Origin: Thermobispora bispora DSM 43833
Lineage (GTDB): Bacteria; Actinomycetota; Actinomycetes; Streptosporangiales; Streptosporangiaceae
NCBI RefSeq assembly: GCF_000092645.1
Contig: NC_014165.1
Coordinates: 744,001 to 808,000, forward strand
DNA length: 64,000 nucleotides
Direction of reading: 5' to 3'
Both the position numbers and the translations under genes were made by a program. This document shows, in pieces, positions 1-64,000 of the stretch (positions within the stretch are counted from its first letter, which is position 1; each line of letters opens with the position of its first letter). Under the pieces are notes generated by a model. That model had not been told where the DNA came from and searched no databases. It was given only the letters and a program-made list of their open reading frames with translations.

Positions 1-480
1 GCGAAGGCCGTCAAGCCGGACATCAAGGTCCAGAGCAAGTACCTGACCCAGCCGCCGGACTTCACCGGCTTCAACGACCCGGCGAAGGGCAAGACCGTCG
101 CCCAGGGCATGTACGACGCGGGCGCCGACGTGATCTACCAGGCGGCCGGCGGCTCCGGCAGCGGCGTGTTCGAGGCGGCCAAGGCGGCCGGCGCCATGGC
201 GATCGGCGTCGACTCCGACCAGGCGGCCCTCCCCGCGTACGCGGAGGTCAAGGACGTCATCATCACGTCGATGCTGAAGAAGGTCGACGTCGCGGTCTAC
301 GACTTCATCAAGAACGCCACCGCCGGCACCGTGCAGTCCGGCCCCGTCGTCTACGACCTGAAGGCCGGTGGCGTCGACTACTCCACCACCGGCGGCCACG
401 TCGACGACATCAAGGCCACCCTCGACGAGTACAAGCAGAAGATCATCAACGGCGAGATCACGGTTCCGACCGGCGCCTGA
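1..480 (+). CDS. BMP-family nucleoside ABC transporter substrate-binding protein (3' part)
   Basis: The reading frame is open from base 1 to the TGA at 478-480, so only the last 159 codons are present. Two stretches, GADVIYQAAGGSGSGVFEAA and GVDSDQAALPAYAEVKDVII, are typical of the C-terminal lobe of BMP/Med/PnrA-type lipoproteins, which bind purine and other nucleosides outside the membrane. The gene leads a nucleoside transporter and salvage operon, which fits that ligand class. The signal peptide and lipobox lie upstream of the window. A 15-bp perfect hairpin directly follows the stop codon and separates this gene from the ATPase gene. Such a structure commonly lets the binding protein be made in excess over the membrane parts. 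Confidence 0.93.
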   Translation, partial: AKAVKPDIKVQSKYLTQPPDFTGFNDPAKGKTVAQGMYDAGADVIYQAAGGSGSGVFEAAKAAGAMAIGVDSDQAALPAYAEVKDVIITSMLKKVDVAVYDFIKNATAGTVQSGPVVYDLKAGGVDYSTTGGHVDDIKATLDEYKQKIINGEITVPTGA

Positions 481-486
481 CGCGGC

Positions 487-521
487 GGCCGTGGGGACCG
501 GTGACCCCGGTCCCCACGGCC
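487..521 (+). terminator. Strong hairpin between binding-protein and ATPase genes
   Basis: Bases 487-501 pair perfectly with 507-521 (15 bp, 5-nt loop). There is no T-run, so it could be a partial terminator or a 3'-end stabiliser of the binding-protein mRNA. Its right arm covers a GTG at 501 that is in frame with the next gene, which makes that GTG an unlikely start. Confidence 0.75.
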
Positions 522-569
522 CTTCCCGTCACTGATGATCAACCCGGACTCCGCACGGAGGAGGCGGTC

Positions 570-2108
570 ATTTCCACCGCGACGGAACCTGCTGCGGTGG
601 AGCTTGTCGGGATAACCAAGAGGTTCCCCGGGGTCGTCGCCAACCGCGACATCCACCTCCGCGTCGCGAAAGGCCAGATCCACGCGATCGTGGGGGAGAA
701 CGGGGCCGGCAAGTCCACCCTCATGAAGATCCTCTACGGCATGCAGCGCCCCGACGAGGGTGAGATCCGGATCAACGGGTCGCCGGTCGGCTTCCACAGC
801 CCCGCCGACGCGATCTCCGCCGGCATCGGCATGGTCCACCAGCACTTCATGCTGGCCGACAACCTCACCGTGCTGGAGAACGTCATCCTCGGCAGCGAAC
901 CCCGGCGGGGCGGCATCGCCATCGACTTCGCCGCGGCCCGGAAGAAGATCAAGGAGATCTCCGACGCGTACGGCCTCGGCATCCGGCCCGACGTCCCGGT
1001 GGAGGAGCTGGGCGTCGGCGACCGGCAGCGCGTGGAGATCCTCAAGGTCCTCTACCGCGGCGCGCGGATCCTCATCCTCGACGAGCCCACGGCCGTGCTC
1101 GTCCCCCATGAGGTGGACGAGCTCTTCGAGAACCTGCGCGGCCTGGTCCGCGAGGGCCTGACCATCATCTTCATCTCGCACAAGCTCGACGAGGTGCTCC
1201 GGGTCGCCGACGCCATCACGGTGATCTGCCGCGGCACCACCGTCGCCACGGTCGACCCCAAGCAGGTGACCGCCCGCCAGCTCGCCGAGCTGATGGTCGG
1301 CGGCGAGCTGCCGAGCCCGGAGACGCGCGAGTCCACGGTCACCGACGTCACGGTCCTCTCCGTGCGGGACCTGACCGTGCGCAACCCGGACGGCCGGGTG
1401 GTCGTCGACAACGTGAGCTTCGACATCCGCAAGGGCGAGGTCCTCGGCATCGCCGGGGTGGAGGGCAACGGCCAGAACGAGCTGGTCGAGGCGCTCATGG
1501 GCATCCGCCCGTCCACCGGGCGGATCGTGCTGAACGGCACGGACATCAGCGAGTACCCCACCCGGAGGCGGCGCGAGGCGGGGATCGGCTACATCCCGGC
1601 CGACCGGCACCGGCACGGCCTGCTGCTCGAGTCGCCGCTCTGGGAGAACCGGATCCTCGGCCACCAGACCCGCCGCCCGAACGTCAAGGGCCGCCGGGGC
1701 ATCTGGCTCGACCGGGCGGGCGCGCGCGCCGACACCCGGCGGATCGTGCGGGAGTACGACGTCCGCACCCCCGGGATCGACGTCCACGCCACCGCCCTCT
1801 CCGGCGGCAACCAGCAGAAGCTCATCGTGGGCCGGGAGATGAGCGGCGACCCGGTGCTGCTGATCGCCAGCCACCCGACCCGCGGGGTCGACGTCGGCGC
1901 CCAGGCGGCCATCTGGGACCACCTGCGGGCCGCCCGGGCCAAGGGCCTGGCGGTGCTGCTGATCTCCGCGGACCTCGACGAGCTCATCGGCCTGTCCGAC
2001 ACGCTCAAGGTGATCCTGCGCGGCAGGATCGTCGCGGACATCGACCCGTCCACGGTGACTCCCGAGCGGCTCGGCTCGGCCATGACCGGCGCTGAGGAGG
2101 GCATGTGA
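570..2108 (+). CDS. Nucleoside ABC transporter ATP-binding protein (tandem NBDs)
   Basis: This is a two-domain ATPase of the BMP/RbsA type, about 512 residues. The first nucleotide-binding domain has Walker A GENGAGKST and Walker B ILILDEPTA. The second has the degenerate P-loop GVEGNGQNE, with no Lys, that is usual in this family, and the signature LSGGNQQKL. It would energise the two permeases that follow. The start is unclear. GTG 501 lies in a hairpin. GTG 597, just before the ELVGITKRF motif, has a weak ribosome site. A perfect GGAGGAGG at 557-564 sits five bases before an in-frame ATT at 570. I give the ATT start because of that site, but GTG 597 remains possible. The end overlaps the next start by four bases. 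Confidence 0.92.
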   Translation: MSTATEPAAVELVGITKRFPGVVANRDIHLRVAKGQIHAIVGENGAGKSTLMKILYGMQRPDEGEIRINGSPVGFHSPADAISAGIGMVHQHFMLADNLTVLENVILGSEPRRGGIAIDFAAARKKIKEISDAYGLGIRPDVPVEELGVGDRQRVEILKVLYRGARILILDEPTAVLVPHEVDELFENLRGLVREGLTIIFISHKLDEVLRVADAITVICRGTTVATVDPKQVTARQLAELMVGGELPSPETRESTVTDVTVLSVRDLTVRNPDGRVVVDNVSFDIRKGEVLGIAGVEGNGQNELVEALMGIRPSTGRIVLNGTDISEYPTRRRREAGIGYIPADRHRHGLLLESPLWENRILGHQTRRPNVKGRRGIWLDRAGARADTRRIVREYDVRTPGIDVHATALSGGNQQKLIVGREMSGDPVLLIASHPTRGVDVGAQAAIWDHLRAARAKGLAVLLISADLDELIGLSDTLKVILRGRIVADIDPSTVTPERLGSAMTGAEEGM

Positions 2109-3247
2109 CTTCCTTTCTCGATCGCGCGCTCGGCCGGGTACGGCTCGGCGGCTGGCTCGCCTTCGCCGCCCCGCTGCTCGCAGTCGCGTTCGCCGCGCTG
2201 ATCACCTCGGCGGTGCTGCTGATCGCCGGGCACCGGCCGGTGGCGGCCTTCTCCGCGCTCGTCGAGTACGGCTCGGCCCCGCGCACCATGGCCGTCATCG
2301 TCAACACGGCGACGCATTACTACATCGCCGCGCTCGCCGTGGCGATCGGGTTCCGGATGAACCTGTTCAACATCGGGGTGGACGGCCAGTACCGGCTGGC
2401 CGCGGTGGTGGCCGCCGGCGTCGGCGGCGCGGCGCTCCTCCCCGGTGTGCTCAACCTCCTGCTCGTCATCCTGGTCGCGGTGGTCGTCGGCGCGCTCTGG
2501 TCGGCGATCGCGGGCGTGCTCAAGGTGGTCCGGGGCGTCAGCGAGGTCATCTCGACGATCATGCTGAACGCGATCGCGACCGGCCTCGGCTCGTGGCTGC
2601 TGATCAACCACCTCGGCGTGGTGACCGGGAACGAGATGGCGACCCGCCCGATCCCCGAGGGCTCCCGGATGCCCGGGCTGTCGCTCATCCCCGGGGCGGA
2701 CCTGCCGGTCACCGGGTTCCTCGTGCTCGCGGTCGCCCTCGGCATCGCCTACCACGTGCTGCTCAGCCGGACCCGGTTCGGCTTCGAGCTCCGGGCCACC
2801 GGCCAGTCCCTGACCGCGGCGGTGGCGAGCGGGGTCGACGTCAAGAAGATGGTCATCGCCGCGATGACCGTCTCGGGCGCCGTGGCCGGGCTGATCGGCA
2901 TGGTCGAGCTGCTGAGCGGCTCGTACCGGTACAGCAACAACTTCCCGGCCGGGCTGGGCTTCACCGGGATCGCGATCGCGCTGCTCGGCAGGAACCACCC
3001 GGTGGGCATGGCGCTCGGCGCCCTGCTCTGGAGCTTCCTGGACAACTCCTCCGACGCGCTCCAGCTCCTCGACATCTCCAAGGAGATCGTCGCGATCATG
3101 CAGGGCGTGACCGTCCTGTCGGTGATCATCGCGTACGAGCTGGTCCACCGGTACCAGGTCGTCGCGGGTCAGCGCCGGGTCGGCAAGGAGCTGAGCGCGT
3201 CCGGCGCGGAGGACGCGGCGGCCGGGACGGGCGCGCTCGCGCGCTAG
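2105..3247 (+). CDS. Nucleoside ABC transporter permease (NupP/YufP-like)
   Basis: This 380-residue multi-pass membrane protein is of the BPD_transp_2 (LIV/BMP) permease type. Hydrophobic segments run through most of it. The stretch GFRMNLFNIGVDGQYRLAA and the cytoplasmic-loop-like stretch FELRATGQSLTAAVASGVDV match permeases that pair with BMP-type binding proteins. The GTG start overlaps the ATPase stop (GTGA), indicating translational coupling. Together with the second permease it would form the heterodimeric channel for nucleosides. Confidence 0.93.
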   Translation: MTSFLDRALGRVRLGGWLAFAAPLLAVAFAALITSAVLLIAGHRPVAAFSALVEYGSAPRTMAVIVNTATHYYIAALAVAIGFRMNLFNIGVDGQYRLAAVVAAGVGGAALLPGVLNLLLVILVAVVVGALWSAIAGVLKVVRGVSEVISTIMLNAIATGLGSWLLINHLGVVTGNEMATRPIPEGSRMPGLSLIPGADLPVTGFLVLAVALGIAYHVLLSRTRFGFELRATGQSLTAAVASGVDVKKMVIAAMTVSGAVAGLIGMVELLSGSYRYSNNFPAGLGFTGIAIALLGRNHPVGMALGALLWSFLDNSSDALQLLDISKEIVAIMQGVTVLSVIIAYELVHRYQVVAGQRRVGKELSASGAEDAAAGTGALAR

Positions 3248-3267
3248 GCGGCTGGCGAGGAGAGCAC

Positions 3268-3516
3268 ATGACACTCCTGCTTCCGGCGCCCGGCGGGACG
3301 GCCGCGTGCCGCCGCGCCCCGGCCGGGCCCGCGCTCCCGGCCGGGCCGGCCGTACCGGGCGCGCCCGCGCGCGGCGCGATGATCCTCACCCGGCCGGTGG
3401 ACATCCCCGGCGATCACGTTCCCGGCGGCCGAGACCCGGTCGCCGGACCGCCGGCCGGTGCCGGCGAAGGTGGTGGCCGCACCGTGATGGTGCCTGTGAG
3501 AAAGATGGTGCCGTAG
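3268..3516 (+). CDS. Possible small Pro/Gly/Ala-rich protein between the two permease genes
   Basis: This is an 82-codon frame starting ATG ACA CTC, preceded by a good ribosome site (GAGGAGA, 6 nt upstream). Its stop (TAG 3514-3516) overlaps the GTG start of the second permease by one base. The predicted protein is rich in Pro, Gly, Ala and Arg, has no recognisable domain and shows no membrane segment. Either it is a translated coupling peptide, or it is spacer DNA that happens to be open because of the high GC. I cannot assign a function. Confidence 0.35.
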   Translation: MTLLLPAPGGTAACRRAPAGPALPAGPAVPGAPARGAMILTRPVDIPGDHVPGGRDPVAGPPAGAGEGGGRTVMVPVRKMVP

Positions 3517-4778
3517 TGACCACGACGGAGCTGCCGGTGGCCAAACCGGAGCGGGCCGAACGCCGGCTCCGGCTGAACGGGCCGACGCTGCTGCTCGGAA
3601 TCGCGTTGCTGATCGTGCTGCTCGCGGTGGCGCGCGTGATCACCGGGGCCGACGACCTCACCTCGGCCGGCACCGTGGGCGCCGCGCTCGGCCTCGCCGT
3701 GCCCATCGGGCTCGCCGGCCTCGGCGGCCTGTGGTCGGAGCGGGCCGGCGTGGTGAACATCGGGCTCGAGGGCATGATGATCCTCGGGACCTGGTTCGGG
3801 GCCTGGGGCACGCTGGAGTTCGGCAGCCCCTGGGCCGGGGTGATCGCCGGCGCGATCGGCGGGGCGCTCGGCGGCGTGGTCCACGCGATCGCGACCGTCA
3901 CCTTCGGCGTCGACCACATCATCTCCGGGGTGGCGATCAACATCGTGGGCCTCGGCTTCACCCAGTACCTGTCCAAGCTGGTCTTCGAGGGCATGCCCGG
4001 CGGCGGCAGCAAGCAGTCGCCCCGGCTCCCCGCGATGGAGACGCTGAGCGTGCCGTGGATCGGCGAGCCGCTGCGGTCGCTCGAGGCCTCCCACACCTTC
4101 CTGGTCTCGGATGTCGCCGGGGTGCTGCTGGGCATCACCCAGAACGTGCCCGCGTTCACCCTGCTCGCCATCCTGCTCGTGCCGCTGTCGTACTTCCTGC
4201 TGTGGCGGACCGCGTTCGGGCTGCGGTTACGAGCCTGCGGCGAGCGGCCGGTGGCCGCCGAGTCGCTGGGCGTGAACGTCTACCTGTACAAGTGGATCGC
4301 GGTGGTGGTCTCCGGCCTGCTCGCCGGGCTGGGCGGGGCCTTCCTGTCGATCGTGGCCGCGCAGATCTACCGGGACGGGCAGACCGGTGGCCGCGGCTAC
4401 ATCGGCCTCGCCGCGATGATCTTCGGCAACTGGCGGCCGGGCGGCCTCGCCGGCGGCGCCGCGCTGTTCGGGTACACCGACGCGCTCCAGCTCCGGCAGG
4501 GCGGGGTCTCGGTGCACGCGCTGCTGCTCGTGATCACGCTGCTCCTCGCCGCGGTCGCGGTCTACCACGCGGTGCGGCGGCGCCGGTGGGCGGCGCTCAT
4601 CTCCGGGGCGGCGGCGGTTGTGATCTTCGTGGCCTTCACGGTGACCGACGTGGTCCCTGAGCAGTTCACCTCGTTCACCCCGCACCTCACCACGCTGCTG
4701 GTGCTGGCGCTCGCCTCCCAGCGGCTGCGCATGCCGGCCGCCGATGGTGTTCCGTATCGGAGAGGGCAGACCACATGA
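3516..4778 (+). CDS. Nucleoside ABC transporter permease (NupQ/YufQ-like)
   Basis: This 420-residue multi-pass permease of the same superfamily as the preceding one has the typical LWSERAGVVNIGLEGMMILG and GLRLRACGERPVAAESLGV segments. The GTG at 3516 gives MTTTELPVAKPERAERRLR before the first membrane helix. Upstream in-frame codons are low-complexity and do not look like permease sequence. The stop overlaps the cytidine deaminase start by four bases (ATGA), so transport and the first catabolic enzyme are translationally coupled. Confidence 0.92.
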   Translation: MTTTELPVAKPERAERRLRLNGPTLLLGIALLIVLLAVARVITGADDLTSAGTVGAALGLAVPIGLAGLGGLWSERAGVVNIGLEGMMILGTWFGAWGTLEFGSPWAGVIAGAIGGALGGVVHAIATVTFGVDHIISGVAINIVGLGFTQYLSKLVFEGMPGGGSKQSPRLPAMETLSVPWIGEPLRSLEASHTFLVSDVAGVLLGITQNVPAFTLLAILLVPLSYFLLWRTAFGLRLRACGERPVAAESLGVNVYLYKWIAVVVSGLLAGLGGAFLSIVAAQIYRDGQTGGRGYIGLAAMIFGNWRPGGLAGGAALFGYTDALQLRQGGVSVHALLLVITLLLAAVAVYHAVRRRRWAALISGAAAVVIFVAFTVTDVVPEQFTSFTPHLTTLLVLALASQRLRMPAADGVPYRRGQTT

Positions 4779-5164
4779 CGATCGATTGGCAGCGGCTGCG
4801 CGACGCGGCGTGCGAGGTGATGGCGAACGCCTACGCGCCGTACTCCAAGTTCCCGGTGGGCGCCGCCGCCCTGGTGGACGACGGCCGGGTGGTGACCGGG
4901 TGCAACGTGGAGAACGCCTCCTACGGCCTCGGCCTGTGCGCCGAGTGCGGCCTGGTCTCCGCCCTGCACGCCACCGGGGGCGGCCGCCTCGTGGCCTTCA
5001 CCTGCGTGGACGGGCACGGCGAGCTGCTCATGCCGTGCGGGCGCTGCCGCCAGCTCCTGCTCGAGCACGGCGGGCCCGACCTGCTCATCGAGACCCCCGA
5101 AGGACCGCGGCGGCTCGCCGAGCTGCTGCCGTACGCCTTCGGGCCGGACGATCTGTCCCGCTAG
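4775..5164 (+). CDS. cdd: Cytidine deaminase
   Basis: This 129-residue enzyme deaminates cytidine and deoxycytidine to uridine and deoxyuridine. It is the usual size for the small tetrameric class. The motif CNVENASYG and the zinc site are clear: CAEC (catalytic Glu and zinc Cys) and PCGRCRQ (two zinc Cys). It lies in the nucleoside transporter operon, overlapping the permease stop by ATGA, and is followed 28 bases later by thymidine phosphorylase, which can act on its deoxyuridine product. Confidence 0.97.
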   Translation: MTIDWQRLRDAACEVMANAYAPYSKFPVGAAALVDDGRVVTGCNVENASYGLGLCAECGLVSALHATGGGRLVAFTCVDGHGELLMPCGRCRQLLLEHGGPDLLIETPEGPRRLAELLPYAFGPDDLSR

Positions 5165-5192
5165 TGCGGCACCGGAGCGAGAGGTAGGGGAC

Positions 5193-6479
5193 ATGGGGTT
5201 CGATGCGATCGAGGTGATCGTCACCAAGCGGGACGGCGGCGAGCTGTCCACCGCGCAGATCGACTGGGTGGTCGACGCATACACGCGCGGCGCGGTGGCC
5301 GAGGAGCAGATGGCCGCGCTGCTCATGGCGATCCTGCTCAACGGCATGAACCGCCGGGAGATCGCGGACTGGACCAAGGCGATGATCCGGACGGGGGAGC
5401 GGATGGACTGGTCCGCCCTCGACCGGCCGACCGCGGACAAGCACTCCACCGGCGGGGTGGGGGACAAGATCACGCTGCCGCTCGCCCCGCTCGTGGCGGC
5501 CTGCGGCGCGTACGTCCCCCAGCTCTCCGGCCGCGGGCTCGGCCACACCGGCGGCACGCTCGACAAGCTCGAGTCCATCCCCGGGTGGCGGGCCACGCTC
5601 TCCCAGGAGGAGATGCTCCAGGTCATCCGCACCGCCGGCGCGGTGGTCTGCGCCGCCGGCGCCGGGCTGGCGCCGGCCGACCGGAAGATCTACGCGCTCC
5701 GCGACGTCACCGGCACGGTCGAGTCGATCCCGCTGATCGCCTCCTCGATCATGTCCAAGAAGATCGCCGAGGGCACCGGGTCGCTCGTGCTCGACGTCAA
5801 GGTCGGCTCGGGCGCGTTCATGAAGGACGTGGCGAGCGCCCGGGAGCTCGCCCGGACCATGGTCGACCTCGGCCTGGACGCGGGCGTGCGCACCGTCGCC
5901 CTGCTCACCGCCATGGACCGCCCGCTCGGCCGGGCCGTGGGAAACGCCCTGGAGGTCGCCGAGGCCGTCGAGGTCCTCGCCGGCGGCGGGCCGTCCGACG
6001 TGGTCGAGCTCACCGTACGGCTCGCCCGGGAGATGCTCGAGGCCGCCCAGGTGCCCAACCCCAAGGACCCCGAGCAGGCCCTCAAGGACGGGTCGGCCAT
6101 GGACGTCTGGCGGCGCATGATCCGCGCCCAGGGCGGCGACCCGGACGCCCCGCTGCCCGAGGCCAACGAGGTCACCGTGGTCAGCGCGCCCGCCACCGGG
6201 GTGCTCACCCGCCTCGACGCCTACGCGGTCGGGGTGGCGGCCTGGCGGCTCGGGGCCGGCCGGGCCCGCAAGGAGGACCCGGTGTCGGCGACCGCGGGCG
6301 TCACCCTCCACGCCAAGCCGGGCGACCGGGTGACCCGCGGCCAGCCCCTGCTCACCCTGCACGCGGACGACCCGGCCCGCTTCGAGCGGGCGCTCCAGGT
6401 GCTCGAGGGCGCGTACACGATCGAGGAGAACGGCACCCCGGACCTGCTCCCGCTCGTCATCGAACGGATCGCCGGATAG
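5193..6479 (+). CDS. deoA: Thymidine phosphorylase
   Basis: This 428-residue pyrimidine nucleoside phosphorylase cleaves thymidine or deoxyuridine with phosphate to the base and deoxyribose-1-phosphate. The signature KHSTGGVGDKITLPLAPLVA and the stretch SGRGLGHTGGTLDKLES are present, followed by the glycosyltransferase alpha/beta domain and a C-terminal domain with the typical HAKPGDRVTRGQPL sequence. The start ATG 5193 follows a purine-rich site (GAGAGGTAGGGG). It belongs to the same operon as cdd and the transporter. Confidence 0.97.
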   Translation: MGFDAIEVIVTKRDGGELSTAQIDWVVDAYTRGAVAEEQMAALLMAILLNGMNRREIADWTKAMIRTGERMDWSALDRPTADKHSTGGVGDKITLPLAPLVAACGAYVPQLSGRGLGHTGGTLDKLESIPGWRATLSQEEMLQVIRTAGAVVCAAGAGLAPADRKIYALRDVTGTVESIPLIASSIMSKKIAEGTGSLVLDVKVGSGAFMKDVASARELARTMVDLGLDAGVRTVALLTAMDRPLGRAVGNALEVAEAVEVLAGGGPSDVVELTVRLAREMLEAAQVPNPKDPEQALKDGSAMDVWRRMIRAQGGDPDAPLPEANEVTVVSAPATGVLTRLDAYAVGVAAWRLGAGRARKEDPVSATAGVTLHAKPGDRVTRGQPLLTLHADDPARFERALQVLEGAYTIEENGTPDLLPLVIERIAG

Positions 6480-6622
6480 GGACCGCGCCACGGGCGGCGG
6501 TACGGCGCCGCCCTCGAACGCCCCGCGGCGAGCACCGGCGGGACCGCGCGGCGGGCCGTACCCGTACACCGATCGCACGGCGCGGCCCGCCGGCCGCGCC
6601 CGGACCTGAAAGACTGAACCGC

Positions 6623-6976
6623 ATGGCGAAGAAGATCGACGCGCCGCACCGGATCCCCGCCGAGGGCGGGAAGATCATCGACGAGTACATCGGCCGGGTC
6701 GGCACCGGCGACGACCGGGTCTCCATCGCGCACATGCAGGCGCCGCCCGGGTGGGCCGAGCCGGCCCAGACCCCGGAGTTCACCGAGTACACGATCGTGC
6801 TCAAGGGCTCGGTCGTGGTGGAGCACGCCGGGGGCACGGACGTCGTCTCGGCCGGGCAGGCGTTCGTCAGCGAGCCGGGGGAGCGGGTGCGGTACAGCGC
6901 CGGCCCGTCGGGGGCCGAGTACATCGCGGTCTGCCTGCCCGCGTTCTCGCCGGATACCGTGCACCGGGACGAGTGA
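6623..6976 (+). CDS. Small cupin-domain protein
   Basis: This 117-residue single-domain protein starts ATG GCG AAG AAG. Residues about 40-105 have cupin-like strands (EFTEYTIVLKGSVVVEH, then a GQAFVSEPGERVRY turn). The first motif keeps a Glu, but I do not see a full His-His-Glu metal set, so metal binding is uncertain. The gene sits between deoA and add and may be co-transcribed, although the 143-bp gap could hold its own promoter. Its last 26 bases, including the stop, are duplicated in tandem just downstream. Confidence 0.8.
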   Translation: MAKKIDAPHRIPAEGGKIIDEYIGRVGTGDDRVSIAHMQAPPGWAEPAQTPEFTEYTIVLKGSVVVEHAGGTDVVSAGQAFVSEPGERVRYSAGPSGAEYIAVCLPAFSPDTVHRDE

Positions 6977-7002
6977 CGGATACCGTGCACCGGGACCAGT
7001 GA
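6951..7002 (+). repeat. 26-bp tandem duplication spanning the cupin stop codon
   Basis: Bases 6951-6976 and 6977-7002 are identical except for one G/C difference. The unit holds the end of the cupin gene and its TGA. Because 26 is not a multiple of three, the second copy is out of frame, but the first copy's stop keeps the protein intact. Confidence 0.9.
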
Positions 7003-7045
7003 GGAATAGGATTAGGCGAATGACCGATCGGAGTGTGGTGGGCGG

Positions 7046-8134
7046 ATGACGCAGACGCCCACGCTAGAGGAGATCCGCAAGGCGCCCAAGGTCCTCCTCC
7101 ACGACCACCTCGACGGAGGACTCCGCCCCGAGACGATCATCGAGCTCGCCCGCGAGCGCGGCCACCGGCTGCCCTCCACCGACCCGGACAACCTCGCCGA
7201 ATGGTTCCGCGAGTCGGCCGACTCGGGCTCGCTCGAGCGCTACCTCGACACCTTCACCCACACGGTCGCCGTGATGCAGACCCGGGAGGCCCTCACCCGG
7301 GTGGCCGCCGAGTGCGCCGAGGACCTCGCCGACGACGGGATCGTCTACGCCGAGGTCCGGTACGCGCCCGAGCTGCACACCGACGGCGGGCTCACGCTCG
7401 ACGAGGTCGTGGAGGCGGTCCTCGAGGGCTTCCGGATCGGCTCGACCGGCCCCGACGGGCGGCAGCGGATCAGGGTGGGCACGCTGCTCACCGCCATGCG
7501 CCACCAGGCGCGCTCCATGGAGATCGCCGAGCTCGCCGTGCGCTACCGCGACGCGGGCGTGGTCGGCTTCGACATCGCGGGGGCCGAGGCGGGGTACCCG
7601 CCCACCCGGCACCTCGACGCGTTCGAGTACCTCAAGCGGGAGAACGCCCACTTCACCATCCACGCGGGCGAGGGGTTCGGGCTGCCGTCGATCTGGCAGG
7701 CGATCCAGTGGTGCGGCGCCGACCGGCTCGGCCACGGGGTCCGGATCATCGACGACATCACCGTGGCGGACGACGGCACCGTGACGCTCGGCCGGCTCGC
7801 CGCCTACGTCCGGGACAAGCGGATCCCGCTGGAGATGTGCCCGACGTCGAACGTGCAGACCGGGGCGGCGAAGTCGATCGCCGAGCACCCGATCGGCCTG
7901 CTGCGCCGGCTCTGCTTCCGGGTCACCGTGAACACCGACAACCGGCTGATGAGCGGCACCAGCCTCTCCCTGGAGTTCGCCAAGCTCGTCGAGGCGTTCG
8001 GGTACGGCTGGGACGACCTGCAGTGGTTCACGGTGAACGCGATGAAGTCGGCCTTCATCCCGTTCGACGAGCGGCTCGCCCTGATCAACGGTGTGATCAA
8101 GCCCGGTTTCGCGCAGCTCAAGTGGCGGATGTGA
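7046..8134 (+). CDS. add: Adenosine deaminase
   Basis: This 362-residue zinc hydrolase converts adenosine and deoxyadenosine to inosine and deoxyinosine. The N-terminal zinc motif appears as [12 protein letters not shown], where the more common first His-x-His is [13 protein letters not shown] carries the zinc His and catalytic Glu, and GHGVRI and the late [13 protein letters not shown] (zinc Asp) follow. The gene overlaps the next one by four bases (GTGA within ATGTGA). The inosine product can be used by the purine nucleoside phosphorylase at 10.6-11.4 kb. Confidence 0.96.
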
Positions 8135-8724
8135 AGCCCACGGTCTTCCGGTCGAAGGTGGCCTGGGTGTTCGGCTGGGCCTGGATCGTCTTCGCCCTGC
8201 TGAACGCCTGGGACCTCGCCGTGCGCGGCACCATGCCCTCGGCGCTGATCGCCGCCGCCGTGCTCGGCATCATCACCGTGTTCGTCTTCCTCACCGCGCT
8301 CCGCCCGGCGATCGTGGCCGAGGCCGGCGGGGTCCGGGTCCGCAACCCGCTCCGCACCGCCTACATCCCGTGGAACGCCCTCGGCGCCGTGACGGTGACG
8401 GACGCGATCACCCTCCAGTCGGGCCCGGCCAAGGTCCGGTGCTGGACCCCGCAGGCGTCGCCGCGGGAGCGCGCCCGGGCCGCGGCCCGGGCGGCCAAGG
8501 CCGCCAAGGACCCGAACCTCACCCCGGCCCAGCGCGCCGTCGCCGAGGCGGCCGGCCGTACCCACGCCGACTGGGTGGCCGAATGGCTCACCGCGCTGCG
8601 CGACGAGCGGCGGGACATGTCCACCGGGGAGACCACGGTCACCTGGTCGTGGTGGGCGCTCGCTTCCGTGGCGGCGGCGGTCCTTCTCGCCGGGCTGATC
8701 GTGGTCCTCGCGCTCACCGGCTGA
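8131..8724 (+). CDS. Two-helix membrane protein with a PH-like domain
   Basis: This 197-residue protein begins with GTG inside the add stop (ATGTGA), so it is translationally coupled. Two N-terminal helices (residues about 7-22 and 31-53) are followed by a short bacterial PH-like domain ([26 protein letters not shown], described here as a region). An Ala/Arg-rich, probably helical stretch comes next, and one C-terminal helix closes the protein. Such proteins are common and uncharacterised in actinobacteria. A role at the membrane is likely but the function is unknown. Confidence 0.8.
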
Positions 8725-8947
8725 TCGCGGTTCCCGCCTGCACCGGCTGAGCGCGCCGCCCGAACCAGGCCGGGCGGCCCGCGCGGTGTGGCGGCCGAGA
8801 GGCGCACGGCGCGCGGGCCGCCGCCACCGTCCGCTCAGGACCGGGCGGTGGGTTCACCGTGCCCGGCCGGTGGCGAGGTCCTTCCGGCAGTCCGTGCACG
8901 GCCCACGGCGGGGTGTGGCCGCACGGGGCCGCACCCCGCGAGCGGCG

Positions 8948-10585
8948 TCAAAGCCCCACGGCGGCGGCGAGGTCCTTGCGGAGCAACTCCAGCTCCGCGG
9001 CGGCCGTCGCCCGCGCCCCGGCGACGTCGCCGCCGCGCACCGGGACCACCACCTCCAGGTAGCACTTGAGCTTCGGCTCGGTGCCGCTCGGCCGTACCAC
9101 GACCCGGGCGCCGCCGGAGAGGCGGAGGCGCACGCCCGCCGTGGGCGGCAGGCCGCCCACCCCCTGCGCCAGGTCCTCGGCCGACTCCACCGCGCGCCCG
9201 GCGAGCCGCACCGGCGGCGCGGCGTTCAGCCGGTCCACCGCCTTGGCGATCAGCGACCGGTCGGCCACCCGGAACGAGAGCTGGCTCGTCGCGTGCAGGC
9301 CGTACCGGCGGGCCTGGTCGTCGAGCAGGTCGATGAGGGTCTTGCCCTCCCGCTTCGCCGCGGCGGCCACGGCGGCCATGGTGAGCGCGGCCCCGATGCC
9401 GTCCTTGTCCAGGACGGGCGGCCCGGCGTCCGATCCGACGCTGTACCCGAGCGCCTCCTCATAGCCGAAGACCAGGCCCGGCCCCGCGCGCATGATCCAC
9501 TTGAACCCGGTGAGCGTCTCCGCGTACCGCACCCCGTGCTCGGCGGCGATCTTCGCGAGCAGGGAGGACGACACGATCGTGGTGGCCACCAGCCGGTCGC
9601 CGGAGGTGTGCCGCAGCACGTGCTCCGCGAGCAGCCCGCCCACCTCGTCACCGGTGAGCGTCCGGTAGGCGCCCTCCCGGGTCCGGGCCGCGACCGCACA
9701 CCGGTCCGCGTCCGGATCGTTGGCGAGCACGAGGTCCGCGCCGGTCTCGGCCGCGAGGGCGAGCACCAGGTCCATCGCGCCCGGCTCCTCCGGGTTGGGG
9801 AACGCCACCGTGGGGAAGTCCGGGTCGGGCGCGGCCTGCCGGTCCACCACGGCCGGGCGAGGGAACCCCGCGCGCTCCAGGGCCCGCACCATCACCTCGC
9901 CGCCCACCCCGTGGAGCGGGGTGTAGGCGATCGAGAGCTCCCGGGCGTCGCCGAGCGGGAGGCCCAGCAGCGCCTCGAGGTACGGCTCGACGATCTCCGG
10001 CCACTCCACCGTCCGCCAGCCGTCGCCGAGCGGGAGCGCATCCACCCGCCCCACCGTCTCGATCGCCGCGGAGATCTCCCGGTCGACCGGGGAGACGATC
10101 TGCCGGCCGTCGCCCCAGTAGACCTTGTAGCCGTTGTCCCGCGGCGGGTTGTGCGACGCGGTCACCATCACCCCGGCGTCGGCCCCGAGGTGCCGCACGG
10201 CGAACGCGAGCACCGGGGTCGGCCACGCACCGGCGAGCAGCGAGGCCCGCAGCCCGGCCCCGGTGAGCACCGCGGCCGTGTCCCGGGCGAACACATCCGA
10301 CTTGTGCCGGGCGTCGTACCCGATCACCACGTGCCTGCCCGGGCCCAGCACGCGGGCGAGCCCGGCGGCCGCGCGCATGACGGTCACCCGGTTCATCCGG
10401 TTGGGCCCGGCGCCGAGCTCACCGCGCAGCCCGGCCGTGCCGAACTCCAGGGTCCCGCCGAACCGGTCGGCGAGCGCGGCGAGGTCCCCCCGGCTCAGGA
10501 TTCCGGAGAGCTCGGCGCGCGTCTCCGGGTCCGGGTCCTGGTCGAGCCACTCCCGGGCGAGGGAGACGAGGTCCGTCGAGGTCAC
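8948..10585 (-). CDS. Phospho-sugar mutase (phosphoglucomutase/phosphomannomutase family)
   Basis: This 545-residue alpha-D-phosphohexomutase has the active-site phosphoserine loop VMVTASHNPPRDNGYKVYW, the metal-binding ANDPDADRCAVA loop, the sugar-binding GYEEALGYSVGSD loop and the C-terminal phosphate-binding RPSGTEPKLKCYLE. Its length fits the PgcA/PMM2-like subgroup, which also isomerises pentose phosphates. That would link it to ribose-1-phosphate released by the nucleoside phosphorylases next door. This substrate is inference from context. It is transcribed with the phosphorylase gene upstream, with a 16-bp gap. Confidence 0.95.
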   Translation of the reverse strand: MTSTDLVSLAREWLDQDPDPETRAELSGILSRGDLAALADRFGGTLEFGTAGLRGELGAGPNRMNRVTVMRAAAGLARVLGPGRHVVIGYDARHKSDVFARDTAAVLTGAGLRASLLAGAWPTPVLAFAVRHLGADAGVMVTASHNPPRDNGYKVYWGDGRQIVSPVDREISAAIETVGRVDALPLGDGWRTVEWPEIVEPYLEALLGLPLGDARELSIAYTPLHGVGGEVMVRALERAGFPRPAVVDRQAAPDPDFPTVAFPNPEEPGAMDLVLALAAETGADLVLANDPDADRCAVAARTREGAYRTLTGDEVGGLLAEHVLRHTSGDRLVATTIVSSSLLAKIAAEHGVRYAETLTGFKWIMRAGPGLVFGYEEALGYSVGSDAGPPVLDKDGIGAALTMAAVAAAAKREGKTLIDLLDDQARRYGLHATSQLSFRVADRSLIAKAVDRLNAAPPVRLAGRAVESAEDLAQGVGGLPPTAGVRLRLSGGARVVVRPSGTEPKLKCYLEVVVPVRGGDVAGARATAAAELELLRKDLAAAVGL

Positions 10586-10601
10586 CGTGCGCTCCCCGGG
10601 G

Positions 10602-11405
10602 TCACAGCTTCTCGACGACCTGGGCGAGCAGGTCGCCCATGCGGGTCGCGGTGGCCCGGCCGACCGCGAGTACCTCCTCGTGGTCGAGGGGCTCGCCGGT
10701 GAGCCCGGCGCCCAGGTTGGTCACGAGGGAGATGCCGAGCACCTCGGCGCCCGCCTCGCGCGCCGCGATCGCCTCGAGCACGGTGGACATGCCAACCAGG
10801 TCGGCGCCGAGCGTGCGGAGCATGCGGATCTCGGCCGGCGTCTCGTACGTGGGGCCGCGGAGCGCCGCGTAGACCCCCTCGGTGAGGCCGGGCTCCACCT
10901 CGCGGACCAGGCCGCGGAGCCGGGCGCTGTAGACCTCGGTGAGGTCGACGAACCTCGGGCCGGTGACCGGGTTGGCGCCGGTGAGGTTGATGTGGTCGCT
11001 GATCAGCACGGGCGTGCCGACCCGCTGGGTCTCCGGGCGCAGGCCGCCGGCGGCGTTGGTGAGCACGACCACCCGCGCTCCGGCCGCCGTGGCCGTGCGC
11101 ACCCCGTGGACCACGGGCTCCACGCCCCGGCCCTCGTAGAGGTGGGTGCGGCCGAGGAAGATCAGTGCGGTGCGCCCGCCGCCGGTCCGGACCGCGCGGA
11201 CCTTGCCCGCGTGCCCGGGGACCGCCGGTGGGGCGAAGCCCGGCAGCTCGGTCACGGGGAACTCGGCGATCGTCTCCCCGATCCGGGCGGCGGCCGGTTC
11301 CCAGCCCGAGCCCATGACGAGGGCGACGTCAACCGTGGACAGCCCGGCGCGCTCGCGCAGGATGGCCGCGGACTCGGCGGCGAGCTGGTAAGGATCGTTC
11401 GTCAC
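10602..11405 (-). CDS. Purine nucleoside phosphorylase
   Basis: This 267-residue trimeric-type phosphorylase splits inosine or guanosine into base and ribose-1-phosphate. [20 protein letters not shown], the family signature region [20 protein letters not shown] with [10 protein letters not shown], and the late [20 protein letters not shown] are all as expected. It is followed 16 bp later by the phosphohexomutase, which would handle the sugar phosphate, and it complements adenosine deaminase on the other strand. Confidence 0.96.
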
Positions 11406-11435
11406 CCTGCTGAGGGTACAGAACCCCGCGGGCGT

Positions 11436-11888
11436 TCAGTCGCCCAGCTTCTTACACGGGCGGGTGCGGAGCTGATACACGTAATCGTCCGGTGCGCCGG
11501 CCTTCTCGGCGGCGTCCGCGATGATGCCGAGGTAGCGGGCGGACGGCAGGCCGCCCTCATAGCTGTCGAGCACGTACGTCCAGGCGAGCACGTCTCCGTC
11601 GAGCGTCGCGACCCGGAGCCGGAGCTTCCGGTAGATGCCGAGGTCGCTGCCCATCCACTGGTCGAGTGAGGCCTCGTCCCACTCGGGCACGTCGTAGAGC
11701 ACCACGAAGACCTGCTCGTTGGGGTCTTCGACGATGGTGACCAGGGCGCCTTCCCACCCGACGTCCTCGCCGCCGAAGGTGAGCCGCCAGCCCATGATCC
11801 AGCCCGTCCCGCGCATGGGCGAGTGGGGGGCCCACTCCGCCATCTGCTTGGGGTCCATGTTGCTGCCATAGGCCGCGTAAACAGGCAC
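11436..11888 (-). CDS. Gamma-glutamylcyclotransferase-like (AIG2-like) protein
   Basis: This protein of about 150 residues starts at GTG 11888 with MPVYAAYGSNMDPKQMAEW. YGSNM is the N-terminal substrate loop of gamma-glutamylcyclotransferase folds. The core continues with a Trp-rich strand (GWIMGWRLTFGGEDVGWEGA) and a late Tyr-rich segment. An extra 33 codons upstream are open, but they do not resemble the family and would run into the divergent promoter. Enzymatic substrate is not established. It is divergent from the lpdA-like gene. Confidence 0.82.
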   Translation of the reverse strand: MPVYAAYGSNMDPKQMAEWAPHSPMRGTGWIMGWRLTFGGEDVGWEGALVTIVEDPNEQVFVVLYDVPEWDEASLDQWMGSDLGIYRKLRLRVATLDGDVLAWTYVLDSYEGGLPSARYLGIIADAAEKAGAPDDYVYQLRTRPCKKLGD

Positions 11889-12027
11889 GGCAAAAGCGTA
11901 ATCCAAGATCCCGAAGTCGCGCCGGAGGACCGCGATACCGCTCATGAGCTGGTGGTACGCCGGCCGGGATATGGTGGTGCGAACCACGCTGTCATGTCGT
12001 TATGGGCCATACGGAAGAATAGGTTTC

Positions 12028-13419
12028 GTGACGAGGATTGCGATCATTGGTGGCGGTCCGGGGGGGTATGAGGCGGCGCTCGTCGCCGCGCAGCTCGGTG
12101 CGAAGGTCACGGTCATCGAACAGGACGGCCCCGGCGGCGCGTGCGTGCTCAGCGACTGCGTGCCGTCCAAGACGCTGATCGCCACCTCTGTTCGCAAGCA
12201 GGCCCTGCTCGACGCGGCCTCCCTCGGCGTCCGGTTCAGCGGCGGACCCGACGGCGACGCCGGGCACGTGCTCGCCGACATGCCTCTGGTGAACCGGCGG
12301 GTGAAGGAGCTGGCCCGCGCGCAGTCGGAGGACATCGCCAAACGGCTCGCCGCCGAGGGCGTCGACGTCATCGAGGGCAGGGGCCGGCTCGTCGACCCCC
12401 AGCGGATCAGGGTGGGAGATCAGACGATCCGCGCGGACGTGGTCATCGTGGCCACCGGCGCCCACCCCCGCGTGCTGCCCGGGGCGGAGCCGGACGGGGA
12501 GCGCATCCTCACCTGGCGGCAGCTCTACGACCTCGACGAGCTGCCCGAGCACCTGATCGTGGTCGGCTCCGGGGTCACCGGTGCGGAGTTCGCGGGCGCG
12601 TACCGCTCGCTCGGCTCGGAGGTCACGCTGATCTCCTCGCGCGACCGGATGATGCCGAACGAGGACGCCGACGCCGCCGAGGTGCTCGAGGCCGTCTACC
12701 GCCGCCGCGGCATGAACGTCCTCGGCAGGTCGCGCGCCGCCTCGGTCCGGCGCACCGCCGACGGGGTGGTGGTCACCCTGGAGGACGGCCGGGTCGCCGA
12801 GGGCACCCACTGCCTCATGACCGTCGGCATGGTCCCGAACACCGCCGGCCTGGGGCTGGAGGACAACGGCATCCGGCTCGACCGGAACGGGTTCATCGAG
12901 GTCGACAAGGTGTCCCGGACCTCGGCGCCGGGCGTCTACGCCGCCGGGGACTGCACCGGGGTGATGATGCTCGCGTCCGTCGCCGCGATGCAGGGCCGGA
13001 TCGCGGTCTGGCACGCGCTCGGCGAGGCGGTGGAGCCGATCCGGCTGGCCACGGTCGCGTCCAACATCTTCACCGACCCGGAGATCGCCTCCGTGGGGGT
13101 GACCCAGCGGCAGGTCGACTCCGGGCAGGTGGACGCGAAGGTGGTCAAGCTGCCCCTCGCCACCAACGCGCGGGCGAAGATGCAGGGGTTCCTCGACGGG
13201 TTCGTGAAGCTGTTCTGCCGGCCGAACACCGGCATCGTGCTGGGCGGCGTGGTGGTGGCGCCGCGCGCGTCGGAGCTGATCCTCGCCGTGTCCACCGCGG
13301 TGCGGAACCGGCTCACCGTGGACCAGCTCGCCCACACCTTCGCCGTCTACCCCTCGCTCTCCGGTTCGATCACCGAGGCCGCCCGCCGGCTCATGTCCCG
13401 CGAGGCGGCCTTCCTCTGA
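12028..13419 (+). CDS. lpdA: NAD(P)H quinone reductase / LpdA-type flavoprotein disulfide reductase
   Basis: This 463-residue FAD- and NAD(P)H-dependent oxidoreductase closely resembles mycobacterial LpdA (Rv3303c). It has FAD motif IAIIGGGPGGYEAALVA, second dinucleotide motif VVGSGVTGAEFAGA, and GVYAAGDCTG for flavin binding. Unlike the mycobacterial protein as I recall it, the redox pair CVLSDC (CxxxxC) is complete. The C-terminal segment AVYPSLSGSITEAA lacks the His-x-His-Pro base of true dihydrolipoamide dehydrogenases. GTG 12028 is chosen because the Rossmann motif begins five residues later. A 24-bp tandem repeat follows the stop. Confidence 0.92.
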   Translation: MTRIAIIGGGPGGYEAALVAAQLGAKVTVIEQDGPGGACVLSDCVPSKTLIATSVRKQALLDAASLGVRFSGGPDGDAGHVLADMPLVNRRVKELARAQSEDIAKRLAAEGVDVIEGRGRLVDPQRIRVGDQTIRADVVIVATGAHPRVLPGAEPDGERILTWRQLYDLDELPEHLIVVGSGVTGAEFAGAYRSLGSEVTLISSRDRMMPNEDADAAEVLEAVYRRRGMNVLGRSRAASVRRTADGVVVTLEDGRVAEGTHCLMTVGMVPNTAGLGLEDNGIRLDRNGFIEVDKVSRTSAPGVYAAGDCTGVMMLASVAAMQGRIAVWHALGEAVEPIRLATVASNIFTDPEIASVGVTQRQVDSGQVDAKVVKLPLATNARAKMQGFLDGFVKLFCRPNTGIVLGGVVVAPRASELILAVSTAVRNRLTVDQLAHTFAVYPSLSGSITEAARRLMSREAAFL

Positions 13420-13441
13420 CGCGCGTACGGCCCTCTGACGC

Positions 13442-13533
13442 ACGTACGGCCCCGGCCTTGACGTGACGTACGGCCCCGGCCTTGACGTGACGTACGGCCC
13501 CGGCCTTGACGTGACGTACGGCCCCGGCCCTTA
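13442..13533 (+). repeat. 24-bp tandem repeat, about 3.8 copies
   Basis: Full units lie at 13442-13465, 13466-13489 and 13490-13513, with a partial fourth from 13514. The unit reads ACGTACGGCCCCGGCC then TTGACGTG. A degenerate copy sits between the lpdA stop and the array. Each unit holds one GTACGG hexamer. Confidence 0.92.
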
Positions 13534-13926
13534 TCCGAGACCTACGGCTTGGACGCGGCCTAGCGGACATTGTGGGCTTTCCGTACCGAGCGGCCAGAGC
13601 AGAGCTCGGCTCGATCCCGGTCCACCGGCTCCGGGGGACGTGGCCATCGGCCGCCAGGATGGCGGGACCGCGCGATCCCGGGCCTCCGTGGGGCCGGTGC
13701 GGGGAATGGGCCGCCCCCCGCCGGTGAACCCGGGCCACCGTGCCTGCGGATCGCCCATGGCCGGTCGCAGCGAGCCCCGCCGGACGCCGGTGGGGCGGCG
13801 AAGCCATGCAGAACACCGCGGCCGTGATCGCCGTGCCCGCGGCCCCGGAGCCACGGGAGGGACATCGCCCTGACAGGCCCGCCCCGGAGGTCGCGGGGAC
13901 CGCTCTGGAAGCCGCCGGAAAAGCAC
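13534..13926. other. Gene-free spacer between lpdA and the TPM-domain gene
   Basis: About 400 bp in which I see no convincing gene. Open frames exist on both strands but are Pro/Arg/Gly-rich and have no family resemblance. The converging genes on both sides explain why no promoter is needed here. Confidence 0.6.
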
Positions 13927-13956
13927 GTGACCCCGCACCGGGGGGCACGGGGTCAC
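13927..13956. terminator. Hairpin between convergent genes
   Basis: GTGACCCCG (13927-13935) pairs perfectly with CGGGGTCAC (13948-13956) across a 12-nt loop. It lies about 35 bp after the stop of the minus-strand TPM gene and could terminate transcription from both sides. Confidence 0.6.
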
Positions 13957-13989
13957 CGGATTCCTGGAGACGTCAGGGCCGGCCGGGGG

Positions 13990-15456
13990 TCACCAGTCTC
14001 CGCCGCCGAAGTCACCCCCACCGAAGTCGCCGCCGCCCCAATCGCCGCCGCCCCAGTCACCGCCGGAGCCGCCCCAGTCGCCACCGGAGCCGCCCCAGTC
14101 ACCGCCGGAGCCGCCCCAGTCGCCACCGGAGCCGCCCCAGTCACCGCCTCCGCCGCCGCCGGAGTCACCGCCGAGACCGCTCGCGAGGCCGGCGGCCAGG
14201 CCCCAGCCGGCGCCCATCGCGGAGCCGAGCATGGTGCCGACGAGCATGCCGGTGAGCAGGTCCCCGCCGAAGCCGCCGTAGTAGCCGTAGGCGTACGGCT
14301 GGTAGGCCGGGCCCGCGTCCCAGTACGGCCGGCGGTGGCCGTCCACGACGACCTCGCGCATCTGCGGGGTGAGCCCGCGCTCCACGGCGTCGGCGTCGGC
14401 CGCGCAGGCGGGGACCTCGCGGACCATGCCACCGGGCGGAGCCCACTGGACCTTGCGCACAGAGGGACCGTGCTGCGGGTTGAAGAAGCACGGGGGAAGC
14501 CGTTCGGGGAGCGGCTCGTTGTTCACCCGCGCCTTGACGCACGCGAGCGCGTACCGGCCCTCCTCCAGCGTGGCGGTCACCGTGCGCAGGTCGTCGGCAC
14601 GCCGGACGGCGGCCAGCTCGGCCTTGGCCCGCTCGTACGCGTCGAGCGCGCGCTGCCAGTCGGCGGTGGTGTCCGCCGTCTGCGGCAGCATCTTCACGTC
14701 CATGTCGAGGGCGGTGATCTCCTCACCGAACTTGGTGACGTCCTCCTCGACCGTCTGCTTCACCGCGGCGAGCTCGCGGGCCTCCTGCTCCTCGCGCTTG
14801 CGCTTGTTGCGGCGGGCGAGCAGCCAGATCCCGCCCCCGCCGATGGCCGCGAGGCCGAGGATCGCGAGGAGACCGCCGGTGCCGCCGCCGTCATCCCCGC
14901 CGCCGTCATCGCCGCCGCCGGCCAGGCTCCCCGGCCGCAGGGCCTCGTTGCGGTTCCCGGCCGCGAACGCGTCCACCCGGGCCACGAAGTCCTGCATCAC
15001 GGCGACCGGGTTCCCGGAGTTGTTGGCGGCGGCGAGGTTCGCGATCCGCCCGGCCGCGCCCTTCGGGAGGGCGCTCGACCCGGCGAACAGGGTGGTCCCG
15101 TCGATCACCGCGACGGTCGCCGAGGGCCGGCCCGCCTTCGCGAGCTCCTGGCCGAGTGAGGTGATGTAGGAGCCGGCCTGCTGGCTCGTCGTGATCGTCC
15201 CGTCGGGCAAGGCGACCGCGTAGATCTTGGTCTTGGCGTCCTTCAGGGCGTTGCGGATGCCCTCCTGGTCGCTCGCCGACAGCGGGGCCCCGCTCTGCAC
15301 GAACAGCGGGTCGCCGTTCCGCCACGAGGCGAGCACCGTCGCCGGGTCGGGCGCGGGGGCGGCCCACGCGGCCGACGGCAAGAGCAATGCGCATAGGCCC
15401 GCGAGCAGCGCCACCACGGCGCCCCTGACCGGGCCTAGGGGTCTGTTGCTGGTCAC
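13990..15456 (-). CDS. TPM-domain membrane protein with Gly/Asp/Trp repeat tail
   Basis: This 488-residue protein starts at GTG 15456, with GGAGG 10 nt upstream. An N-terminal signal or anchor helix (residues about 9-32) is followed by a TPM-like domain (ASWRNGDPLFVQSGAPLSAS region, about 38-150). A Gly/Asp linker, a transmembrane helix near residues 195-215, and a cytoplasmic helical segment of about 100 residues come next. The last 55 residues are a repeat of GGDWGGS (five copies) decaying into GGGDW/GGGDF. In bacteria TPM proteins are often tied to membrane or photosystem maintenance, but the job here is unknown. Confidence 0.82.
   Translation of the reverse strand: MTSNRPLGPVRGAVVALLAGLCALLLPSAAWAAPAPDPATVLASWRNGDPLFVQSGAPLSASDQEGIRNALKDAKTKIYAVALPDGTITTSQQAGSYITSLGQELAKAGRPSATVAVIDGTTLFAGSSALPKGAAGRIANLAAANNSGNPVAVMQDFVARVDAFAAGNRNEALRPGSLAGGGDDGGGDDGGGTGGLLAILGLAAIGGGGIWLLARRNKRKREEQEARELAAVKQTVEEDVTKFGEEITALDMDVKMLPQTADTTADWQRALDAYERAKAELAAVRRADDLRTVTATLEEGRYALACVKARVNNEPLPERLPPCFFNPQHGPSVRKVQWAPPGGMVREVPACAADADAVERGLTPQMREVVVDGHRRPYWDAGPAYQPYAYGYYGGFGGDLLTGMLVGTMLGSAMGAGWGLAAGLASGLGGDSGGGGGGDWGGSGGDWGGSGGDWGGSGGDWGGSGGDWGGGDWGGGDFGGGDFGGGDW
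13993..14155 (-). repeat. 21-bp coding repeats for the GGDWGGS tail
   Basis: Near-identical 21-bp units alternate between two synonymous versions (ccaccgga and cgccggag), giving a 42-bp higher-order period. This suggests expansion by duplication of pairs. Shorter 15-bp units encode the final GGGDW/F copies. Confidence 0.88.
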
Positions 15457-15574
15457 GGCTTCAAGCCTCCTTCGCCCTCCAGGACGAACGGGGACGCGAG
15501 AACGTTCCTCATCACCGCAACCGTATCCGGTGACCCCACGACCGCGGGCACGGCTGCGCGGCCCGGCGGGCGGC

Positions 15575-15689
15575 CGCTCACCGGGCACCCGGGACGACGC
15601 TCAACGGGCACCCGGGACGACGCTCACCGGGCACCTGGGACGGCCCACGGGGCGGCGCCGGCGGGCGGCGCCGGCGGGCGGCGCGGCCG
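15575..15689. repeat. 23-bp tandem repeat (3 copies) and a 13-bp GC repeat (3 copies)
   Basis: The 23-bp units are at 15575-15597, 15598-15620 and 15621-15643, differing at one to three bases. Directly after them a 13-bp unit, GGCGGCGCCGGCG, is repeated at 15651, 15664 and 15677, the last copy imperfect. The array lies just downstream of the minus-strand carboxylase stop. Confidence 0.88.
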
Positions 15690-15696
15690 GGGCCGG

Positions 15697-17442
15697 TCAC
15701 TCGTCCTTGATCTCGCAGATCACCGCGCCGGAGGCGATGGACTGGCCGACCGAGACGGACAGGCCGGTGATCGTGCCGTCCTTGTGGGCGGTGATCGGCT
15801 GCTCCATCTTCATCGCCTCGAGCACCACGACCGTGTCCCCGGCGGAGACCCGGTCCCCCTCCGCGGCGACGACCTTGACGATCGTGCCCTGCATCGGGCT
15901 GACCAGGGCGTTGCCGCTGCCCCCGGCCGCCCGCTTGGCGCTGTTCTGCGCGACCCGCCGCGGCGCCTTCTTCGGCCCGCCGCCGGCCTTGCCGAGCCCG
16001 GCGGGCAGCACGACCTCCACCCGCTTGCCGCCGACCTCGACCGTGATCCGCTCGCGCTCCGGGGCCTCGGCGGTCTCGATCTCCCCGTCGAACGGCGGGA
16101 TCTCGTTGACGAACTCGGTCTCGATCCAGCGCGTGTGCACGGAGAACGGCTCGGAGGTGAAGGCCGGGTCGTTCACCACGGCCCGGTGGAACGGCAGCAC
16201 GGTCGGCATGCCGGTGATCTCGAACTCGGCGAGCGCCCGCCGCGCCCGCTGCAGGGCCTGCTCGCGGGTCGCGCCGGTCACGATCAGCTTGGCGATGAGC
16301 GAGTCGAACGCCTGCGGCACGCTCTGGCCGGCCTCGTAGCCGGAGTCCACCCGGACGCCCGGGCCTCCCGGCAGGCGCATGGTCTTGATCGTCCCGGGGG
16401 CGGGCAGGAAGCCGCGGCCGGGGTCCTCCGCGTTGATCCGGAACTCGATGGAGTGCCCGCGCAGCACCGGGTCGTCGTACCCGATCGGCTCGCCGTCGGC
16501 GATGCGGAACATCTCCCGCACCAGGTCGATGCCGGCCACCTCCTCGGTCACCGGGTGCTCGACCTGGAGCCGCGTGTTGACCTCGAGGAAGGAGATGGTG
16601 CCGTCCTGGCCGACGAGGAACTCGCAGGTGCCCGCGCCGACGTAGCCGGCCTCGCGGAGGATCGCCTTGGAGGAGGAGTAGAGCAGCTCGCGCTGCTCCT
16701 CGGTGAGGAACGGCGCGGGCGCCTCCTCGATGAGCTTCTGGTGGCGGCGCTGGATCGAGCAGTCCCGGGTGCTCACCACCACGACGTTGCCGTACCGGTC
16801 GGCGAGGCACTGGGTCTCGACGTGGCGCGGGCGGTAGAGGTAGCGCTCGACGAAGCACTCCCCACGGCCGAAGGCGGTCACGGCCTCGCGGACGGCCGAC
16901 TCGTACAGGTCAGGGATCTCCTCCATGGTGCGGGCCACCTTGAGCCCGCGGCCGCCACCGCCGTACGCCGCCTTGATGGCGATGGGCAGGCCGTGCCGCT
17001 CGGCGAAGGCGAGCACCTCCTCGACCCCGCTGACCGGGTCGGGGGTGCCGGCGACGAGCGGTGCGCCCACCCGCTGGGCGATGTGCCGGGCCTTGACCTT
17101 GTCACCGAGCGCGTTGATCGCGGCGGGCGGCGGCCCGATCCAGATGAGCCCGGCGTCCAGGACCGCCTGGGCGAAGTCGGCGTTCTCGGCGAGGAACCCA
17201 TAACCGGGGTGCACGGCGTCCGCTCCCGACTCCCGGGCCACGGCGAGGAGCTTGCCGATGTTGAGGTAGGTCTCCGCGGGGGTCTGCCCGCCGAGTGCGT
17301 ACGCCTCGTCGGCCACCCGGACGTGGAGCGCGTCCAGATCCTGGTCGGCGTACACCGCCACGCTCGTCAGCCCATTGTCCTTGCAAGCGCGGGCGATCCG
17401 TACCGCGATCTCGCCACGGTTGGCGATCAGGACCTTCTGCAC
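15697..17442 (-). CDS. accA3: Acetyl-/propionyl-CoA carboxylase alpha subunit (biotin carboxylase + BCCP)
   Basis: This 581-residue protein joins a biotin carboxylase (residues 1-450) to a C-terminal biotin carrier domain. It opens [33 protein letters not shown], the ATP-grasp loop [12 protein letters not shown], and [17 protein letters not shown] are intact. Biotin attaches at the Lys in EAMKMEQ, near residue 542. GTG 17442 follows a GGAAGGAA site. It closely resembles mycobacterial AccA3, which serves several carboxylases. The beta and epsilon partners are likely those at 29.9-31.7 kb, and the biotin ligase is at 34.9 kb. Confidence 0.94.
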
Positions 17443-17977
17443 CGCCGTGATTCCTTCCTTCTCAGGCCGTGAGCCCTTCTGGAGTGTAAGCGCCCGCCGA
17501 TTCATCGATTACGGCCGCCCCGCCGGATGCGCGCAGGGCCGGTTCACGTGCGTGCCCTCCGGTTCGGCCAGGGCCCGCGGCCGCCCCGGCGCCCCGGGCC
17601 GCCGTCCCGGTGCCGCCCCGCCGTACGGTGCCGTGCGAAAGGGCCCGGCGCAAGGGTGACGCGATCACACGATAGGGAGCCGGGCCGTTCCGCCGCCAGA
17701 CCCGGCCCGGTGGGCCCGCCGTTTCCCGCCCGGAACGGGATCCCCGGTGAGCCACCCCGGCGGGAAGAAAACGAACGAAGGGGCAGGGCTCTTGAATGCC
17801 GACATTTCATTTCGAGATCGAGAACGTGATGAAAAATGATCCCCGCGGGCTCGACGCCGGGGTTCATCAGGCGACATTCCCATATAACGACTCGGCATGA
17901 ACCGTTCCTCGAAATGATCGCGGATTTACAGTGGGGCCGGTTTCTTTTCGTGGACGAAGGGACGAAGGAGTGACGCG
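17443..17977. other. Gene-free region upstream of the WXG100 gene
   Basis: About 535 bp. The left part holds the upstream region of the carboxylase gene. From about 17770 the GC falls, as expected for promoter DNA. A possible -10 (TACAGT, 17927-17932) precedes the WXG100 start by 45 bp. No credible gene is seen. Confidence 0.55.
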
Positions 17978-18250
17978 ATGACCAGCAACCTGCTCGGCGG
18001 TGACCTGGCGGAGATGCAGAACATGGCGGCCCAGTTCAGCCGGCAGGCCGATCAGGTCCGCGCCACGATGACCGCCCTCGACCGCGAGGCGGCCAAGGTC
18101 GGCACCGCGTGGACCGGTCCCGGCGCGCAGCGCTTCCGCGAGGCCTGGGAGAGCTACCGGTCGGCGTTCCACCGCATGGCCGACGAGCTGCACGAGGCGG
18201 CCCGGGTCATCAACTCCTACCGGGGCAACATCGAGGCCGCCACCCGGTAG
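17978..18250 (+). CDS. WXG100-family (ESAT-6-like) secreted protein
   Basis: This 90-residue protein is the classic size for type VII secretion substrates: two helices joined by a WTG turn (GTAWTGPGAQRFREAW, residues about 42-57). A Y-x-x-x-D/E signal is not clear: the C-terminal end is INSYRGNIEAATR, with Tyr four residues before an Ile-Glu. It has a good ribosome site (GAAGGAG, 8 nt). It converges with the large EccC-like ATPase gene, 16 bp between stops. No second WXG100 partner lies nearby, so it probably forms a homodimer. Confidence 0.93.
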   Translation: MTSNLLGGDLAEMQNMAAQFSRQADQVRATMTALDREAAKVGTAWTGPGAQRFREAWESYRSAFHRMADELHEAARVINSYRGNIEAATR

Positions 18251-18266
18251 GCGGCACCGGCCCGCC

Positions 18267-21200
18267 TCACCCGGGGATCGCGGCCTGGATCGGGACCGCG
18301 ATCCCCGCCGAGACCAGCCACCCGCGCCCCGGCGGGCCGCCCGCCCCGGTGCGCGGCAGCCGGATGGCGAACAGGTCCCCGTCGGCGGGGCCCTGCACCC
18401 CGAGCAGCAGCCCGGTCCGGTTCTTCCGCGCCTCGGCCGCGAACCCCCGGTACCCGGCGGACAGGTCCGCGGTCGACCCGGCGATGAGCATCCCGTGCCC
18501 GCCGTCCCGCCCGGTGCGGAGGATCTCCTCGAGCGCCAGGCCGAGCGGGGAGTCGGGGGAGATCAGCTCGGCGTCGTCGACGAGCACCGCGTACGGCTCC
18601 CGCCCGGCGACCACGGCGAGCGCGTCCACCGGCCCGGAGCAGCCGTGCCCGTCCGCCGTGACCGGCTGGGCGCTCCCATCGAGCACGGCGAGCACCCCCG
18701 GCTCCCCGGCGAGGCCGCGGAGCGGGCTGCGCCGGGGCGTGACCACGAGCACCGGCGTGCCCTGGGCGAGCAGCGACCGGGCGGCGGTGAGCAGGCAGGA
18801 CGACCGCCCGGACCGGGGCGGTCCCGCGATCACCGCGGCCGGGCCCTGAGCCTGCAGGTCGATCCCCATCGGGGCGAGCGCGTCGCCCCCGGCGCCGAGC
18901 AGCGCCCACAGCGGGGAGGGCGGCGTGAACGACGGATCCAGCCGCATCGCCTGCTCGGCCGTGATCCGCGCGGGCAGCGCGTCCACCCGCAGCGGCGGCT
19001 CCGACGGCCACGCCCACGCGCCCGGGCGCGCCGGGTCCCCGCCGAACCGGGCGGCCGCGCCGCGGGCCAGCTCCTGCAGGGCGGCGACCTGGGCCTGGCC
19101 GGACGGATCGGGCGCCAGGAGCGCGATCCGGCTCTCCACCAGGCCGTGCTCACCGATCGAGAGCGCCCGCCCCGGCGGCATCGACCCGGGCAGGTCCCGG
19201 CTGGGGAGCCCGGCCAGGCCGTAGTCGGACGGGTCGGCGAGCCGCAGGATCAGCCGCTCGTCGAAGACCGTGGAGATCTGCCCGACCAGGCCCGACCGGT
19301 CCGCGGTGACCACGGCCCGCAGGCCCACGGCCGGGCCCTCCCTGAGGAGCTGGAGCATCTCGTCGAGCAGCCGGCCGTAGTCGTGGCCGTCGAAGGCCGC
19401 GACGTACCCCTCCCAGCGGTCGAGCAGGAGCACGAGCCAGGGCAGGCGGCCGGCCTCTTCCCCGGCGCCGGTCCCGTCCTCGCCGTACGGCCCGGCCCCG
19501 GCGCCGCAGGAGCCGGTCGCCGCGGCACCGGAGGTGCCGGCCCCGGGGGAGCCGGATGCGCCGGTTCCGGCGGCCCGCGCCCGGGCCGCGGCCCGGGCCT
19601 CGGCGAGCGACGCGTACCCCGCCTCGGCGAGGAGCCGCTGCCGGCGGGCGACCTCGCCGCGTAACCGGTTGAGCAGGCGCTCCACCCGGTCGGCCTCCTC
19701 CCGGGTGACCACCGCGCCGCAGTGGGGGAGGCAGGCCAGCGGCAGCAGGGCGCCCGACCCGCAGTCGATCGCGTGGACGTGCACGTCCTCGGGGGAGGCC
19801 CACGCGGCGATCGCCCCGGCGATCGTCCGGAGCGCCGTGGACCGGCCGCTCCGCGCCGTACCCGCGATGAGCAGGTGGCCGCTGCGCGGCAGGTCGAGGA
19901 GGAGCGGGGTGCGGCGCTGCTCCCACGGGAGGTCGGCCAGCCCGTACGGCAGCGGCGGCACCTCTTCGATCCCCCTCCGGTACGGCCGGGCCGCGGGGAT
20001 CCACTCCACCTGCGGATCCGCCGGGCCGGGCTCCGGGAGGCCGGGGAGGGAGAGCACCACCCGGTCCGGGAGCGGGGGCGGCCACGGGCTGGGCTGGGGC
20101 GGGATACCGCGGGCGGCCGCGCGGACCGCGCCGACGAGCAGCGAAAGATCGGTCTCCGCGGCCTCCTCCGCCGCGGCCGCCCCGGCGGACGGCGGGTGGC
20201 CGAGCGCCCGCCACGGCAGGTCGATCACCCGGACCTCGCCGGAAGGGTGCTCCGTGCCGCGCGGCGCCCGGCCGCCGACCCGCGCGGCCTGCACCGCCAC
20301 GGGCGGGGCGGACCCGGCCTTGACGTAGCAGCGGCCCGGGGTGGCCGGGGCGATGCGCGCGGCGTCCGGCGCGTCGATCACGTCGGCCGACTCGCGGGCG
20401 TCCGTCACCCGGAGGGCGATCCGGAGCGAGGTGTTGGCCTGGATGTCCGGGGTCACCGCCCCGGCCGGCCGCTGGGTGGCGAGGATCAGGTGGACCCCGA
20501 GGGAGCGGCCGCGCCGGGCGATGTCCACCAGGCCCGCGACGAAGTCGGGCAGCTCGGCGACGAGCGTGGCGAACTCGTCGATGATCAGCACCAGCCGGGG
20601 GAGCGGCGGGAGGGGCGTGCCCCCGGCCGGGCCGGCGGGCCCGCCGCCCGCGGGGTGCGGCCCCGCCTCGCGGGCCGTCCCGTCCTCCGGCGACCGGACC
20701 GGCCGATCGGGGCACCCGGCCGCCCGGGCGCCCGCGGAGGCGCGCAGGCGGTGGTACTCGCCGATGTCCTTCGCCCCGGCCGCGAGGAGCAGGCGTTCCC
20801 GCCGGCGGATCTCGGCGGCGAGCGATCGCAGGGCCCGCTGGGTGAGATGGCCGTCGAGGTCGGTCACCATGCCCACCGTGTGCGGGAGCCGTACGCACTC
20901 TTTGAAGGCCGCCCCGCCCTTGTAGTCGATGAGCACGAAGGTCAGCTCGTCCGGCCGGTTGGCCACGGCGAGCGAGCAGATGAGCGTCTGCAGCAGCTCC
21001 GACTTGCCCGAACCCGTGGTCCCGGCGATGAGCGCGTGCGGGCCGTCCTCGGCGAGGTCGATCTCGAACGGCCCGTCCGGCCCCACCCCGATCACCGCCC
21101 GGGTGGTCCGGCCCCAGCCGGCCGCGATCCGCGCCGGGTCCGCCGGGCCGATGAGGTCGAGCAGCCGCACCGACCCGGGGAGGGCGGCGGCCGGGTCCTC

Positions 21201-23114
21201 CCGGCTCACGTCGCGGAGCGGGGCGAGCGCCCGCGCCAGCCGGTCGGCCCACGCCGGGGACACCCGGTCGGCCCGGATCCCGGCCGTCGCCTCCGGCCCG
21301 CCGCCGTCGAACCGCACCGTGCCGTCGGCCGCACAGGAGAGCACCGCCGTGCACTCCTCGGGCAGGAGCCGCTCGTCGTCCTCGATCGCGATCGTGTAGA
21401 CCCCGGCCATCGGCCCGCGCCGGAGCACCTGCGGCATGCCGGGCAGGCCCCGGAGCACCTGGGCGCCGTCGAGCACGACCAGCACCTCGAACGGCCGCTC
21501 GCCGTGCCCGGTGAACGGCTCATGCCGCTCGTTCCCCGGGCCTCCCGCCGCGTGCCCGGCCGGCCGCGGCCCTCGCCGGATCCCCTCGTACGGCCCGGCC
21601 TCACTCTCGCCGAGCCGCTCGGCCACGAGCGCGGCGAGGTCGGCGGCGCGCCGGGCGGCGGCCTCCGGGTCCGCCCCGATGAGCGCGACGCAATCGGCGG
21701 GGAAGCGGCCGCCGCGCGCGGCCGGGGCGCAGTGCGGCAGCCAGCGGACCCAGCTCCACTCCTCGGCGCCGTCCCCGTGGGCGGAGAGCACCACGATCGC
21801 CAGGTCGTACGGGCTGTGCAGGGCGGCCGCCTGGCCGGCGAGCCAGCGGGCGCAGCCGAGCGCCGCCGCCCGGGGGCCGACCACGCCGGCCACGCCGATC
21901 CGCCGCAGGTCCAGGGTGACGGGCACGTCGCGGCTGAGCGGCGGCTCGGGCAGGGCCGCGTCCTGGGCCGGGCCGGCCTCCGGCCGGAACTCGATCGCGG
22001 CCGGCAGGTCGGCGAGGCCCACCCGTAGCCGCAGCGCGTCGGGGTCGTGCATGCGCCGCTCCCACAGCCGCCGCCGCGGGCCCACCGCGGTGAGCAGCAC
22101 CTCGGCCGGATCCGGCGCCGCGGCCCGGCGCTCCGCCTCGTCCGCCCGGACCGCCGCGGCGACCCGCTCCTCGAAGGCCGCCATCCGCTCCCGGTACTCC
22201 CGGAGCGCCTGCCGGTACCGCTTCCGGCCGTACCGGCGGTCGCTCGCCCACTGCCCGATCGCGATGAGCGGGGAGGCGGCGGCGAAGAGCAGGAAGTACC
22301 ACTGCCGGAAGACCAGCGCGGTCACCACGCCGAGCACCGCGGGGAGGAACGTGGCGAGGAGCTGCAGCCGCGCCCCTTCCGGGCGCCCCGGCTCGGCGGG
22401 GACCACGATCCGTCGCTCACCGGCCGGGCGGGCGAGCCGGGGCGGGCGGTGGTAGGCGAGCCCGCCGCCGGGGAGCGGGTCGAGGTGCGCGTCGGGCGGC
22501 TCGACCGGGCCGACCGCGAACGCCGAGGCGCCGCAGGTGAGGACGGCCCCCTCCGGCCACGGCACCGCGGCGGTCACCGGCTCGCCGTCGAGCAGCGCCA
22601 CCGGCTCACCGCCGGGGGCCGGCTCCACGGTGACCGCGGCCGGGGTGAGGCGGACCACCGCGGCGGCCGCGGGCAGCAGCGGATCGGGCACGGTGATCGC
22701 GCACGCCGGGTCGGCGCCGAGCGAGTAGCTGCCGAGGCCGAGCCGGTGGACCGCCCCGGCCCCCGGCCCGCCGATCACCCGCAGCTCGGCGAGCCCGTCG
22801 GGCTCCTCGGTCACGGTGGCGTCCGCGGCCCGGGGGTCCGTCGCGATCCGGTCGCCGTCGCGGAGCAGGCCGAACACGGCCGCGCCCGGGTCGAGCCGCC
22901 GCCCTTCCAGCCAGAGCCCGGAGGCTTCCGGGGCGTGGTCCGCGGGGCCGCCGTCGAGGCGGTAGGGCGCCCGGGCGCGTGCCAGCCGTACCACGTTGCC
23001 GGCGCGGGACCGGCCGAGGGCGGCGGCGAGCTCGGCCACCGTGCTGGTCTCGTCGCCCTCGACCAGCACCTCGCGTTCCCGGTCGCCGTGGACGACGGTG
23101 AGCATGACCCGCAT
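18267..23114 (-). CDS. eccC: Type VII secretion FtsK/SpoIIIE ATPase, EssC/EccC-like, with N-terminal FHA domains
   Basis: This is a 1615-residue motor protein. The first 100 residues look like a ubiquitin- or FHA-like fold. Residues about 105-190 resemble a second FHA domain (RVIGGPGAGAVHRLGLGSYS start). Two membrane helices lie at about 255-300. Three FtsK-like ATPase modules follow. The first, near residue 698, has intact Walker A GTTGSGKSE and Walker B LVLIIDEFATLV. The second (GTARSGRST, about 1085) and third (GPPRSGRSS, about 1432) have Arg in place of the Walker Lys, typical of EccC modules 2 and 3. A Gly/Ala/Ser-rich linker interrupts module 2. ATG 23114 has a GAGGAG site. Confidence 0.93.
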   Translation of the reverse strand: MRVMLTVVHGDREREVLVEGDETSTVAELAAALGRSRAGNVVRLARARAPYRLDGGPADHAPEASGLWLEGRRLDPGAAVFGLLRDGDRIATDPRAADATVTEEPDGLAELRVIGGPGAGAVHRLGLGSYSLGADPACAITVPDPLLPAAAAVVRLTPAAVTVEPAPGGEPVALLDGEPVTAAVPWPEGAVLTCGASAFAVGPVEPPDAHLDPLPGGGLAYHRPPRLARPAGERRIVVPAEPGRPEGARLQLLATFLPAVLGVVTALVFRQWYFLLFAAASPLIAIGQWASDRRYGRKRYRQALREYRERMAAFEERVAAAVRADEAERRAAAPDPAEVLLTAVGPRRRLWERRMHDPDALRLRVGLADLPAAIEFRPEAGPAQDAALPEPPLSRDVPVTLDLRRIGVAGVVGPRAAALGCARWLAGQAAALHSPYDLAIVVLSAHGDGAEEWSWVRWLPHCAPAARGGRFPADCVALIGADPEAAARRAADLAALVAERLGESEAGPYEGIRRGPRPAGHAAGGPGNERHEPFTGHGERPFEVLVVLDGAQVLRGLPGMPQVLRRGPMAGVYTIAIEDDERLLPEECTAVLSCAADGTVRFDGGGPEATAGIRADRVSPAWADRLARALAPLRDVSREDPAAALPGSVRLLDLIGPADPARIAAGWGRTTRAVIGVGPDGPFEIDLAEDGPHALIAGTTGSGKSELLQTLICSLAVANRPDELTFVLIDYKGGAAFKECVRLPHTVGMVTDLDGHLTQRALRSLAAEIRRRERLLLAAGAKDIGEYHRLRASAGARAAGCPDRPVRSPEDGTAREAGPHPAGGGPAGPAGGTPLPPLPRLVLIIDEFATLVAELPDFVAGLVDIARRGRSLGVHLILATQRPAGAVTPDIQANTSLRIALRVTDARESADVIDAPDAARIAPATPGRCYVKAGSAPPVAVQAARVGGRAPRGTEHPSGEVRVIDLPWRALGHPPSAGAAAAEEAAETDLSLLVGAVRAAARGIPPQPSPWPPPLPDRVVLSLPGLPEPGPADPQVEWIPAARPYRRGIEEVPPLPYGLADLPWEQRRTPLLLDLPRSGHLLIAGTARSGRSTALRTIAGAIAAWASPEDVHVHAIDCGSGALLPLACLPHCGAVVTREEADRVERLLNRLRGEVARRQRLLAEAGYASLAEARAAARARAAGTGASGSPGAGTSGAAATGSCGAGAGPYGEDGTGAGEEAGRLPWLVLLLDRWEGYVAAFDGHDYGRLLDEMLQLLREGPAVGLRAVVTADRSGLVGQISTVFDERLILRLADPSDYGLAGLPSRDLPGSMPPGRALSIGEHGLVESRIALLAPDPSGQAQVAALQELARGAAARFGGDPARPGAWAWPSEPPLRVDALPARITAEQAMRLDPSFTPPSPLWALLGAGGDALAPMGIDLQAQGPAAVIAGPPRSGRSSCLLTAARSLLAQGTPVLVVTPRRSPLRGLAGEPGVLAVLDGSAQPVTADGHGCSGPVDALAVVAGREPYAVLVDDAELISPDSPLGLALEEILRTGRDGGHGMLIAGSTADLSAGYRGFAAEARKNRTGLLLGVQGPADGDLFAIRLPRTGAGGPPGRGWLVSAGIAVPIQAAIPG

Positions 23115-23982
23115 ATGGCTCCTCGATCGGTTCCGGCGGATTCAGTACGAAAGTGGGCTCTTTTTCAGGCGTGAGCCTGATATCGGCTGTTAAGTCATTA
23201 AATGGGGCGGCCGGTCGAGTGGCAGCGGCCGAATATTCGGTGGCCCCATCCGCGGTGATCCTCCGGGAATGGGGCGAAATCCGGATCGGTGGTCGCCGGA
23301 ACCGTTTGTGTGGAATACCGGTGATTTCCGGATGTGCCCCCTGTGAGCAGGGTATGCGCGGGCATCCCGCGGAGCGCCGTCGCAATTGGGTACGGCCGGA
23401 CCGGCCGTGATCGAGGCGCTGAGCACGGCCCGGGCCGGCCGCGATCGAGGTGGTGAGCACGCTCCGGCCTGGCCCCGATCGAGGCGGGCGAGGACGGCCG
23501 GGCCGCCGGCGGTCGCGGCTCTCCGCCTCCGTTCCGCCGTGCCGGTGCACGAAAGCGCGTTAATCGCCCCAAATCGCATATTCATTAACGCTCGTTTGTG
23601 GGATATGGCCGGATAGGTGGTGGTCGTGGATCATGGAGTTGATTTCGCTCCCGGATCGCCGGGGATATGATGACAGACCGGTTCCATTGGCAGAGCCATT
23701 CTCAACGGAAGGACATCGTCTTACCGGAACGGAGCCGCGAGAATTCCCCGAGCACCAGGGAGGGCGGGAGATTCGGAGCGAACCGGTACGGCCGCGCATG
23801 ACGTGGCGGCCCGGCGAGCGCGGTCCGGCCCATCCCGGCGCGGACCGGTGTGACGCCCGGCCCACCGCCGGCCGGCCCGGCCGGCGGGCGTCCCAGTGCG
23901 CTGCGGCGGCCATCGGTCCTCGCCGGGCGCGCCGCCTGACGTTTCCCGGGTTCGCGGCGAAGAGGGTGGAGGCCTGCGGCAC
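23115..23982. other. Long gene-free divergent region between the EccC-like gene and the two-helix protein gene
   Basis: About 870 bp. Two parts, 23130-23350 and 23560-23730, are less GC-rich than the rest and probably carry promoters for both flanking genes. In between lies a degenerate direct repeat (23401-23498). Small open frames are present, but none has a ribosome site plus a plausible protein. Confidence 0.6.
23401..23498. repeat. Degenerate tandem repeat of about 34 bp
   Basis: The segment around GATCGAGG(C/T)G recurs three times with similar flanks (23410, 23444 and 23478 regions). Copies have diverged but alignment by eye is clear. It sits mid-way between the divergent genes. Confidence 0.65.
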
Positions 23983-25677
23983 ATGAGGCCATCCGCGTCG
24001 AGCCGGCGGACCGGCTGGGAGAGCGCCCGGCCGCCGGGCTGGGCAGACCGATGGGGCGCGCGCCCGGGGACCGGGCCGCGGCCGCCGGAGTCCCGGCCGT
24101 TCCCGCCGCCCTCCCCGCCGGAGTGGTGGCGCGGCCGCCGGGCGGTCCACATCCCCCCGCGGCCTGCCGTACGGGAGGCCATGGCCGGGATCGGCGCGCT
24201 GCTCGCGCTGATCGGGCTCATCGGGGGCGTGCCGTACGCGCTGCTCAGGTTCGCCGGGCCGCCGTTCTCCCCGCGGCTGCTCGAGGCGCTCGTCCACGCG
24301 GCCGGGTGGCGCACGGTCGCCGCGATCATCGTGCTGGTGCTCTGGCTCGCCTGGTTCCAGCTCTTCGTCTGCGTGCTGGTCGAGGTGTACGCCGGGCTGC
24401 TCCGCACCGGCGCTCCGGTCCGGGTCCCCCTCGCGGGCGGCGCTCAGGACGTGGCGAACCGGTTGGTCTCCGCCGTGCTCGGGTGCCTCGGAACGGCCGC
24501 TGCGGCCCCGGCCGCGCAGCGCACCTCGCCGGTGCCCGGATCGGAGGTGGCCGTCCCGCCCGACCGGGGTGAGGCGAGCGTCGATCAGATGGAATCCCCG
24601 GTGGGCCGGGCCAGGCGTCGCCGGCCGGGCCGGGCGTCCGGTACGCCGGAGAAGGCCGGGAACCGTCTCGCCGGCCGGCTCGCCGTCCGCGACCGTGACC
24701 GGTTGACGCGGCTCTGGCGGCGGGCGTCCCGCCGTGGCACCGCCCGCGAGGAGGCGGTCCCGGTGGAGGCCGCCGTCCGGCTCGGGGCGGACGCACCGGG
24801 CGGCCGGATGCTCGACCTCGGCCTGCGCCTGCTCGGCGGGCTGCTCGCCGAACGCGGCGGCCGCCTGCCCACGATCCACGCCGTGCACGTCTCCCACCAG
24901 GGGATCGACCTGTGGATCCACCCGGCGGACGAGGACGCCCCGGGTCCCTGGCAGTCGTGCGACGGCGGACAGGTGTGGCGGTTACCCGCGCACGAGGGGC
25001 GACGGCTCGACGAACCGGCCCTCTCCCGCCACCCGGCCCCGTACCCGGGCCTCGTCACGCTCGGCACCGGCCACGGCGGCCGGGTCCTCATCGACCTCGA
25101 CGCGGCGCCGGGCGTGATCGGGCTGACCGGCGCGCACACGGTGGCCGCCCTCTCGGCGCTCGCCGTGGAGCTGGCGACCAACCGCTGGTCCCACGACATG
25201 CGGATCACGCTCGTGGGCTTCGGCGCCGAGCTCGCCGAGCTCGCCCCGGGGCGGATCAGGGTCGCGGGCAGCCTCACCGAGGTCCTCCGCGAGCTCGAGC
25301 ACCCGGCCGCCGCCGCCGAGGACGTGCTCACCGGGCGGCCGGCCCGCCGGGCGGCCGACCCCGTGCGGCCCCGGCACTACCTCCTCTCCGCGATCCGGCC
25401 CGGCGCGGAGGAGATCCGCCGGCTGGCGCCGCTCGTCAAGGGCCCCCGGCCGGCGTACGGGTTCGTGGTCGCCGGCGAGGCGCCGCACACCGCGTGGACC
25501 TGGGAGATCACCGAGGACGGCCGGGCGCGGGTGGACGCGCTCGGGCTCGAGGTCACCGCGCAGCTCCTGCCGCGCGGGCACTACGCCGCGGTCATCGACC
25601 TGTTCCGTACGGCGGCGCGGGAGGAGGAGCGGTGGCCCGGAACGCCCGGTGTGGCCGGCCGGCGGTCTGGATCGTGA
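23983..25677 (+). CDS. Two-helix membrane protein related to LysM/BTAD-type regulators
   Basis: This 564-residue protein starts at ATG 23983, with a GGAGG site. A Pro/Arg-rich head is followed by two membrane helices (about residues 65-85 and 105-130). A basic linker leads to a conserved region, MLDLGLRLLGGLLAERGGRL then VELATNRWSHDMRITLVGFG. Both halves match the N-terminal and middle parts of large actinobacterial proteins that normally carry LysM and a C-terminal BTAD regulator domain. Here I see neither. Opposite orientation to the EccC-like gene and a shared long promoter region suggest a link to the secretion locus. This is inference. Confidence 0.7.
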   Translation: MRPSASSRRTGWESARPPGWADRWGARPGTGPRPPESRPFPPPSPPEWWRGRRAVHIPPRPAVREAMAGIGALLALIGLIGGVPYALLRFAGPPFSPRLLEALVHAAGWRTVAAIIVLVLWLAWFQLFVCVLVEVYAGLLRTGAPVRVPLAGGAQDVANRLVSAVLGCLGTAAAAPAAQRTSPVPGSEVAVPPDRGEASVDQMESPVGRARRRRPGRASGTPEKAGNRLAGRLAVRDRDRLTRLWRRASRRGTAREEAVPVEAAVRLGADAPGGRMLDLGLRLLGGLLAERGGRLPTIHAVHVSHQGIDLWIHPADEDAPGPWQSCDGGQVWRLPAHEGRRLDEPALSRHPAPYPGLVTLGTGHGGRVLIDLDAAPGVIGLTGAHTVAALSALAVELATNRWSHDMRITLVGFGAELAELAPGRIRVAGSLTEVLRELEHPAAAAEDVLTGRPARRAADPVRPRHYLLSAIRPGAEEIRRLAPLVKGPRPAYGFVVAGEAPHTAWTWEITEDGRARVDALGLEVTAQLLPRGHYAAVIDLFRTAAREEERWPGTPGVAGRRSGS

Positions 25678-25793
25678 CCGTAGGCGGTGGCACCAGGGTG
25701 TCACCTGCGGGCGCGATCACTGCCCTTCCTGGTTCCCAATCGTGTGCGGCCCACCCGTGCCGAGCGTCGATCGGTGTGACGCAGAACGCGCCA

Positions 25794-26537
25794 TCACCCG
25801 ATAACGCGGGGATCGCCCCAGACGGCGATCGTCCGGTAGCCGATACCGCAGACCTCTAGGGAGGCCGCGAGGATCAAGCGCGTCGTCCCGTTCAAGGCGA
25901 CGTCGAAGGTGGCGGGTGAGCGGAACGTAGCGGCTCTCGTGCCGAGCTGTTCGTCCCTATCCGGCTCGCCATCTTCGTTGCGGTCCGCATAAATGGTGAA
26001 GTTCACCGTTTCGAGCTGATCATCCCGTTCTGCGTTGTCGCTCACTCCGACCGTCGCCTGGAAGCGGGCATATGGGCGGTCCAGCTCGTAGAGCGTCCAT
26101 TGCTCAGAGCAGGTGTCCAATCTCGCGATGGCCAGGCTCTTGCGATACCGGGTCCCGGACAGGGGGAAAGAGCCCTGCAGCCACGCGTTTCCCACTGGGG
26201 TGAGATCGGAAAGGTGGACGGTTCGCCCTTCGCCGTCGGGTGGAGAGGACGCGCTGGAGTCGTCGCTCTGGCCGATGGGGACCGCGGCTTCGGCCGTGAC
26301 CGTCGTCGTCGCCGTGGCCGTCACGGTCACCGTGCTCTGGGCCTTCGGGGCTTGCTCCCCGGTGACGTTGTTGCCCCAACCGATCTCCAACAGCCCGGTC
26401 ACGATCGAGAACACTCCGCCCAGCACCGTCGCGGCAAGGGTGCCGACGACGCCGATGACGGCCGCCTTCACGTTTGAGTCGGTTCCACCGGTATGCGTTT
26501 GGCTGTGCTGTGGAGCCGGCGCGTTAAGCCTTTTCAC
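25794..26537 (-). CDS. Membrane-anchored protein with NPCBM-like C-terminal domain
   Basis: This 247-residue protein has a short basic N-terminus, one membrane helix (residues about 24-50), a Thr/Val/Ala-rich stalk, and a C-terminal beta domain from about residue 110. The sequence of that domain (SFPLSGTRYRKSLAI, then YARFQATVGVSDNAE, then VNFTIYAD) resembles NPCBM carbohydrate-binding modules. It is probably displayed outside the cell. The GTG start has only a weak ribosome site. The gene is visibly less GC-rich than its neighbours, with more A/T-ending codons, which hints at transfer or a local insertion. Confidence 0.68.
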   Translation of the reverse strand: MKRLNAPAPQHSQTHTGGTDSNVKAAVIGVVGTLAATVLGGVFSIVTGLLEIGWGNNVTGEQAPKAQSTVTVTATATTTVTAEAAVPIGQSDDSSASSPPDGEGRTVHLSDLTPVGNAWLQGSFPLSGTRYRKSLAIARLDTCSEQWTLYELDRPYARFQATVGVSDNAERDDQLETVNFTIYADRNEDGEPDRDEQLGTRAATFRSPATFDVALNGTTRLILAASLEVCGIGYRTIAVWGDPRVIG

Positions 26538-26592
26538 GCTTTGACCATAGCGAGGTGCCGGCGGGTGAGGTTCTTCATTGACGGTGTTGTGA

Positions 26593-27087
26593 TCAGCGGC
26601 GTTCGTGGGTGAGCAGCCATTGCTTGATGTGGCTGCCGTAGTAATAGCCGCCGTATCCGCCGGTCGCCGGCAGCACCCGGTGGCACGGCACGAACGGGGC
26701 GATCAGGTTCTGCGCGCACGCGGTGCCCGCCGCCCGCGCCGCGGTCCGCGGCAGCCCGGCCTTCTCCGCGAGCTGGCCGTACGTCACCGTGGCCCCGGCG
26801 GGCACGGCGCGCAGCGCCGCGTAGAGCCGCCGCCGGGTGGGCGTGCCCGCCTGCTCGGCCACCGGGACCCGGTCGAGCGCGTCGAGCTCCCCGTCGACGT
26901 ACGCGCGGACCGCCTCCGCGGCCTCGGCGAGGTCGCCCGCCACCAGCGGCAGCTCCTGGAGCCGCTGCGGCAGCCGTACGAAGAGCTCCCGGGGGTCGGC
27001 GGTGAACCCGGCCGCGACCAGCGGGCCGTCGTGGGCGAGCATGGCGAGGGGACCGACCGGGGTGGGAACGACCTGATAGGTGATCAT
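26593..27087 (-). CDS. ogt: Methylated-DNA-protein-cysteine methyltransferase
   Basis: This 164-residue suicide enzyme moves the methyl group from O6-methylguanine to its own Cys. The active-site motif PCHRVLPATGGYGGY, the TYGQLAEKAG helix-turn-helix and AQNLIAPFVPC are present. It lies directly downstream of the adaA-alkA fusion gene on the same strand, the arrangement known from mycobacteria (alkA-ogt). The fusion protein lacks this domain, so the two genes together supply the adaptive response. Confidence 0.96.
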   Translation of the reverse strand: MITYQVVPTPVGPLAMLAHDGPLVAAGFTADPRELFVRLPQRLQELPLVAGDLAEAAEAVRAYVDGELDALDRVPVAEQAGTPTRRRLYAALRAVPAGATVTYGQLAEKAGLPRTAARAAGTACAQNLIAPFVPCHRVLPATGGYGGYYYGSHIKQWLLTHERR

Positions 27088-27195
27088 CTCTCGTCGCGGC
27101 CTGCCGGCCGCACCCTCCTTCGCTGTCAGTCTGCCAGGGTGACGTCGGCCAGGGGCGGCACGCCCTGACCAGGGAGTTCGCGCGCGAGCCGGTGC

Positions 27196-28821
27196 TCACC
27201 CGCCGTCCGCGTGCCACAGGTGCACGGCGGCGTACGCCCGCCACGGCCGCCAGCGCTCGACCTCGGCGGGCGGAATGCCGAGCCGGCGCATGGCCCGCAC
27301 CAGGCCCAGGTCGCCCTCCGGCCAGGCGTCGGGGTCGCGGATCGCGCGCAGGGCGATGTAGCTCGCGGTCCACGGGCCGATGCCGGGGATCTCCCGGAGC
27401 AGCGCCACGGTCTCCGCCGGGTCCTGGGCGCCGTCGAGGTCGATCCGCCCGCTCGCCACGGCCTCGGCGAGCGCGGTGAGGGTGGCGATCCGGCGGGTGG
27501 TGAGCCCCAGCCCGGTCAGGTCGGCCCCGGCCAGCCGGTCGGCGGCCGGGAAGAGCAGGGCGCACTCCGGCGGCTCGCCCCCCGGCGGGCCGCCCTCGGG
27601 CGGGTCCTCCACCGGCGGGCCGGCTCCGTCCGGCGGCGGTGCCACACCGTCCGGCCCGGCGGCCCGCCCAGCCCCGAGCGGCCGATCCGGTGATCGATCG
27701 GGCGGCTGATCCGCCGGGGCCGCCGGTGACCCGGCCCGGGCGGCGATCCGGCCGAGGATCGTCCGGGCCGCGGCGACCGAGATCTGCTGGCCGACCACGG
27801 CGCGCACCGCGAGCTCGAACCCGTCGAAGGCGCCGGGCACCCGCAGCCCCGGCCGCCGCGCCACCAGCGGCGCGAGGCCGGTCGAGCCGAGCACGGCGGC
27901 GATGGCGTCGGGATCGGCGTCGAGGTCGAACAGCCGCCGGCACCGGGACACGATCTTGGCGAGCCGCCGGATGTCCGCGGTGCGCACGGTGAGCCGCAGG
28001 TGGTCCTCGGCCGGGGTGATCGTGAGCGATCCGCCGGGGATGGCCCGGGTGTAGCGCGGCGCGTCGGCCTCCCCGCGCCGGGGCCCGGCACCGTCGCCGG
28101 CCGGCCGGGTGACGTGCTCCACGCCCGGGATCGCGCGGGCGGCGAGGAAGCGCAGCAGCGCCCCGGCGTCGTAGGGCCGGCGGTAGCCGAGCCGCAAGGT
28201 GAGCGCGGCGGGACCGCCCGCCGGTCCCGGTTCGGCCGGCCGCCCCGCCGGGCGGGCCGACCGGCGCAGCTCCCCGGGGGTGAGGCCGTACGACTCTTTG
28301 ATCACCGCGTTGAACTGGCGGACGCTGCCGAACCCCGCGGCGAAGGCGACGTCGGTGACGGGCAGGGCGGTCTCGGTGAGCAGCCGCTTCGCGAGCAGGA
28401 GCCGTCTCGTCCGGGCCACGGCGAGGGGACCGACGCCGAGCTCGGCGGTGAACAGCCGGTGCAGGTGCCGTTCGCTCACGTGCAGCCGGTGGGCGAGCCC
28501 GGCGACGCCGAGCTCGTCGGCGACCCCCTCGTCGATCAGCCGGAGCGCCCGCCCCACCAGGTCGGAGCGGGTGTTCCATCCCGGGTCGCCCGGGCTGAGC
28601 TCCGGGCGGCAGCGGCGGCACGGCCGGAACCCGTCCGCCTCGGCCGCGGCGGCGTGCCGGTAGAAGCGCACGTTCTCGCGAGCCGGGGTGCGGGCGGGGC
28701 AGATCGGACGGCAGTAGATCCCGGTGGTGAGGACGGCCGTGACGAAGCGCCCGTCGAACCGCGGGTCGCGCGCGGACACCGCCGCGTAGCACGTGTCGAA
28801 GTCGAGCCGTCCCGTCACCAC
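27196..28821 (-). CDS. alkA: AdaA-AlkA fusion: methylphosphotriester sensor/regulator and 3-methyladenine DNA glycosylase
   Basis: This 541-residue protein has three parts. An Ada metal-binding domain has Cys in TTGIYCRPICPAR and FRPCRRCRPE. An AraC-type helix-turn-helix spans residues about 85-185. An AlkA glycosylase carries the helix-hairpin-helix IPGIGPWTASYIALRAIRD and the catalytic Asp in PEGDLGL. It senses methylphosphotriesters, should activate its own operon, and excises alkylated bases. An unusual Pro/Gly-rich insert of about 60 residues (about 360-420) splits the glycosylase domain between two helices that are contiguous in Escherichia coli AlkA. Start GTG 28821 is chosen; GTG 28818 is also possible. 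Confidence 0.93.
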   Translation of the reverse strand: MVTGRLDFDTCYAAVSARDPRFDGRFVTAVLTTGIYCRPICPARTPARENVRFYRHAAAAEADGFRPCRRCRPELSPGDPGWNTRSDLVGRALRLIDEGVADELGVAGLAHRLHVSERHLHRLFTAELGVGPLAVARTRRLLLAKRLLTETALPVTDVAFAAGFGSVRQFNAVIKESYGLTPGELRRSARPAGRPAEPGPAGGPAALTLRLGYRRPYDAGALLRFLAARAIPGVEHVTRPAGDGAGPRRGEADAPRYTRAIPGGSLTITPAEDHLRLTVRTADIRRLAKIVSRCRRLFDLDADPDAIAAVLGSTGLAPLVARRPGLRVPGAFDGFELAVRAVVGQQISVAAARTILGRIAARAGSPAAPADQPPDRSPDRPLGAGRAAGPDGVAPPPDGAGPPVEDPPEGGPPGGEPPECALLFPAADRLAGADLTGLGLTTRRIATLTALAEAVASGRIDLDGAQDPAETVALLREIPGIGPWTASYIALRAIRDPDAWPEGDLGLVRAMRRLGIPPAEVERWRPWRAYAAVHLWHADGG

Positions 28822-28878
28822 GGGTCCGACGTTATGCGCCGGGCGTGCGAACGCGCTCGCGGAAATCGGACCTCGCGG

Positions 28879-29793
28879 TCACTTGTTCGAGACGCCCACC
28901 CCGAGGTTGAACTCCCGGTAGACGCGGGCCCAGAAGCCGTCGCGCAGCCAGATGCGCGCCTCCGGGTAGGGCCGGAGCGAGTGGCCGAGCTCCTTCTCCG
29001 CCTCGATCAGCAGCTCGGTGTCGATCACCGGCGGGAGCATCGGCCCGGGCAGCAGGTCGCGGATGTTGTCCCGGCCCCGGGTGAGGATCCACTTCTGCGC
29101 GACGTGCTCGCCCACCTCCTCCACCTGGCTGCGCGCCGGGCCCAGCTTCGACGCCTTCGGCGCCGGCTTGGGGGCGCGGTTGGCGAACACCTGGGCGGGC
29201 GAGGGCACGGACGGCACCGGCGGCACACGGGTGAAGTACGGCCGGAGGAAGTCGGCGCTCAAGATCTCCACAGTGTCCGACTCCCACACCAGCCGCTCGG
29301 CCTGGTTGGTGCCGAAGGGCGGCTCGACACCCCAAAGATGGACGCGCACCCCGTACGCCTGAGCGGCCTCAACGGCGGGCACCATGTCCTCGTCACCGGC
29401 GATCAAGATGGTGTCACTCACCGCGTGGTGCCGCGCCAACGCCTCCAGGTCACTGCGGATCTGCGCGTCCACGCCCTTCTGCTGCCCACGCGCGTTCAGG
29501 TTGCCCAACCGGACCTTCACCCAGGGGAGCTGGGCGATCACCCGCTGATCGACGGTCGGCACCCGGTCCCGGGCGGCGTCGTACCAATAGACCCGCAACA
29601 GCTCACCGCCCGGAATGCGCTCGGCCGCGTGCTTCTGGAGCGACTTGATGAGCTCGTCGGCACGCACCCGGAACTCTTTGCGCTCCTTGGCCCCTAACAG
29701 CACCTCACCCGCGGCCGCGTACAGGTACCCAACATCGACCAGCAGTGCGAACTTGGAGGTGGGATGTGGATGATGGAAGTCCGGGATGGCCAT
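28879..29793 (-). CDS. NYN-domain (PIN-like) putative ribonuclease
   Basis: This 304-residue protein opens the NYN fold with FALLVDVGYLYAAAGE. It continues with GVDAQIRSDLEALA and ILIAGDEDMVPAVEAAQAYG, which supply the cluster of acidic residues expected for metal-dependent RNA cleavage. A C-terminal extension of about 100 residues (KWILTRGRDNIRDLLPG region) resembles the OST-HTH/LOTUS-like tail found in some bacterial NYN proteins, though I am not certain. The ribosome site GGAGGACACC precedes the ATG. Cellular target unknown. Confidence 0.85.
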   Translation of the reverse strand: MAIPDFHHPHPTSKFALLVDVGYLYAAAGEVLLGAKERKEFRVRADELIKSLQKHAAERIPGGELLRVYWYDAARDRVPTVDQRVIAQLPWVKVRLGNLNARGQQKGVDAQIRSDLEALARHHAVSDTILIAGDEDMVPAVEAAQAYGVRVHLWGVEPPFGTNQAERLVWESDTVEILSADFLRPYFTRVPPVPSVPSPAQVFANRAPKPAPKASKLGPARSQVEEVGEHVAQKWILTRGRDNIRDLLPGPMLPPVIDTELLIEAEKELGHSLRPYPEARIWLRDGFWARVYREFNLGVGVSNK

Positions 29794-29919
29794 GGTGTCC
29801 TCCAGGACTCGGCACTTGGCAAAGGCTGGCTATATTCCCCCACTTCCTAGATAGTCCCAACTCCCGGACGGGCTGACACCTTGATCTGACAATGTGACCG
29901 AAAGGTCTACACCAGCTCA

Positions 29920-29947
29920 CCCCGGCCCGGGTCACCTCGGGCCGGGG
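29920..29947 (-). terminator. Hairpin with the epsilon-subunit stop codon in its loop
   Basis: CCCCGGCCCG (29920-29929) pairs perfectly with CGGGCCGGGG (29938-29947). The 8-nt loop contains the TGA stop of the carboxylase epsilon gene. It is the likely end of the carboxylase operon transcript. Confidence 0.75.
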
Positions 29948-30147
29948 AAGAAGGCGGTGCGCCATGTCACATGCCCGCGCAGCGGGCTGACACGCATCCG
30001 ATATGCCGGATTTCTCCAGTTATCGACCTTCCGTACGGGCTGGGTAGCGGGCGCCGTGCGGGCCGCGATGGCGGCGACGAGCGCCGCCACCTCCTCGGGC
30101 GTCACGTTCCCCTTGACGATCTTCAGGTACGGCTCGGGCTCGCTCAT
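29932..30147 (-). CDS. accE: Acyl-CoA carboxylase epsilon subunit
   Basis: This 71-residue protein starts [20 protein letters not shown]. The central [20 protein letters not shown] motif and the closing W-R-x-P segment are the hallmarks of the small epsilon subunits that stabilise actinobacterial acyl-CoA carboxylases. The start ATG overlaps the stop of the beta-subunit gene (ATGA), so the two are made together. It is short and easily missed in annotation. Confidence 0.9.
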
Positions 30148-31733
30148 AGCGGGATGTTCCCGTGCTTCTTCGGGGGCAGGCTCTTGCGCTTGTTCCTGAG
30201 CGCGCGCAGCGCGCGGATGATGTGCACCCGGGTGTGCGACGGGCGGATCACCGCGTCCACGTACCCGCGGTCGGCGGCGATGTAGGGGTTGGCGAACGTG
30301 TCCTCGTACTCGGTGATGAAGCGGGCGCGCGCCGCCTCGGGGTCCTCGGCCTGCGCCAGCTCGCGCCGGTAGAGGATGTTGACCGCGCCCTGGGCGCCCA
30401 TCACCGCGATCTGGGCGGTGGGCCAGGCGAGGTTGATGTCCGCCCCCAGGTGCTTGGAGCCCATGACGTCGTAGGCCCCGCCGTACGCCTTCCGGGTGAT
30501 GACCGTCACCAGCGGCACCGTCGCCTCGGCGTACGCGTAGAGGAGCTTGGCGCCCCGCCGGATGATGCCGTTCCACTCCTGGTCGGTGCCGGGGAGGAAG
30601 CCGGGCACGTCCACGAAGGTGAGGACCGGGATGTTGAAGGCATCGCAGGTCCGGACGAACCGGGCGGCCTTCTCCGACGCGGCGATGTCGAGCGTCCCGG
30701 CGAAGTGCATCGGCTGGTTCGCCACCACGCCGACCGAGTGTCCCTCGACCCGGCCGAACCCGATGATGATGTTCGGCGCGTAGCCCGCCTGGAGCTCGAG
30801 GAAGTCGCCGTCGTCGAGGACGTGCCGGATCACCGTGTGCATGTCGTACGGCTGGTTCGCCGAGTCCGGGATGAGCGTGTCCAGCTCCCGGTCGGCGTCG
30901 GTGATCTCGAGCGTGACCTCGGTGTCGTAGACCGGCGGGTCCTCCATGTTGTTGGACGGCAGGTAGGACAGGAGCGCCTTGGCGAACTCCAGGCAGTCCA
31001 CCTCGTCGGCCGCCTCGTAGTGGGCCACCCCCGACTTGGTGCCGTGGGTGTGCGCGCCGCCCAGCTCCTCGAAGGTGACCTCCTCACCGGTGACCGCCTT
31101 GATCACGTCCGGCCCGGTGATGAACATGTGCGAGGTCTCCTGGACCATCAGGATGAAGTCGGTCAGGGCGGGGGAGTAGACCGCCCCGCCGGCGCACGGC
31201 CCCATGATCAGGGAGATCTGCGGGATCACGCCGGAGGCGTGGACGTTGCGCTTGAAGATCTCGGCGTAGAGCCCGAGGGCGACCACGCCCTCCTGGATCC
31301 GGGCGCCGCCCGAGTCGTTGATCCCGATGATCGGGCAGCCGGTCTTCAGCGCGTGGTCCATCACCTTGACGATCTTCTCGCCGAAGACCTCGCCGAGCGA
31401 TCCGCCGAAGACCGTGAAGTCCTGCGCGAACACCGCGACGTGGCGGCCGTCGATCGTCCCGTACCCGGTCACCACGCCGTCGCCGTACGGCCGCTCGCGG
31501 TCGAGGCCGAAGCTGGTCGACCGGTGCCTGGCGAGCTCGTCGAACTCGACGAAGGACCCCTCATCGAGCAGGAGGGCGAGCCGCTCCCGGGCGGTCATCT
31601 TGCCCTTGGCGTGCTGCTTCTCCACCGCTCGCTGGGAGCCGGCGTGCAACGCCTCCTCAAGGCGGCGCTCAAGATCCTTGATCTTGCCGGCGGTCGTGTG
31701 GATGTCGATCTCCTGGGCGCGTTCGGCGCTCAT
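30144..31733 (-). CDS. accD: Acyl-CoA carboxylase carboxyltransferase (beta) subunit
   Basis: This 529-residue carboxyltransferase starts at ATG 31733 with [18 protein letters not shown] and a GGGAG site. It has the paired crotonase folds of PccB/AccD5 proteins: the [19 protein letters not shown] and [20 protein letters not shown] loops, and a second-half [20 protein letters not shown] with [15 protein letters not shown]. It transfers the carboxyl group from carboxybiotin on the alpha subunit to acetyl- or propionyl-CoA. Which acyl-CoA is used cannot be told with confidence here. Upstream open codons to 31898 are Pro/Arg-rich and not part of the family. Confidence 0.94.
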
Positions 31734-32095
31734 CCGTCTCCCACCACTCCTCGCTCGCGGCCCGGCCCGCGCGTCCGCCGGGTTCGCTCCGCAATCACGA
31801 CGGACAGGGTAACGAGCCGCCGATCGTCGATGGGGGCAGGGTGGCGCATCCGGTGTGCCGTCCTGCCCGGCCCGGCCGGGACGGCCGCCCGCGGGCACGG
31901 GCCCTCGCGGCGGCCGCGGTGACCGGTCGGCGTGCGGCCGGCCGGTGATTCGGCCATGAAACGCCGTGAAAGAACAGGGCCGGAACCCGCGGAAACCCGC
32001 GAAGGGTGAGCGAAAAGCACGTGGTGTGAAGTGTGGGCAAATGTCGTCCCGCGCAGAGGTCTGATCACCCGACGAAATTGGCTAGCCTCAACGGC
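31734..32095. other. Divergent promoter region between accD and ppc
   Basis: About 360 bp without a gene. The right half is less GC-rich. A TAGCCT hexamer at 32083-32088 lies seven bases before the ppc ATG and could be the -10 of a leaderless transcript. Confidence 0.5.
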
Positions 32096-34768
32096 ATGGC
32101 CGCCATTGCCCACACCGCTGCGAACGGTGCTCCCGAGCCAGGATCCGAAGGCGTATCCGAGCGGCTCGACGCCGTCGCCGAAATGCCCGACGAACTCCGC
32201 GCCGACGTCCGCCTGCTCGGTGAGCTGCTCGGCCAGGTGATCGCCGAACAGGGTGGGCCGGATCTGCTCGCCGACGTGGAACGGCTGCGCAAGGCGGTGA
32301 TCGCCGCCAAGCGCGGGGAGACCACCGCCGATGAGATCGCCGCCATGGTGGCGGAGTGGCCGATCGACCGCGCGGTGCAGATCGCCCGGGCCTTCACCTG
32401 CTACTTCCACCTGGTCAACCTCGCCGAGGAGCACCACCGCATCCGCAGCCTGCGGCAGCGGGACCAGGGCGGAGTTCCGCTCCGCGAGTCGATCGCCGAG
32501 GCCGTGGAGCGGCTGCGGGACGACGAGCGGCTCGGCGACCTGATCGAAAACCTGGAGTTCCACCCGGTGCTCACCGCGCACCCCACCGAGGCGCGGCGCC
32601 GGGCGATCGTCACCGCGATCCAGCGGATCAGCGCCCAGCTCGGCGTGTACCGCACGGCCGCCGGCGCGAGCGAGCGCGAGGAGGCGAAGCGGCGGCTGAT
32701 CGAGGAGATCGACATCCTCTGGCGGACCGCCCAGCTCAGGCCCACCAAGCTCGACCCGCTCGACGAGGTGCGCACCGCGATGGCGGTGTTCGACGAGACC
32801 CTCTTCCGGGTCGTGCCCAAGATCTACCGGACCCTCGACGCCGCGCTCGCCCCCGGCACCGGCACCAGGGAGCCGCGGGCGAGGGCGTTCATCCGCTTCG
32901 GGAGCTGGATCGGCGGCGACCGGGACGGCAACCCCTACGTCACCGCGCGGGTGACCCGGGAGGCCATCCAGATCCAGGCCGAGCACGTGCTCATCGCGCT
33001 GGAGAACGCCACCTCCCGGATCGGGCGCGCGCTCACCGTCGCCAACCTGTTCACCCCGCCGTCCGCCGAGCTCAGCGCGGCGATCGCCCAGGCGGAGGGC
33101 GACCACCCGGACCTGATGAGCGAGCTGGCCAAGCGCTCGCCCCGGGAGCCGCACCGGCAGTGGCTGCTCTTCGTGGCGGCGCGGATCGCGGCCACCCGCC
33201 GCCGCGACCTGGACCTCGCCTACCGCTCCCCGGACGAGCTCCTCGCCGACCTGCGGCTCGTGCAGCGCTCGCTCCGCGACGCGGGAGCCGTACGGCAGGC
33301 CTACGGCGAGCTGCAGCACCTGATCTGGCAGGTGGAGACGTTCGGGTTCCACCTCGCCGAGCTGGAGATCCGCCAGCACTCCGAGGTGCACGCGGTCGCG
33401 CTCAAGGAGATCGCCTCGGGCAGCCTCTCGGAGCGCACCGAGGAGGTCCTCGCCACGTTCCGGACCATCGCCTGGATCCAGGAGCGGTTCGGGGTGGCGG
33501 CCTGCTCCCGGTACATCGTCTCCTTCACCCGGTCGGCCGCGGACATCGCCGCCGTGTACGAGCTCGCCCGGCACGCCCTCGGCGACCGGGCGCCGGTGCT
33601 CGACGTGGTGCCGCTCTTCGAGTCGGGCGACGACCTGGAGCACGCTCCCGAGGTCCTCGACGGCATGCTCCGGCTCGAGCCGGTGCGCGAGCGCCTCGCG
33701 GCGAACGGGCGCCGCCTGGAGGTCATGCTCGGCTACTCCGACTCGGCCAAGGAGATCGGCCCGGCGGCCGCCACGCTCCGGCTGTACGACGCGCAGGCCG
33801 CGCTGGCCGAGTGGGCCAGGGCGAACGACATCCGGCTCACCCTGTTCCACGGCCGCGGCGGCGCCCTGGGGCGGGGCGGCGGACCGGCGAACCGCGCGGT
33901 GCTCGCCCAGGCGCCCGGCTCGGTCGCGGGCCGGTTCAAGGTGACCGAGCAGGGCGAGGTCATCTTCGCCCGGTACGGCCACGCGGAGATCGCCCGCCGG
34001 CACATCGAGCAGGTCACCAACGCCGTGCTGCTCGCCTCCACCCCGGCCGTGGAGTCGAAGGCGGCCGAGGCGGCGGCACGGTTCCGCGAGCTCGCCGAGC
34101 TGGTGGCCGCCGCGTCCGAGCGCGCCTACCGGGCGCTGGTCGAGGCGCCGGGGTTCCCGGAGTGGTTCGCCCTGGTGAGCCCGCTCGAGGAGATCGGCCG
34201 GCTGCGGATCGGGTCCCGGCCGCCCCGGCGCGGCCTGGGCGCGCCGCGCTCGCTCGACGACCTGCGGGCCATCCCGTGGGTCTTCGCCTGGGCGCAGACC
34301 CGGGTCAACCTCCCCGGCTGGTACGGCCTGGGCAGCGGGCTCGCCGCGGCCGAGGCCAGCCGCGGCATGGACGAGCTCCGCGCGGCGTACCGGGAGTGGC
34401 CGCTGTTCGCCTCGATGATGGACAACGCGGAGATGTCGCTCGCCAAGACCGACCGGGCCATCGCGGCCCGGTACCTCGCGCTCGGCGGCCGGGAGGACTT
34501 CGCCGAGCAGGTCCTCGGCGAGTACGACCTCACCCGGAGGCTGGTGCTCGAGGTGACCGGCCACCGCCGGCTGCTGGAGAACCGGCGCGTGCTCTCCCGG
34601 GCGGTGCAGCTCCGCAACCCCTACGTGGACGCGCTGAGCCACCTGCAGCTCCGCGCCCTCGCGGCGCTTCGGGCGGGCGGCCTGTCCGAGACGGAGCGCG
34701 AGCGCCTGTCCACCCTGCTGCTGCTCAGCGTGAACGGCGTGGCGGCCGGCCTGCAGAACACCGGCTGA
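32096..34768 (+). CDS. ppc: Phosphoenolpyruvate carboxylase
   Basis: This 890-residue enzyme makes oxaloacetate from PEP and bicarbonate. The catalytic His motif VLTAHPTEARR is near residue 160. The flexible loop GRGGALGRGGGP is near 585, and SDSAKEIGPAAATLRLYDAQ lies before it. The C-terminus ends NGVAAGLQNTG as usual. ATG 32096 has no clear ribosome site, but a TAGCCT -10-like box ends eight bases upstream, so translation may be leaderless. A GTG 63 bases upstream is open but unlikely. Confidence 0.97.
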   Translation: MAAIAHTAANGAPEPGSEGVSERLDAVAEMPDELRADVRLLGELLGQVIAEQGGPDLLADVERLRKAVIAAKRGETTADEIAAMVAEWPIDRAVQIARAFTCYFHLVNLAEEHHRIRSLRQRDQGGVPLRESIAEAVERLRDDERLGDLIENLEFHPVLTAHPTEARRRAIVTAIQRISAQLGVYRTAAGASEREEAKRRLIEEIDILWRTAQLRPTKLDPLDEVRTAMAVFDETLFRVVPKIYRTLDAALAPGTGTREPRARAFIRFGSWIGGDRDGNPYVTARVTREAIQIQAEHVLIALENATSRIGRALTVANLFTPPSAELSAAIAQAEGDHPDLMSELAKRSPREPHRQWLLFVAARIAATRRRDLDLAYRSPDELLADLRLVQRSLRDAGAVRQAYGELQHLIWQVETFGFHLAELEIRQHSEVHAVALKEIASGSLSERTEEVLATFRTIAWIQERFGVAACSRYIVSFTRSAADIAAVYELARHALGDRAPVLDVVPLFESGDDLEHAPEVLDGMLRLEPVRERLAANGRRLEVMLGYSDSAKEIGPAAATLRLYDAQAALAEWARANDIRLTLFHGRGGALGRGGGPANRAVLAQAPGSVAGRFKVTEQGEVIFARYGHAEIARRHIEQVTNAVLLASTPAVESKAAEAAARFRELAELVAAASERAYRALVEAPGFPEWFALVSPLEEIGRLRIGSRPPRRGLGAPRSLDDLRAIPWVFAWAQTRVNLPGWYGLGSGLAAAEASRGMDELRAAYREWPLFASMMDNAEMSLAKTDRAIAARYLALGGREDFAEQVLGEYDLTRRLVLEVTGHRRLLENRRVLSRAVQLRNPYVDALSHLQLRALAALRAGGLSETERERLSTLLLLSVNGVAAGLQNTG

Positions 34769-34777
34769 CGCCGGTGC

Positions 34778-34803
34778 GCCCGGGCCGGCCGGACGGCCCG
34801 GGC
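34778..34803 (+). terminator. GC hairpin after ppc
   Basis: GCCCGGGCC (34778-34786) pairs perfectly with GGCCCGGGC (34795-34803) across an 8-nt loop, 10 bp after the ppc stop. There is no T-run. Confidence 0.65.
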
Positions 34804-34875
34804 CCGCCGACGGCCGCGCCGGCGGGGCCGTACCGCAGGGCGGCCGCGTCCGGCAGGCCGGCGGGCCCCCGCGGA

Positions 34876-34890
34876 TACGCTGAAGAGGTG
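34876..34890 (+). promoter_or_regulatory. Probable -10 box and leaderless start of birA
   Basis: TACGCT at 34876-34881 fits the actinobacterial TANNNT -10 pattern and is six bases before the GTG. There is no ribosome site in between, so the mRNA probably begins at the start codon. Confidence 0.5.
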
Positions 34891-35706
34891 ACGGAATCCC
34901 CCTACACCGATCTCGACCGCCCGCCGCTGTCCGCGGCCGCGCTCCAGCGGGCCCTGGTGCGCCCGGGATCCCTGTGGTCGTCCGTCACCGTGGTCGCGCG
35001 GACCGGGTCGACCAACGCCGACCTGGCCGAGGCGGCCCGGCAGGGCGCCGCCGAGGGCACGGTGCTGGTCGCGGAGGTGCAGTCGGCCGGGCGCGGCAGG
35101 CTCGGCCGCACCTGGACCGCGCCGCCGCGGGCGGGGCTCACGTTCTCCGTCCTGCTCCGGCCCACCGTGCGCCCCGCGCGCCAGGGGTGGCTGATGCTGC
35201 TCGCCGGGCTGGCGGCCGCCTCGGCGATACGGCGGATCGCGCAGGTCGACGTCCGGCTCAAGTGGCCCAACGACCTGCTCGTCGGCGAGCGCAAGCTCGG
35301 GGGCGTCCTCGCCGAGCGGGTGGACGGGGCGGTCGTCGTCGGGATCGGGATCAACGTCACCCTCCGGCCCGACGAGCTTCCCGTGGAGCAGGCCACGTCC
35401 CTCGCGATCGAGAAGGCGGCCTGCACCGACCGGGACCCGCTGCTGCGGGCGATCCTCCGGGAGCTCGAGTCGCACTACCGGGACTGGACCGAGGCCGACG
35501 GGGACGCGGAGGCCAGCGGGCTGCGCTCCGCGTACCTCGCCTCCTCGGCCACGGTGGGGCGCGAGGTCCGGGTCGAGCTGCCCGGCGGGTACGCGCTCAC
35601 CGGGCAGGCCACCGGCATCGACCAGGACGGCCACCTGCTCGTGCGGGCGGAGGGCCGGCTGCACACGCTGAGCGCCGGCGACGTGGTCCACCTGCGCCCG
35701 CGCTGA
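34888..35706 (+). CDS. birA: Biotin-[acetyl-CoA carboxylase] ligase
   Basis: This 272-residue monofunctional (class I) biotin protein ligase has no N-terminal DNA-binding domain. VARTGSTNADLAEAARQGA, the biotinyl-AMP loop SAGRGRLGRTWTAPP, VRLKWPNDLLVGERKLGGVL and VVGIGINV are all present, and a C-terminal SH3-like domain follows. It would attach biotin to the Lys in EAMKM of the carboxylase alpha subunit at 15.7-17.4 kb. The GTG at 34888 is supported by the -10 box just upstream. Confidence 0.95.
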   Translation: MTESPYTDLDRPPLSAAALQRALVRPGSLWSSVTVVARTGSTNADLAEAARQGAAEGTVLVAEVQSAGRGRLGRTWTAPPRAGLTFSVLLRPTVRPARQGWLMLLAGLAAASAIRRIAQVDVRLKWPNDLLVGERKLGGVLAERVDGAVVVGIGINVTLRPDELPVEQATSLAIEKAACTDRDPLLRAILRELESHYRDWTEADGDAEASGLRSAYLASSATVGREVRVELPGGYALTGQATGIDQDGHLLVRAEGRLHTLSAGDVVHLRPR

Positions 35707-35774
35707 CGCGCCGTGCGGAATCCGCCGGCATCGGCGGGCTGCGGACCGGCTGGGAACGTGTCACGATTTGCCAC

Positions 35775-36278
35775 ATGGGCCTCCCGGAGCACTACCTCAC
35801 CGAGGGCGAGCGGATCGTCTTGTCCTTCCACCCGCACTGGAAGCGGCTCGTGCTGCCCACGCTGGCGTTCATCGCCGTGACCGGGGCGGCCGCCGTCGCG
35901 ATCTACGCGATCCCGGGTGAGTACGAGTTCGCGAAGTACGCCCGCATCGCGGTGGCCGTGGTGGCCTTCGTGGCGCTCATGCTGTGGTCGGTGATCCCCT
36001 TCCTGCGGTGGAAGACGACCACCTACACGCTGACCACGCACCGGTTCGCGATCAGCACGGGGATCCTGAACCGGTCGGAGGACGACATCCCGCTCACCAA
36101 GGTCAACAGCGTGAGCTCGGACCAGCGGTTCATCGAGCGCCTGCTCGGTTGCGGCACACTCCGAGTGGAGTCGGCCTCGGAGAAGGGTGAGATCGACTAC
36201 CGGGACATTCCCAAGATCCAGCTCGTCCGGCTGGAGCTGTTCCGGCTGGTGGAGGACGCGGGCCGGGACGACGGCTGA
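35775..36278 (+). CDS. PH-domain membrane protein (YdbS/YdbT-like)
   Basis: This 167-residue protein starts MGLPEHYLTEGERIVLSFHP. Two adjacent membrane helices (residues about 27-46 and 55-76) are followed by a bacterial PH domain (TYTLTTHRFAISTGILNRSE, with IPLTKVNSVSSDQ). This is the common architecture of small actinobacterial PH proteins encoded beside birA and an adenylate cyclase. Function is unknown; a scaffold role at the membrane is plausible. Confidence 0.9.
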   Translation: MGLPEHYLTEGERIVLSFHPHWKRLVLPTLAFIAVTGAAAVAIYAIPGEYEFAKYARIAVAVVAFVALMLWSVIPFLRWKTTTYTLTTHRFAISTGILNRSEDDIPLTKVNSVSSDQRFIERLLGCGTLRVESASEKGEIDYRDIPKIQLVRLELFRLVEDAGRDDG

Positions 36279-36310
36279 GCCGCCGTACGCGCGCCCGTCA
36301 GGGAGGAGAC

Positions 36311-37324
36311 GTGGATACCGGGGGGAAGCCCAGCGCCGATGACGTGCGATGGCTGGTCGCCGGATCGCAGCCGGTCTATACCCGCCGTCAGGTGATCGAG
36401 GCGGCCGGGGTGCGGCCGGACTTCGCATCCCGGATCTGGCGGGCGCTCGGCTTCCCGGCCCCGGCCGACGACGCGGTGGCGTTCTCCGAGGCCGACGTGG
36501 CGGCGCTGCGGCGGGTGCGCGCGCACCTCGAGGCGGGCCTGCTCGACGAGCAGACCACGATCCGCATGGCGCGGGCGCTGGGCCGTACCACGGCGCGGCT
36601 CGCCCAGTGGCAGGCGGAGATCATGACGAGCTCCTTGCTCGAGCAGCCCGGCAGGCCCGGCGAGGCCGACCTGGAGCGGGTCATGGAGACGACCCGCCGG
36701 TTGCTGCCCGACTTCGAGCAGATGCTCGTCCACGTGTGGCGGTCGCAGCTCAGCGTGGCGACGAGCCGGCTGCTCTCGCTCGCCGAGGGGGAGGAGGCCC
36801 AGCCCGGCCGCCCGTGCCTGGCGGTGGGCTTCGCCGACCTCGTGGCCTTCACCAAGGTGTCCCGGGAGCTGGACGAGCCGGCCCTCGCCGAGCTGGTCGA
36901 GCGGTTCGAGAGCCGGGCATCCGACGTGATCGCGGCCCACGGAGGTCGGCTGGTCAAGACCCTGGGGGACGAGGTGCTGTTCACCAGCGACGAGCCGTCC
37001 GGGGTCGCCTCCATCGCGCTCGACCTGGTGAGCGAGTTGAAACGTGACAAGAGCGGCCCGGACGTCCGGATCGGGCTCGCGTACGGGCCGGTGGTGCCGC
37101 TCATGGGGGACGTCTTCGGCGCCACGGTCAACCTCGCCGCCCGGCTCACCTCGATCGCGCGGCCGGGGACGATCATCGCCGACGCCGAGCTGGCCGGCGC
37201 GCTCAACGGGGTCGCGGGCTTCCACCTGGTCAGGCTGCGCGCCCGGCCGGTCCGCGGTGTCGGGACCATCCGCCCGTACGTGCTGCGGCGGGCCCGCCCT
37301 GACCGTCCCGAGGGCGAAAAGTGA
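36311..37324 (+). CDS. Class III adenylate/guanylate cyclase with N-terminal regulatory domain
   Basis: This 337-residue protein has residues 1-160 as an all-helical domain like the autoinhibitory region of the pH-sensing mycobacterial cyclase Rv1264. It begins with a MerR-like helix-turn-helix (YTRRQVIEAAGV). The catalytic domain, about 168-330, has FADLVAFTKVS (first metal Asp), KTLGDEVLFT (second Asp, with Lys for adenine recognition just before) and TVNLAARLTSIA (transition-state Asn and Arg). The essential residues appear intact. Start GTG 36311 has a GGGAGGAG site. Confidence 0.92.
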   Translation: MDTGGKPSADDVRWLVAGSQPVYTRRQVIEAAGVRPDFASRIWRALGFPAPADDAVAFSEADVAALRRVRAHLEAGLLDEQTTIRMARALGRTTARLAQWQAEIMTSSLLEQPGRPGEADLERVMETTRRLLPDFEQMLVHVWRSQLSVATSRLLSLAEGEEAQPGRPCLAVGFADLVAFTKVSRELDEPALAELVERFESRASDVIAAHGGRLVKTLGDEVLFTSDEPSGVASIALDLVSELKRDKSGPDVRIGLAYGPVVPLMGDVFGATVNLAARLTSIARPGTIIADAELAGALNGVAGFHLVRLRARPVRGVGTIRPYVLRRARPDRPEGEK

Positions 37325-37341
37325 CCCAGCACACGTAGGCA

Positions 37342-37383
37342 AGGTAAGCCTTACCTGGCTATAGTTAGGTTTGCCTAACCTAC
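37342..37383 (+). promoter_or_regulatory. Two DtxR/IdeR-type iron boxes flanking a -10 box
   Basis: The first core AGGTAAGCCTTACCT (37342-37356) matches the consensus AGGTWAGSCTWACCT at every position. The second, AGGTTTGCCTAACCT (37367-37381), differs at one. Their centres are 25 bp apart. A TATAGT -10 box (37360-37365) lies between them. Iron-loaded regulator bound here should block the promoter. Confidence 0.88.
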
Positions 37384-37404
37384 TGAGAAGGGTCTCCCTG
37401 CAGC

Positions 37405-37581
37405 ATGTACGCCTGTATCTGCCGTGCGGTGACGGAGAGCGAGGTCCTCGAGGCCATCGCCGCTGGTGCCAAGAGCGCGCGCCAGATCAGGGACGCCACC
37501 GGGGCGGGCAGTGACTGCGCTATCTGCGTCCGCCGGCTCTGTGCGATCCTGAAACGGACGGAATTGGTCACCAGCGCATAA
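37405..37581 (+). CDS. bfd: Bacterioferritin-associated ferredoxin
   Basis: This 58-residue (2Fe-2S) protein begins MYACICRAVTESEVLEAI. Its four cluster Cys are at positions 4, 6, 38 and 41 (CxC then CxxC). The helix-turn region ATGAGSDCAICVRRL is typical. Bfd docks on bacterioferritin and feeds electrons to release stored iron. The bfr gene follows after 11 bases. The promoter carries two iron boxes. It is too short for many gene callers. Confidence 0.95.
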   Translation: MYACICRAVTESEVLEAIAAGAKSARQIRDATGAGSDCAICVRRLCAILKRTELVTSA

Positions 37582-37592
37582 CGGGGGCATTC

Positions 37593-38075
37593 ATGCGGGG
37601 GGACCCAGAGGTCATCACGCTGCTCAATGAGCAGCTCACCGCCGAACTGACCGCGATCAACCAGTTCTTCCTCCACTCCAAGCTGCAGGAGAACTGGGGG
37701 TACCGCAAGCTCGCGGAGCAGACCCGGGACGAGTCGTTCGGCGAGATGCGCCACGCCGAGTGGCTCACCGACCGGATCATCTTCCTGGAAGGCCTGCCGA
37801 ACTACCAGCGGCTCGGCACCCTGCACATCGGGCAGACGGTCAAGGAGCAGCTCGAGGCCGACCTCGCGCTCGAGCAGGGCGTCGTCGATCGGCTGCGCAC
37901 CGGCATCGTCACGATGCGGGAGCGCGGCGACATCACCTCGGCGCGGATCTTCGAGAAGATCCTCGAGGACGAGGAAGAGCATATCGACTACCTGGAGACC
38001 GAGCTCGGCCTGATCGAGGCCCTCGGCGAGCAGCTCTACCTGCAGCACTACATCGGCGACGCCGAATCGGACTGA
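37593..38075 (+). CDS. bfr: Bacterioferritin
   Basis: This 160-residue iron-storage subunit forms a 24-mer shell. The di-iron ferroxidase ligands Glu18, Glu51, His54, Glu94, Glu127 and His130 are all present at the standard positions, and Met52, which ligates the inter-subunit haem, is kept in GEMRHAEWL. The gene is co-transcribed with bfd, so storage and release proteins are made together under iron control. Confidence 0.97.
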   Translation: MRGDPEVITLLNEQLTAELTAINQFFLHSKLQENWGYRKLAEQTRDESFGEMRHAEWLTDRIIFLEGLPNYQRLGTLHIGQTVKEQLEADLALEQGVVDRLRTGIVTMRERGDITSARIFEKILEDEEEHIDYLETELGLIEALGEQLYLQHYIGDAESD

Positions 38076-38126
38076 TCCGGGCGATCACGCCGCTCCGGAC
38101 GATCACGTGCTTCCCGGCTCCGGCCG

Positions 38127-38147
38127 GGCCCGCGTCAGGTGCGGGCC
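38127..38147 (+). terminator. GC hairpin after bfr
   Basis: GGCCCGC (38127-38133) pairs with GCGGGCC (38141-38147), 7-nt loop, about 50 bp past the bfr stop. Confidence 0.5.
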
Positions 38148-38254
38148 GGTGGAGCCCGGCCCGGCACTGCGCGCCAGGCACTGCCGTCGCGCAAGTGACC
38201 CCTGGGGGCGTCGCCGGGCGTCGGATCATCGTCTCTCCCGTTCGCCGGCGTGCG

Positions 38255-38313
38255 CGGGGAGCCGCCCGCCGGCCGGTCCGGGGTGGCGGGGAGCCGCCCG
38301 CCGGCCGGTCCGG
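38255..38313. repeat. Two 27-bp identical repeats, 32-bp period
   Basis: Bases 38255-38281 and 38287-38313 carry the same 27-bp sequence, which begins CGGGGAGCCGCC. They lie in the spacer between bfr and the response regulator. Confidence 0.85.
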
Positions 38314-38794
38314 CGTGCCCGCGCGCGGTGCCCTGTGCGGTTCGCGGCCGGCATGGCGCCCCGTGATCGGCACTGCCGTGCTGTACGGCGCCGCGCTGCG
38401 GCTCGCGATGAGAGCCCACCCGGAGGTGGCGGCGCCGCGCATGCGCACCCCTCCGCGGCCGGTGGGCGGTATGACCGGCGTGCCGTACGGCGCCGCGCCG
38501 GGCGCCCGTGATAGAAGCGCATGCATCAGGTGGACCAGGCGCGCCCCGCGACGCCTCTCCCCGGGCCGCAGGGGACCCGTGGAGCCCGGGGATCCGCACC
38601 CGCCGGCACCCGGGTGCGCTTCGCATCGCCCTCCCGTGCCATCCGGCCGGCGCGAAACCGGACGCGGTTCGCCCGATCCTGCGCATATTTCCGGGCAAAA
38701 GATTCGTTATTTCAGATAGTTCTACGGTTAGGTCTTAACTAAACGGAATAAATGTCACTTGCTTTCTGGTGCTTGTGCGGTGGCTATCCTGTAT

Positions 38795-38890
38795 TTGACA
38801 GCGTTTGCCCAGGTCAAGATGTGGGTCAACGTAAAGTCAAACTGCACGCTGTAGCCGGGAAACGATCGCTTAAGGTCCTACGATCTCTAA
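38795..38890 (+). promoter_or_regulatory. Phased GTCAA repeats and -10 box of the two-component operon
   Basis: GTCAA occurs at 38813, 38825 and 38836, steps of 12 and 11 bp. The inverse TTGAC is at 38795. A TACGAT -10-like box (38879-38884) ends seven bases before the ATG. The helical phasing is typical of OmpR-family binding sites and suggests autoregulation. Confidence 0.5.
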
Positions 38891-38891
38891 C

Positions 38892-39560
38892 ATGACCTGC
38901 GTACTTCTCGCCGAGGATGACACCTCGATTTCCGAGCCGCTCGCGCGCGCACTGCGCCGGGAGGGCTACCAGGTCGAGGTGAGCCCTGATGGCCCGCAGG
39001 CCCTCGAGAGGGCGCTGTCGGGGGGCATCGATTTGATCGTGCTGGATCTCGGCCTGCCCGAGATGGACGGGCTCGAGGTCGCCCGCCGTATCCGGGCGGA
39101 GGGACACGGCACTCCGGTCCTGATCCTCACCGCCCGCGTCGACGAGGTCGACACCGTGGTCGGGCTCGACGCCGGTGCCGACGACTATGTGACCAAGCCG
39201 TTCCGCCTCGCCGAGCTGCTCGCTCGGGTACGGGCGCTGCTACGGCGCGGCCAGTCCGAGACACCGGTGGTGCAAGGTGTGCGGATCGACGCCGATTCGC
39301 GCCGGGCCTGGCTCGGGGACAAGGAGCTGCACCTCACCACCAAGGAGTTCGACCTGCTCCGCGTGCTCGTGCGGGACGCCGGCAAGGTCGTCACCCGCGA
39401 GCAGATCATGCGCGAGGTGTGGGACACCAACTGGTGGGGGTCGACCAAGACGCTGGACATGCACATCTCGTGGCTGCGCCGCAAGCTGGGCGATGACGCG
39501 TCCAAGCCGCGGTACATCACCACGGTCCGGGGAGTCGGCTTCCGCTTCGAGCGCGATTAG
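38892..39560 (+). CDS. OmpR/PhoB-family response regulator
   Basis: This 222-residue regulator has a receiver domain with the acidic pair Glu9/Asp10 (LLAEDDTSI), the phosphorylated Asp in LIVLDLGLPEMDG, the Thr in LILTAR, and Lys in DDYVTKPF. The C-terminal winged helix (residues about 125-220) ends RYITTVRGVGFRFERD. It is followed by its kinase gene after 38 bases. There is no ribosome site before the ATG, and a -10 box sits seven bases upstream, so the transcript may be leaderless. The stimulus is unknown. Confidence 0.95.
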   Translation: MTCVLLAEDDTSISEPLARALRREGYQVEVSPDGPQALERALSGGIDLIVLDLGLPEMDGLEVARRIRAEGHGTPVLILTARVDEVDTVVGLDAGADDYVTKPFRLAELLARVRALLRRGQSETPVVQGVRIDADSRRAWLGDKELHLTTKEFDLLRVLVRDAGKVVTREQIMREVWDTNWWGSTKTLDMHISWLRRKLGDDASKPRYITTVRGVGFRFERD

Positions 39561-39598
39561 GCGGGCTCCATGGGATGGCCGCTGGGGAGGAGCTAGCG

Positions 39599-40873
39599 GT
39601 GCGAAGGCGTCTGCTCTCCTCCATGCTGCTCGTGGCGGTCATCGCCGTGCTGCTCTTAGGCGTGCCCCTCAGCGTTCTCGTCGCGCGCATGACCAACGAC
39701 GAGGCCGCTGAGGAGCTCCGGGCCGAGGCGACTCGGCTCCTGGTGGGGGTGGAGTATGCCCTCAGCCGGCAGCAGGCGATCGGCGCCGACCATCTCGCGA
39801 AGAACTACCCGGACAGGTACATCCAGGTGTTCTTCCGCGGGCACCCGCCTGTCGTCGTGGGCACACCGCCGCCGGAGGGGCGCGAGCTCGTCGAAGAGGC
39901 GCGGTCGGAGAACGGCTACATCCGGATCAGCCGGGACTCCGCCCAGGTGGAGCGGGAGGTCCAGACCCGGCTGGTGCTGATCATCGCACTGGCCGTGGTC
40001 GCGCTCGGGGTCGCCGTGTGGCTGGCGACCGTGACGTCGCGTCGCCTGAGCCTGCCACTCCAAGAGCTCACGAAGATCGCGGAGCGGTTGGGCTCCGGCG
40101 ACGCGAGACCGAGCCGGCACCGCAGCGGGATCCCCGAGGTGGATCTCGTCGCCGAGGTGCTGGACCGGAGCGCCCTGCGGATCTCCGACCTGCTCGCCCG
40201 GGAGCGGGAGTTCGCCACGGACGCGTCCCACCAGCTCCGGACACCGCTCACCGGCCTCACCATGCGGCTGGAGGAGATCGTGGCCTCCGCCGACCGGCCG
40301 GAGGTGGTCCGCGAGGAGGGTGAGGCCGCGATCGTGCAGGTGGAGCGGCTCACCGCGGTCATCGACGAACTGCTCGCCGCCGCCCGGCGGCAGCGCCACG
40401 CCCAGGCGGAGCCAATCGAGATCGACGAGATCGTCCAGCAGCAGATCATCGAGTGGGAGCCGACCTTCCGCCGGGCGCAGCGCTCGCTCGTGCTGACCGG
40501 CGATCGCGGTCTGCGGGCGCTCGGCACGCCCGGCGGGCTGAGCCAGGTCTTGGCGACCCTGCTGGAGAACTCGCTGAAGCACGGTGCCGGGACCCTGAGG
40601 ATCCACACCATGAGCAACGAGCGGTCCGTTGTGATCGAGGTGTCGGACGAGGGCCCCGGTATCCCGGACAACCTCGGCCAGAAGATCTTCGAACGCAATG
40701 TCAGCGGGGCCGGCGGCACCGGGCTGGGGCTCACCCTCGCCCGGGCGCTGGTCGCGGCGGATGGGGGAAGGCTGGAGCTCGTCCGGCGGCGCCCGGCGAC
40801 CTTCGCGGTCTTCCTCCGGCACGTCCACGACCTCGAGAAGGAACGCCACCGCGTGGTCAGCGGACCCGCCTGA
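39599..40873 (+). CDS. Two-component sensor histidine kinase
   Basis: This 424-residue membrane kinase has one helix near residues 8-28, a sensor loop of about 95 residues outside the cell, and a second helix near 124-145. A HAMP-like linker follows, then the phosphoacceptor box FATDASHQLRTPLTGL, the N-box LENSLKHGAG, and the ATP loops DEGPGIPD and GGTGLGLTLARA. GTG 39599 follows a strong GGGGAGGAG site. It partners the response regulator directly upstream. The sensor loop gives no clue to the ligand. Confidence 0.94.
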   Translation: MRRRLLSSMLLVAVIAVLLLGVPLSVLVARMTNDEAAEELRAEATRLLVGVEYALSRQQAIGADHLAKNYPDRYIQVFFRGHPPVVVGTPPPEGRELVEEARSENGYIRISRDSAQVEREVQTRLVLIIALAVVALGVAVWLATVTSRRLSLPLQELTKIAERLGSGDARPSRHRSGIPEVDLVAEVLDRSALRISDLLAREREFATDASHQLRTPLTGLTMRLEEIVASADRPEVVREEGEAAIVQVERLTAVIDELLAAARRQRHAQAEPIEIDEIVQQQIIEWEPTFRRAQRSLVLTGDRGLRALGTPGGLSQVLATLLENSLKHGAGTLRIHTMSNERSVVIEVSDEGPGIPDNLGQKIFERNVSGAGGTGLGLTLARALVAADGGRLELVRRRPATFAVFLRHVHDLEKERHRVVSGPA

Positions 40874-40881
40874 GCCCGCAC

Positions 40882-40913
40882 CGGGCCGGCCGTACCGCGG
40901 TCGGACCGGCCCG
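40882..40913 (+). terminator. Hairpin after the histidine kinase gene
   Basis: CGGGCCGG (40882-40889) pairs with CCGGCCCG (40906-40913), 16-nt loop, 9 bp past the stop. There is no T-run. Confidence 0.5.
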
Positions 40914-41127
40914 CCCCGCCACCGGCGGCCGGCATGCCCGGCCGCCGATTCTTCGCCGTGCGGCGCCTCGCCGCGGACCGCTCACCAGGCCGGCGTTCCG
41001 CTGCTCGCCCGCGCCGGCCGTGGCTTCGCCGGCCCGCCCGGTCACCTGACCTGCCGTTCACCCGTGGTGCCCGGGGCACGTGGCCATGCGGTCGTCGCCG
41101 CGGATCCGGGCGCTCGGTCTCGCCCGC

Positions 41128-41625
41128 TCAGCGCACCGCGCTCGCCTGCTCGACCCGCTTCTCCAGCGGCAGGTCGGCGAGGAAGACCCACTTTCGGTAG
41201 GACCAGAAGCGGAACATCGTGCCGAGCACCAGGCCGATCCCCTGGGCGATGTTGTAGCTCACCGCGTCGTGCAGGCCGAGCACGTAGGTGACGAACCAGA
41301 TCACGATCAGCGGCGGCAGCAGCCCGATGCCGTTGAGCAGGAAGAACAGCGCGTACTCGCGGCCGAAGCCGGTCTGCTTGCGGTGCCGGAACGTCCAGTA
41401 CCTGTTGCCGAAGTACGCGAACGTCGTCGCGGCCACGGTGGCGAGCACCTTGGAGGTGAGCGGCCCGAGGCCCACGCCGAAGCGCAGCAGGTTGGCGCCA
41501 CCGAAGTCGATCACGAAGGCGAACGCGCCCACTGTGCCGAACTTCAGCAACTCATGGACGAGCGAGGCGAACCTCGCGTATGCGCGTCGAAGAAACTGCA
41601 CGGCCCGCAGGTCCTTCCCGGTCAT
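41128..41625 (-). CDS. GtrA-family membrane protein
   Basis: This protein of about 165 residues has four membrane helices. KFGTVGAFAFVIDFGGANLL opens the GtrA fold. ATTFAYFGNRYWTFRHRK and the closing FRFWSYRKWVFL are characteristic. GtrA proteins are thought to carry or flip polyprenyl-linked sugars for cell-surface glycosylation. I chose ATG 41625 because the added 28 upstream codons are not family-like, although a GTG at 41709 would keep the frame. Confidence 0.9.
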   Translation of the reverse strand: MTGKDLRAVQFLRRAYARFASLVHELLKFGTVGAFAFVIDFGGANLLRFGVGLGPLTSKVLATVAATTFAYFGNRYWTFRHRKQTGFGREYALFFLLNGIGLLPPLIVIWFVTYVLGLHDAVSYNIAQGIGLVLGTMFRFWSYRKWVFLADLPLEKRVEQASAVR

Positions 41626-41812
41626 CGGCGAGTGGCTCCAGGCTACCGGCCTGGAGGGCCGAAGCACGGTGAGGTGCCGCCGTCCCGTCCGTCTTCCCAG
41701 CTCAATCACGAACGTTTCATGAAATATGCAGCCATACGCGGGAAAATCCTGAGACCGTGGTTACGCTTCCGTAGGATCACTTCGTCGTGCGGAACCACGA
41801 GGTGCTCCTACG

Positions 41813-42730
41813 GTGCTGCGCAGAATCACCGCCCTGGGCCTGGGGCTCGCCCTGCTGACCGCCTGCGGCGGCGAAACGCAGGCGTCGGGCCGCCAGACGA
41901 CCGCCACGCCATCCAGCATTCCCAGCACGGTCACCCTCGACGACGCCGAGGCCGCCTTCGAAATCGTCCGGGATCTCGCGGACGCGTGGCGGGAACGCGA
42001 CTGCGCGAAGATCAAGCACCTCACCGCGGAAGTGGAGCGCGCGGTCGGGGAGCGGGTCTGCGCGGCGGTGCGGAACGGCCTGCCCGCGCCGAAGTTCACC
42101 AACTACCGCGACCCGGAGTTCTTCCTGCCCGCCGGCGGCGATGACGACGAGGACCCGTGGTTCGCCGCGCTCGCCACGACCCCCTCGCCGGCCTACTTCG
42201 TCTTCGTCCGGTCGGGAGGCCGGTGGCGGCTCGCCCTGGGCCCCATCCCGGTCGCGGGCGACGAGCGGCGGCCGGCGAAGGACCGCGCCGCCCTCGCCCG
42301 CAAGGCCGCGGTCCGGGCGCGGCTCGTGCCGCCCCGGCACGTGACCTACCTCACCGACCCGGCCGGCCTCGGCGGCGTGCGGTTCCGCTCCGGTGATCCC
42401 ATGCGGGACCTGCTGAAGGAGCTGGTGCGGACCACGGAGAGCGGCGGCCGGCTCACCGCCGACGTCGGCATCGAGGGCACCGCGCGCACGCTCCCCCTGC
42501 CTAAGGACGGCGCCCTGGTGTTCCACACCATCCGGATCGACTACGAGCAGCGCCCGGGCGGCGGCCGTCCCCGGTACCGTCCCGCGGAGGTGCGCGCGTT
42601 CACCGGAGAGGCGGCGAAGGGGACCGTGCGGGGCACCGAGATGATCGCCCTCGCCACCGCGGTCGACGCGAACGACGAGATGGCCACGGTGGGGATGCGG
42701 CGGGTGCTCTCCGGCATCACCGCCGACTGA
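41813..42730 (+). CDS. Putative lipoprotein of unknown function
   Basis: This 305-residue protein opens with a short signal peptide and a lipobox (ALLTAC, Cys18), so it should be anchored outside the membrane. After a Thr/Ser-rich linker comes a helix-rich region (DDAEAAFEIVRDLADAWRER) containing two Cys about 20 residues apart (DCAKI and RVCAAV). A mixed domain follows with repeated aromatic strands (PAYFVFVRSGGRWRLALGP). I do not recognise a named family. GTG 41813 has a GAGGTG site 8 nt upstream. Confidence 0.8.
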   Translation: MLRRITALGLGLALLTACGGETQASGRQTTATPSSIPSTVTLDDAEAAFEIVRDLADAWRERDCAKIKHLTAEVERAVGERVCAAVRNGLPAPKFTNYRDPEFFLPAGGDDDEDPWFAALATTPSPAYFVFVRSGGRWRLALGPIPVAGDERRPAKDRAALARKAAVRARLVPPRHVTYLTDPAGLGGVRFRSGDPMRDLLKELVRTTESGGRLTADVGIEGTARTLPLPKDGALVFHTIRIDYEQRPGGGRPRYRPAEVRAFTGEAAKGTVRGTEMIALATAVDANDEMATVGMRRVLSGITAD

Positions 42731-42747
42731 CGCCCGGCCGTACCCGG

Positions 42748-42762
42748 CGGGGCGACGCCCCG
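42748..42762 (+). terminator. Hairpin after the lipoprotein gene
   Basis: CGGGGC and GCCCCG pair around a GAC loop, and TCTTGCTC follows. This is the most terminator-like structure in the window, 18 bp past the stop. Confidence 0.6.
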
Positions 42763-43020
42763 TCTTGCTCCGCGGCGAACCGCGCTCGGCCGCCCGCTCG
42801 CCGTCCCGCTCACCCGGCCGCCCGAGGGCACGGCCGGGCCGGCGCATGGCCGGGCGGCGCCCCGCTGCGCGGTCCGGGACGGCCCGATCGGTACCCAAGC
42901 CCCGTGGCCGGTGGGCGCCGCGGGCGCACGCGGGATCACGCCACCGGTGCGGGCGTCGCGGAGTGCGGTGGGGCGCCGCGGGCGCGGGGATCACCGGGCG
43001 GCCGTCCGTGCACCCCACGG
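42763..43020. other. Spacer before purK
   Basis: About 260 bp of GC-rich DNA with no gene that I can support. A TAGGCT hexamer at 43021-43026 is a possible -10 for purK, eight bases before its GTG. Confidence 0.5.
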
Positions 43021-43034
43021 TAGGCTGACCTGTC

Positions 43035-44201
43035 GTGAACAGCCCTGATGTTCCCCTCTCCCGTCCGGTATCACCGCCGGTGGTGGGCATCGTCGGCGCG
43101 GGCCAGCTCGCCCGGATGACCCAGCAGGCCGCCATCGCGCTCGGCGTCGAGCTGCGGGTGCTCGCCAACGACCGCCGCGAGAGCGCGGCCCGGGTGATCC
43201 CCGACGCGCACATCGGCGACCATCGCGACCTCGCCGATCTGCGAGAGTTCGCCAAGGGCTGTGACGTGATCACCTTCGATCACGAGCACGTGCCGAACGA
43301 GCACATCCGGGCCCTGATCGCCGAGGGCCACCGGGTCCACCCCGGTGCGAGCGCGCTGATCCACGCCCAGGACAAGGCGGTCATGCGCGAGCGGCTCACC
43401 GCGATCGGGGCGCCCTGCCCCGGCTGGGCCAGGGTCGCCTCCCTCGCCGACGTGGAGGCGTTCGCCGAGCGGTACGGCTGGCCGGTGGTGCTGAAGGCGG
43501 TGCGCGGCGGGTACGACGGGCGCGGGGTCTGGGTGTGCGCCTCGGCCGAGGAGGCGCGCGGGCCGCTCAGCGGCGGGGCCGAGCTGATCGCCGAGGAGCA
43601 CGTGCCGTTCGAGCGGGAGGTCGCGGTCCTGGTCGCCAGGTCCCCGCACGGCCAGGGGGTGAGCTACCCCGTGGTCGAGACCGTGCAGCAGAACGGCATC
43701 TGCGTCGAGGTCATCGCCCCGGCGCCGGGGCTCGACGAGGGCAGGGCGGCGGACGCCCAGCACATCGCGCTCACCATCGCGCGGGAGCTCGGCGTCACCG
43801 GGCTGCTCGCCGTCGAGATGTTCGACACCGGGACCGGGTTCGTGGTGAACGAGCTCGCCATGCGCCCGCACAACAGCGGCCACTGGACGATCGAGGGCGC
43901 GCGCACCTCACAGTTCGAGCAGCACCTGCGGGCCATCCTCGACCTGCCGCTCGGCTCGCCGGCGCCCACCGCGCCGGTGGTGGTCATGGCGAACCTGCTC
44001 GGCGGCGACGACCCCGACGTCTTCTCCCGTTACGAGCACGTGCTCGCGCACGACCCGGAAATCAAGATCCATTTCTACGGCAAAGAGGTGCGGCCCGGCC
44101 GCAAGATCGGGCACGTGACCGCGCTCGGCACCGACGTGGACGAGGTGCGGGAGCGCGCCCGGCACGCCGCACGCTGCTTGAGAGGACCGGTACATGCCTG
44201 A
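43035..44201 (+). CDS. purK: 5-(Carboxyamino)imidazole ribonucleotide synthase
   Basis: This 388-residue ATP-grasp enzyme converts AIR, bicarbonate and ATP to N5-CAIR in purine synthesis. [18 protein letters not shown] is the N-terminal nucleotide fold. [14 protein letters not shown] and [17 protein letters not shown] carry ATP-binding residues, and [19 protein letters not shown] is the typical active-site strand. The next gene, purE, overlaps by eight bases and performs the following step. Confidence 0.97.
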
Positions 44202-44727
44202 CGTCGGGATCGTCATGGGCAGCGACTCGGACTGGCCGGTGATGCGGGCGGCGGCCGAGGCGCTGTCCGCGTTCGGGGTGTCCTTCGAGGCCGATGTGGT
44301 GTCGGCGCACCGCATGCCCACCGAGATGATCGAGTACGGCAGGCGCGCCGCGGAACGCGGGCTCAAGGTGATCATCGCCGGGGCCGGGGGAGCGGCCCAC
44401 CTGCCGGGCATGCTGGCGTCGGTCACCCCGCTGCCGGTGATCGGCGTCCCGGTGCCGCTCAAGCACCTCGACGGCCTCGACTCGCTGCTGTCGATCGTGC
44501 AGATGCCCGCGGGCGTGCCCGTGGCGACCGTGGCGATCGGCGGGGCGAAGAACGCCGGGCTGCTCGCCGTGCGGATCCTCGCCGCGACCGATGAGCGGCT
44601 GCGGCGGCGCATGGAGGAGTTCCAGGCGGGCCTGCGGGACCAGGCGTACGCCAAGGGCGAGCGGCTGCGGGCCGAGGTCGCGGCCATGCCCGGGGCGGTG
44701 ACCCCGGAGCCGCCCGCGCGGTCCTGA
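44194..44727 (+). CDS. purE: N5-CAIR mutase
   Basis: This 177-residue class I PurE moves the carboxyl group from N5 to C4 of the imidazole ring. [35 protein letters not shown] (catalytic His) and [17 protein letters not shown] are intact. It overlaps purK, so the two sequential enzymes are coupled. The C-terminal 15 residues beyond the fold are Pro/Ala-rich. Confidence 0.97.
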
Positions 44728-44822
44728 GCGCGGCCCGGCGACGCTGAGGGCGGCCCGGCGGTCCGGAGCCCGGCCGGGCATGTGAGCGCGCCGGGCGGCA
44801 TGAGCGCGGCCGGGCGTGTGAG
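44728..44822. repeat. Degenerate GC repeats between purE and ugd
   Basis: Segments like CCGGGC(G/A)TGTGAGCGCG recur three or four times with small changes, about 20-bp spacing. The two genes converge here. Confidence 0.6.
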
Positions 44823-44824
44823 CG

Positions 44825-44848
44825 CGGCGCGCCCGTCCGGGCGCGCCG
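44825..44848 (-). terminator. 11-bp hairpin after ugd
   Basis: Bases 44825-44835 pair perfectly with 44838-44848 around a two-base gap. In RNA the loop would open to at least four bases. It sits 6 bp beyond the ugd stop, between converging genes. Confidence 0.65.
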
Positions 44849-44854
44849 GCGGGC

Positions 44855-46168
44855 TCAGGGCCGGCCGAGCGCCCGGTAGGTCCAGCCGGCCGAACGCCAG
44901 GCCTCCGCGTCGAGCACGAGGCGGCCGTCGACGATGTTGCGCTCGCGCACCACGGTGCTCAGCTCGTCCGGGTCGAGGGCGGCGAACTCCGGCCACTCGG
45001 TGAGGAGCAGCACCACGTCCGCCCCGCGGGCCGCCTCCAGGGCGCTCTCCGCGTACTCCAGGTCCGGGTAGGCGGCGCGGGCGTTGTCCAGGGCCACCGG
45101 GTCGTAGACGGTGACCGTGCCGCCCAGCCGCGCGATCCGCACGGCCACGTCGAGCGCGGGGGAGTCCCGGATGTCGTCGGAGTGCGGCTTGAACGCCGCG
45201 CCGAGCACGGCCGCCCGGCGGCCCTCGAACGTGCCGCCGGCGAGCTCCCGGGCGAGCTCGACCACCCGGGTCCGGCGGCGCTGGTTGATCGCGTCCACCT
45301 CCTGGAGGAAGGCGACCGCCCGGTCGGCGCCCAGCTCGGTGGCGCGGGCCATGAACGCCCGGATGTCCTTGGGCAGGCAGCCGCCGCCGAAGCCGACCCC
45401 GGGGTTGAGGTACCGCCCGCCGATCCGCTCGTCGTAGGAGAGCGCGCGGGCGAGCTGCGTGACGTCGGCGCCGGCCGCCTCGCACACCTCGGCCATCGCG
45501 TTGATGAACGAGATCTTGGTGGCGAGGAACGCGTTCGCCGCCGACTTGACCAGCTCGGCGGTGGCGTAGTCGGTCACCACGATCGGCACGTCGCCGAGCG
45601 GCGCGTACACCTCGCGGAGGATCTTCTCGGCCCGCTCGGAGGCGACGCCGAGCACGATCCGGTCCGGGCGCAGGGTGTCCTGCACCGCGTGGCCCTCGCG
45701 CAGGAACTCCGGGTTCCAGGCCAGCTCGACCTGCACGCCCGCCGGGGCGAGCCGTACCAGCTTCTCGGCGATCCGCTCGGCGGTGCCGACGGGGACGGTG
45801 GACTTGCCCACGACCAGGCACTCGCGATCGAGGAGGGGAGCGAGGGAGTCGACCACGGCGTCGAGGTACGAGGTGTCGGCCGCGTAGCCGTCGCTGCGCT
45901 GCGGCGTGCCCACGCAGATGAAGTGCACGTCGCCGAAGCGCGCCACCTCCTCGTAGGAGGTGGTGAACCGGAGCCGGCCGGCGGCCAGGTTGCGCTTGAG
46001 CAGCTCCTCTAGCCCGGGCTCGTGGATGGGCAGATCGCCGCGCCGCAGCCGCTCGATCTTGCGTTCGTCGACGTCCAGCGCGAGGACGTCGAACCCTAAC
46101 TCGGCCATGCACGCCGCGTGCGTCGCACCCAGGTACCCGGTACCCAGCACGGTGAGGCGGTATGGCAC
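44855..46168 (-). CDS. ugd: UDP-glucose 6-dehydrogenase
   Basis: This 437-residue NAD-dependent enzyme oxidises UDP-glucose to UDP-glucuronate, a precursor for acidic envelope glycans. LTVLGTGYLGATHAACMAEL is the NAD fold. PVGTAERIA, EFLREGHAVQDTL and the catalytic Cys motif GVGFGGGCLPKDIRAF follow, and AFKPHSDDIRDSPALDV is the nucleotide-sugar domain. GTG 46168 is chosen because of a GAGGGGAG site nine bases upstream. GDP-mannose oxidation is a less likely alternative. Confidence 0.94.
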   Translation of the reverse strand: MPYRLTVLGTGYLGATHAACMAELGFDVLALDVDERKIERLRRGDLPIHEPGLEELLKRNLAAGRLRFTTSYEEVARFGDVHFICVGTPQRSDGYAADTSYLDAVVDSLAPLLDRECLVVGKSTVPVGTAERIAEKLVRLAPAGVQVELAWNPEFLREGHAVQDTLRPDRIVLGVASERAEKILREVYAPLGDVPIVVTDYATAELVKSAANAFLATKISFINAMAEVCEAAGADVTQLARALSYDERIGGRYLNPGVGFGGGCLPKDIRAFMARATELGADRAVAFLQEVDAINQRRRTRVVELARELAGGTFEGRRAAVLGAAFKPHSDDIRDSPALDVAVRIARLGGTVTVYDPVALDNARAAYPDLEYAESALEAARGADVVLLLTEWPEFAALDPDELSTVVRERNIVDGRLVLDAEAWRSAGWTYRALGRP

Positions 46169-46345
46169 GGCTGCTGCTCCCCTCTTGCCGATCGTTTGGT
46201 GAGGCATGCTACTGGCCGAGTGTTGTGCCCAGGACGGCCGCCCAGGAAAACCCGTTCTTGGTCGTTCTTGACCAAGGTAGGGCCAATTGTGTGCCGTGTG
46301 AATCGCGTGTGACGTACCGCATGGTAACCATCTGCTTGGACGTCC

Positions 46346-46360
46346 TAATATCGCGCTATG
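46346..46360 (+). promoter_or_regulatory. TAATAT -10 box and leaderless start
   Basis: TAATAT at 46346-46351 is six bases before the ATG of the acyl-CoA dehydrogenase gene. There is no room for a ribosome site, so the transcript probably starts at the ATG. Confidence 0.55.
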
Positions 46361-47524
46361 ACCAGCTTCCCTCTCTACGCGCCCTCTGAAGAGCACCAGC
46401 TGCTTCGGGAGACCGTCCGGTCCCTCGCCGAAGAGAAGATCGCCCCGCGGGCCGCGGAGATCGACGAGACCGAGGAGTTCCCGTGGGACGTCTACAAGGA
46501 CCTCGTCGCGGCCGAGCTCCACGCCGTGCACATCCCCGAGGCGTACGGCGGGGCGGGGGCGGACGCCCTCGCGACCGTGATCGTGATCGAGGAGATCGCC
46601 CGGGCCTGCGCCTCGACCTCGCTGATCCCCGCCGTCAACAAGCTGGGAACGGTCCCGCTGCTGCTCGCGGGCTCCGAGGAGCTCAAGCAGCGCTACCTGC
46701 CGCCGGTGGCGCGCGGTGAGGCGATGTTCTCCTACGCGCTCTCCGAGCCGGAGGCCGGCTCGGACGCCGCCTCGATGAAGACCCGGGCCGTCCGCGACGG
46801 GGACCACTACGTGCTCAACGGCACCAAGATGTGGATCACCAACGCGGGGGTCTCGCAGTTCTACACGGTCATGGCGGTCACCGACCCGTCGGCCGGCGCG
46901 CGGGGGATCTCGGCGTTCGTGGTCGAGAAGGACGACCCCGGAGTGAGCTTCGGGCCGAAGGAGAAGAAGCTGGGCATCAAGGGCTCGCCCACCCGCCAGG
47001 TCATCCTGGAGAACGTCCGCATCCCCGCCTGGCGGATGATCGGTGAGCCCGGGACCGGGTTCAAGACCGCGCTCGCCACACTCGACCACACCCGGATCAC
47101 GATCGCGGCCCAGGCGATCGGCATCGCCCAGGGCGCGTTGGACTACGCGATCGGTTACGTCAAGGAGCGCCGCCAGTTCGGGAAGCGGATCGCCGACTTC
47201 CAGGGTGTGCAGTTCATGCTCGCCGACATGGCCATGAAGCTCGAGGCGGCGCGGCAGCTCACCTACGCGGCCGCGGCCAAGTCCGAGCTCGTCATGAACG
47301 GCACGCCCGTGGACGACCTCACCTTCTTCTCCAGCGCGGCCAAGTGCGCGGCCTCGGACGCGGCCATGGAGATCACCACCGACGCGGTGCAGCTGCTCGG
47401 CGGGTACGGCTACACGCGGGACTACCCGGTCGAGCGGATGATGCGGGACGCCAAGATCACCCAGATCTACGAGGGGACCAACCAGATCCAGCGCATGGTC
47501 ATGGCGCGCCACCTGCTGAAGTAG
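46358..47524 (+). CDS. Acyl-CoA dehydrogenase
   Basis: This 388-residue FAD enzyme of the short/medium-chain class introduces the first double bond in acyl-CoA breakdown. [19 protein letters not shown] is the FAD-binding signature, [10 protein letters not shown] precedes it in the fold, and the C-terminal [32 protein letters not shown] (given by position only: about residues 345-377) contains the usual catalytic Glu in YEGTN. Chain-length preference cannot be judged here. Confidence 0.95.
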
Positions 47525-47628
47525 GCCGCCTGAAGCAGGCCGTGACGAAGCAGGCGGTCAGAAGCAGCCGTCTGCGGCGGGCCGCGGCGATCCTCACGCA
47601 GGGGCGCAGCGGCCGCCGGCCGGGAGCA

Positions 47629-47658
47629 CCCGGTCCGGGGCGGACCCGCCGGACCGGG
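47629..47658. terminator. Hairpin between convergent genes
   Basis: CCCGGTCCGG (47629-47638) pairs perfectly with CCGGACCGGG (47649-47658), 10-nt loop. It separates the dehydrogenase gene from the lamin-tail-domain gene and may serve both strands. Confidence 0.6.
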
Positions 47659-47809
47659 CTTCCCGCGTGGCCGCCCCGTCAGGTCCGCCCGGCCGCCGAT
47701 CCGGCCGCGGCCGCACCGGTGGGGAGCACCGGCGGCCGGCCGCGCCGGGACCGCGGCCGTACCGGAGGGTGGGCGGGTCGCCGATCGCGCCCCCGCGCGG
47801 CCGGGCCGA

Positions 47810-48259
47810 TCAGCAGAGCTTGTAGTCCGCCTTGCTGGAGTTGTACGAGCAGGAGTGGACGAGCCGTCCCGCCTTGTCGCGCAGGTAGGCGGTGTCCTTG
47901 TCGTTGTTCCACACGTACCAGCCGCGCCCCCAGTACACGGTGGTGGCGGTGTCCTTGCCCTTACCGGTGCGCAAGGTCACGGTCTTGCCGCGCTTGAGGG
48001 TGAAGGCCTTGAAGGTGTAGCGGAAGCCGTTCTTGTCGCGGATGGTCCAGCCCTTCAGGGAGACCGCGGCCGTGCCGAAGTTCTTCAGCACGACGTACTC
48101 GCCGTTGAGGCTCGCGTTGCCGCCGCGATCGGGGCCCGGCGAGTCGTAGTAGATCTTGACGATCCGCACCTTCGGCGCGGCGGCCTGCGCGGGCGCGGTG
48201 GTGAACGGGATCGCCAGCGCGGCGGCGGCCAGCACGGCGGAGATGGCGACGGTGCGCAC
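47810..48259 (-). CDS. Secreted lamin-tail-domain protein
   Basis: This 149-residue protein starts at GTG 48259 with an AGGAAGG site. The signal peptide (about residues 1-28, ending APAQAAA) is followed by a single lamin-tail domain. NGEYVVLKNFGTAAVSLKGW, then LKRGKTVTLRTGKGKDT and YVWNNDKDTAYLRDKAG, form the usual Ig-like strands. Small exported LTD proteins are frequent in actinobacteria; the ligand is unknown. Two Cys near the C-terminus (HSCSYN and KLC) may form a disulfide. Confidence 0.9.
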   Translation of the reverse strand: MRTVAISAVLAAAALAIPFTTAPAQAAAPKVRIVKIYYDSPGPDRGGNASLNGEYVVLKNFGTAAVSLKGWTIRDKNGFRYTFKAFTLKRGKTVTLRTGKGKDTATTVYWGRGWYVWNNDKDTAYLRDKAGRLVHSCSYNSSKADYKLC

Positions 48260-48678
48260 GGAACCTTCCTGATCGGTGAGATCCTCGCGCGCAGATGACG
48301 CCTCGGCTGCCTCGTTGGTTGTCCGGAGACCCGGAACGCCCTCGGATCTATGCCGTAACGAAATCTTCTTCGGCCCCTCGCGCCTCAGCCTCCGCAGTAC
48401 GATTCCGGCCACGGCGGTCCCCGGCCCGCGCGTCTCATGAATCGAACCCGGCGCCGGTTCGGGGAGACCACCCGGGCGGGTATGTGCGACACATGATCCC
48501 GTGATCGGTGGACCCGTACGGCACCGCGGACCGGGGCGGCGCGGATGGTCACCGCGGACCGGGGCGGCGCGGATGGTCACCGCGGCCCGGAGCGGGGAGC
48601 GGGCCCGACCCGTGACGGCATCGCGCCCATCCCGTTCGGGATCAGCGGCCCACGGCGGGCGACGGAGGGGACGACGGT
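48260..48678. other. Divergent spacer between the LTD and MgtC genes
   Basis: About 420 bp. The left half holds the LTD-gene promoter region. The right half holds a 28-bp tandem repeat. No supported gene. Confidence 0.55.
48522..48590. repeat. 28-bp tandem repeat, 2.5 copies
   Basis: Two exact 28-bp units (48522-48549 and 48550-48577, beginning CACCGCGGACCGG) are followed by a partial third. It lies 90 bp upstream of mgtC. Confidence 0.9.
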
Positions 48679-49455
48679 ATGGAGGCATGGGCGGCCGGCC
48701 TGCAGCAGAGCCTCGGCGGGGAGACCCTCGCCGAGGTCGGCAAGCTCGCGCTCGCCTTCGTGCTCTCGGCCCTCATCGGGGTGGAGCGGGAGTGGCGGAG
48801 CAAGGCGGCCGGGATCCGCACCCACACCCTGGTCGGCCTGGGCTCGGCGCTCTTCATGCTGATCTCGAAGTACGGCTTCTGGGACATCATCAACCGCGAC
48901 CTGGTGGTGCTCGACCCGTCCCGGATGGCCGCCCAGATCGTCTCCGGCATCGGCTTCATCGGCGCCGGCCTCATCTTCGTCCGGCGGGACGCGGTGCACG
49001 GGCTCACCACGGCGGCGGGCGTGTGGGTGGTCGCCGCGGTCGGCGCGGCCGCGGGCGCCGGGCTGCCGCTCCTGGCGACGGCGGTGACCGCGGGGCACTT
49101 CCTCGCCGTCATCGGGCTCAGCCCGATCGCCCGGCTCGTCTCCCGCCGCGCCGAGTCGCGCTGCGGGATCCGCATCGACTACCTCCACGGCTCCGGCGCG
49201 CTGCGCCGTGCGCTCGACCTCTGCGAGCGCCGCGGCTTCGCCGTCAGCGACCTCAGCACCGTACGGCGGGTGCGGCCCGCCGAGCCGGAGGAGGAACGCC
49301 GCCGCGAGCGAGGCGAGGAGCCGCATCCGGAGGTGGCCACCGCGTCGATGGTCGTGCTGGGGAGGGGCTCGGTCACCTCGCTGATCGCCGAGCTGATCGA
49401 CGTGCCCGGTGTCGTCGCGGCCCGGGCCGACGCCCCGGACGCCACCACCGACTGA
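48679..49455 (+). CDS. mgtC: MgtC/SapB-family membrane protein
   Basis: This 258-residue protein has about five helices in its first 150 residues. FVLSALIGVEREWRSKAAGIR, then HTLVGLGSALFMLIS, and SGIGFIGAGLIFVRR are the conserved MgtC family segments. The C-terminal cytoplasmic domain (about 160-258) resembles an ACT-like fold with an unusually charged Glu/Arg stretch (PEEERRRERGEEP). MgtC proteins act in growth at low magnesium and in control of the F-type ATPase. No leader riboswitch is evident upstream. Confidence 0.92.
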   Translation: MEAWAAGLQQSLGGETLAEVGKLALAFVLSALIGVEREWRSKAAGIRTHTLVGLGSALFMLISKYGFWDIINRDLVVLDPSRMAAQIVSGIGFIGAGLIFVRRDAVHGLTTAAGVWVVAAVGAAAGAGLPLLATAVTAGHFLAVIGLSPIARLVSRRAESRCGIRIDYLHGSGALRRALDLCERRGFAVSDLSTVRRVRPAEPEEERRRERGEEPHPEVATASMVVLGRGSVTSLIAELIDVPGVVAARADAPDATTD

Positions 49456-49805
49456 CCGGCCACCGCCCCGCCGCACCGGCCCTCCCGTACGGCACCGCAT
49501 CGCACCGGCCGCTCCCGTACGGCACCGGGGCCCGGGCGCCGGGCCACACGGAACCGGGCGGCCTGTCCGGCGAGGGCGGCGAGGCACCGGTGGGCTCCCC
49601 ACGTGTCGCATCGCATGGGACCGGGTCGCCCGTCCGGACGCCGACCGTCGGCCCCACGGCCACCGGATCTCGGGGCACCGGTGACCGCTCCGGACGGCAC
49701 CGGGCCGCCGGGATCGGCGAACCGTGCGGCCTCCAGGCCTCCACCAGGGCTCGAGGCACCCCCGGGGCGCGATCACCCACCCCCCGCGGTTTCGGTGATC
49801 GCGGG
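49456..49805. other. Gene-free spacer with a direct repeat
   Basis: About 350 bp between converging genes. A 26-27 bp segment, CGCACCGGCC(G)CTCCCGTAC-like, occurs at 49472 and 49501 (period 29). No gene or clear hairpin beyond that. Confidence 0.55.
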
Positions 49806-51344
49806 CTAGCGCTTGCAGATGTTCTGCGTGGCGGTCCGGGCCGCCGGGGTCACCACCGGGGACGGGGACGGCTTCGGCGTGGCCACCGGGACCTTCCGCA
49901 CCGTGTGGTTCTCCTGACCGAGGACGATCTCGATGCCGGGGACGTCGCGCTCGCGCAGCTCGGCCCCGGGGATCGCGGCGGCCACGGTGCGCGCCGATTC
50001 CTCCCGGCCGGGCGGGTAGCGGATCACGGTGGTGGCGTAGTCGCGCCGGGCCGCGTTGCGCGCGGGGGCCGGCACCATGAACCCGGCCTCGATGAGCGCC
50101 GTCCGCGTCCGCGCGCCGAGCCCGGGGATGGTGGTGCCGTTGAGCACCCGGACCGCGATGCGCTGCGGCGGGATGGTCGGCTCCGTCGAGGCCGTGGGCG
50201 TGGCCGAGGCGGCCGGGGAGGCCGCCGGCGCGGACGGCGTGCCGGACGGCCCGGCCGAGGGGGTGGCCGGCGCCTTCGACGGCTTGATCAGCGGCTCGTC
50301 CGCGGCGATCCGCCGGAACAGCTCGCGGGCCGCCGCCTTGTCCCACAGCACCGCGGACTCGCCGGTCGGCGTCCGGTAGTTCACGTCGGCCAGCGGCACG
50401 GTCGCGAACGTGACGTCGTCGGTGGAGACGTCCTTCAGCCGGGTGGCGAGGCCGAGCAGGTTGTCGGCGAGGGCCTTGTCCACGGTGAGGGTCTTGAGCG
50501 CCGAGTCGACCAGCGCGGCGAGCCGCGCCGGGTTGGCGAGCGTCCCGCTGCTGGTGATCTTGTCGAGCAGGGCGGAGATCACCTGCTGCTGGCGGTCGAT
50601 CCGGTCCAGGTCGGAGCGCGCGGTGGCCCGGGTGCGCGCGTAGGCGAGCGCGTTCACCCCGTCGAGGGTGTACGTCCCGGGTTTGAGGACGAGCTTGGTC
50701 TTCGGGTCGTCGATCGGCACGGGGGTGCAGACCGTGACCCCGCCGAGCGAGTCCACCACGTCGATGAAGCCGAGCACGTTGACCTCGACGTAGTGGTGGA
50801 TCCGCAGCCCGGTCGCCCGCTCCACGGTCTGCACGGTGAGCTTGGGACCGCCGAACTGATAGGCCGCGTTGATCTTGTGGTGGCCCTTGCCGGGGATCTC
50901 GGTCCAGGTGTCCCTGGGCAGGCTGACGACGGTGATCTTCCTGCGGTCCTTCGACAGGTGGATCACCATCATCGTGTCGGTGCGCTGCCCGCTCTCCCGG
51001 CCGAGGTGGAGCAGGTTCTGCTGGCGCCGGGTGAGGTTGTCCCGCTTGTCGACGCCGACGAGCAGGATGTTGAGCGCGTCCTCGGTGGTGGCCTGGCTCG
51101 CCGTCCCGGCGTCCACCGCGGTGATCCGGCCCGCGGCGTACTTGGGGACCAGCCAGAGCGCGCCCGAGCCGAGCAGCACCAGCGTCGAGAGCGAGCTTGA
51201 AATGAGCAGGGATCGGAGACTTGTCCGTTTCCGCCGGGCGCGCGGGGCCGTGAGGCGCACCCCGCCGTAGGCGTCCTGGCCTATCCGGACTCCGGAGTCC
51301 TCCTCACGGTCGCCGGCCATTCGACCTCCGATTGCCGTCTCCAC
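49806..51344 (-). CDS. LytR-CpsA-Psr (LCP) family glycopolymer ligase with LytR_C domain
   Basis: This 512-residue protein has a cytoplasmic head of about 45 residues and one membrane helix (about 45-70). The LCP catalytic domain contains NILLVGVDKRDN, QRTDTMMVIHL, VVSLPRDTWTEIPG, KINAAYQFGG and ARTRATARSDLDRIDRQQQV. The conserved Asp and Arg residues that hold the polyprenyl pyrophosphate are present. A Pro/Ala/Ser/Thr-rich linker leads to a C-terminal LytR_C domain (VRVLNGTTIPGLGART). LCP enzymes attach teichoic acid-like or arabinogalactan polymers to peptidoglycan, so this gene links the cluster to the right with the cell wall. Confidence 0.95.
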   Translation of the reverse strand: METAIGGRMAGDREEDSGVRIGQDAYGGVRLTAPRARRKRTSLRSLLISSSLSTLVLLGSGALWLVPKYAAGRITAVDAGTASQATTEDALNILLVGVDKRDNLTRRQQNLLHLGRESGQRTDTMMVIHLSKDRRKITVVSLPRDTWTEIPGKGHHKINAAYQFGGPKLTVQTVERATGLRIHHYVEVNVLGFIDVVDSLGGVTVCTPVPIDDPKTKLVLKPGTYTLDGVNALAYARTRATARSDLDRIDRQQQVISALLDKITSSGTLANPARLAALVDSALKTLTVDKALADNLLGLATRLKDVSTDDVTFATVPLADVNYRTPTGESAVLWDKAAARELFRRIAADEPLIKPSKAPATPSAGPSGTPSAPAASPAASATPTASTEPTIPPQRIAVRVLNGTTIPGLGARTRTALIEAGFMVPAPARNAARRDYATTVIRYPPGREESARTVAAAIPGAELRERDVPGIEIVLGQENHTVRKVPVATPKPSPSPVVTPAARTATQNICKR

Positions 51345-51372
51345 CCGCTAGTACAGTAGCGTGAGCGCAGCC
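51345..51372. promoter_or_regulatory. Overlapping divergent -10 boxes
   Basis: TACAGT on the plus strand (51352-51357) and TACTGT on the minus strand (51358-51353) almost fully overlap inside the near-palindrome GCTAGTACAGTAGC. Both flanking genes start within 20 bp, so binding of RNA polymerase to one should exclude the other. Confidence 0.45.
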
Positions 51373-52431
51373 ATGAAGCCCTTTTCTGACTCGAGTCGAT
51401 CGAGCGAGGCGCCCGGGCGCGCCTGGCCGCCGGTCTCGGTGATCATGCCGGTGCTGAACGAGGAGCGGCACCTGCGCGAAGCCGTGCGCCGGGTCCTCGA
51501 CCAGGACTACCCGGGGCCCATCGAGGTCGTCATCAGCGTCGGCCCGTCCAAGGACCGGACCCAGGAGATCGCCGACGCGCTCGCGGCCGAGGATCCCCGG
51601 GTGATCGTGGTGTCGAACCCGACGGGGCGCACCCCCAACGGGCTGAACATCGCGATCGCCGCCTCCCATCACCCGATCGTCGCCCGCGTCGACGGGCACG
51701 CCATGCTCCCGCCGGACTACCTGCGCACCGCCGTCGAGACGCTGGAGCAGACCGGTGCCGACAACGTCGGCGGCATCATGGCGGCCGAGGGCGTCACCCC
51801 GTTCGAGCAGGCCGTGGCCTGCGCGATGACCTCGAAGATCGGGGTGGGGAACGCCCGGTTCCACACCGGAGGCCGGCCCGGGCCGGCCGACACCGTCTAC
51901 CTCGGCGTCTTCCGCCGGGAGGCGCTCGACCGCGTCGGCGGCTACGACGAGCACTTCCTGCGCGCGCAGGACTGGGAGATGAACTACCGGATCCGGGCGA
52001 CCGGCGGGCTGGTCTACTTCCAGCCGCGCATGCGGGTCTCCTACCGGCCCCGGCCGAACGTGCGGGCCCTGGCCAAGCAGTACTTCCACTACGGGCGGTG
52101 GCGGCGGGTGGTCGCCAGCACCCACCAGGGCACGCTGAACTTCCGCTACCTCGCCCCGCCGGCCCTCGTGGCGGCGGTGGTGCTCGGGCTGCTCGTCTCC
52201 CCGGTCTTCTGGCCCGGCCTGCTCATCCCCGGGGGCTACCTCGCCGCGATCCTCACGGGATCGGTGGTCACCGGCCGCAGGCTGCCCCCGGCCGCGCTGG
52301 CCTGGCTACCGGTCGCCTACGCGACCATGCACCTCTCGTGGGGCGTCGGCTTCCTCACCAGCCCGCCGAAGCTCCGCAAGCCGCGCCCCGAGCCCGAGCG
52401 GGTGAGCCTCCAGGAGCTGTTCACCGATTAG
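51373..52431 (+). CDS. Membrane-associated family 2 glycosyltransferase (ExoA-like)
   Basis: This protein has about 352 residues. The GT2 fold opens VSVIMPVLNEERHLREAV. VDGHAMLPPDYLRT is the D-x-D-like metal site, and RAQDWEMNYRIR is the acceptor base region. Two or three C-terminal helices (LVAAVVLGLLVSPVFWPGLL and following) anchor it in the membrane. It resembles ExoA-type transferases that extend lipid-linked sugars. The ATG at 51373 leaves a short leader; the in-frame GTG at 51361 is also possible. It shares its promoter region with the LCP ligase gene. Confidence 0.92.
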   Translation: MKPFSDSSRSSEAPGRAWPPVSVIMPVLNEERHLREAVRRVLDQDYPGPIEVVISVGPSKDRTQEIADALAAEDPRVIVVSNPTGRTPNGLNIAIAASHHPIVARVDGHAMLPPDYLRTAVETLEQTGADNVGGIMAAEGVTPFEQAVACAMTSKIGVGNARFHTGGRPGPADTVYLGVFRREALDRVGGYDEHFLRAQDWEMNYRIRATGGLVYFQPRMRVSYRPRPNVRALAKQYFHYGRWRRVVASTHQGTLNFRYLAPPALVAAVVLGLLVSPVFWPGLLIPGGYLAAILTGSVVTGRRLPPAALAWLPVAYATMHLSWGVGFLTSPPKLRKPRPEPERVSLQELFTD

Positions 52432-52477
52432 GCACCGGGCGGGGACGCGGCCCGGTGCGCATCGGCCGCCCGGCCGC

Positions 52478-52524
52478 GAGGGCGGCGTCCGGCGACCGGC
52501 CCTGAGGGCGGTGTCCGGCGACCG
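52478..52524. repeat. 26-bp tandem repeat, 1.8 copies
   Basis: A unit beginning GAGGGCGGCGTCCGGCG spans 52478-52503 and recurs, one base changed, at 52504-52524. It lies between converging genes. Confidence 0.82.
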
Positions 52525-52684
52525 CCGCGCGGGCGCGGCCCGGTGACCGCCCGCGCCGGCCACCGGCCGGGCCGCCCGGCGGATCCGCCCGCCACGGTCC
52601 GCGCCGCGAGGCGGGCCCGCCGGCCGGATCCGTTGCCCGCGCCGGCGCCGCGCGGCGTGCCCGCGCCGCCGGGCGACGCCGCGC

Positions 52685-54049
52685 TCAGCGCGCGAGCCGT
52701 ACCTCGGCGACCTGACCGGAGCGGCCGGAGAGCAGCAGGTCGAGGCCGGTGAGCGCGGCCTCCTCGGGCGAGCGCGGGGCCTGCGCCGGCTCCCCGGCGG
52801 GGACGCCCGCCCCGGCCGGCCGCAGCTCCACGCAGTTGACCCGCACGCCGTGCTCCGCCCACTCACCCGCGAGCGACCGCGCCAGGGCCGTCACCACGGC
52901 GCTCCCCAGCGAGCCGAGCGCGCCGCCTCCGCCGGAGGCCGCGAAGAGCAGCCCGCCCCGGGTCTCCGCCAGGTGGGCGAGCGACACGGCCGCGACCGCG
53001 ACCGGGACCCGGCAGGAGGCCGTGACCGCCTCGTCCACCACCCGATCGCCCGCCTCGGCGAGCGGGCCGCCGTACGGCACCGGCCCGGCGTGGACCACGT
53101 AGTCGATCCGCCCCGCCGCCGCGGCCGCCCGGCCGAGCGCCTCGGCGATCGCGCCGGTCTCCGGTGCGCGCAGCTCGCCGGGGGAGAGCACGTGCACCGC
53201 CGCGCCGTACCCCTTGGCGAGCCCGGCGATCAGTGAGCCGAGCCCGCTCCCGGCGTCGGCCACCACGAGCGTGCGGCCGTCCAGCCCGGCCCGCCGCTCC
53301 TCGTCGGTGAGCGGCCGGACCGCGCGGCCGGAGAGCCCGAGGAGCCGGTCGGCGATCTCGAGATCGACCGGGTGGGTGACCTTCATGTTCCGCTCGCTGC
53401 CCGGCACCAGGTGGATCGGCACGCCGGGCAGGTAGCGCAGCACGACCCCGCAGTCGTCGGTCGCCGGGCGCGCGCCGAACTCGGGGTCGGCGAACGCCCG
53501 CTCGTACGCCGTCCTGATCACCGAGAGCCGGAAGCACTGCGGGGTCTGGGCCCGCCGGAGGCGGGAGCGGTCGGGGACGTCGCCGACGACCTCGCCCTCG
53601 GGCCCCTGCTCGGCCACCAGGATCGTGTCGCTCGACGGGATGGCCACCTCGACCGCCACGTGCCGGTCGAGCGCGGCCACGCACGCGCTGAGGATCCCCG
53701 GATCGAGCAGCGGCCGCGCGGCGTCGTGGAGCAGCACGTCGCACTCCTCGTCGCCGAGCGCGCACAGGGCCCGCCAGGTGGACTCCGGGCGGGTCGCGCC
53801 CCCGGCCACCACCCGGGTGACCTTCGGGTAGCCGCGGGCGATCCGCTCGGCCTCCGCCAGGAAGCCCGGGGCCATCACCACGACCACCTCGTCGATCCCC
53901 GGATGGCCGTCGAACACGTCCAGGGTGTGCTCGAGGATCGTCTTCCCCGCGATCTCGAGAAGCTGCTTGGGGGCGCCGGCCCCGACCCGTTGCCCGATCC
54001 CGCCGGCGAGCACCACCCCGACCCGGCGCAGCCGCGATTCCGCGATCAT
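52685..54049 (-). CDS. Bifunctional cytidylyltransferase (IspD/TarI-like) fused to an SDR-like domain
   Basis: This 454-residue protein has residues 1-230 as an IspD/TarI-type cytidylyltransferase. GVVLAGGIGQRVGAGAPKQL is the CTP loop, and LLHDAARPLL and RRAQTPQCF are the product-binding motifs. All look functional. Residues about 250-454 are a Rossmann domain (TLVVADAGSGLGSLIAGLAK start, GVRVNCVEL near the end) of the SDR type. The expected Tyr-x-x-x-Lys is replaced by GSLGS, so reductase activity is doubtful. In Haemophilus a similar fusion makes CDP-ribitol. Here it could make CDP-polyol for the following genes, or be the ordinary IspD of isoprenoid synthesis. ATG 54049 has a GGGGAGGA site. 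Confidence 0.9.
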   Translation of the reverse strand: MIAESRLRRVGVVLAGGIGQRVGAGAPKQLLEIAGKTILEHTLDVFDGHPGIDEVVVVMAPGFLAEAERIARGYPKVTRVVAGGATRPESTWRALCALGDEECDVLLHDAARPLLDPGILSACVAALDRHVAVEVAIPSSDTILVAEQGPEGEVVGDVPDRSRLRRAQTPQCFRLSVIRTAYERAFADPEFGARPATDDCGVVLRYLPGVPIHLVPGSERNMKVTHPVDLEIADRLLGLSGRAVRPLTDEERRAGLDGRTLVVADAGSGLGSLIAGLAKGYGAAVHVLSPGELRAPETGAIAEALGRAAAAAGRIDYVVHAGPVPYGGPLAEAGDRVVDEAVTASCRVPVAVAAVSLAHLAETRGGLLFAASGGGGALGSLGSAVVTALARSLAGEWAEHGVRVNCVELRPAGAGVPAGEPAQAPRSPEEAALTGLDLLLSGRSGQVAEVRLAR

Positions 54050-54145
54050 GTTGTCCTCCCCGGATCCCGACCATACCGGGAGGTGAAACGGTGCAGGTGA
54101 TTGCCAGCTCGTGATCGCTCGGTTACGTTGCGGGGTGAACATCCC

Positions 54146-55669
54146 GTGACCGATGTGAAACGAGATCGCATGGAAGCGGATCCGATCCGGTCCGGTACGG
54201 CCCGCGGCGACCCGGGCGCGGAGCCCGGCACCGTCGCCGTGGTCGTGGCCACCACGCCGGTCGCGAGCCTGCCCTGCGCGGCCGGCGGCACCCTGCTCGA
54301 CCGGGTGACCGAGCAGCTCGCCATGCTGCCGATCCGCGAGGTGCACATCGTCGCCCGGGACATCGCCGGAGGCGCCGACACGGGCGCCCACGGCGTCACG
54401 GTGAGCGACGGGCTCGCCGAGGACCTGCGCACCGTCGCCAAGCTGGCGCGAACCGCCATCTCCCCCCTCGCCGTGCTCCCCGCCGACCTGCTCGCCCACA
54501 CCGAGGCCCTCGCCCTGCTGCTCGGCCACCCGGCCCGGCCGACCGGGGCCATCGTCGCCGGCGGGGCGCCCGGCCCGCTCCGCCCGCCGGTGCGGATCGA
54601 ACAGGACCGGATCGCCTCGGCCGGGACCTCGTTCCATCGCGTCGGGCAGGCGAACGCCACCTTCCGCGGGGTGCTGCTCGTGGGGCGGGACCACCTCGCC
54701 GGCCTCGCCGAGGTCGCCGAGGAGCTCGCCGACCTGGTGGCCGGCCGGAACCTCGCCGGGGTGGGCGACCACGAGCTCCCCGAGCTGCTGCTCGCCGGGC
54801 TGGTCCGCGTGGGCGTGCCGGTCAAGGCCGTCCCCATCGGCGGGCTGCACTGCACCCGGGTGGGCGACGCCGACGAGGCCGGCCGGGCGCTGCGGGAGCT
54901 CGCCGCGGTGGACGTGGACGCGGCCCGGCTCGACGCGGCGATCAAGAGCGACGACGGCTTCTTCACCACGTTCTGCGTCAGCTCGTGGTCCCGCCACCTG
55001 GTACGGCTCGCCGCCAAGGCGCACCTGACGCCGAACACGGTCACCGGCATGTCGGTGGGCCTGGCGGTCATCGCCGCCGTGTGGTTCACCGGCGGGCACC
55101 GGGGCGCGATGCTCACCGGCGCGGTCGCGCTCTACCTGTCGTTCGTGCTCGACTGCGTGGACGGCCAGCTCGCCCGGTACACCGGCCGGTTCTCGGCCCT
55201 GGGCGGCTGGCTCGACGCGATCTGCGACCGGTTGAAGGAGTTCATCGTCTACGCCGGGCTCGCCATCGGGTACCCGGGCGGCGGGGCGTGGCCGCTCGCC
55301 ATCGCCGCCCTCCTCGTGCAGGTCACCCGGCACATGGCCGACTTCGCGTACGCCGGGGCGCGCGCCGACGCCCGGCGCGACGCCCCGCGGCCGCGCCGGC
55401 CGCTCACCGTGCCCTGGGACGACGCGCCCTCCGGCGGCGCCCGGGGCGGCGCCGCGGGATCGGTGCTCGCGCTGGCGTGGCGGTTCGACGGCGGCGCCGG
55501 ATACTGGCTGAAGAAGATGATCGTGCTGCCGGTGGGGGAGCGCACCGCGGTGATCGCGGTCACCGCGGGGCTCTTCGACGCGCGGGTGACATTCCTCACC
55601 CTGCTGGGGTGGGGCCTCATCGCGCTCGCCTACACGGTGGCCGGGCGGATGGCGAGGTCCCTGGCATGA
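54146..55669 (+). CDS. Degenerate nucleotidyltransferase fused to CDP-alcohol phosphotransferase
   Basis: This protein has about 507 residues. The N-terminal 240 residues have the layout of a sugar nucleotidyltransferase, but the nucleotide loop LAAGxGxRL is missing: the equivalent strand is VAVVVATTPVASLP. The C-terminal half is a membrane CDP-alcohol phosphotransferase with several helices and the full signature DG(QL)AR-x8-G-x3-D-x3-D (DCVDGQLARYTGRFSALGG, then WLDAICD). The order of domains resembles archaeal inositol-phosphate cytidylyltransferase/DIPP synthase fusions. GTG 54146 has a GGGGTG site; ATG 54170 is an alternative. It overlaps the next gene by four bases. Confidence 0.88.
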   Translation: MTDVKRDRMEADPIRSGTARGDPGAEPGTVAVVVATTPVASLPCAAGGTLLDRVTEQLAMLPIREVHIVARDIAGGADTGAHGVTVSDGLAEDLRTVAKLARTAISPLAVLPADLLAHTEALALLLGHPARPTGAIVAGGAPGPLRPPVRIEQDRIASAGTSFHRVGQANATFRGVLLVGRDHLAGLAEVAEELADLVAGRNLAGVGDHELPELLLAGLVRVGVPVKAVPIGGLHCTRVGDADEAGRALRELAAVDVDAARLDAAIKSDDGFFTTFCVSSWSRHLVRLAAKAHLTPNTVTGMSVGLAVIAAVWFTGGHRGAMLTGAVALYLSFVLDCVDGQLARYTGRFSALGGWLDAICDRLKEFIVYAGLAIGYPGGGAWPLAIAALLVQVTRHMADFAYAGARADARRDAPRPRRPLTVPWDDAPSGGARGGAAGSVLALAWRFDGGAGYWLKKMIVLPVGERTAVIAVTAGLFDARVTFLTLLGWGLIALAYTVAGRMARSLA

Positions 55670-56289
55670 CGTCGGTGTATCTCGCGCCGGTGCCGCGGAG
55701 CACGGTGGCCGCGCAGCGCGACGACGGCCCGCTGGCCGCGGCGATGGGCCGGCTGGTCCTCGGGCAGATCCCGCCGCTCCCGCCCGTGATCGCCGCCGCG
55801 TTCGTGACCGGGGCGCTGCTGCTGCTCGGGGTGACGGGCGCCGACGACTTCAGCGTCTTCGCCCCCGCCGTGGTCCTGCTGCTCGCCGGGGCGGGGAGCT
55901 CGCACCCGCACGACGGGCGGCTCGACTGGCTGGTCCCCCCGGTCCTGCGGCTCACCGAGTACGGCTTCGTGGCCTCGCTCGGCTTCGGCCGGTCGGTGCC
56001 GCCGGTGCTGATCGCCCTGCTGATCGGGGCGATCGCCTTCCACCACTACGACCTGGTCCACCGGCTGCGGCAGCGGGTGTACCCGCCGTCCTGGCTCGCC
56101 GCCGCCGGCCTGGGCTGGGACGGGCGGATGCTCCTCATCGCCTTCGGCGGCCTGCTCGACCTGGTCCCCTTCGTGTTCGCGGTGCTCGCCGTCTACCTGT
56201 GGGGTCTGTTCGGCTGGGAGAGCCTCACCGCGTGGCTGGCCGCCCCGGGGTCGGGGAACGCGGCGGCCGACGCGGACGTCCAAGAGTGA
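55666..56289 (+). CDS. Multi-pass membrane protein of unknown function (DUF5941-like)
   Basis: This 207-residue protein has at least four hydrophobic segments (VIAAAFVTGALLLLGVTG; FAPAVVLLLAGAG; PVLIALLIGAIAF; VPFVFAVLAVYLWGLFG). A conserved-looking polar stretch AFHHYDLVHRLRQR in the middle carries two adjacent His. It is translationally coupled to the phosphotransferase fusion (ATGA), so it probably works in the same membrane step. I recognise it as a family often found beside such fusions but know no function. Confidence 0.75.
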   Translation: MTSVYLAPVPRSTVAAQRDDGPLAAAMGRLVLGQIPPLPPVIAAAFVTGALLLLGVTGADDFSVFAPAVVLLLAGAGSSHPHDGRLDWLVPPVLRLTEYGFVASLGFGRSVPPVLIALLIGAIAFHHYDLVHRLRQRVYPPSWLAAAGLGWDGRMLLIAFGGLLDLVPFVFAVLAVYLWGLFGWESLTAWLAAPGSGNAAADADVQE

Positions 56290-56378
56290 CGATGGGCGTC
56301 ACACCTTGCCCAGGTATTACCGAAAGCGCACTAACCTTTGAGGCTAGCCGCCGATGCTCGACCTCAAGGAGACGGAAA

Positions 56379-57110
56379 TTGCTCGGAATGGTGCTGGCTG
56401 CGGGAGCGGGGCGCCGTCTGCGGCCGTACACGGACACCCTGCCCAAGGCGCTGGTGCCCGTCGACGGTGAGACCACCATCCTCGACATAGCCCTGCGCAA
56501 CCTCGCCGCGGTGGATCTCCGCGAGGTGGTGGTCGTCGTCGGCTACCAGGCCCAGGCGGTCCGCGACCGGCAGGCCGACCTGGAGCGCCGTCACGGAGTG
56601 CGGCTCACCCTCGTCCACAACGACAAGGCCGAGGAGTGGAACAACGCGTACTCCCTCTGGTGCGCGCGCGACTACTTCGGCGAGGGCGTGCTGCTGGTGA
56701 ACGGCGACACGGTCCACCCGGTATCGGTCGAGCAGGCGCTGCTCTCCTCCGAGGAGCCCGCCGACATCCTCCTCGCCGTGGACACCGTGAAGAAGCTCGC
56801 CGACGAGGAGATGAAGGTCACCGTCGAGGGCGGGCACCTGAAGCGGATCACCAAGCTCATGGACCCCGCCGAGGCCTACGGCGAGTACATCGGGGCGACG
56901 CTCATCCGCCCGGGCGCGGCCGAGCGGCTCGCCGACGCGCTGCGGGCCACGTTCGAGCGGGACCCGCAGCTCTACTACGAGGACGGCTACCAGGAGATGG
57001 TCGACCGCGGGGAGAAGATCGCCCTCGTGCCGATCGGCGAGGTCGACTGGGTCGAGGTGGACGACCACGCCGACCTGGAGAAGGCCCGCCGGATCGCCGC
57101 CGGTTACTGA
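56379..57110 (+). CDS. Sugar/polyol-phosphate nucleotidyltransferase
   Basis: This protein has about 243 residues. MVLAAGAGRRLRPYTDTLPK is the complete nucleotide loop, with the Lys of the PK motif. VVVVGYQAQAVRD and GVLLVNGDTVHP (metal Asp) follow, and YYEDGYQEMVD with VDWVEVDDHADLEKA closes the fold. The likely start is TTG 56379, seven bases after AGGAG. An ATG three codons later lacks a spaced site. Similar enzymes activate inositol-1-phosphate or choline-phosphate with CTP, or hexose-1-phosphates. The neighbours favour a CDP-activated alcohol. Confidence 0.9.
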   Translation: MLGMVLAAGAGRRLRPYTDTLPKALVPVDGETTILDIALRNLAAVDLREVVVVVGYQAQAVRDRQADLERRHGVRLTLVHNDKAEEWNNAYSLWCARDYFGEGVLLVNGDTVHPVSVEQALLSSEEPADILLAVDTVKKLADEEMKVTVEGGHLKRITKLMDPAEAYGEYIGATLIRPGAAERLADALRATFERDPQLYYEDGYQEMVDRGEKIALVPIGEVDWVEVDDHADLEKARRIAAGY

Positions 57111-57139
57111 CCCGGCCGTGACGTGACCGAGGAGTTCTC

Positions 57140-58198
57140 ATGCCGATTCTGGCAAGGATGCTCCCCACCCCCCTCACGGTCGAGGTCAGGCGGGGAGCGG
57201 TCGCACAGCTGGGTTCGCTGCTCGCCGACAGCCGGATCGCCACCTCCGGGCGGGTCGCCGTCGCGGTCGGCGTGAACCTGGGCGACCGGGTGGCCCAGGC
57301 CATCGCCCCGTCGCTCGGCGAGGCCCAGGTCTTCCGGGTGCCCGAGGCCACCGTGGACGCGGCGGTCTCGCTCGGCGCGGAGCTGCGCAAGGGCGCCTAC
57401 GAGGCGGTGATCGGGATCGGCGGGGGCAAGACGATCGACGCCACGAAGTACGCCGCCTCGCTCGCCGGGATCCCGATGGTGGCCGTGGCCACCAACCTCT
57501 CGCACGACGGCATCTGCTCGCCGGTGGCCTCGCTCGTCCACGACGGCGGGAAGGGCTCCTTCGGCGTGCCCATGCCGCTGGCCATCATGGTGGACCTCGA
57601 CTTCGTCCATGACGCCCCGCCCGCGCTGGTGCGCGCCGGCATCGGCGACGTGCTCAGCAACCTCTCCGCGATCGAGGACTGGCAGCTCGGCAACGCGGAG
57701 CGCGGGGAGCCCATCGACGGCCTCGCCGTCGCCATGGCCCGGACGGCCGCGGAGGCCGTGCTCCAGCGGCCGGACTCGATCGAGTCGGACGCCTTCCTCA
57801 CCGTGCTCGCCGAGTCGCTGATCCTCTCCGGCATCTCGATGGTCATAGCCGGGTCAAGCCGCCCTGCGAGCGGGGGAGATCATGAGATCCTGCATGCCGT
57901 GGATCAGCTCTTCCCCGGGACCTCCAACCACGGCGAGCTGGCCGGGATCGGCACGGCGTTCTGCTTCTTCCTCCGGCAGGACCGGACCCGGCTCGATCAG
58001 GTGGTCGGCTGCCTGCGCCGGCACGGCTTACCCGTGGCACCCGGTGACGTCGGGCTGACGGTGGATCAGTTCACCGCGGCCGTCGCGCTCGCCCCGAGCA
58101 CGCGACCCGGCCGCTATACGATCCTCGAGCATCTAAGGCTGTCGGAAAGCGAGATCAGGGCGAAGGTAGAGGACTATGTCCGCGCCGTCGGTCGCTGA
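57140..58198 (+). CDS. Iron-containing alcohol dehydrogenase, sn-glycerol-1-phosphate dehydrogenase-like
   Basis: This 352-residue protein has VIGIGGGKTIDATKYAA as the NAD(P) loop near residue 93. TNLSHDGICSPVAS is the phosphate/substrate segment typical of archaeal EgsA and Bacillus AraM. Metal ligands are visible as the Asp in RAGIGDVLSN, the His in SRPASGGDHEILH and the His in SNHGELAGIG. It should reduce dihydroxyacetone phosphate to sn-glycerol-1-phosphate, supplying an alcohol for CDP activation. It overlaps the next gene by 23 bases. Confidence 0.88.
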   Translation: MPILARMLPTPLTVEVRRGAVAQLGSLLADSRIATSGRVAVAVGVNLGDRVAQAIAPSLGEAQVFRVPEATVDAAVSLGAELRKGAYEAVIGIGGGKTIDATKYAASLAGIPMVAVATNLSHDGICSPVASLVHDGGKGSFGVPMPLAIMVDLDFVHDAPPALVRAGIGDVLSNLSAIEDWQLGNAERGEPIDGLAVAMARTAAEAVLQRPDSIESDAFLTVLAESLILSGISMVIAGSSRPASGGDHEILHAVDQLFPGTSNHGELAGIGTAFCFFLRQDRTRLDQVVGCLRRHGLPVAPGDVGLTVDQFTAAVALAPSTRPGRYTILEHLRLSESEIRAKVEDYVRAVGR

Positions 58199-58934
58199 GC
58201 TTCGCGCCGTCGCTCAGCCGCAGAGCACGATGGACCGGCGCAGTGGCGAGCACTGGGCCGGTCTGTTGTACATGCGCCGCCTCTCGATCTACGTGACGTG
58301 GCTGCTGGCGAAGACGCCGATCACCCCCAACCAGGTCACCGGTCTGATGATCGTGTGCGGCGTGGCGGCCGGGGCGGTCCTGGCGCTGCCGGGCCTCTGG
58401 GCGGCGCTGGCCTGCGCCCTGCTGGTCCAGCTCTATCTGCTCTTCGACTGCTCCGACGGTGAACTGGCGCGGTGGACCGGCCGTACCTCGGTCAAGGGCG
58501 TCTACCTCGACCGGGTCGGGCACTACTTCGCGGAGGCCGCGCTGCTCATCGGCCTGGGCTTCCGCGCCGCCGAGACCGCGCCCGACTGGTACACGGTGCT
58601 CGGCTTCGCCGCGGCGCTCGGCGCGATCCTCATCAAGGCCGAGACCGACCTGGTCGACGTCGCCCGGGCGCGCTCCGGTCTCGCCGCGGCGACCGAGGCC
58701 GCGGCCGAGCAGTTCGCCTCCCGGTCCCTCGGGCTGGCCAGGAAGATCGTCGCGGCGCTCCGCTTCCACCGGGTCATCCAGGCCGTCGAGCTGTCGTTGA
58801 TCGTCGTCATCGCAGCCCTGCTCGACCCGTGGTTCCCGGCGACCCGCGTGCTGGTCGTCGCCTGCGCCGTCATCGCGGGGGTCCAGCTCGTGCTGCACCT
58901 GGTGAGCATTCTCGCTTCGCGGCGGTTGTCATGA
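58176..58934 (+). CDS. CDP-alcohol phosphotransferase with altered signature
   Basis: This 252-residue membrane enzyme has about six helices. The family signature runs DGELAR-x8-G-VYL-D-RVG-H: the first three Asp are present, but the fourth, normally the proposed general base, is His. TPITPNQVTGLMIVCGV before the first long helix is typical. The start ATG lies inside the dehydrogenase gene. The usual reaction is transfer of a phospho-alcohol from a CDP-linked donor to an acceptor alcohol. The change may alter acceptor or mechanism, but the enzyme is otherwise well conserved. Confidence 0.92.
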   Translation: MSAPSVAELRAVAQPQSTMDRRSGEHWAGLLYMRRLSIYVTWLLAKTPITPNQVTGLMIVCGVAAGAVLALPGLWAALACALLVQLYLLFDCSDGELARWTGRTSVKGVYLDRVGHYFAEAALLIGLGFRAAETAPDWYTVLGFAAALGAILIKAETDLVDVARARSGLAAATEAAAEQFASRSLGLARKIVAALRFHRVIQAVELSLIVVIAALLDPWFPATRVLVVACAVIAGVQLVLHLVSILASRRLS

Positions 58935-59098
58935 TCGAAGTAATGCGGATTTCACAGCGGTCCGGCATCGGCTCGGCCGGTGTTCCTATAACCTTGTTCA
59001 GCAATACACCAGCCAGATATCGGGTGATCCGGCCGAACGGACTCGGTGATCATGAAGTCGTGTTCATTCCGCCCAGTCTCGAGGCGATGACGCGGTGA
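58931..59098 (+). CDS. Possible 55-residue protein overlapping both neighbours
   Basis: An open frame starts ATG ATC GAA inside the preceding stop (ATGA) and ends in the TGA that overlaps the GTG of the next gene (GTGA). Both overlaps are four bases, the pattern of translational coupling. The protein (MIEVMRISQRSGIG start, PPSLEAMTR end) has no known domain, no Cys and no membrane segment. GC is clearly lower than around it (roughly 56%), with codons such as ATA, AGA and GTA. It might therefore instead be a promoter-bearing spacer. Confidence 0.5.
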   Translation: MIEVMRISQRSGIGSAGVPITLFSNTPARYRVIRPNGLGDHEVVFIPPSLEAMTR

Positions 59099-59973
59099 AG
59101 ATCTCCTGTGTCATCCTCACCATGGGCGACAGGATCGCCGAGCTCGACCGTGCGGTCCAATCCGCGCTGTCGCAGACCGACGACGTCGAAGTCGTGATCG
59201 TCGGCAACGGCGCGGACGTGCCCGAGATCACGGCCCGGCCGCAGCCGGGATCCGCATCGACGATCAAGAAGATCCGGCTCGAGCGCAACGCCGGCATCCC
59301 CGAGGGCCGTAACCGGGGTGTCCAGGAGTGCACCGGCGACATCGTCATGTTCCTCGACGATGACGGCTGGTACGCCAGCCCGAAGATCGCCGCGCACGTT
59401 CGGGAACGATTCATGCGGGAGCCGGACCTCGCCGTGCTCTCCTTCCGGGTCATGGACCCCGAGGGCGGCTCCGTGCAGCGGCGGCACGTGCCGCGGCTCC
59501 GCGCCGGGGACCCCGAGCGGTCCTCGCCGGTGACGACGTTCCTCGGGGGCGCCTGCGCGATCCGGAAGTCGGCGTTCCTCCAGGTCGGCGGTCTTCCGGA
59601 GCGGTTCTTCTACGCCCACGAGGAGACCGACCTGGCCTGGCGGCTGCTCGGCGAGGGCTACCGCATCGAGTACGACGCGGAGACCGTGATGTACCACCCG
59701 CTGGTGCTGCCCCAGCGGCACCCGGAGTACTACCGGTACAACGCGCGCAACCGGGTCTGGCTCGCCCGCCGGAACCTGCCGTGGCCGCTCGCCGTGATCT
59801 ACCTGACCAACTGGATTCTGCTGACCCTGATCCGCGAGCGGTCGCTGCCCGCGCTCAAGGCGTGGTTCGGCGGGTTCATCGAGGGCATCCGGGAGCCGGC
59901 CGGCGAACGCCGCCCGATGGCGTGGAAGACCGCCTGGAAGATGCTCCGGCTCGGCCGCCCGCCGATCGTCTAG
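59095..59973 (+). CDS. Family 2 glycosyltransferase
   Basis: This 292-residue protein has ISCVILTMGDRIAELDRAVQ as the start of a GT-A fold. IVMFLDDDGWYASP is the metal-binding D-x-D motif, and FYAHEETDLAWRLL carries the E-D acceptor-base pair. A hydrophobic C-terminal segment (AVIYLTNWILLTLI) may associate with the membrane. The GTG overlaps the stop of the small preceding frame. As the last gene of the run, it may add a sugar to the phospho-alcohol product. Confidence 0.93.
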   Translation: MKISCVILTMGDRIAELDRAVQSALSQTDDVEVVIVGNGADVPEITARPQPGSASTIKKIRLERNAGIPEGRNRGVQECTGDIVMFLDDDGWYASPKIAAHVRERFMREPDLAVLSFRVMDPEGGSVQRRHVPRLRAGDPERSSPVTTFLGGACAIRKSAFLQVGGLPERFFYAHEETDLAWRLLGEGYRIEYDAETVMYHPLVLPQRHPEYYRYNARNRVWLARRNLPWPLAVIYLTNWILLTLIRERSLPALKAWFGGFIEGIREPAGERRPMAWKTAWKMLRLGRPPIV

Positions 59974-60061
59974 GCCCGGGGCGCGAGCCGCCCGGCCGTC
60001 ACCGGCGCGCTCCGTGGCCTGACCGGACGCCCGGCCGGGCCACGGAGCCGCCGGCCACGGC

Positions 60062-61180
60062 TCAGCGCGGGACGGCCGCGCTCCGCTCCTCGGCGCCCGC
60101 CCAGCGTTCGAGCAGGGCGACGAACTCCCCGGCGTGTTCGGGCCAGTGGCGGTGGAGCAGTGCCTCGGCGTGGCCCCGCGCGCCCATGGCCGCCCGCAGC
60201 GACGGGTCATCCCGCAGCCGGAGCACGGCGCGGGCCGCGGCCTCGGCCACCGCGGCGGGCTCGCCGAACGGCACGACCGTTCCACAGCCGAGCCGCTCCA
60301 CCAGCGCCGCGGGGCCGGGGAGCGCCGTGGTGATCACCGGGAGGCCGCACGCCATGTAGTCGATCACCTTCACCGGGACCGGCGCACGGAAGAGCGGCAG
60401 ATCGCGCAGGAGGCAGAGCCCGGCGAGCGCGCCCTCGGCCATGCGCAGCGCGTGCGGGTACGGCACGTGGCCGAACCAGTCGAGCAGCCCGGTCCGCTGC
60501 GCCTCCTGCAACAGCGGGCGGGTGCGGGCGTCGGCCTCGCCGATGAGGTCGAGGCGGATGCCGTACGGCTTGAGCCTCCGGGCGAGCTCGATCATCTCGA
60601 CGGCGCCGTGGGCGGCGGAGATCCGGCCCAGGTAGACGATCCGGTGGTCGTCCGAGGGCGGCGGCACCTCCTGGGGCACGTACGCGTGGTCCGGCACGAT
60701 GGGGTGGTCGCCGGTGAACCTGCTCCGGTGGGACTCGTCGGCGAGGATGAGGTGGAGCCGTTGCTCGGCGCGGCGCTCCAGCCGGCGGATGACCGCCGGG
60801 GCGAGGCGCCGGATGAGTCGGGAACGCTCCACCGTGGCGTACTCCGCGCCGAGGTCCTCGTGGACGTCCCAGACCGTGGGCGGCCGCTTGCCGGGGAGGG
60901 CGAGCAGCAGCTCCAGGTCGTGGATGAGCAGGAGATCGGCGTCCCGCACGCCCTGTCTGAGCGCGGCACGTGCCGCCTTGATCGCTTTGATCCGGCTCAG
61001 CGTCCCCACGGCCCGTGGCACGTCGATGGCCCGGACGCCGGGCGGAGGGCTGGCGTTGCAGTGCCGGAACGGCGCGATGAAAGTCACGTCGTGGGCGGCC
61101 TCACGGAGCGCCCTGATCTGCCGGTGGGTGATCCGTGCGTGCTCCGGGTGCTGGACGATCGTGGCGACACATACCCTCAT
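60062..61180 (-). CDS. Family 4 (GT-B) glycosyltransferase
   Basis: This protein has about 372 residues. It starts MRVCVATIVQHPEHARITHR, a common opening for GT4 enzymes of surface polysaccharide clusters. DADLLLIHDLELLLALP and VWDVHEDLGAEYA belong to the acceptor domain. The donor domain has IVYLGRISAAHGAVEMI and the E/K region PVKVIDYMACGLPVITT. There is no membrane helix. A GTG 18 bases upstream is possible and would suit a leaderless transcript from the AT-rich patch at 61200-61235. Confidence 0.92.
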   Translation of the reverse strand: MRVCVATIVQHPEHARITHRQIRALREAAHDVTFIAPFRHCNASPPPGVRAIDVPRAVGTLSRIKAIKAARAALRQGVRDADLLLIHDLELLLALPGKRPPTVWDVHEDLGAEYATVERSRLIRRLAPAVIRRLERRAEQRLHLILADESHRSRFTGDHPIVPDHAYVPQEVPPPSDDHRIVYLGRISAAHGAVEMIELARRLKPYGIRLDLIGEADARTRPLLQEAQRTGLLDWFGHVPYPHALRMAEGALAGLCLLRDLPLFRAPVPVKVIDYMACGLPVITTALPGPAALVERLGCGTVVPFGEPAAVAEAAARAVLRLRDDPSLRAAMGARGHAEALLHRHWPEHAGEFVALLERWAGAEERSAAVPR

Positions 61181-61571
61181 ATGCAGAGGCTGTCCCACTT
61201 AGCGCAAATTATTCATATTTTTTCATGAATTGTGGTTGAACTGCCGCCGAAACTTGTGCACGCGGTCCCGGGCACCGGCCGGGGGATCCGCGGGCGGCGG
61301 CGCGGAGAGCCGTGGCCGCTCGAGCCGGACCGGCCGGCGCGGCCGGTGCCGTACGTGCGGTCAAGGGAGGGCCGGCCCTCGAGATGGCTGAGGAGCGGCC
61401 GCCGGATCGTGACGGGCGGCCTCCGCAGCGCGCTCGTGGCCGAGCGGGCGGTGAGCGCCATCGCGGCGCCTGGCGAGGGGCCGGCCGGAACGTGGGTGGC
61501 CGGCCACCGATCGGGACGGGCCGGCATTCGGATCGGGAACGGCCACGACCTCCATCACCCAGGATAAGAAG
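61181..61571. other. Gene-free region with an AT-rich patch
   Basis: About 390 bp. The first 60 bp (61200-61240, with TTATTCATATTTTTTCATGA) are strikingly AT-rich and form the promoter of the glycosyltransferase gene. The remainder is GC-rich with no supported gene. Confidence 0.6.
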
Positions 61572-61605
61572 CAGGCCCCGGAACCGGGGCCGGCTCCGGG
61601 GCCTG
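61572..61605 (-). terminator. 11-bp hairpin after the acyltransferase gene
   Basis: CAGGCCCCGGA (61572-61582) pairs perfectly with TCCGGGGCCTG (61595-61605), 12-nt loop. It lies 20 bp past the minus-strand stop. Confidence 0.75.
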
Positions 61606-61624
61606 GGAACCGCACGGGGCGGCG

Positions 61625-63730
61625 TCAGCCCGTCCGCACCGGTGTCTTCGGTTTCCGGTACAGCCAGGTGAGCCGCGGCTCGAGCAGCCACCGGAACAGC
61701 CGGCGGGTGATCGGCATGCACAGCAGGATGGAGAGCGCGAAGCTGGCGCTGCCGATCGCGGCCACGCCGAGCGGGCCGAACAGCCAGGGCGCGCTCAGCC
61801 AGCCCATCTCCTTCCCGATCAGCACCGGCACGCCGTGGAGCAGGTAGCAGTAGAGCGTTCGGGTGCCGAGGTCGGTGAACCACGTCTCGTGCCTGGGGAC
61901 GAGCGACATCACCGCCGCCGACATGAGCAGCGCGGCGATCAGCAGGCTCATCCGGAGGGCGATGCCCTTCCACCAGACCAGGCCGAGGTCCTTGTAGCTG
62001 TACTTGTAGTAGATCGGGCCGAGCTTGACGTGGTAGTTCTTCACCAGGTAGATCGCCACGGCGGCCGCGCCGATCAGCACCAGCACCGACAGGACCTGCA
62101 CCCAGCGGCGCTTGAGGAAGTCGAACCACTCCGGCTTGAACATCAGACCGATGACGAAGAACGGCATGAGCCCGAAGAACCGGTCCATGCTGAAGTCACC
62201 GGTCAGCTCTGAGAACCCGGCGAACAGGTAGACGAAGACCGCCATGGTCACCGGGAAGCGCATGCGTTTCCAGACGGGCGTGGAGAGCCGCCAGAACAGC
62301 AGCGCGATCAGATACCAGTTGAGCCAGGCCGGATCGGTGATGGTCAGGCTCCACTTCTGGCCGAGGGACCAGCGGAGCAGCGCGTAGCCGACCTCGACGA
62401 TCACATAGGGGACCAGGAACGTGTCGACCAGCTTGTTGGTCTTCGCGTTCGAGTTCCAGAAGTTCCTGGACAGGTAGCCGCTGATCATGACGAACAGCGG
62501 CATGTGGAAGACGTAGATGTACAGGTAGGTCGCCCGGGCCGAGTCCGCGGCGAGGGTCGGGACCAGCGCGTGCCCGAACGGCACCAGCGTGATCAGCAGG
62601 AACTTCGCGTTGTCCAGGTACGGGTCGCGCTTCTTCGCCGCCCGCGCCTTGGGCTTCTGCTGCGCTCCGCCGGCCGGTGCGCCGGACCGCTCCCGCTTCT
62701 CCTCCCGCGGCCGATCGGCCTTGGCCGGGGGATCGGTCCTGCCGTCCGCCCACGCGGGGCGGGGCGGCGTGTGGACCGTGTCGGCCGGCCGGTCGAAGGC
62801 CGTCTCGGTCGCGGTGGCGGCTGCGCCGCTCTGCCGCGGCCGCTGCCACGGGTCCCACGCGTCCGCCGCGGGCGCGTCAGCGGCGCCCGGCTCGTCGCGG
62901 TGCCGGGACGGCTCCTGGGCCGGCCAATCGGTCCGGGTCCAGGATTCGGTGCGGTCGGGGTCCGGCCAGGAGGGCTCGGCGCGCTCGCGCTCCGCCCAGG
63001 AGCCCGTGCGCTCGGCCGCCGGGGAGGCCGGGGAGGCGTCGCGCTCGGCTCCCGGCCAGGAGGACGGCCAGGAGGAGGACTCGGTACGGCCGGGCTCCGG
63101 CCAGGGGGAGTCCGCCCACCGGGGCTCCGTCCGTCTCGGCTCGGGCCACTCCGGCCCGGCGGTGGCCGAGCCGGGGGCCTCGTGCGAGGCCGGACCGCGG
63201 AACGGGTCGTCGAAGGCGCCCGCGAATCCCGTGGCGGCCGTGGGGGCGTCCGGGCCGGCCGGCTCGTACCGGTCCCAGCCGCCGGTCGCGGACGGTTCCG
63301 GCCTGGATCTTCTGGGAGGCGCCGCGAAGTAGTCGAACCCCGACGACGGCTCCTGCGGCCGCTCGCCGGGCTCCTCTGCTGCGCGCCACCGCCGCCGGCT
63401 CGGTAACGGCGGTTTGTCCTGCGCGTCGGCCGCCGGGCTCGCCGCCGAGCCGCCCACCGTCTCCTCCCCGGTGGGGTGCGCCCCTGGCGGAGACCCCGGG
63501 GGGGATGGCTGCGGAGCGGGTGCCGGCTCCGCGGTCGCGGAACGGCCCTCCGGCGATCCGGTGGCCGATGCCGGGGAGCCGCCCGTCCCGGTCGCGGACC
63601 CGTCGCCGAACGGTCCGGTCCAATCCCCGGTGATGCGGTTGATCACTCCGGTGGGCGCGTCGTCGGCGTCAGAGGCGCCCTCGGACGGCGGTGTGACTGG
63701 AACCGGATTGTGATGGCGGGTGTCACTCAC
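61625..63730 (-). CDS. Acyltransferase-3 family membrane protein with long disordered N-terminus
   Basis: This 701-residue protein has residues 1-365 as low-complexity sequence, rich in Pro, Ser, Glu, Arg and Trp, with repeated S-W-P-x-P-x-R-T-E-like pieces. The membrane part (about 366-701) begins KKRDPYLDNAKFLLITLVPFGHAL, with the conserved His, and continues YIYVFHMPLFVMISGYLSRN. About ten helices follow. Family members O-acetylate or otherwise acylate surface sugars. Its position at the end of the envelope region fits modification of the glycopolymer. Confidence 0.9.
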   Translation of the reverse strand: MSDTRHHNPVPVTPPSEGASDADDAPTGVINRITGDWTGPFGDGSATGTGGSPASATGSPEGRSATAEPAPAPQPSPPGSPPGAHPTGEETVGGSAASPAADAQDKPPLPSRRRWRAAEEPGERPQEPSSGFDYFAAPPRRSRPEPSATGGWDRYEPAGPDAPTAATGFAGAFDDPFRGPASHEAPGSATAGPEWPEPRRTEPRWADSPWPEPGRTESSSWPSSWPGAERDASPASPAAERTGSWAERERAEPSWPDPDRTESWTRTDWPAQEPSRHRDEPGAADAPAADAWDPWQRPRQSGAAATATETAFDRPADTVHTPPRPAWADGRTDPPAKADRPREEKRERSGAPAGGAQQKPKARAAKKRDPYLDNAKFLLITLVPFGHALVPTLAADSARATYLYIYVFHMPLFVMISGYLSRNFWNSNAKTNKLVDTFLVPYVIVEVGYALLRWSLGQKWSLTITDPAWLNWYLIALLFWRLSTPVWKRMRFPVTMAVFVYLFAGFSELTGDFSMDRFFGLMPFFVIGLMFKPEWFDFLKRRWVQVLSVLVLIGAAAVAIYLVKNYHVKLGPIYYKYSYKDLGLVWWKGIALRMSLLIAALLMSAAVMSLVPRHETWFTDLGTRTLYCYLLHGVPVLIGKEMGWLSAPWLFGPLGVAAIGSASFALSILLCMPITRRLFRWLLEPRLTWLYRKPKTPVRTG

Positions 63731-63871
63731 GGGGAAACGCCCTGCTATCTCTGGAGGCTAGGTTGACGGGCGGGGCTCGGTGCAGCCCCGCAGGATCTGG
63801 CCCACCTTTGGGACAGTAGCGAACTCGGCCCGGCGGATCAGAGGAATTGAGCCGACCGGGCAGGGCCGCCA

Positions 63872-63925
63872 GATGTTTCACCCTAACGTTCTTGTCAATC
63901 GCTGTCTTCCGTGGGATGAAACATC
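63872..63925. promoter_or_regulatory. Spaced inverted repeat, possible operator
   Basis: GATGTTTCA (63872-63880) and TGAAACATC (63917-63925) are perfect inverses 36 bp apart. They lie upstream of the acyltransferase gene and of any gene beginning to the right. This could be two half-sites of a regulator. Confidence 0.4.
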
Positions 63926-63962
63926 ACCGCTGTGACGGGTGGGAAGAAAGGGTGCGTGCCGA

Positions 63963-64000
63963 TGGCCGCCCCGCGCATGACCGGAACCCGGGTCCGGCCG
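63963..64000 (+). CDS. Possible start of a gene running out of the window
   Basis: ATG GCC GCC CCG CGC ATG ACC GGA is open to the window end, with a GAAAGGG stretch about ten bases upstream. Only 12 codons are visible, so this is a guess. Confidence 0.2.

Follow-up and report, generated by a model that had tools for sequence, protein, structure and literature searches.

The closest described counterpart of the protein analysed here is the bifunctional CDP-ribitol synthase of Haemophilus influenzae (Acs1/Bcs1), in which an IspD/TarI-type cytidylyltransferase domain is followed by an SDR domain (PMC10918830, PMC4873967); the fusion described below has this architecture too. The first domain has two single-function models. 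IspD is the MEP cytidylyltransferase; in the E. coli enzyme residues G18, R20, K27, G82, D106, R109 and K213 are strictly conserved, R157 is added to this set, and Ala163 is among the active-site residues that are highly conserved in IspDs (PMC11770629). TarI is the ribitol-5-phosphate cytidylyltransferase. Human ISPD (CRPPA), which is IspD-like and also has a second domain, makes CDP-ribitol and not CDP-methylerythritol (CDP-ME) (PMC4873967).

The stretch of DNA that we analysed (the window, 64,000 nt of the 4,189,976 bp genome of Thermobispora bispora, G000) carries on its minus strand a cytidylyltransferase-SDR fusion gene at 52685..54049, with its ATG at 54049 and its stop at 52685, coding for 454 amino acids. 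Pfam recognises IspD at residues 12-237 (173.5 bits) and adh_short_C2 at residues 257-408 (35.7 bits). The IspD/TarI-type half spans residues 9-240 (53330..54025, minus strand); the SDR half, degenerate as judged from the Pfam match, the alignment and the rate of change, spans residues 257-454 (52688..53281, minus strand). A first-pass annotation made from the sequence alone had called the gene a cytidylyltransferase joined to an SDR and akin to the Haemophilus-type enzyme: its frame, strand and coordinates are right, the two domains are those found by Pfam, and the domain order is the same. An 882-aa reading frame at 52685-55333, delimited mechanically, was rejected as the gene, the extension being a high-G+C shadow frame opposite the divergent neighbour. 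Enzymes of the CDP-ribitol synthase type bear the PGAP name 'bifunctional cytidylyltransferase/SDR family oxidoreductase'; the T. bispora protein is homologous, along 89% of its length, to a Parabacteroides distasonis fusion of that name.

It departs from a bifunctional CDP-ribitol synthase in the second half, which has neither Tyr-x-x-x-Lys nor an intact Gly-rich loop. In an alignment of 16 Streptosporangiaceae fusions, the YSSTK, YSSSK or YSSAK of the intact relatives falls exactly over GSLGS (residues 379-383; 52901..52915, minus strand), and their GGSYGIG nucleotide loop is replaced by DAGSGLG (residues 265-271; 53237..53257, minus strand), as the first-pass annotation had read both sites. 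VVNTA of the intact relatives has become VVHAG (residues 318-322), and a 6-residue deletion precedes the lost motif; the Tyr, the Lys, the Asn position and the first Gly of the loop are all gone. The same annotation had set against its own reading a shifted alignment with a restored Tyr/Lys pair. This was rejected: there is no Y...K anywhere in the 454-aa protein, and residues 240-454 hold a single Lys (K279) and three Tyr (281, 317 and 326), all out of register. Structure prediction, which it had proposed as a check, gave an AlphaFold2 model of the fusion with a mean pLDDT of 88.9, in which the Rossmann order is kept and helix 376-396 runs unbroken across the lost motif. With both domains taken together, human ISPD (PDB 4cvh) ranks first among the fold matches (476 columns, TMq 0.49), at an identity of 16% and with a different domain orientation (rmsd 11). 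The second domain of human ISPD we take to be also a non-catalytic SDR relative. The SDR half of the T. bispora fusion is most likely a dead reductase, without a redox role.

The first half, by comparison with E. coli IspD, keeps all the active-site residues (G19, R21, K28, G83, D109, R112, T142, R161, T197 and K223), in agreement with the earlier statement that its CTP and product motifs are preserved. Its score with TIGR00453 (the NCBIfam ispD model) is 178 bits, just under the cut-off of 181.3. The best PDB matches of the T. bispora fusion protein are MEP IspDs; those of an intact fusion from G040, a genome that also has a canonical ispD, are TarIs. Eleven columns set TarI and the intact fusions apart from canonical IspDs, and T. 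bispora keeps six of them, the changes being V111A, R118G, D134E, I155V and G167A. Four of these are its own, since E134 is common to the sister. V111A and G167A both turn a TarI-type residue into an IspD-type one: Ala111 lies in HDAARP (residues 108-113; 53711..53728, minus strand), where MEP IspDs have Ala and TarI and the intact fusions have Val; Ala167, in RRAQTPQ (residues 165-171; 53537..53557, minus strand), stands where TarI and the intact fusions have Gly and corresponds to Ala163 of E. coli IspD (matched by counting from Arg157). With TarI the protein shares LAGG, Q29, C200 and N221; it differs from TarI by these two Ala residues and by having no TarJ-type reductase partner.

To place the enzyme, a tree of 75 first-half domains was computed (family proteins, actinobacterial fusions, canonical IspDs and others). 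It separates the canonical IspDs, with a support of 100/99, from a side on which the proteins of the family and the fusions of actinobacteria stand together with four TarIs and two fusions from other phyla. The T. bispora enzyme falls in this TarI/CDP-ribitol-synthase clade, beside Sphaerimonospora (98/85). Within the clade the finer branching has weak support, and a topology that groups the family proteins with the fusions to the exclusion of TarI cannot be rejected (p-AU 0.191). Unlike IspD, the T. bispora enzyme belongs to the TarI/fusion clade, is encoded away from carD-ispF and has an SDR half. Because the clade includes proven ribitol-5-phosphate enzymes, the argument for MEP activity rests on the status of the fusion as the sole copy.

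A PF01128 search of the T. bispora genome returned the fusion protein and GlmU and nothing else, which makes the fusion the only IspD-type enzyme of the genome, another difference from the bifunctional CDP-ribitol synthases. A second, canonical ispD was rejected on this result and for lack of room between carD and ispF. There the gap is 26 nt, and it ranges from 6 to 112 nt across the Streptosporangiaceae with a clean measurement (for the draft contig G029 the value came out negative); elsewhere it is 690-2200 nt, and other actinobacteria keep ispD in between. It is also short in the families of G037 (135 nt) and G046 (43 nt). In G053 it is 1311 nt long and is filled by a reading frame of 375 aa other than ispD, and the only IspD-type protein of that genome is an intact fusion. 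At least five Streptosporangiaceae genomes likewise have an intact fusion as their sole IspD-type copy. The MEP-pathway search took in Dxr, IspE, IspF and IspG, and all four were found in T. bispora. HMG-CoA reductase was looked for in the genome and not found, and the mevalonate route was rejected on that ground. T. bispora produces the menaquinone MK-9 (PMC3035289), and therefore the organism must make isoprenoids. In the openly accessible literature no report of ispD loss in Streptosporangiaceae was found.

The SDR motif is intact in the sister Sphaerimonospora (YSSSK; genome G034, Sphaerimonospora thailandensis), in ten Microbispora records and in Planotetraspora. Since the sister genus and Microbispora have it, its loss in T. 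bispora is recent. Dead motifs were seen in eight genomes among those read. Two first-half trees call for several separate losses, with 8 and 6 changes, of which at least 4 and 3 are forced by well-supported branches; on an SDR-only tree some of the dead rows are joined, with long branches. Similar losses took place several times over in the Streptosporangiaceae. The terminal branch of the SDR half is 1.04 for T. bispora versus 0.119 for the sister (8.7 times), that of the first half 0.307 versus 0.072, and those of seven neighbour genes 0.07-0.28 versus 0.05-0.39. Identity of the SDR half at codon positions 1, 2 and 3 is 0.69/0.63/0.57 between T. bispora and the sister and 0.86/0.88/0.66 between intact relatives; in T. 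bispora, divergence at positions 1 and 2 nears that at position 3. The amino-acid identity of this half to the sister, 0.465, is above the 0.35 ± 0.024 obtained in a neutral simulation, so that some constraint persists in weakened form. Little can be read from the open frame, which has a 15% chance of staying stop-free under drift (simulation). A plain pseudogene was rejected for the SDR half, since the constraint that is left argues against drift alone; at this G+C the length without a stop tells nothing either way.

The gene belongs to a cluster with a family-wide order: LCP - GT2 - (X) - fusion - CDP-alcohol transferase - DUF5941 - nucleotidyltransferase - G1PDH - CDP-alcohol transferase - GT2. 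Its conserved neighbours in the window, all on the plus strand, are a GT2 glycosyltransferase (51361..52431), a divergent CDP-alcohol phosphatidyltransferase (54101..55669), a DUF5941 membrane protein (55666..56289), a separate nucleotidyltransferase (56388..57110) and a glycerol-1-phosphate-dehydrogenase-type enzyme (G1PDH; 57140..58198). The cluster is conserved whether the cytidylyltransferase gene is fused, dead or unfused, and relatives without any SDR half keep the first half in the same surroundings. Gene X codes for a protein of 540-720 aa distantly similar to PF04464 polyol-phosphate transferases. It adjoins all of the intact fusions scored (9/9) and stands beside all the motif-intact loci of Sphaerimonospora, Microbispora and Planotetraspora. 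It is missing beside seven dead or unfused copies of the fusion clade, T. bispora included, where only a gap (52432..52684) marks its position; this absence of a polyol-phosphate transferase neighbour also sets the locus apart from a bifunctional CDP-ribitol synthase. Gene X is still found beside two dead-SDR loci (G022 and G003). Its association with the SDR state (Fisher p 0.002, kinship between genomes ignored) is suggestive only, because the genomes are related. The first-pass annotation had looked elsewhere for the polyol, for example to the dehydrogenase at 57.1 kb. This idea found no support, as the gene is kept with the SDR intact, dead or absent: both the G1PDH and the 56.4 kb nucleotidyltransferase are present whatever the SDR state and hence are not compensating, and the dehydrogenase as a substitute reductase was rejected.

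A few other features of these loci were recorded. The part of the cluster at 54101-59973 (two CDP-alcohol transferases, DUF5941, nucleotidyltransferase, G1PDH and GT2) is kept family-wide, with a G1PDH identity of 81-86% in most nearer relatives; the conservation of G1PDH suggests that these bacteria have an envelope molecule containing sn-glycerol-1-phosphate. The N-terminal ~290 aa of the CDP-alcohol transferase at 54101-55669 are without a Pfam match, and its layout resembles that of inositol-phosphate cytidylyltransferase/transferase fusions. Two genomes have two copies of the cytidylyltransferase gene, G010 (L103, L108) and G022 (L091, L092); in both, the copy inside the cluster has either no SDR half or a dead one, and the second copy, next to gene X, is an intact fusion. 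In G011 (L126) two divergent unfused cytidylyltransferases lie in the same cluster, one of them on a branch of 1.88. Elsewhere in T. bispora there are a second DUF5941 copy (L144, G000:1336270-1336812) and two full PF04464 proteins (L142, G000:697001-698041; L143, G000:3497509-3498615), so other polyol-phosphate chemistry remains in the organism; L142 sits among long glycosyltransferases and adjoins a CDP-alcohol transferase.

We consider it probable that the T. bispora fusion is the MEP-pathway cytidylyltransferase (the IspD step) with a vestigial reductase half, and that it stems from a replacement of ispD by an enzyme of the TarI/CDP-ribitol-synthase type; this view of its activity, history and vestigial part is drawn from the sole copy, the intact active site, the lost SDR motifs, the missing ispD locus and the clade. 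The first half would convert CTP and MEP to CDP-ME. The usual ispD would have been lost across the Streptosporangiaceae, an enzyme of the TarI/CDP-ribitol-synthase clade taking over the step. Where relatives have kept the SDR intact, CDP-ME and CDP-ribitol may both come from one enzyme, the latter product by reduction of ribulose-5-phosphate and then cytidylylation of ribitol-5-phosphate. In the Thermobispora lineage, loss of the downstream polyol-phosphate transferase would have ended the need for ribitol-5-phosphate and the reductase would then have decayed; the cytidylyltransferase half would have been kept because isoprenoids depend on it, and would have shifted towards IspD at residues 111 and 167. 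As a counterpoint, the MEP step could be carried out by a nucleotidyltransferase that escaped recognition.

The fate of the SDR half can be viewed otherwise. It might be catalytically dead but needed, as a module that helps the cytidylyltransferase to fold, to dimerise or to stay stable in the heat: the high-confidence Rossmann model and the open frame, the identity above neutral expectation, the persistence of dead halves in the eight genomes and the comparable two-domain organisation of human ISPD, the top fold match, all go in that direction. We nevertheless find this doubtful, since G012 and G015, from the same clade, and most genomes of the family do without an SDR half, the SDR branch is long, divergence at codon positions 1 and 2 nears that at position 3, and an open frame means little given its chance under drift. 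That the half has kept a redox activity through some unusual mechanism that needs neither Tyr nor Lys could account for the residual constraint, but is hardly credible when both these residues, the Asn position and the first Gly of the loop have all gone and a 6-residue deletion is added.

Other readings concern the substrate. An enzyme with two duties, serving the MEP pathway and also a cluster-specific alcohol phosphate, would stay in the cluster for that reason; even unfused versions do keep this position, and the intact fusion is the sole IspD-type copy in the five or more family genomes mentioned above. The situation in G010 and G022, with an unfused or dead copy in the cluster and an intact fusion elsewhere by gene X, suggests instead a division of labour, which makes two duties rather unlikely; the copy pairs of these genomes are a natural control for such a division. 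It seems quite improbable that the protein is still a CDP-polyol synthase for a wall polymer, fed with ribitol- or glycerol-phosphate by a different enzyme, for instance the 57.1 kb dehydrogenase. The MEP pathway would then be without any IspD-type protein; moreover, the polyol-phosphate transferase neighbour is gone, and so are the TarI-type V111, R118 and G167. The dehydrogenase is present regardless of the SDR state, and a separate nucleotidyltransferase already belongs to the cluster. All this stands against what the TarI clade and the conserved envelope-type cluster (LCP protein, glycosyltransferases, CDP-alcohol transferases) would lead one to expect.

If the T. bispora fusion is indeed the MEP-pathway cytidylyltransferase, a cell-wall enzyme would have taken the place of an essential housekeeping enzyme that shares its fold, and automatic annotation as a CDP-ribitol enzyme or an SDR oxidoreductase would hide the organism's only IspD. 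Residues 111 and 167 make the question of the IspD or TarI substrate testable, and the intact, dead and lost reductase halves form a natural series leading from a bifunctional to a monofunctional enzyme. For the family as a whole, we give about even chances to a wider reading in which ispD was lost and a CDP-ribitol-synthase-type enzyme took on its step, the intact fusions feed both isoprenoids and a ribitol-phosphate polymer, and loss of the polymer leads to repeated decay of the reductase and to convergence on IspD residues.
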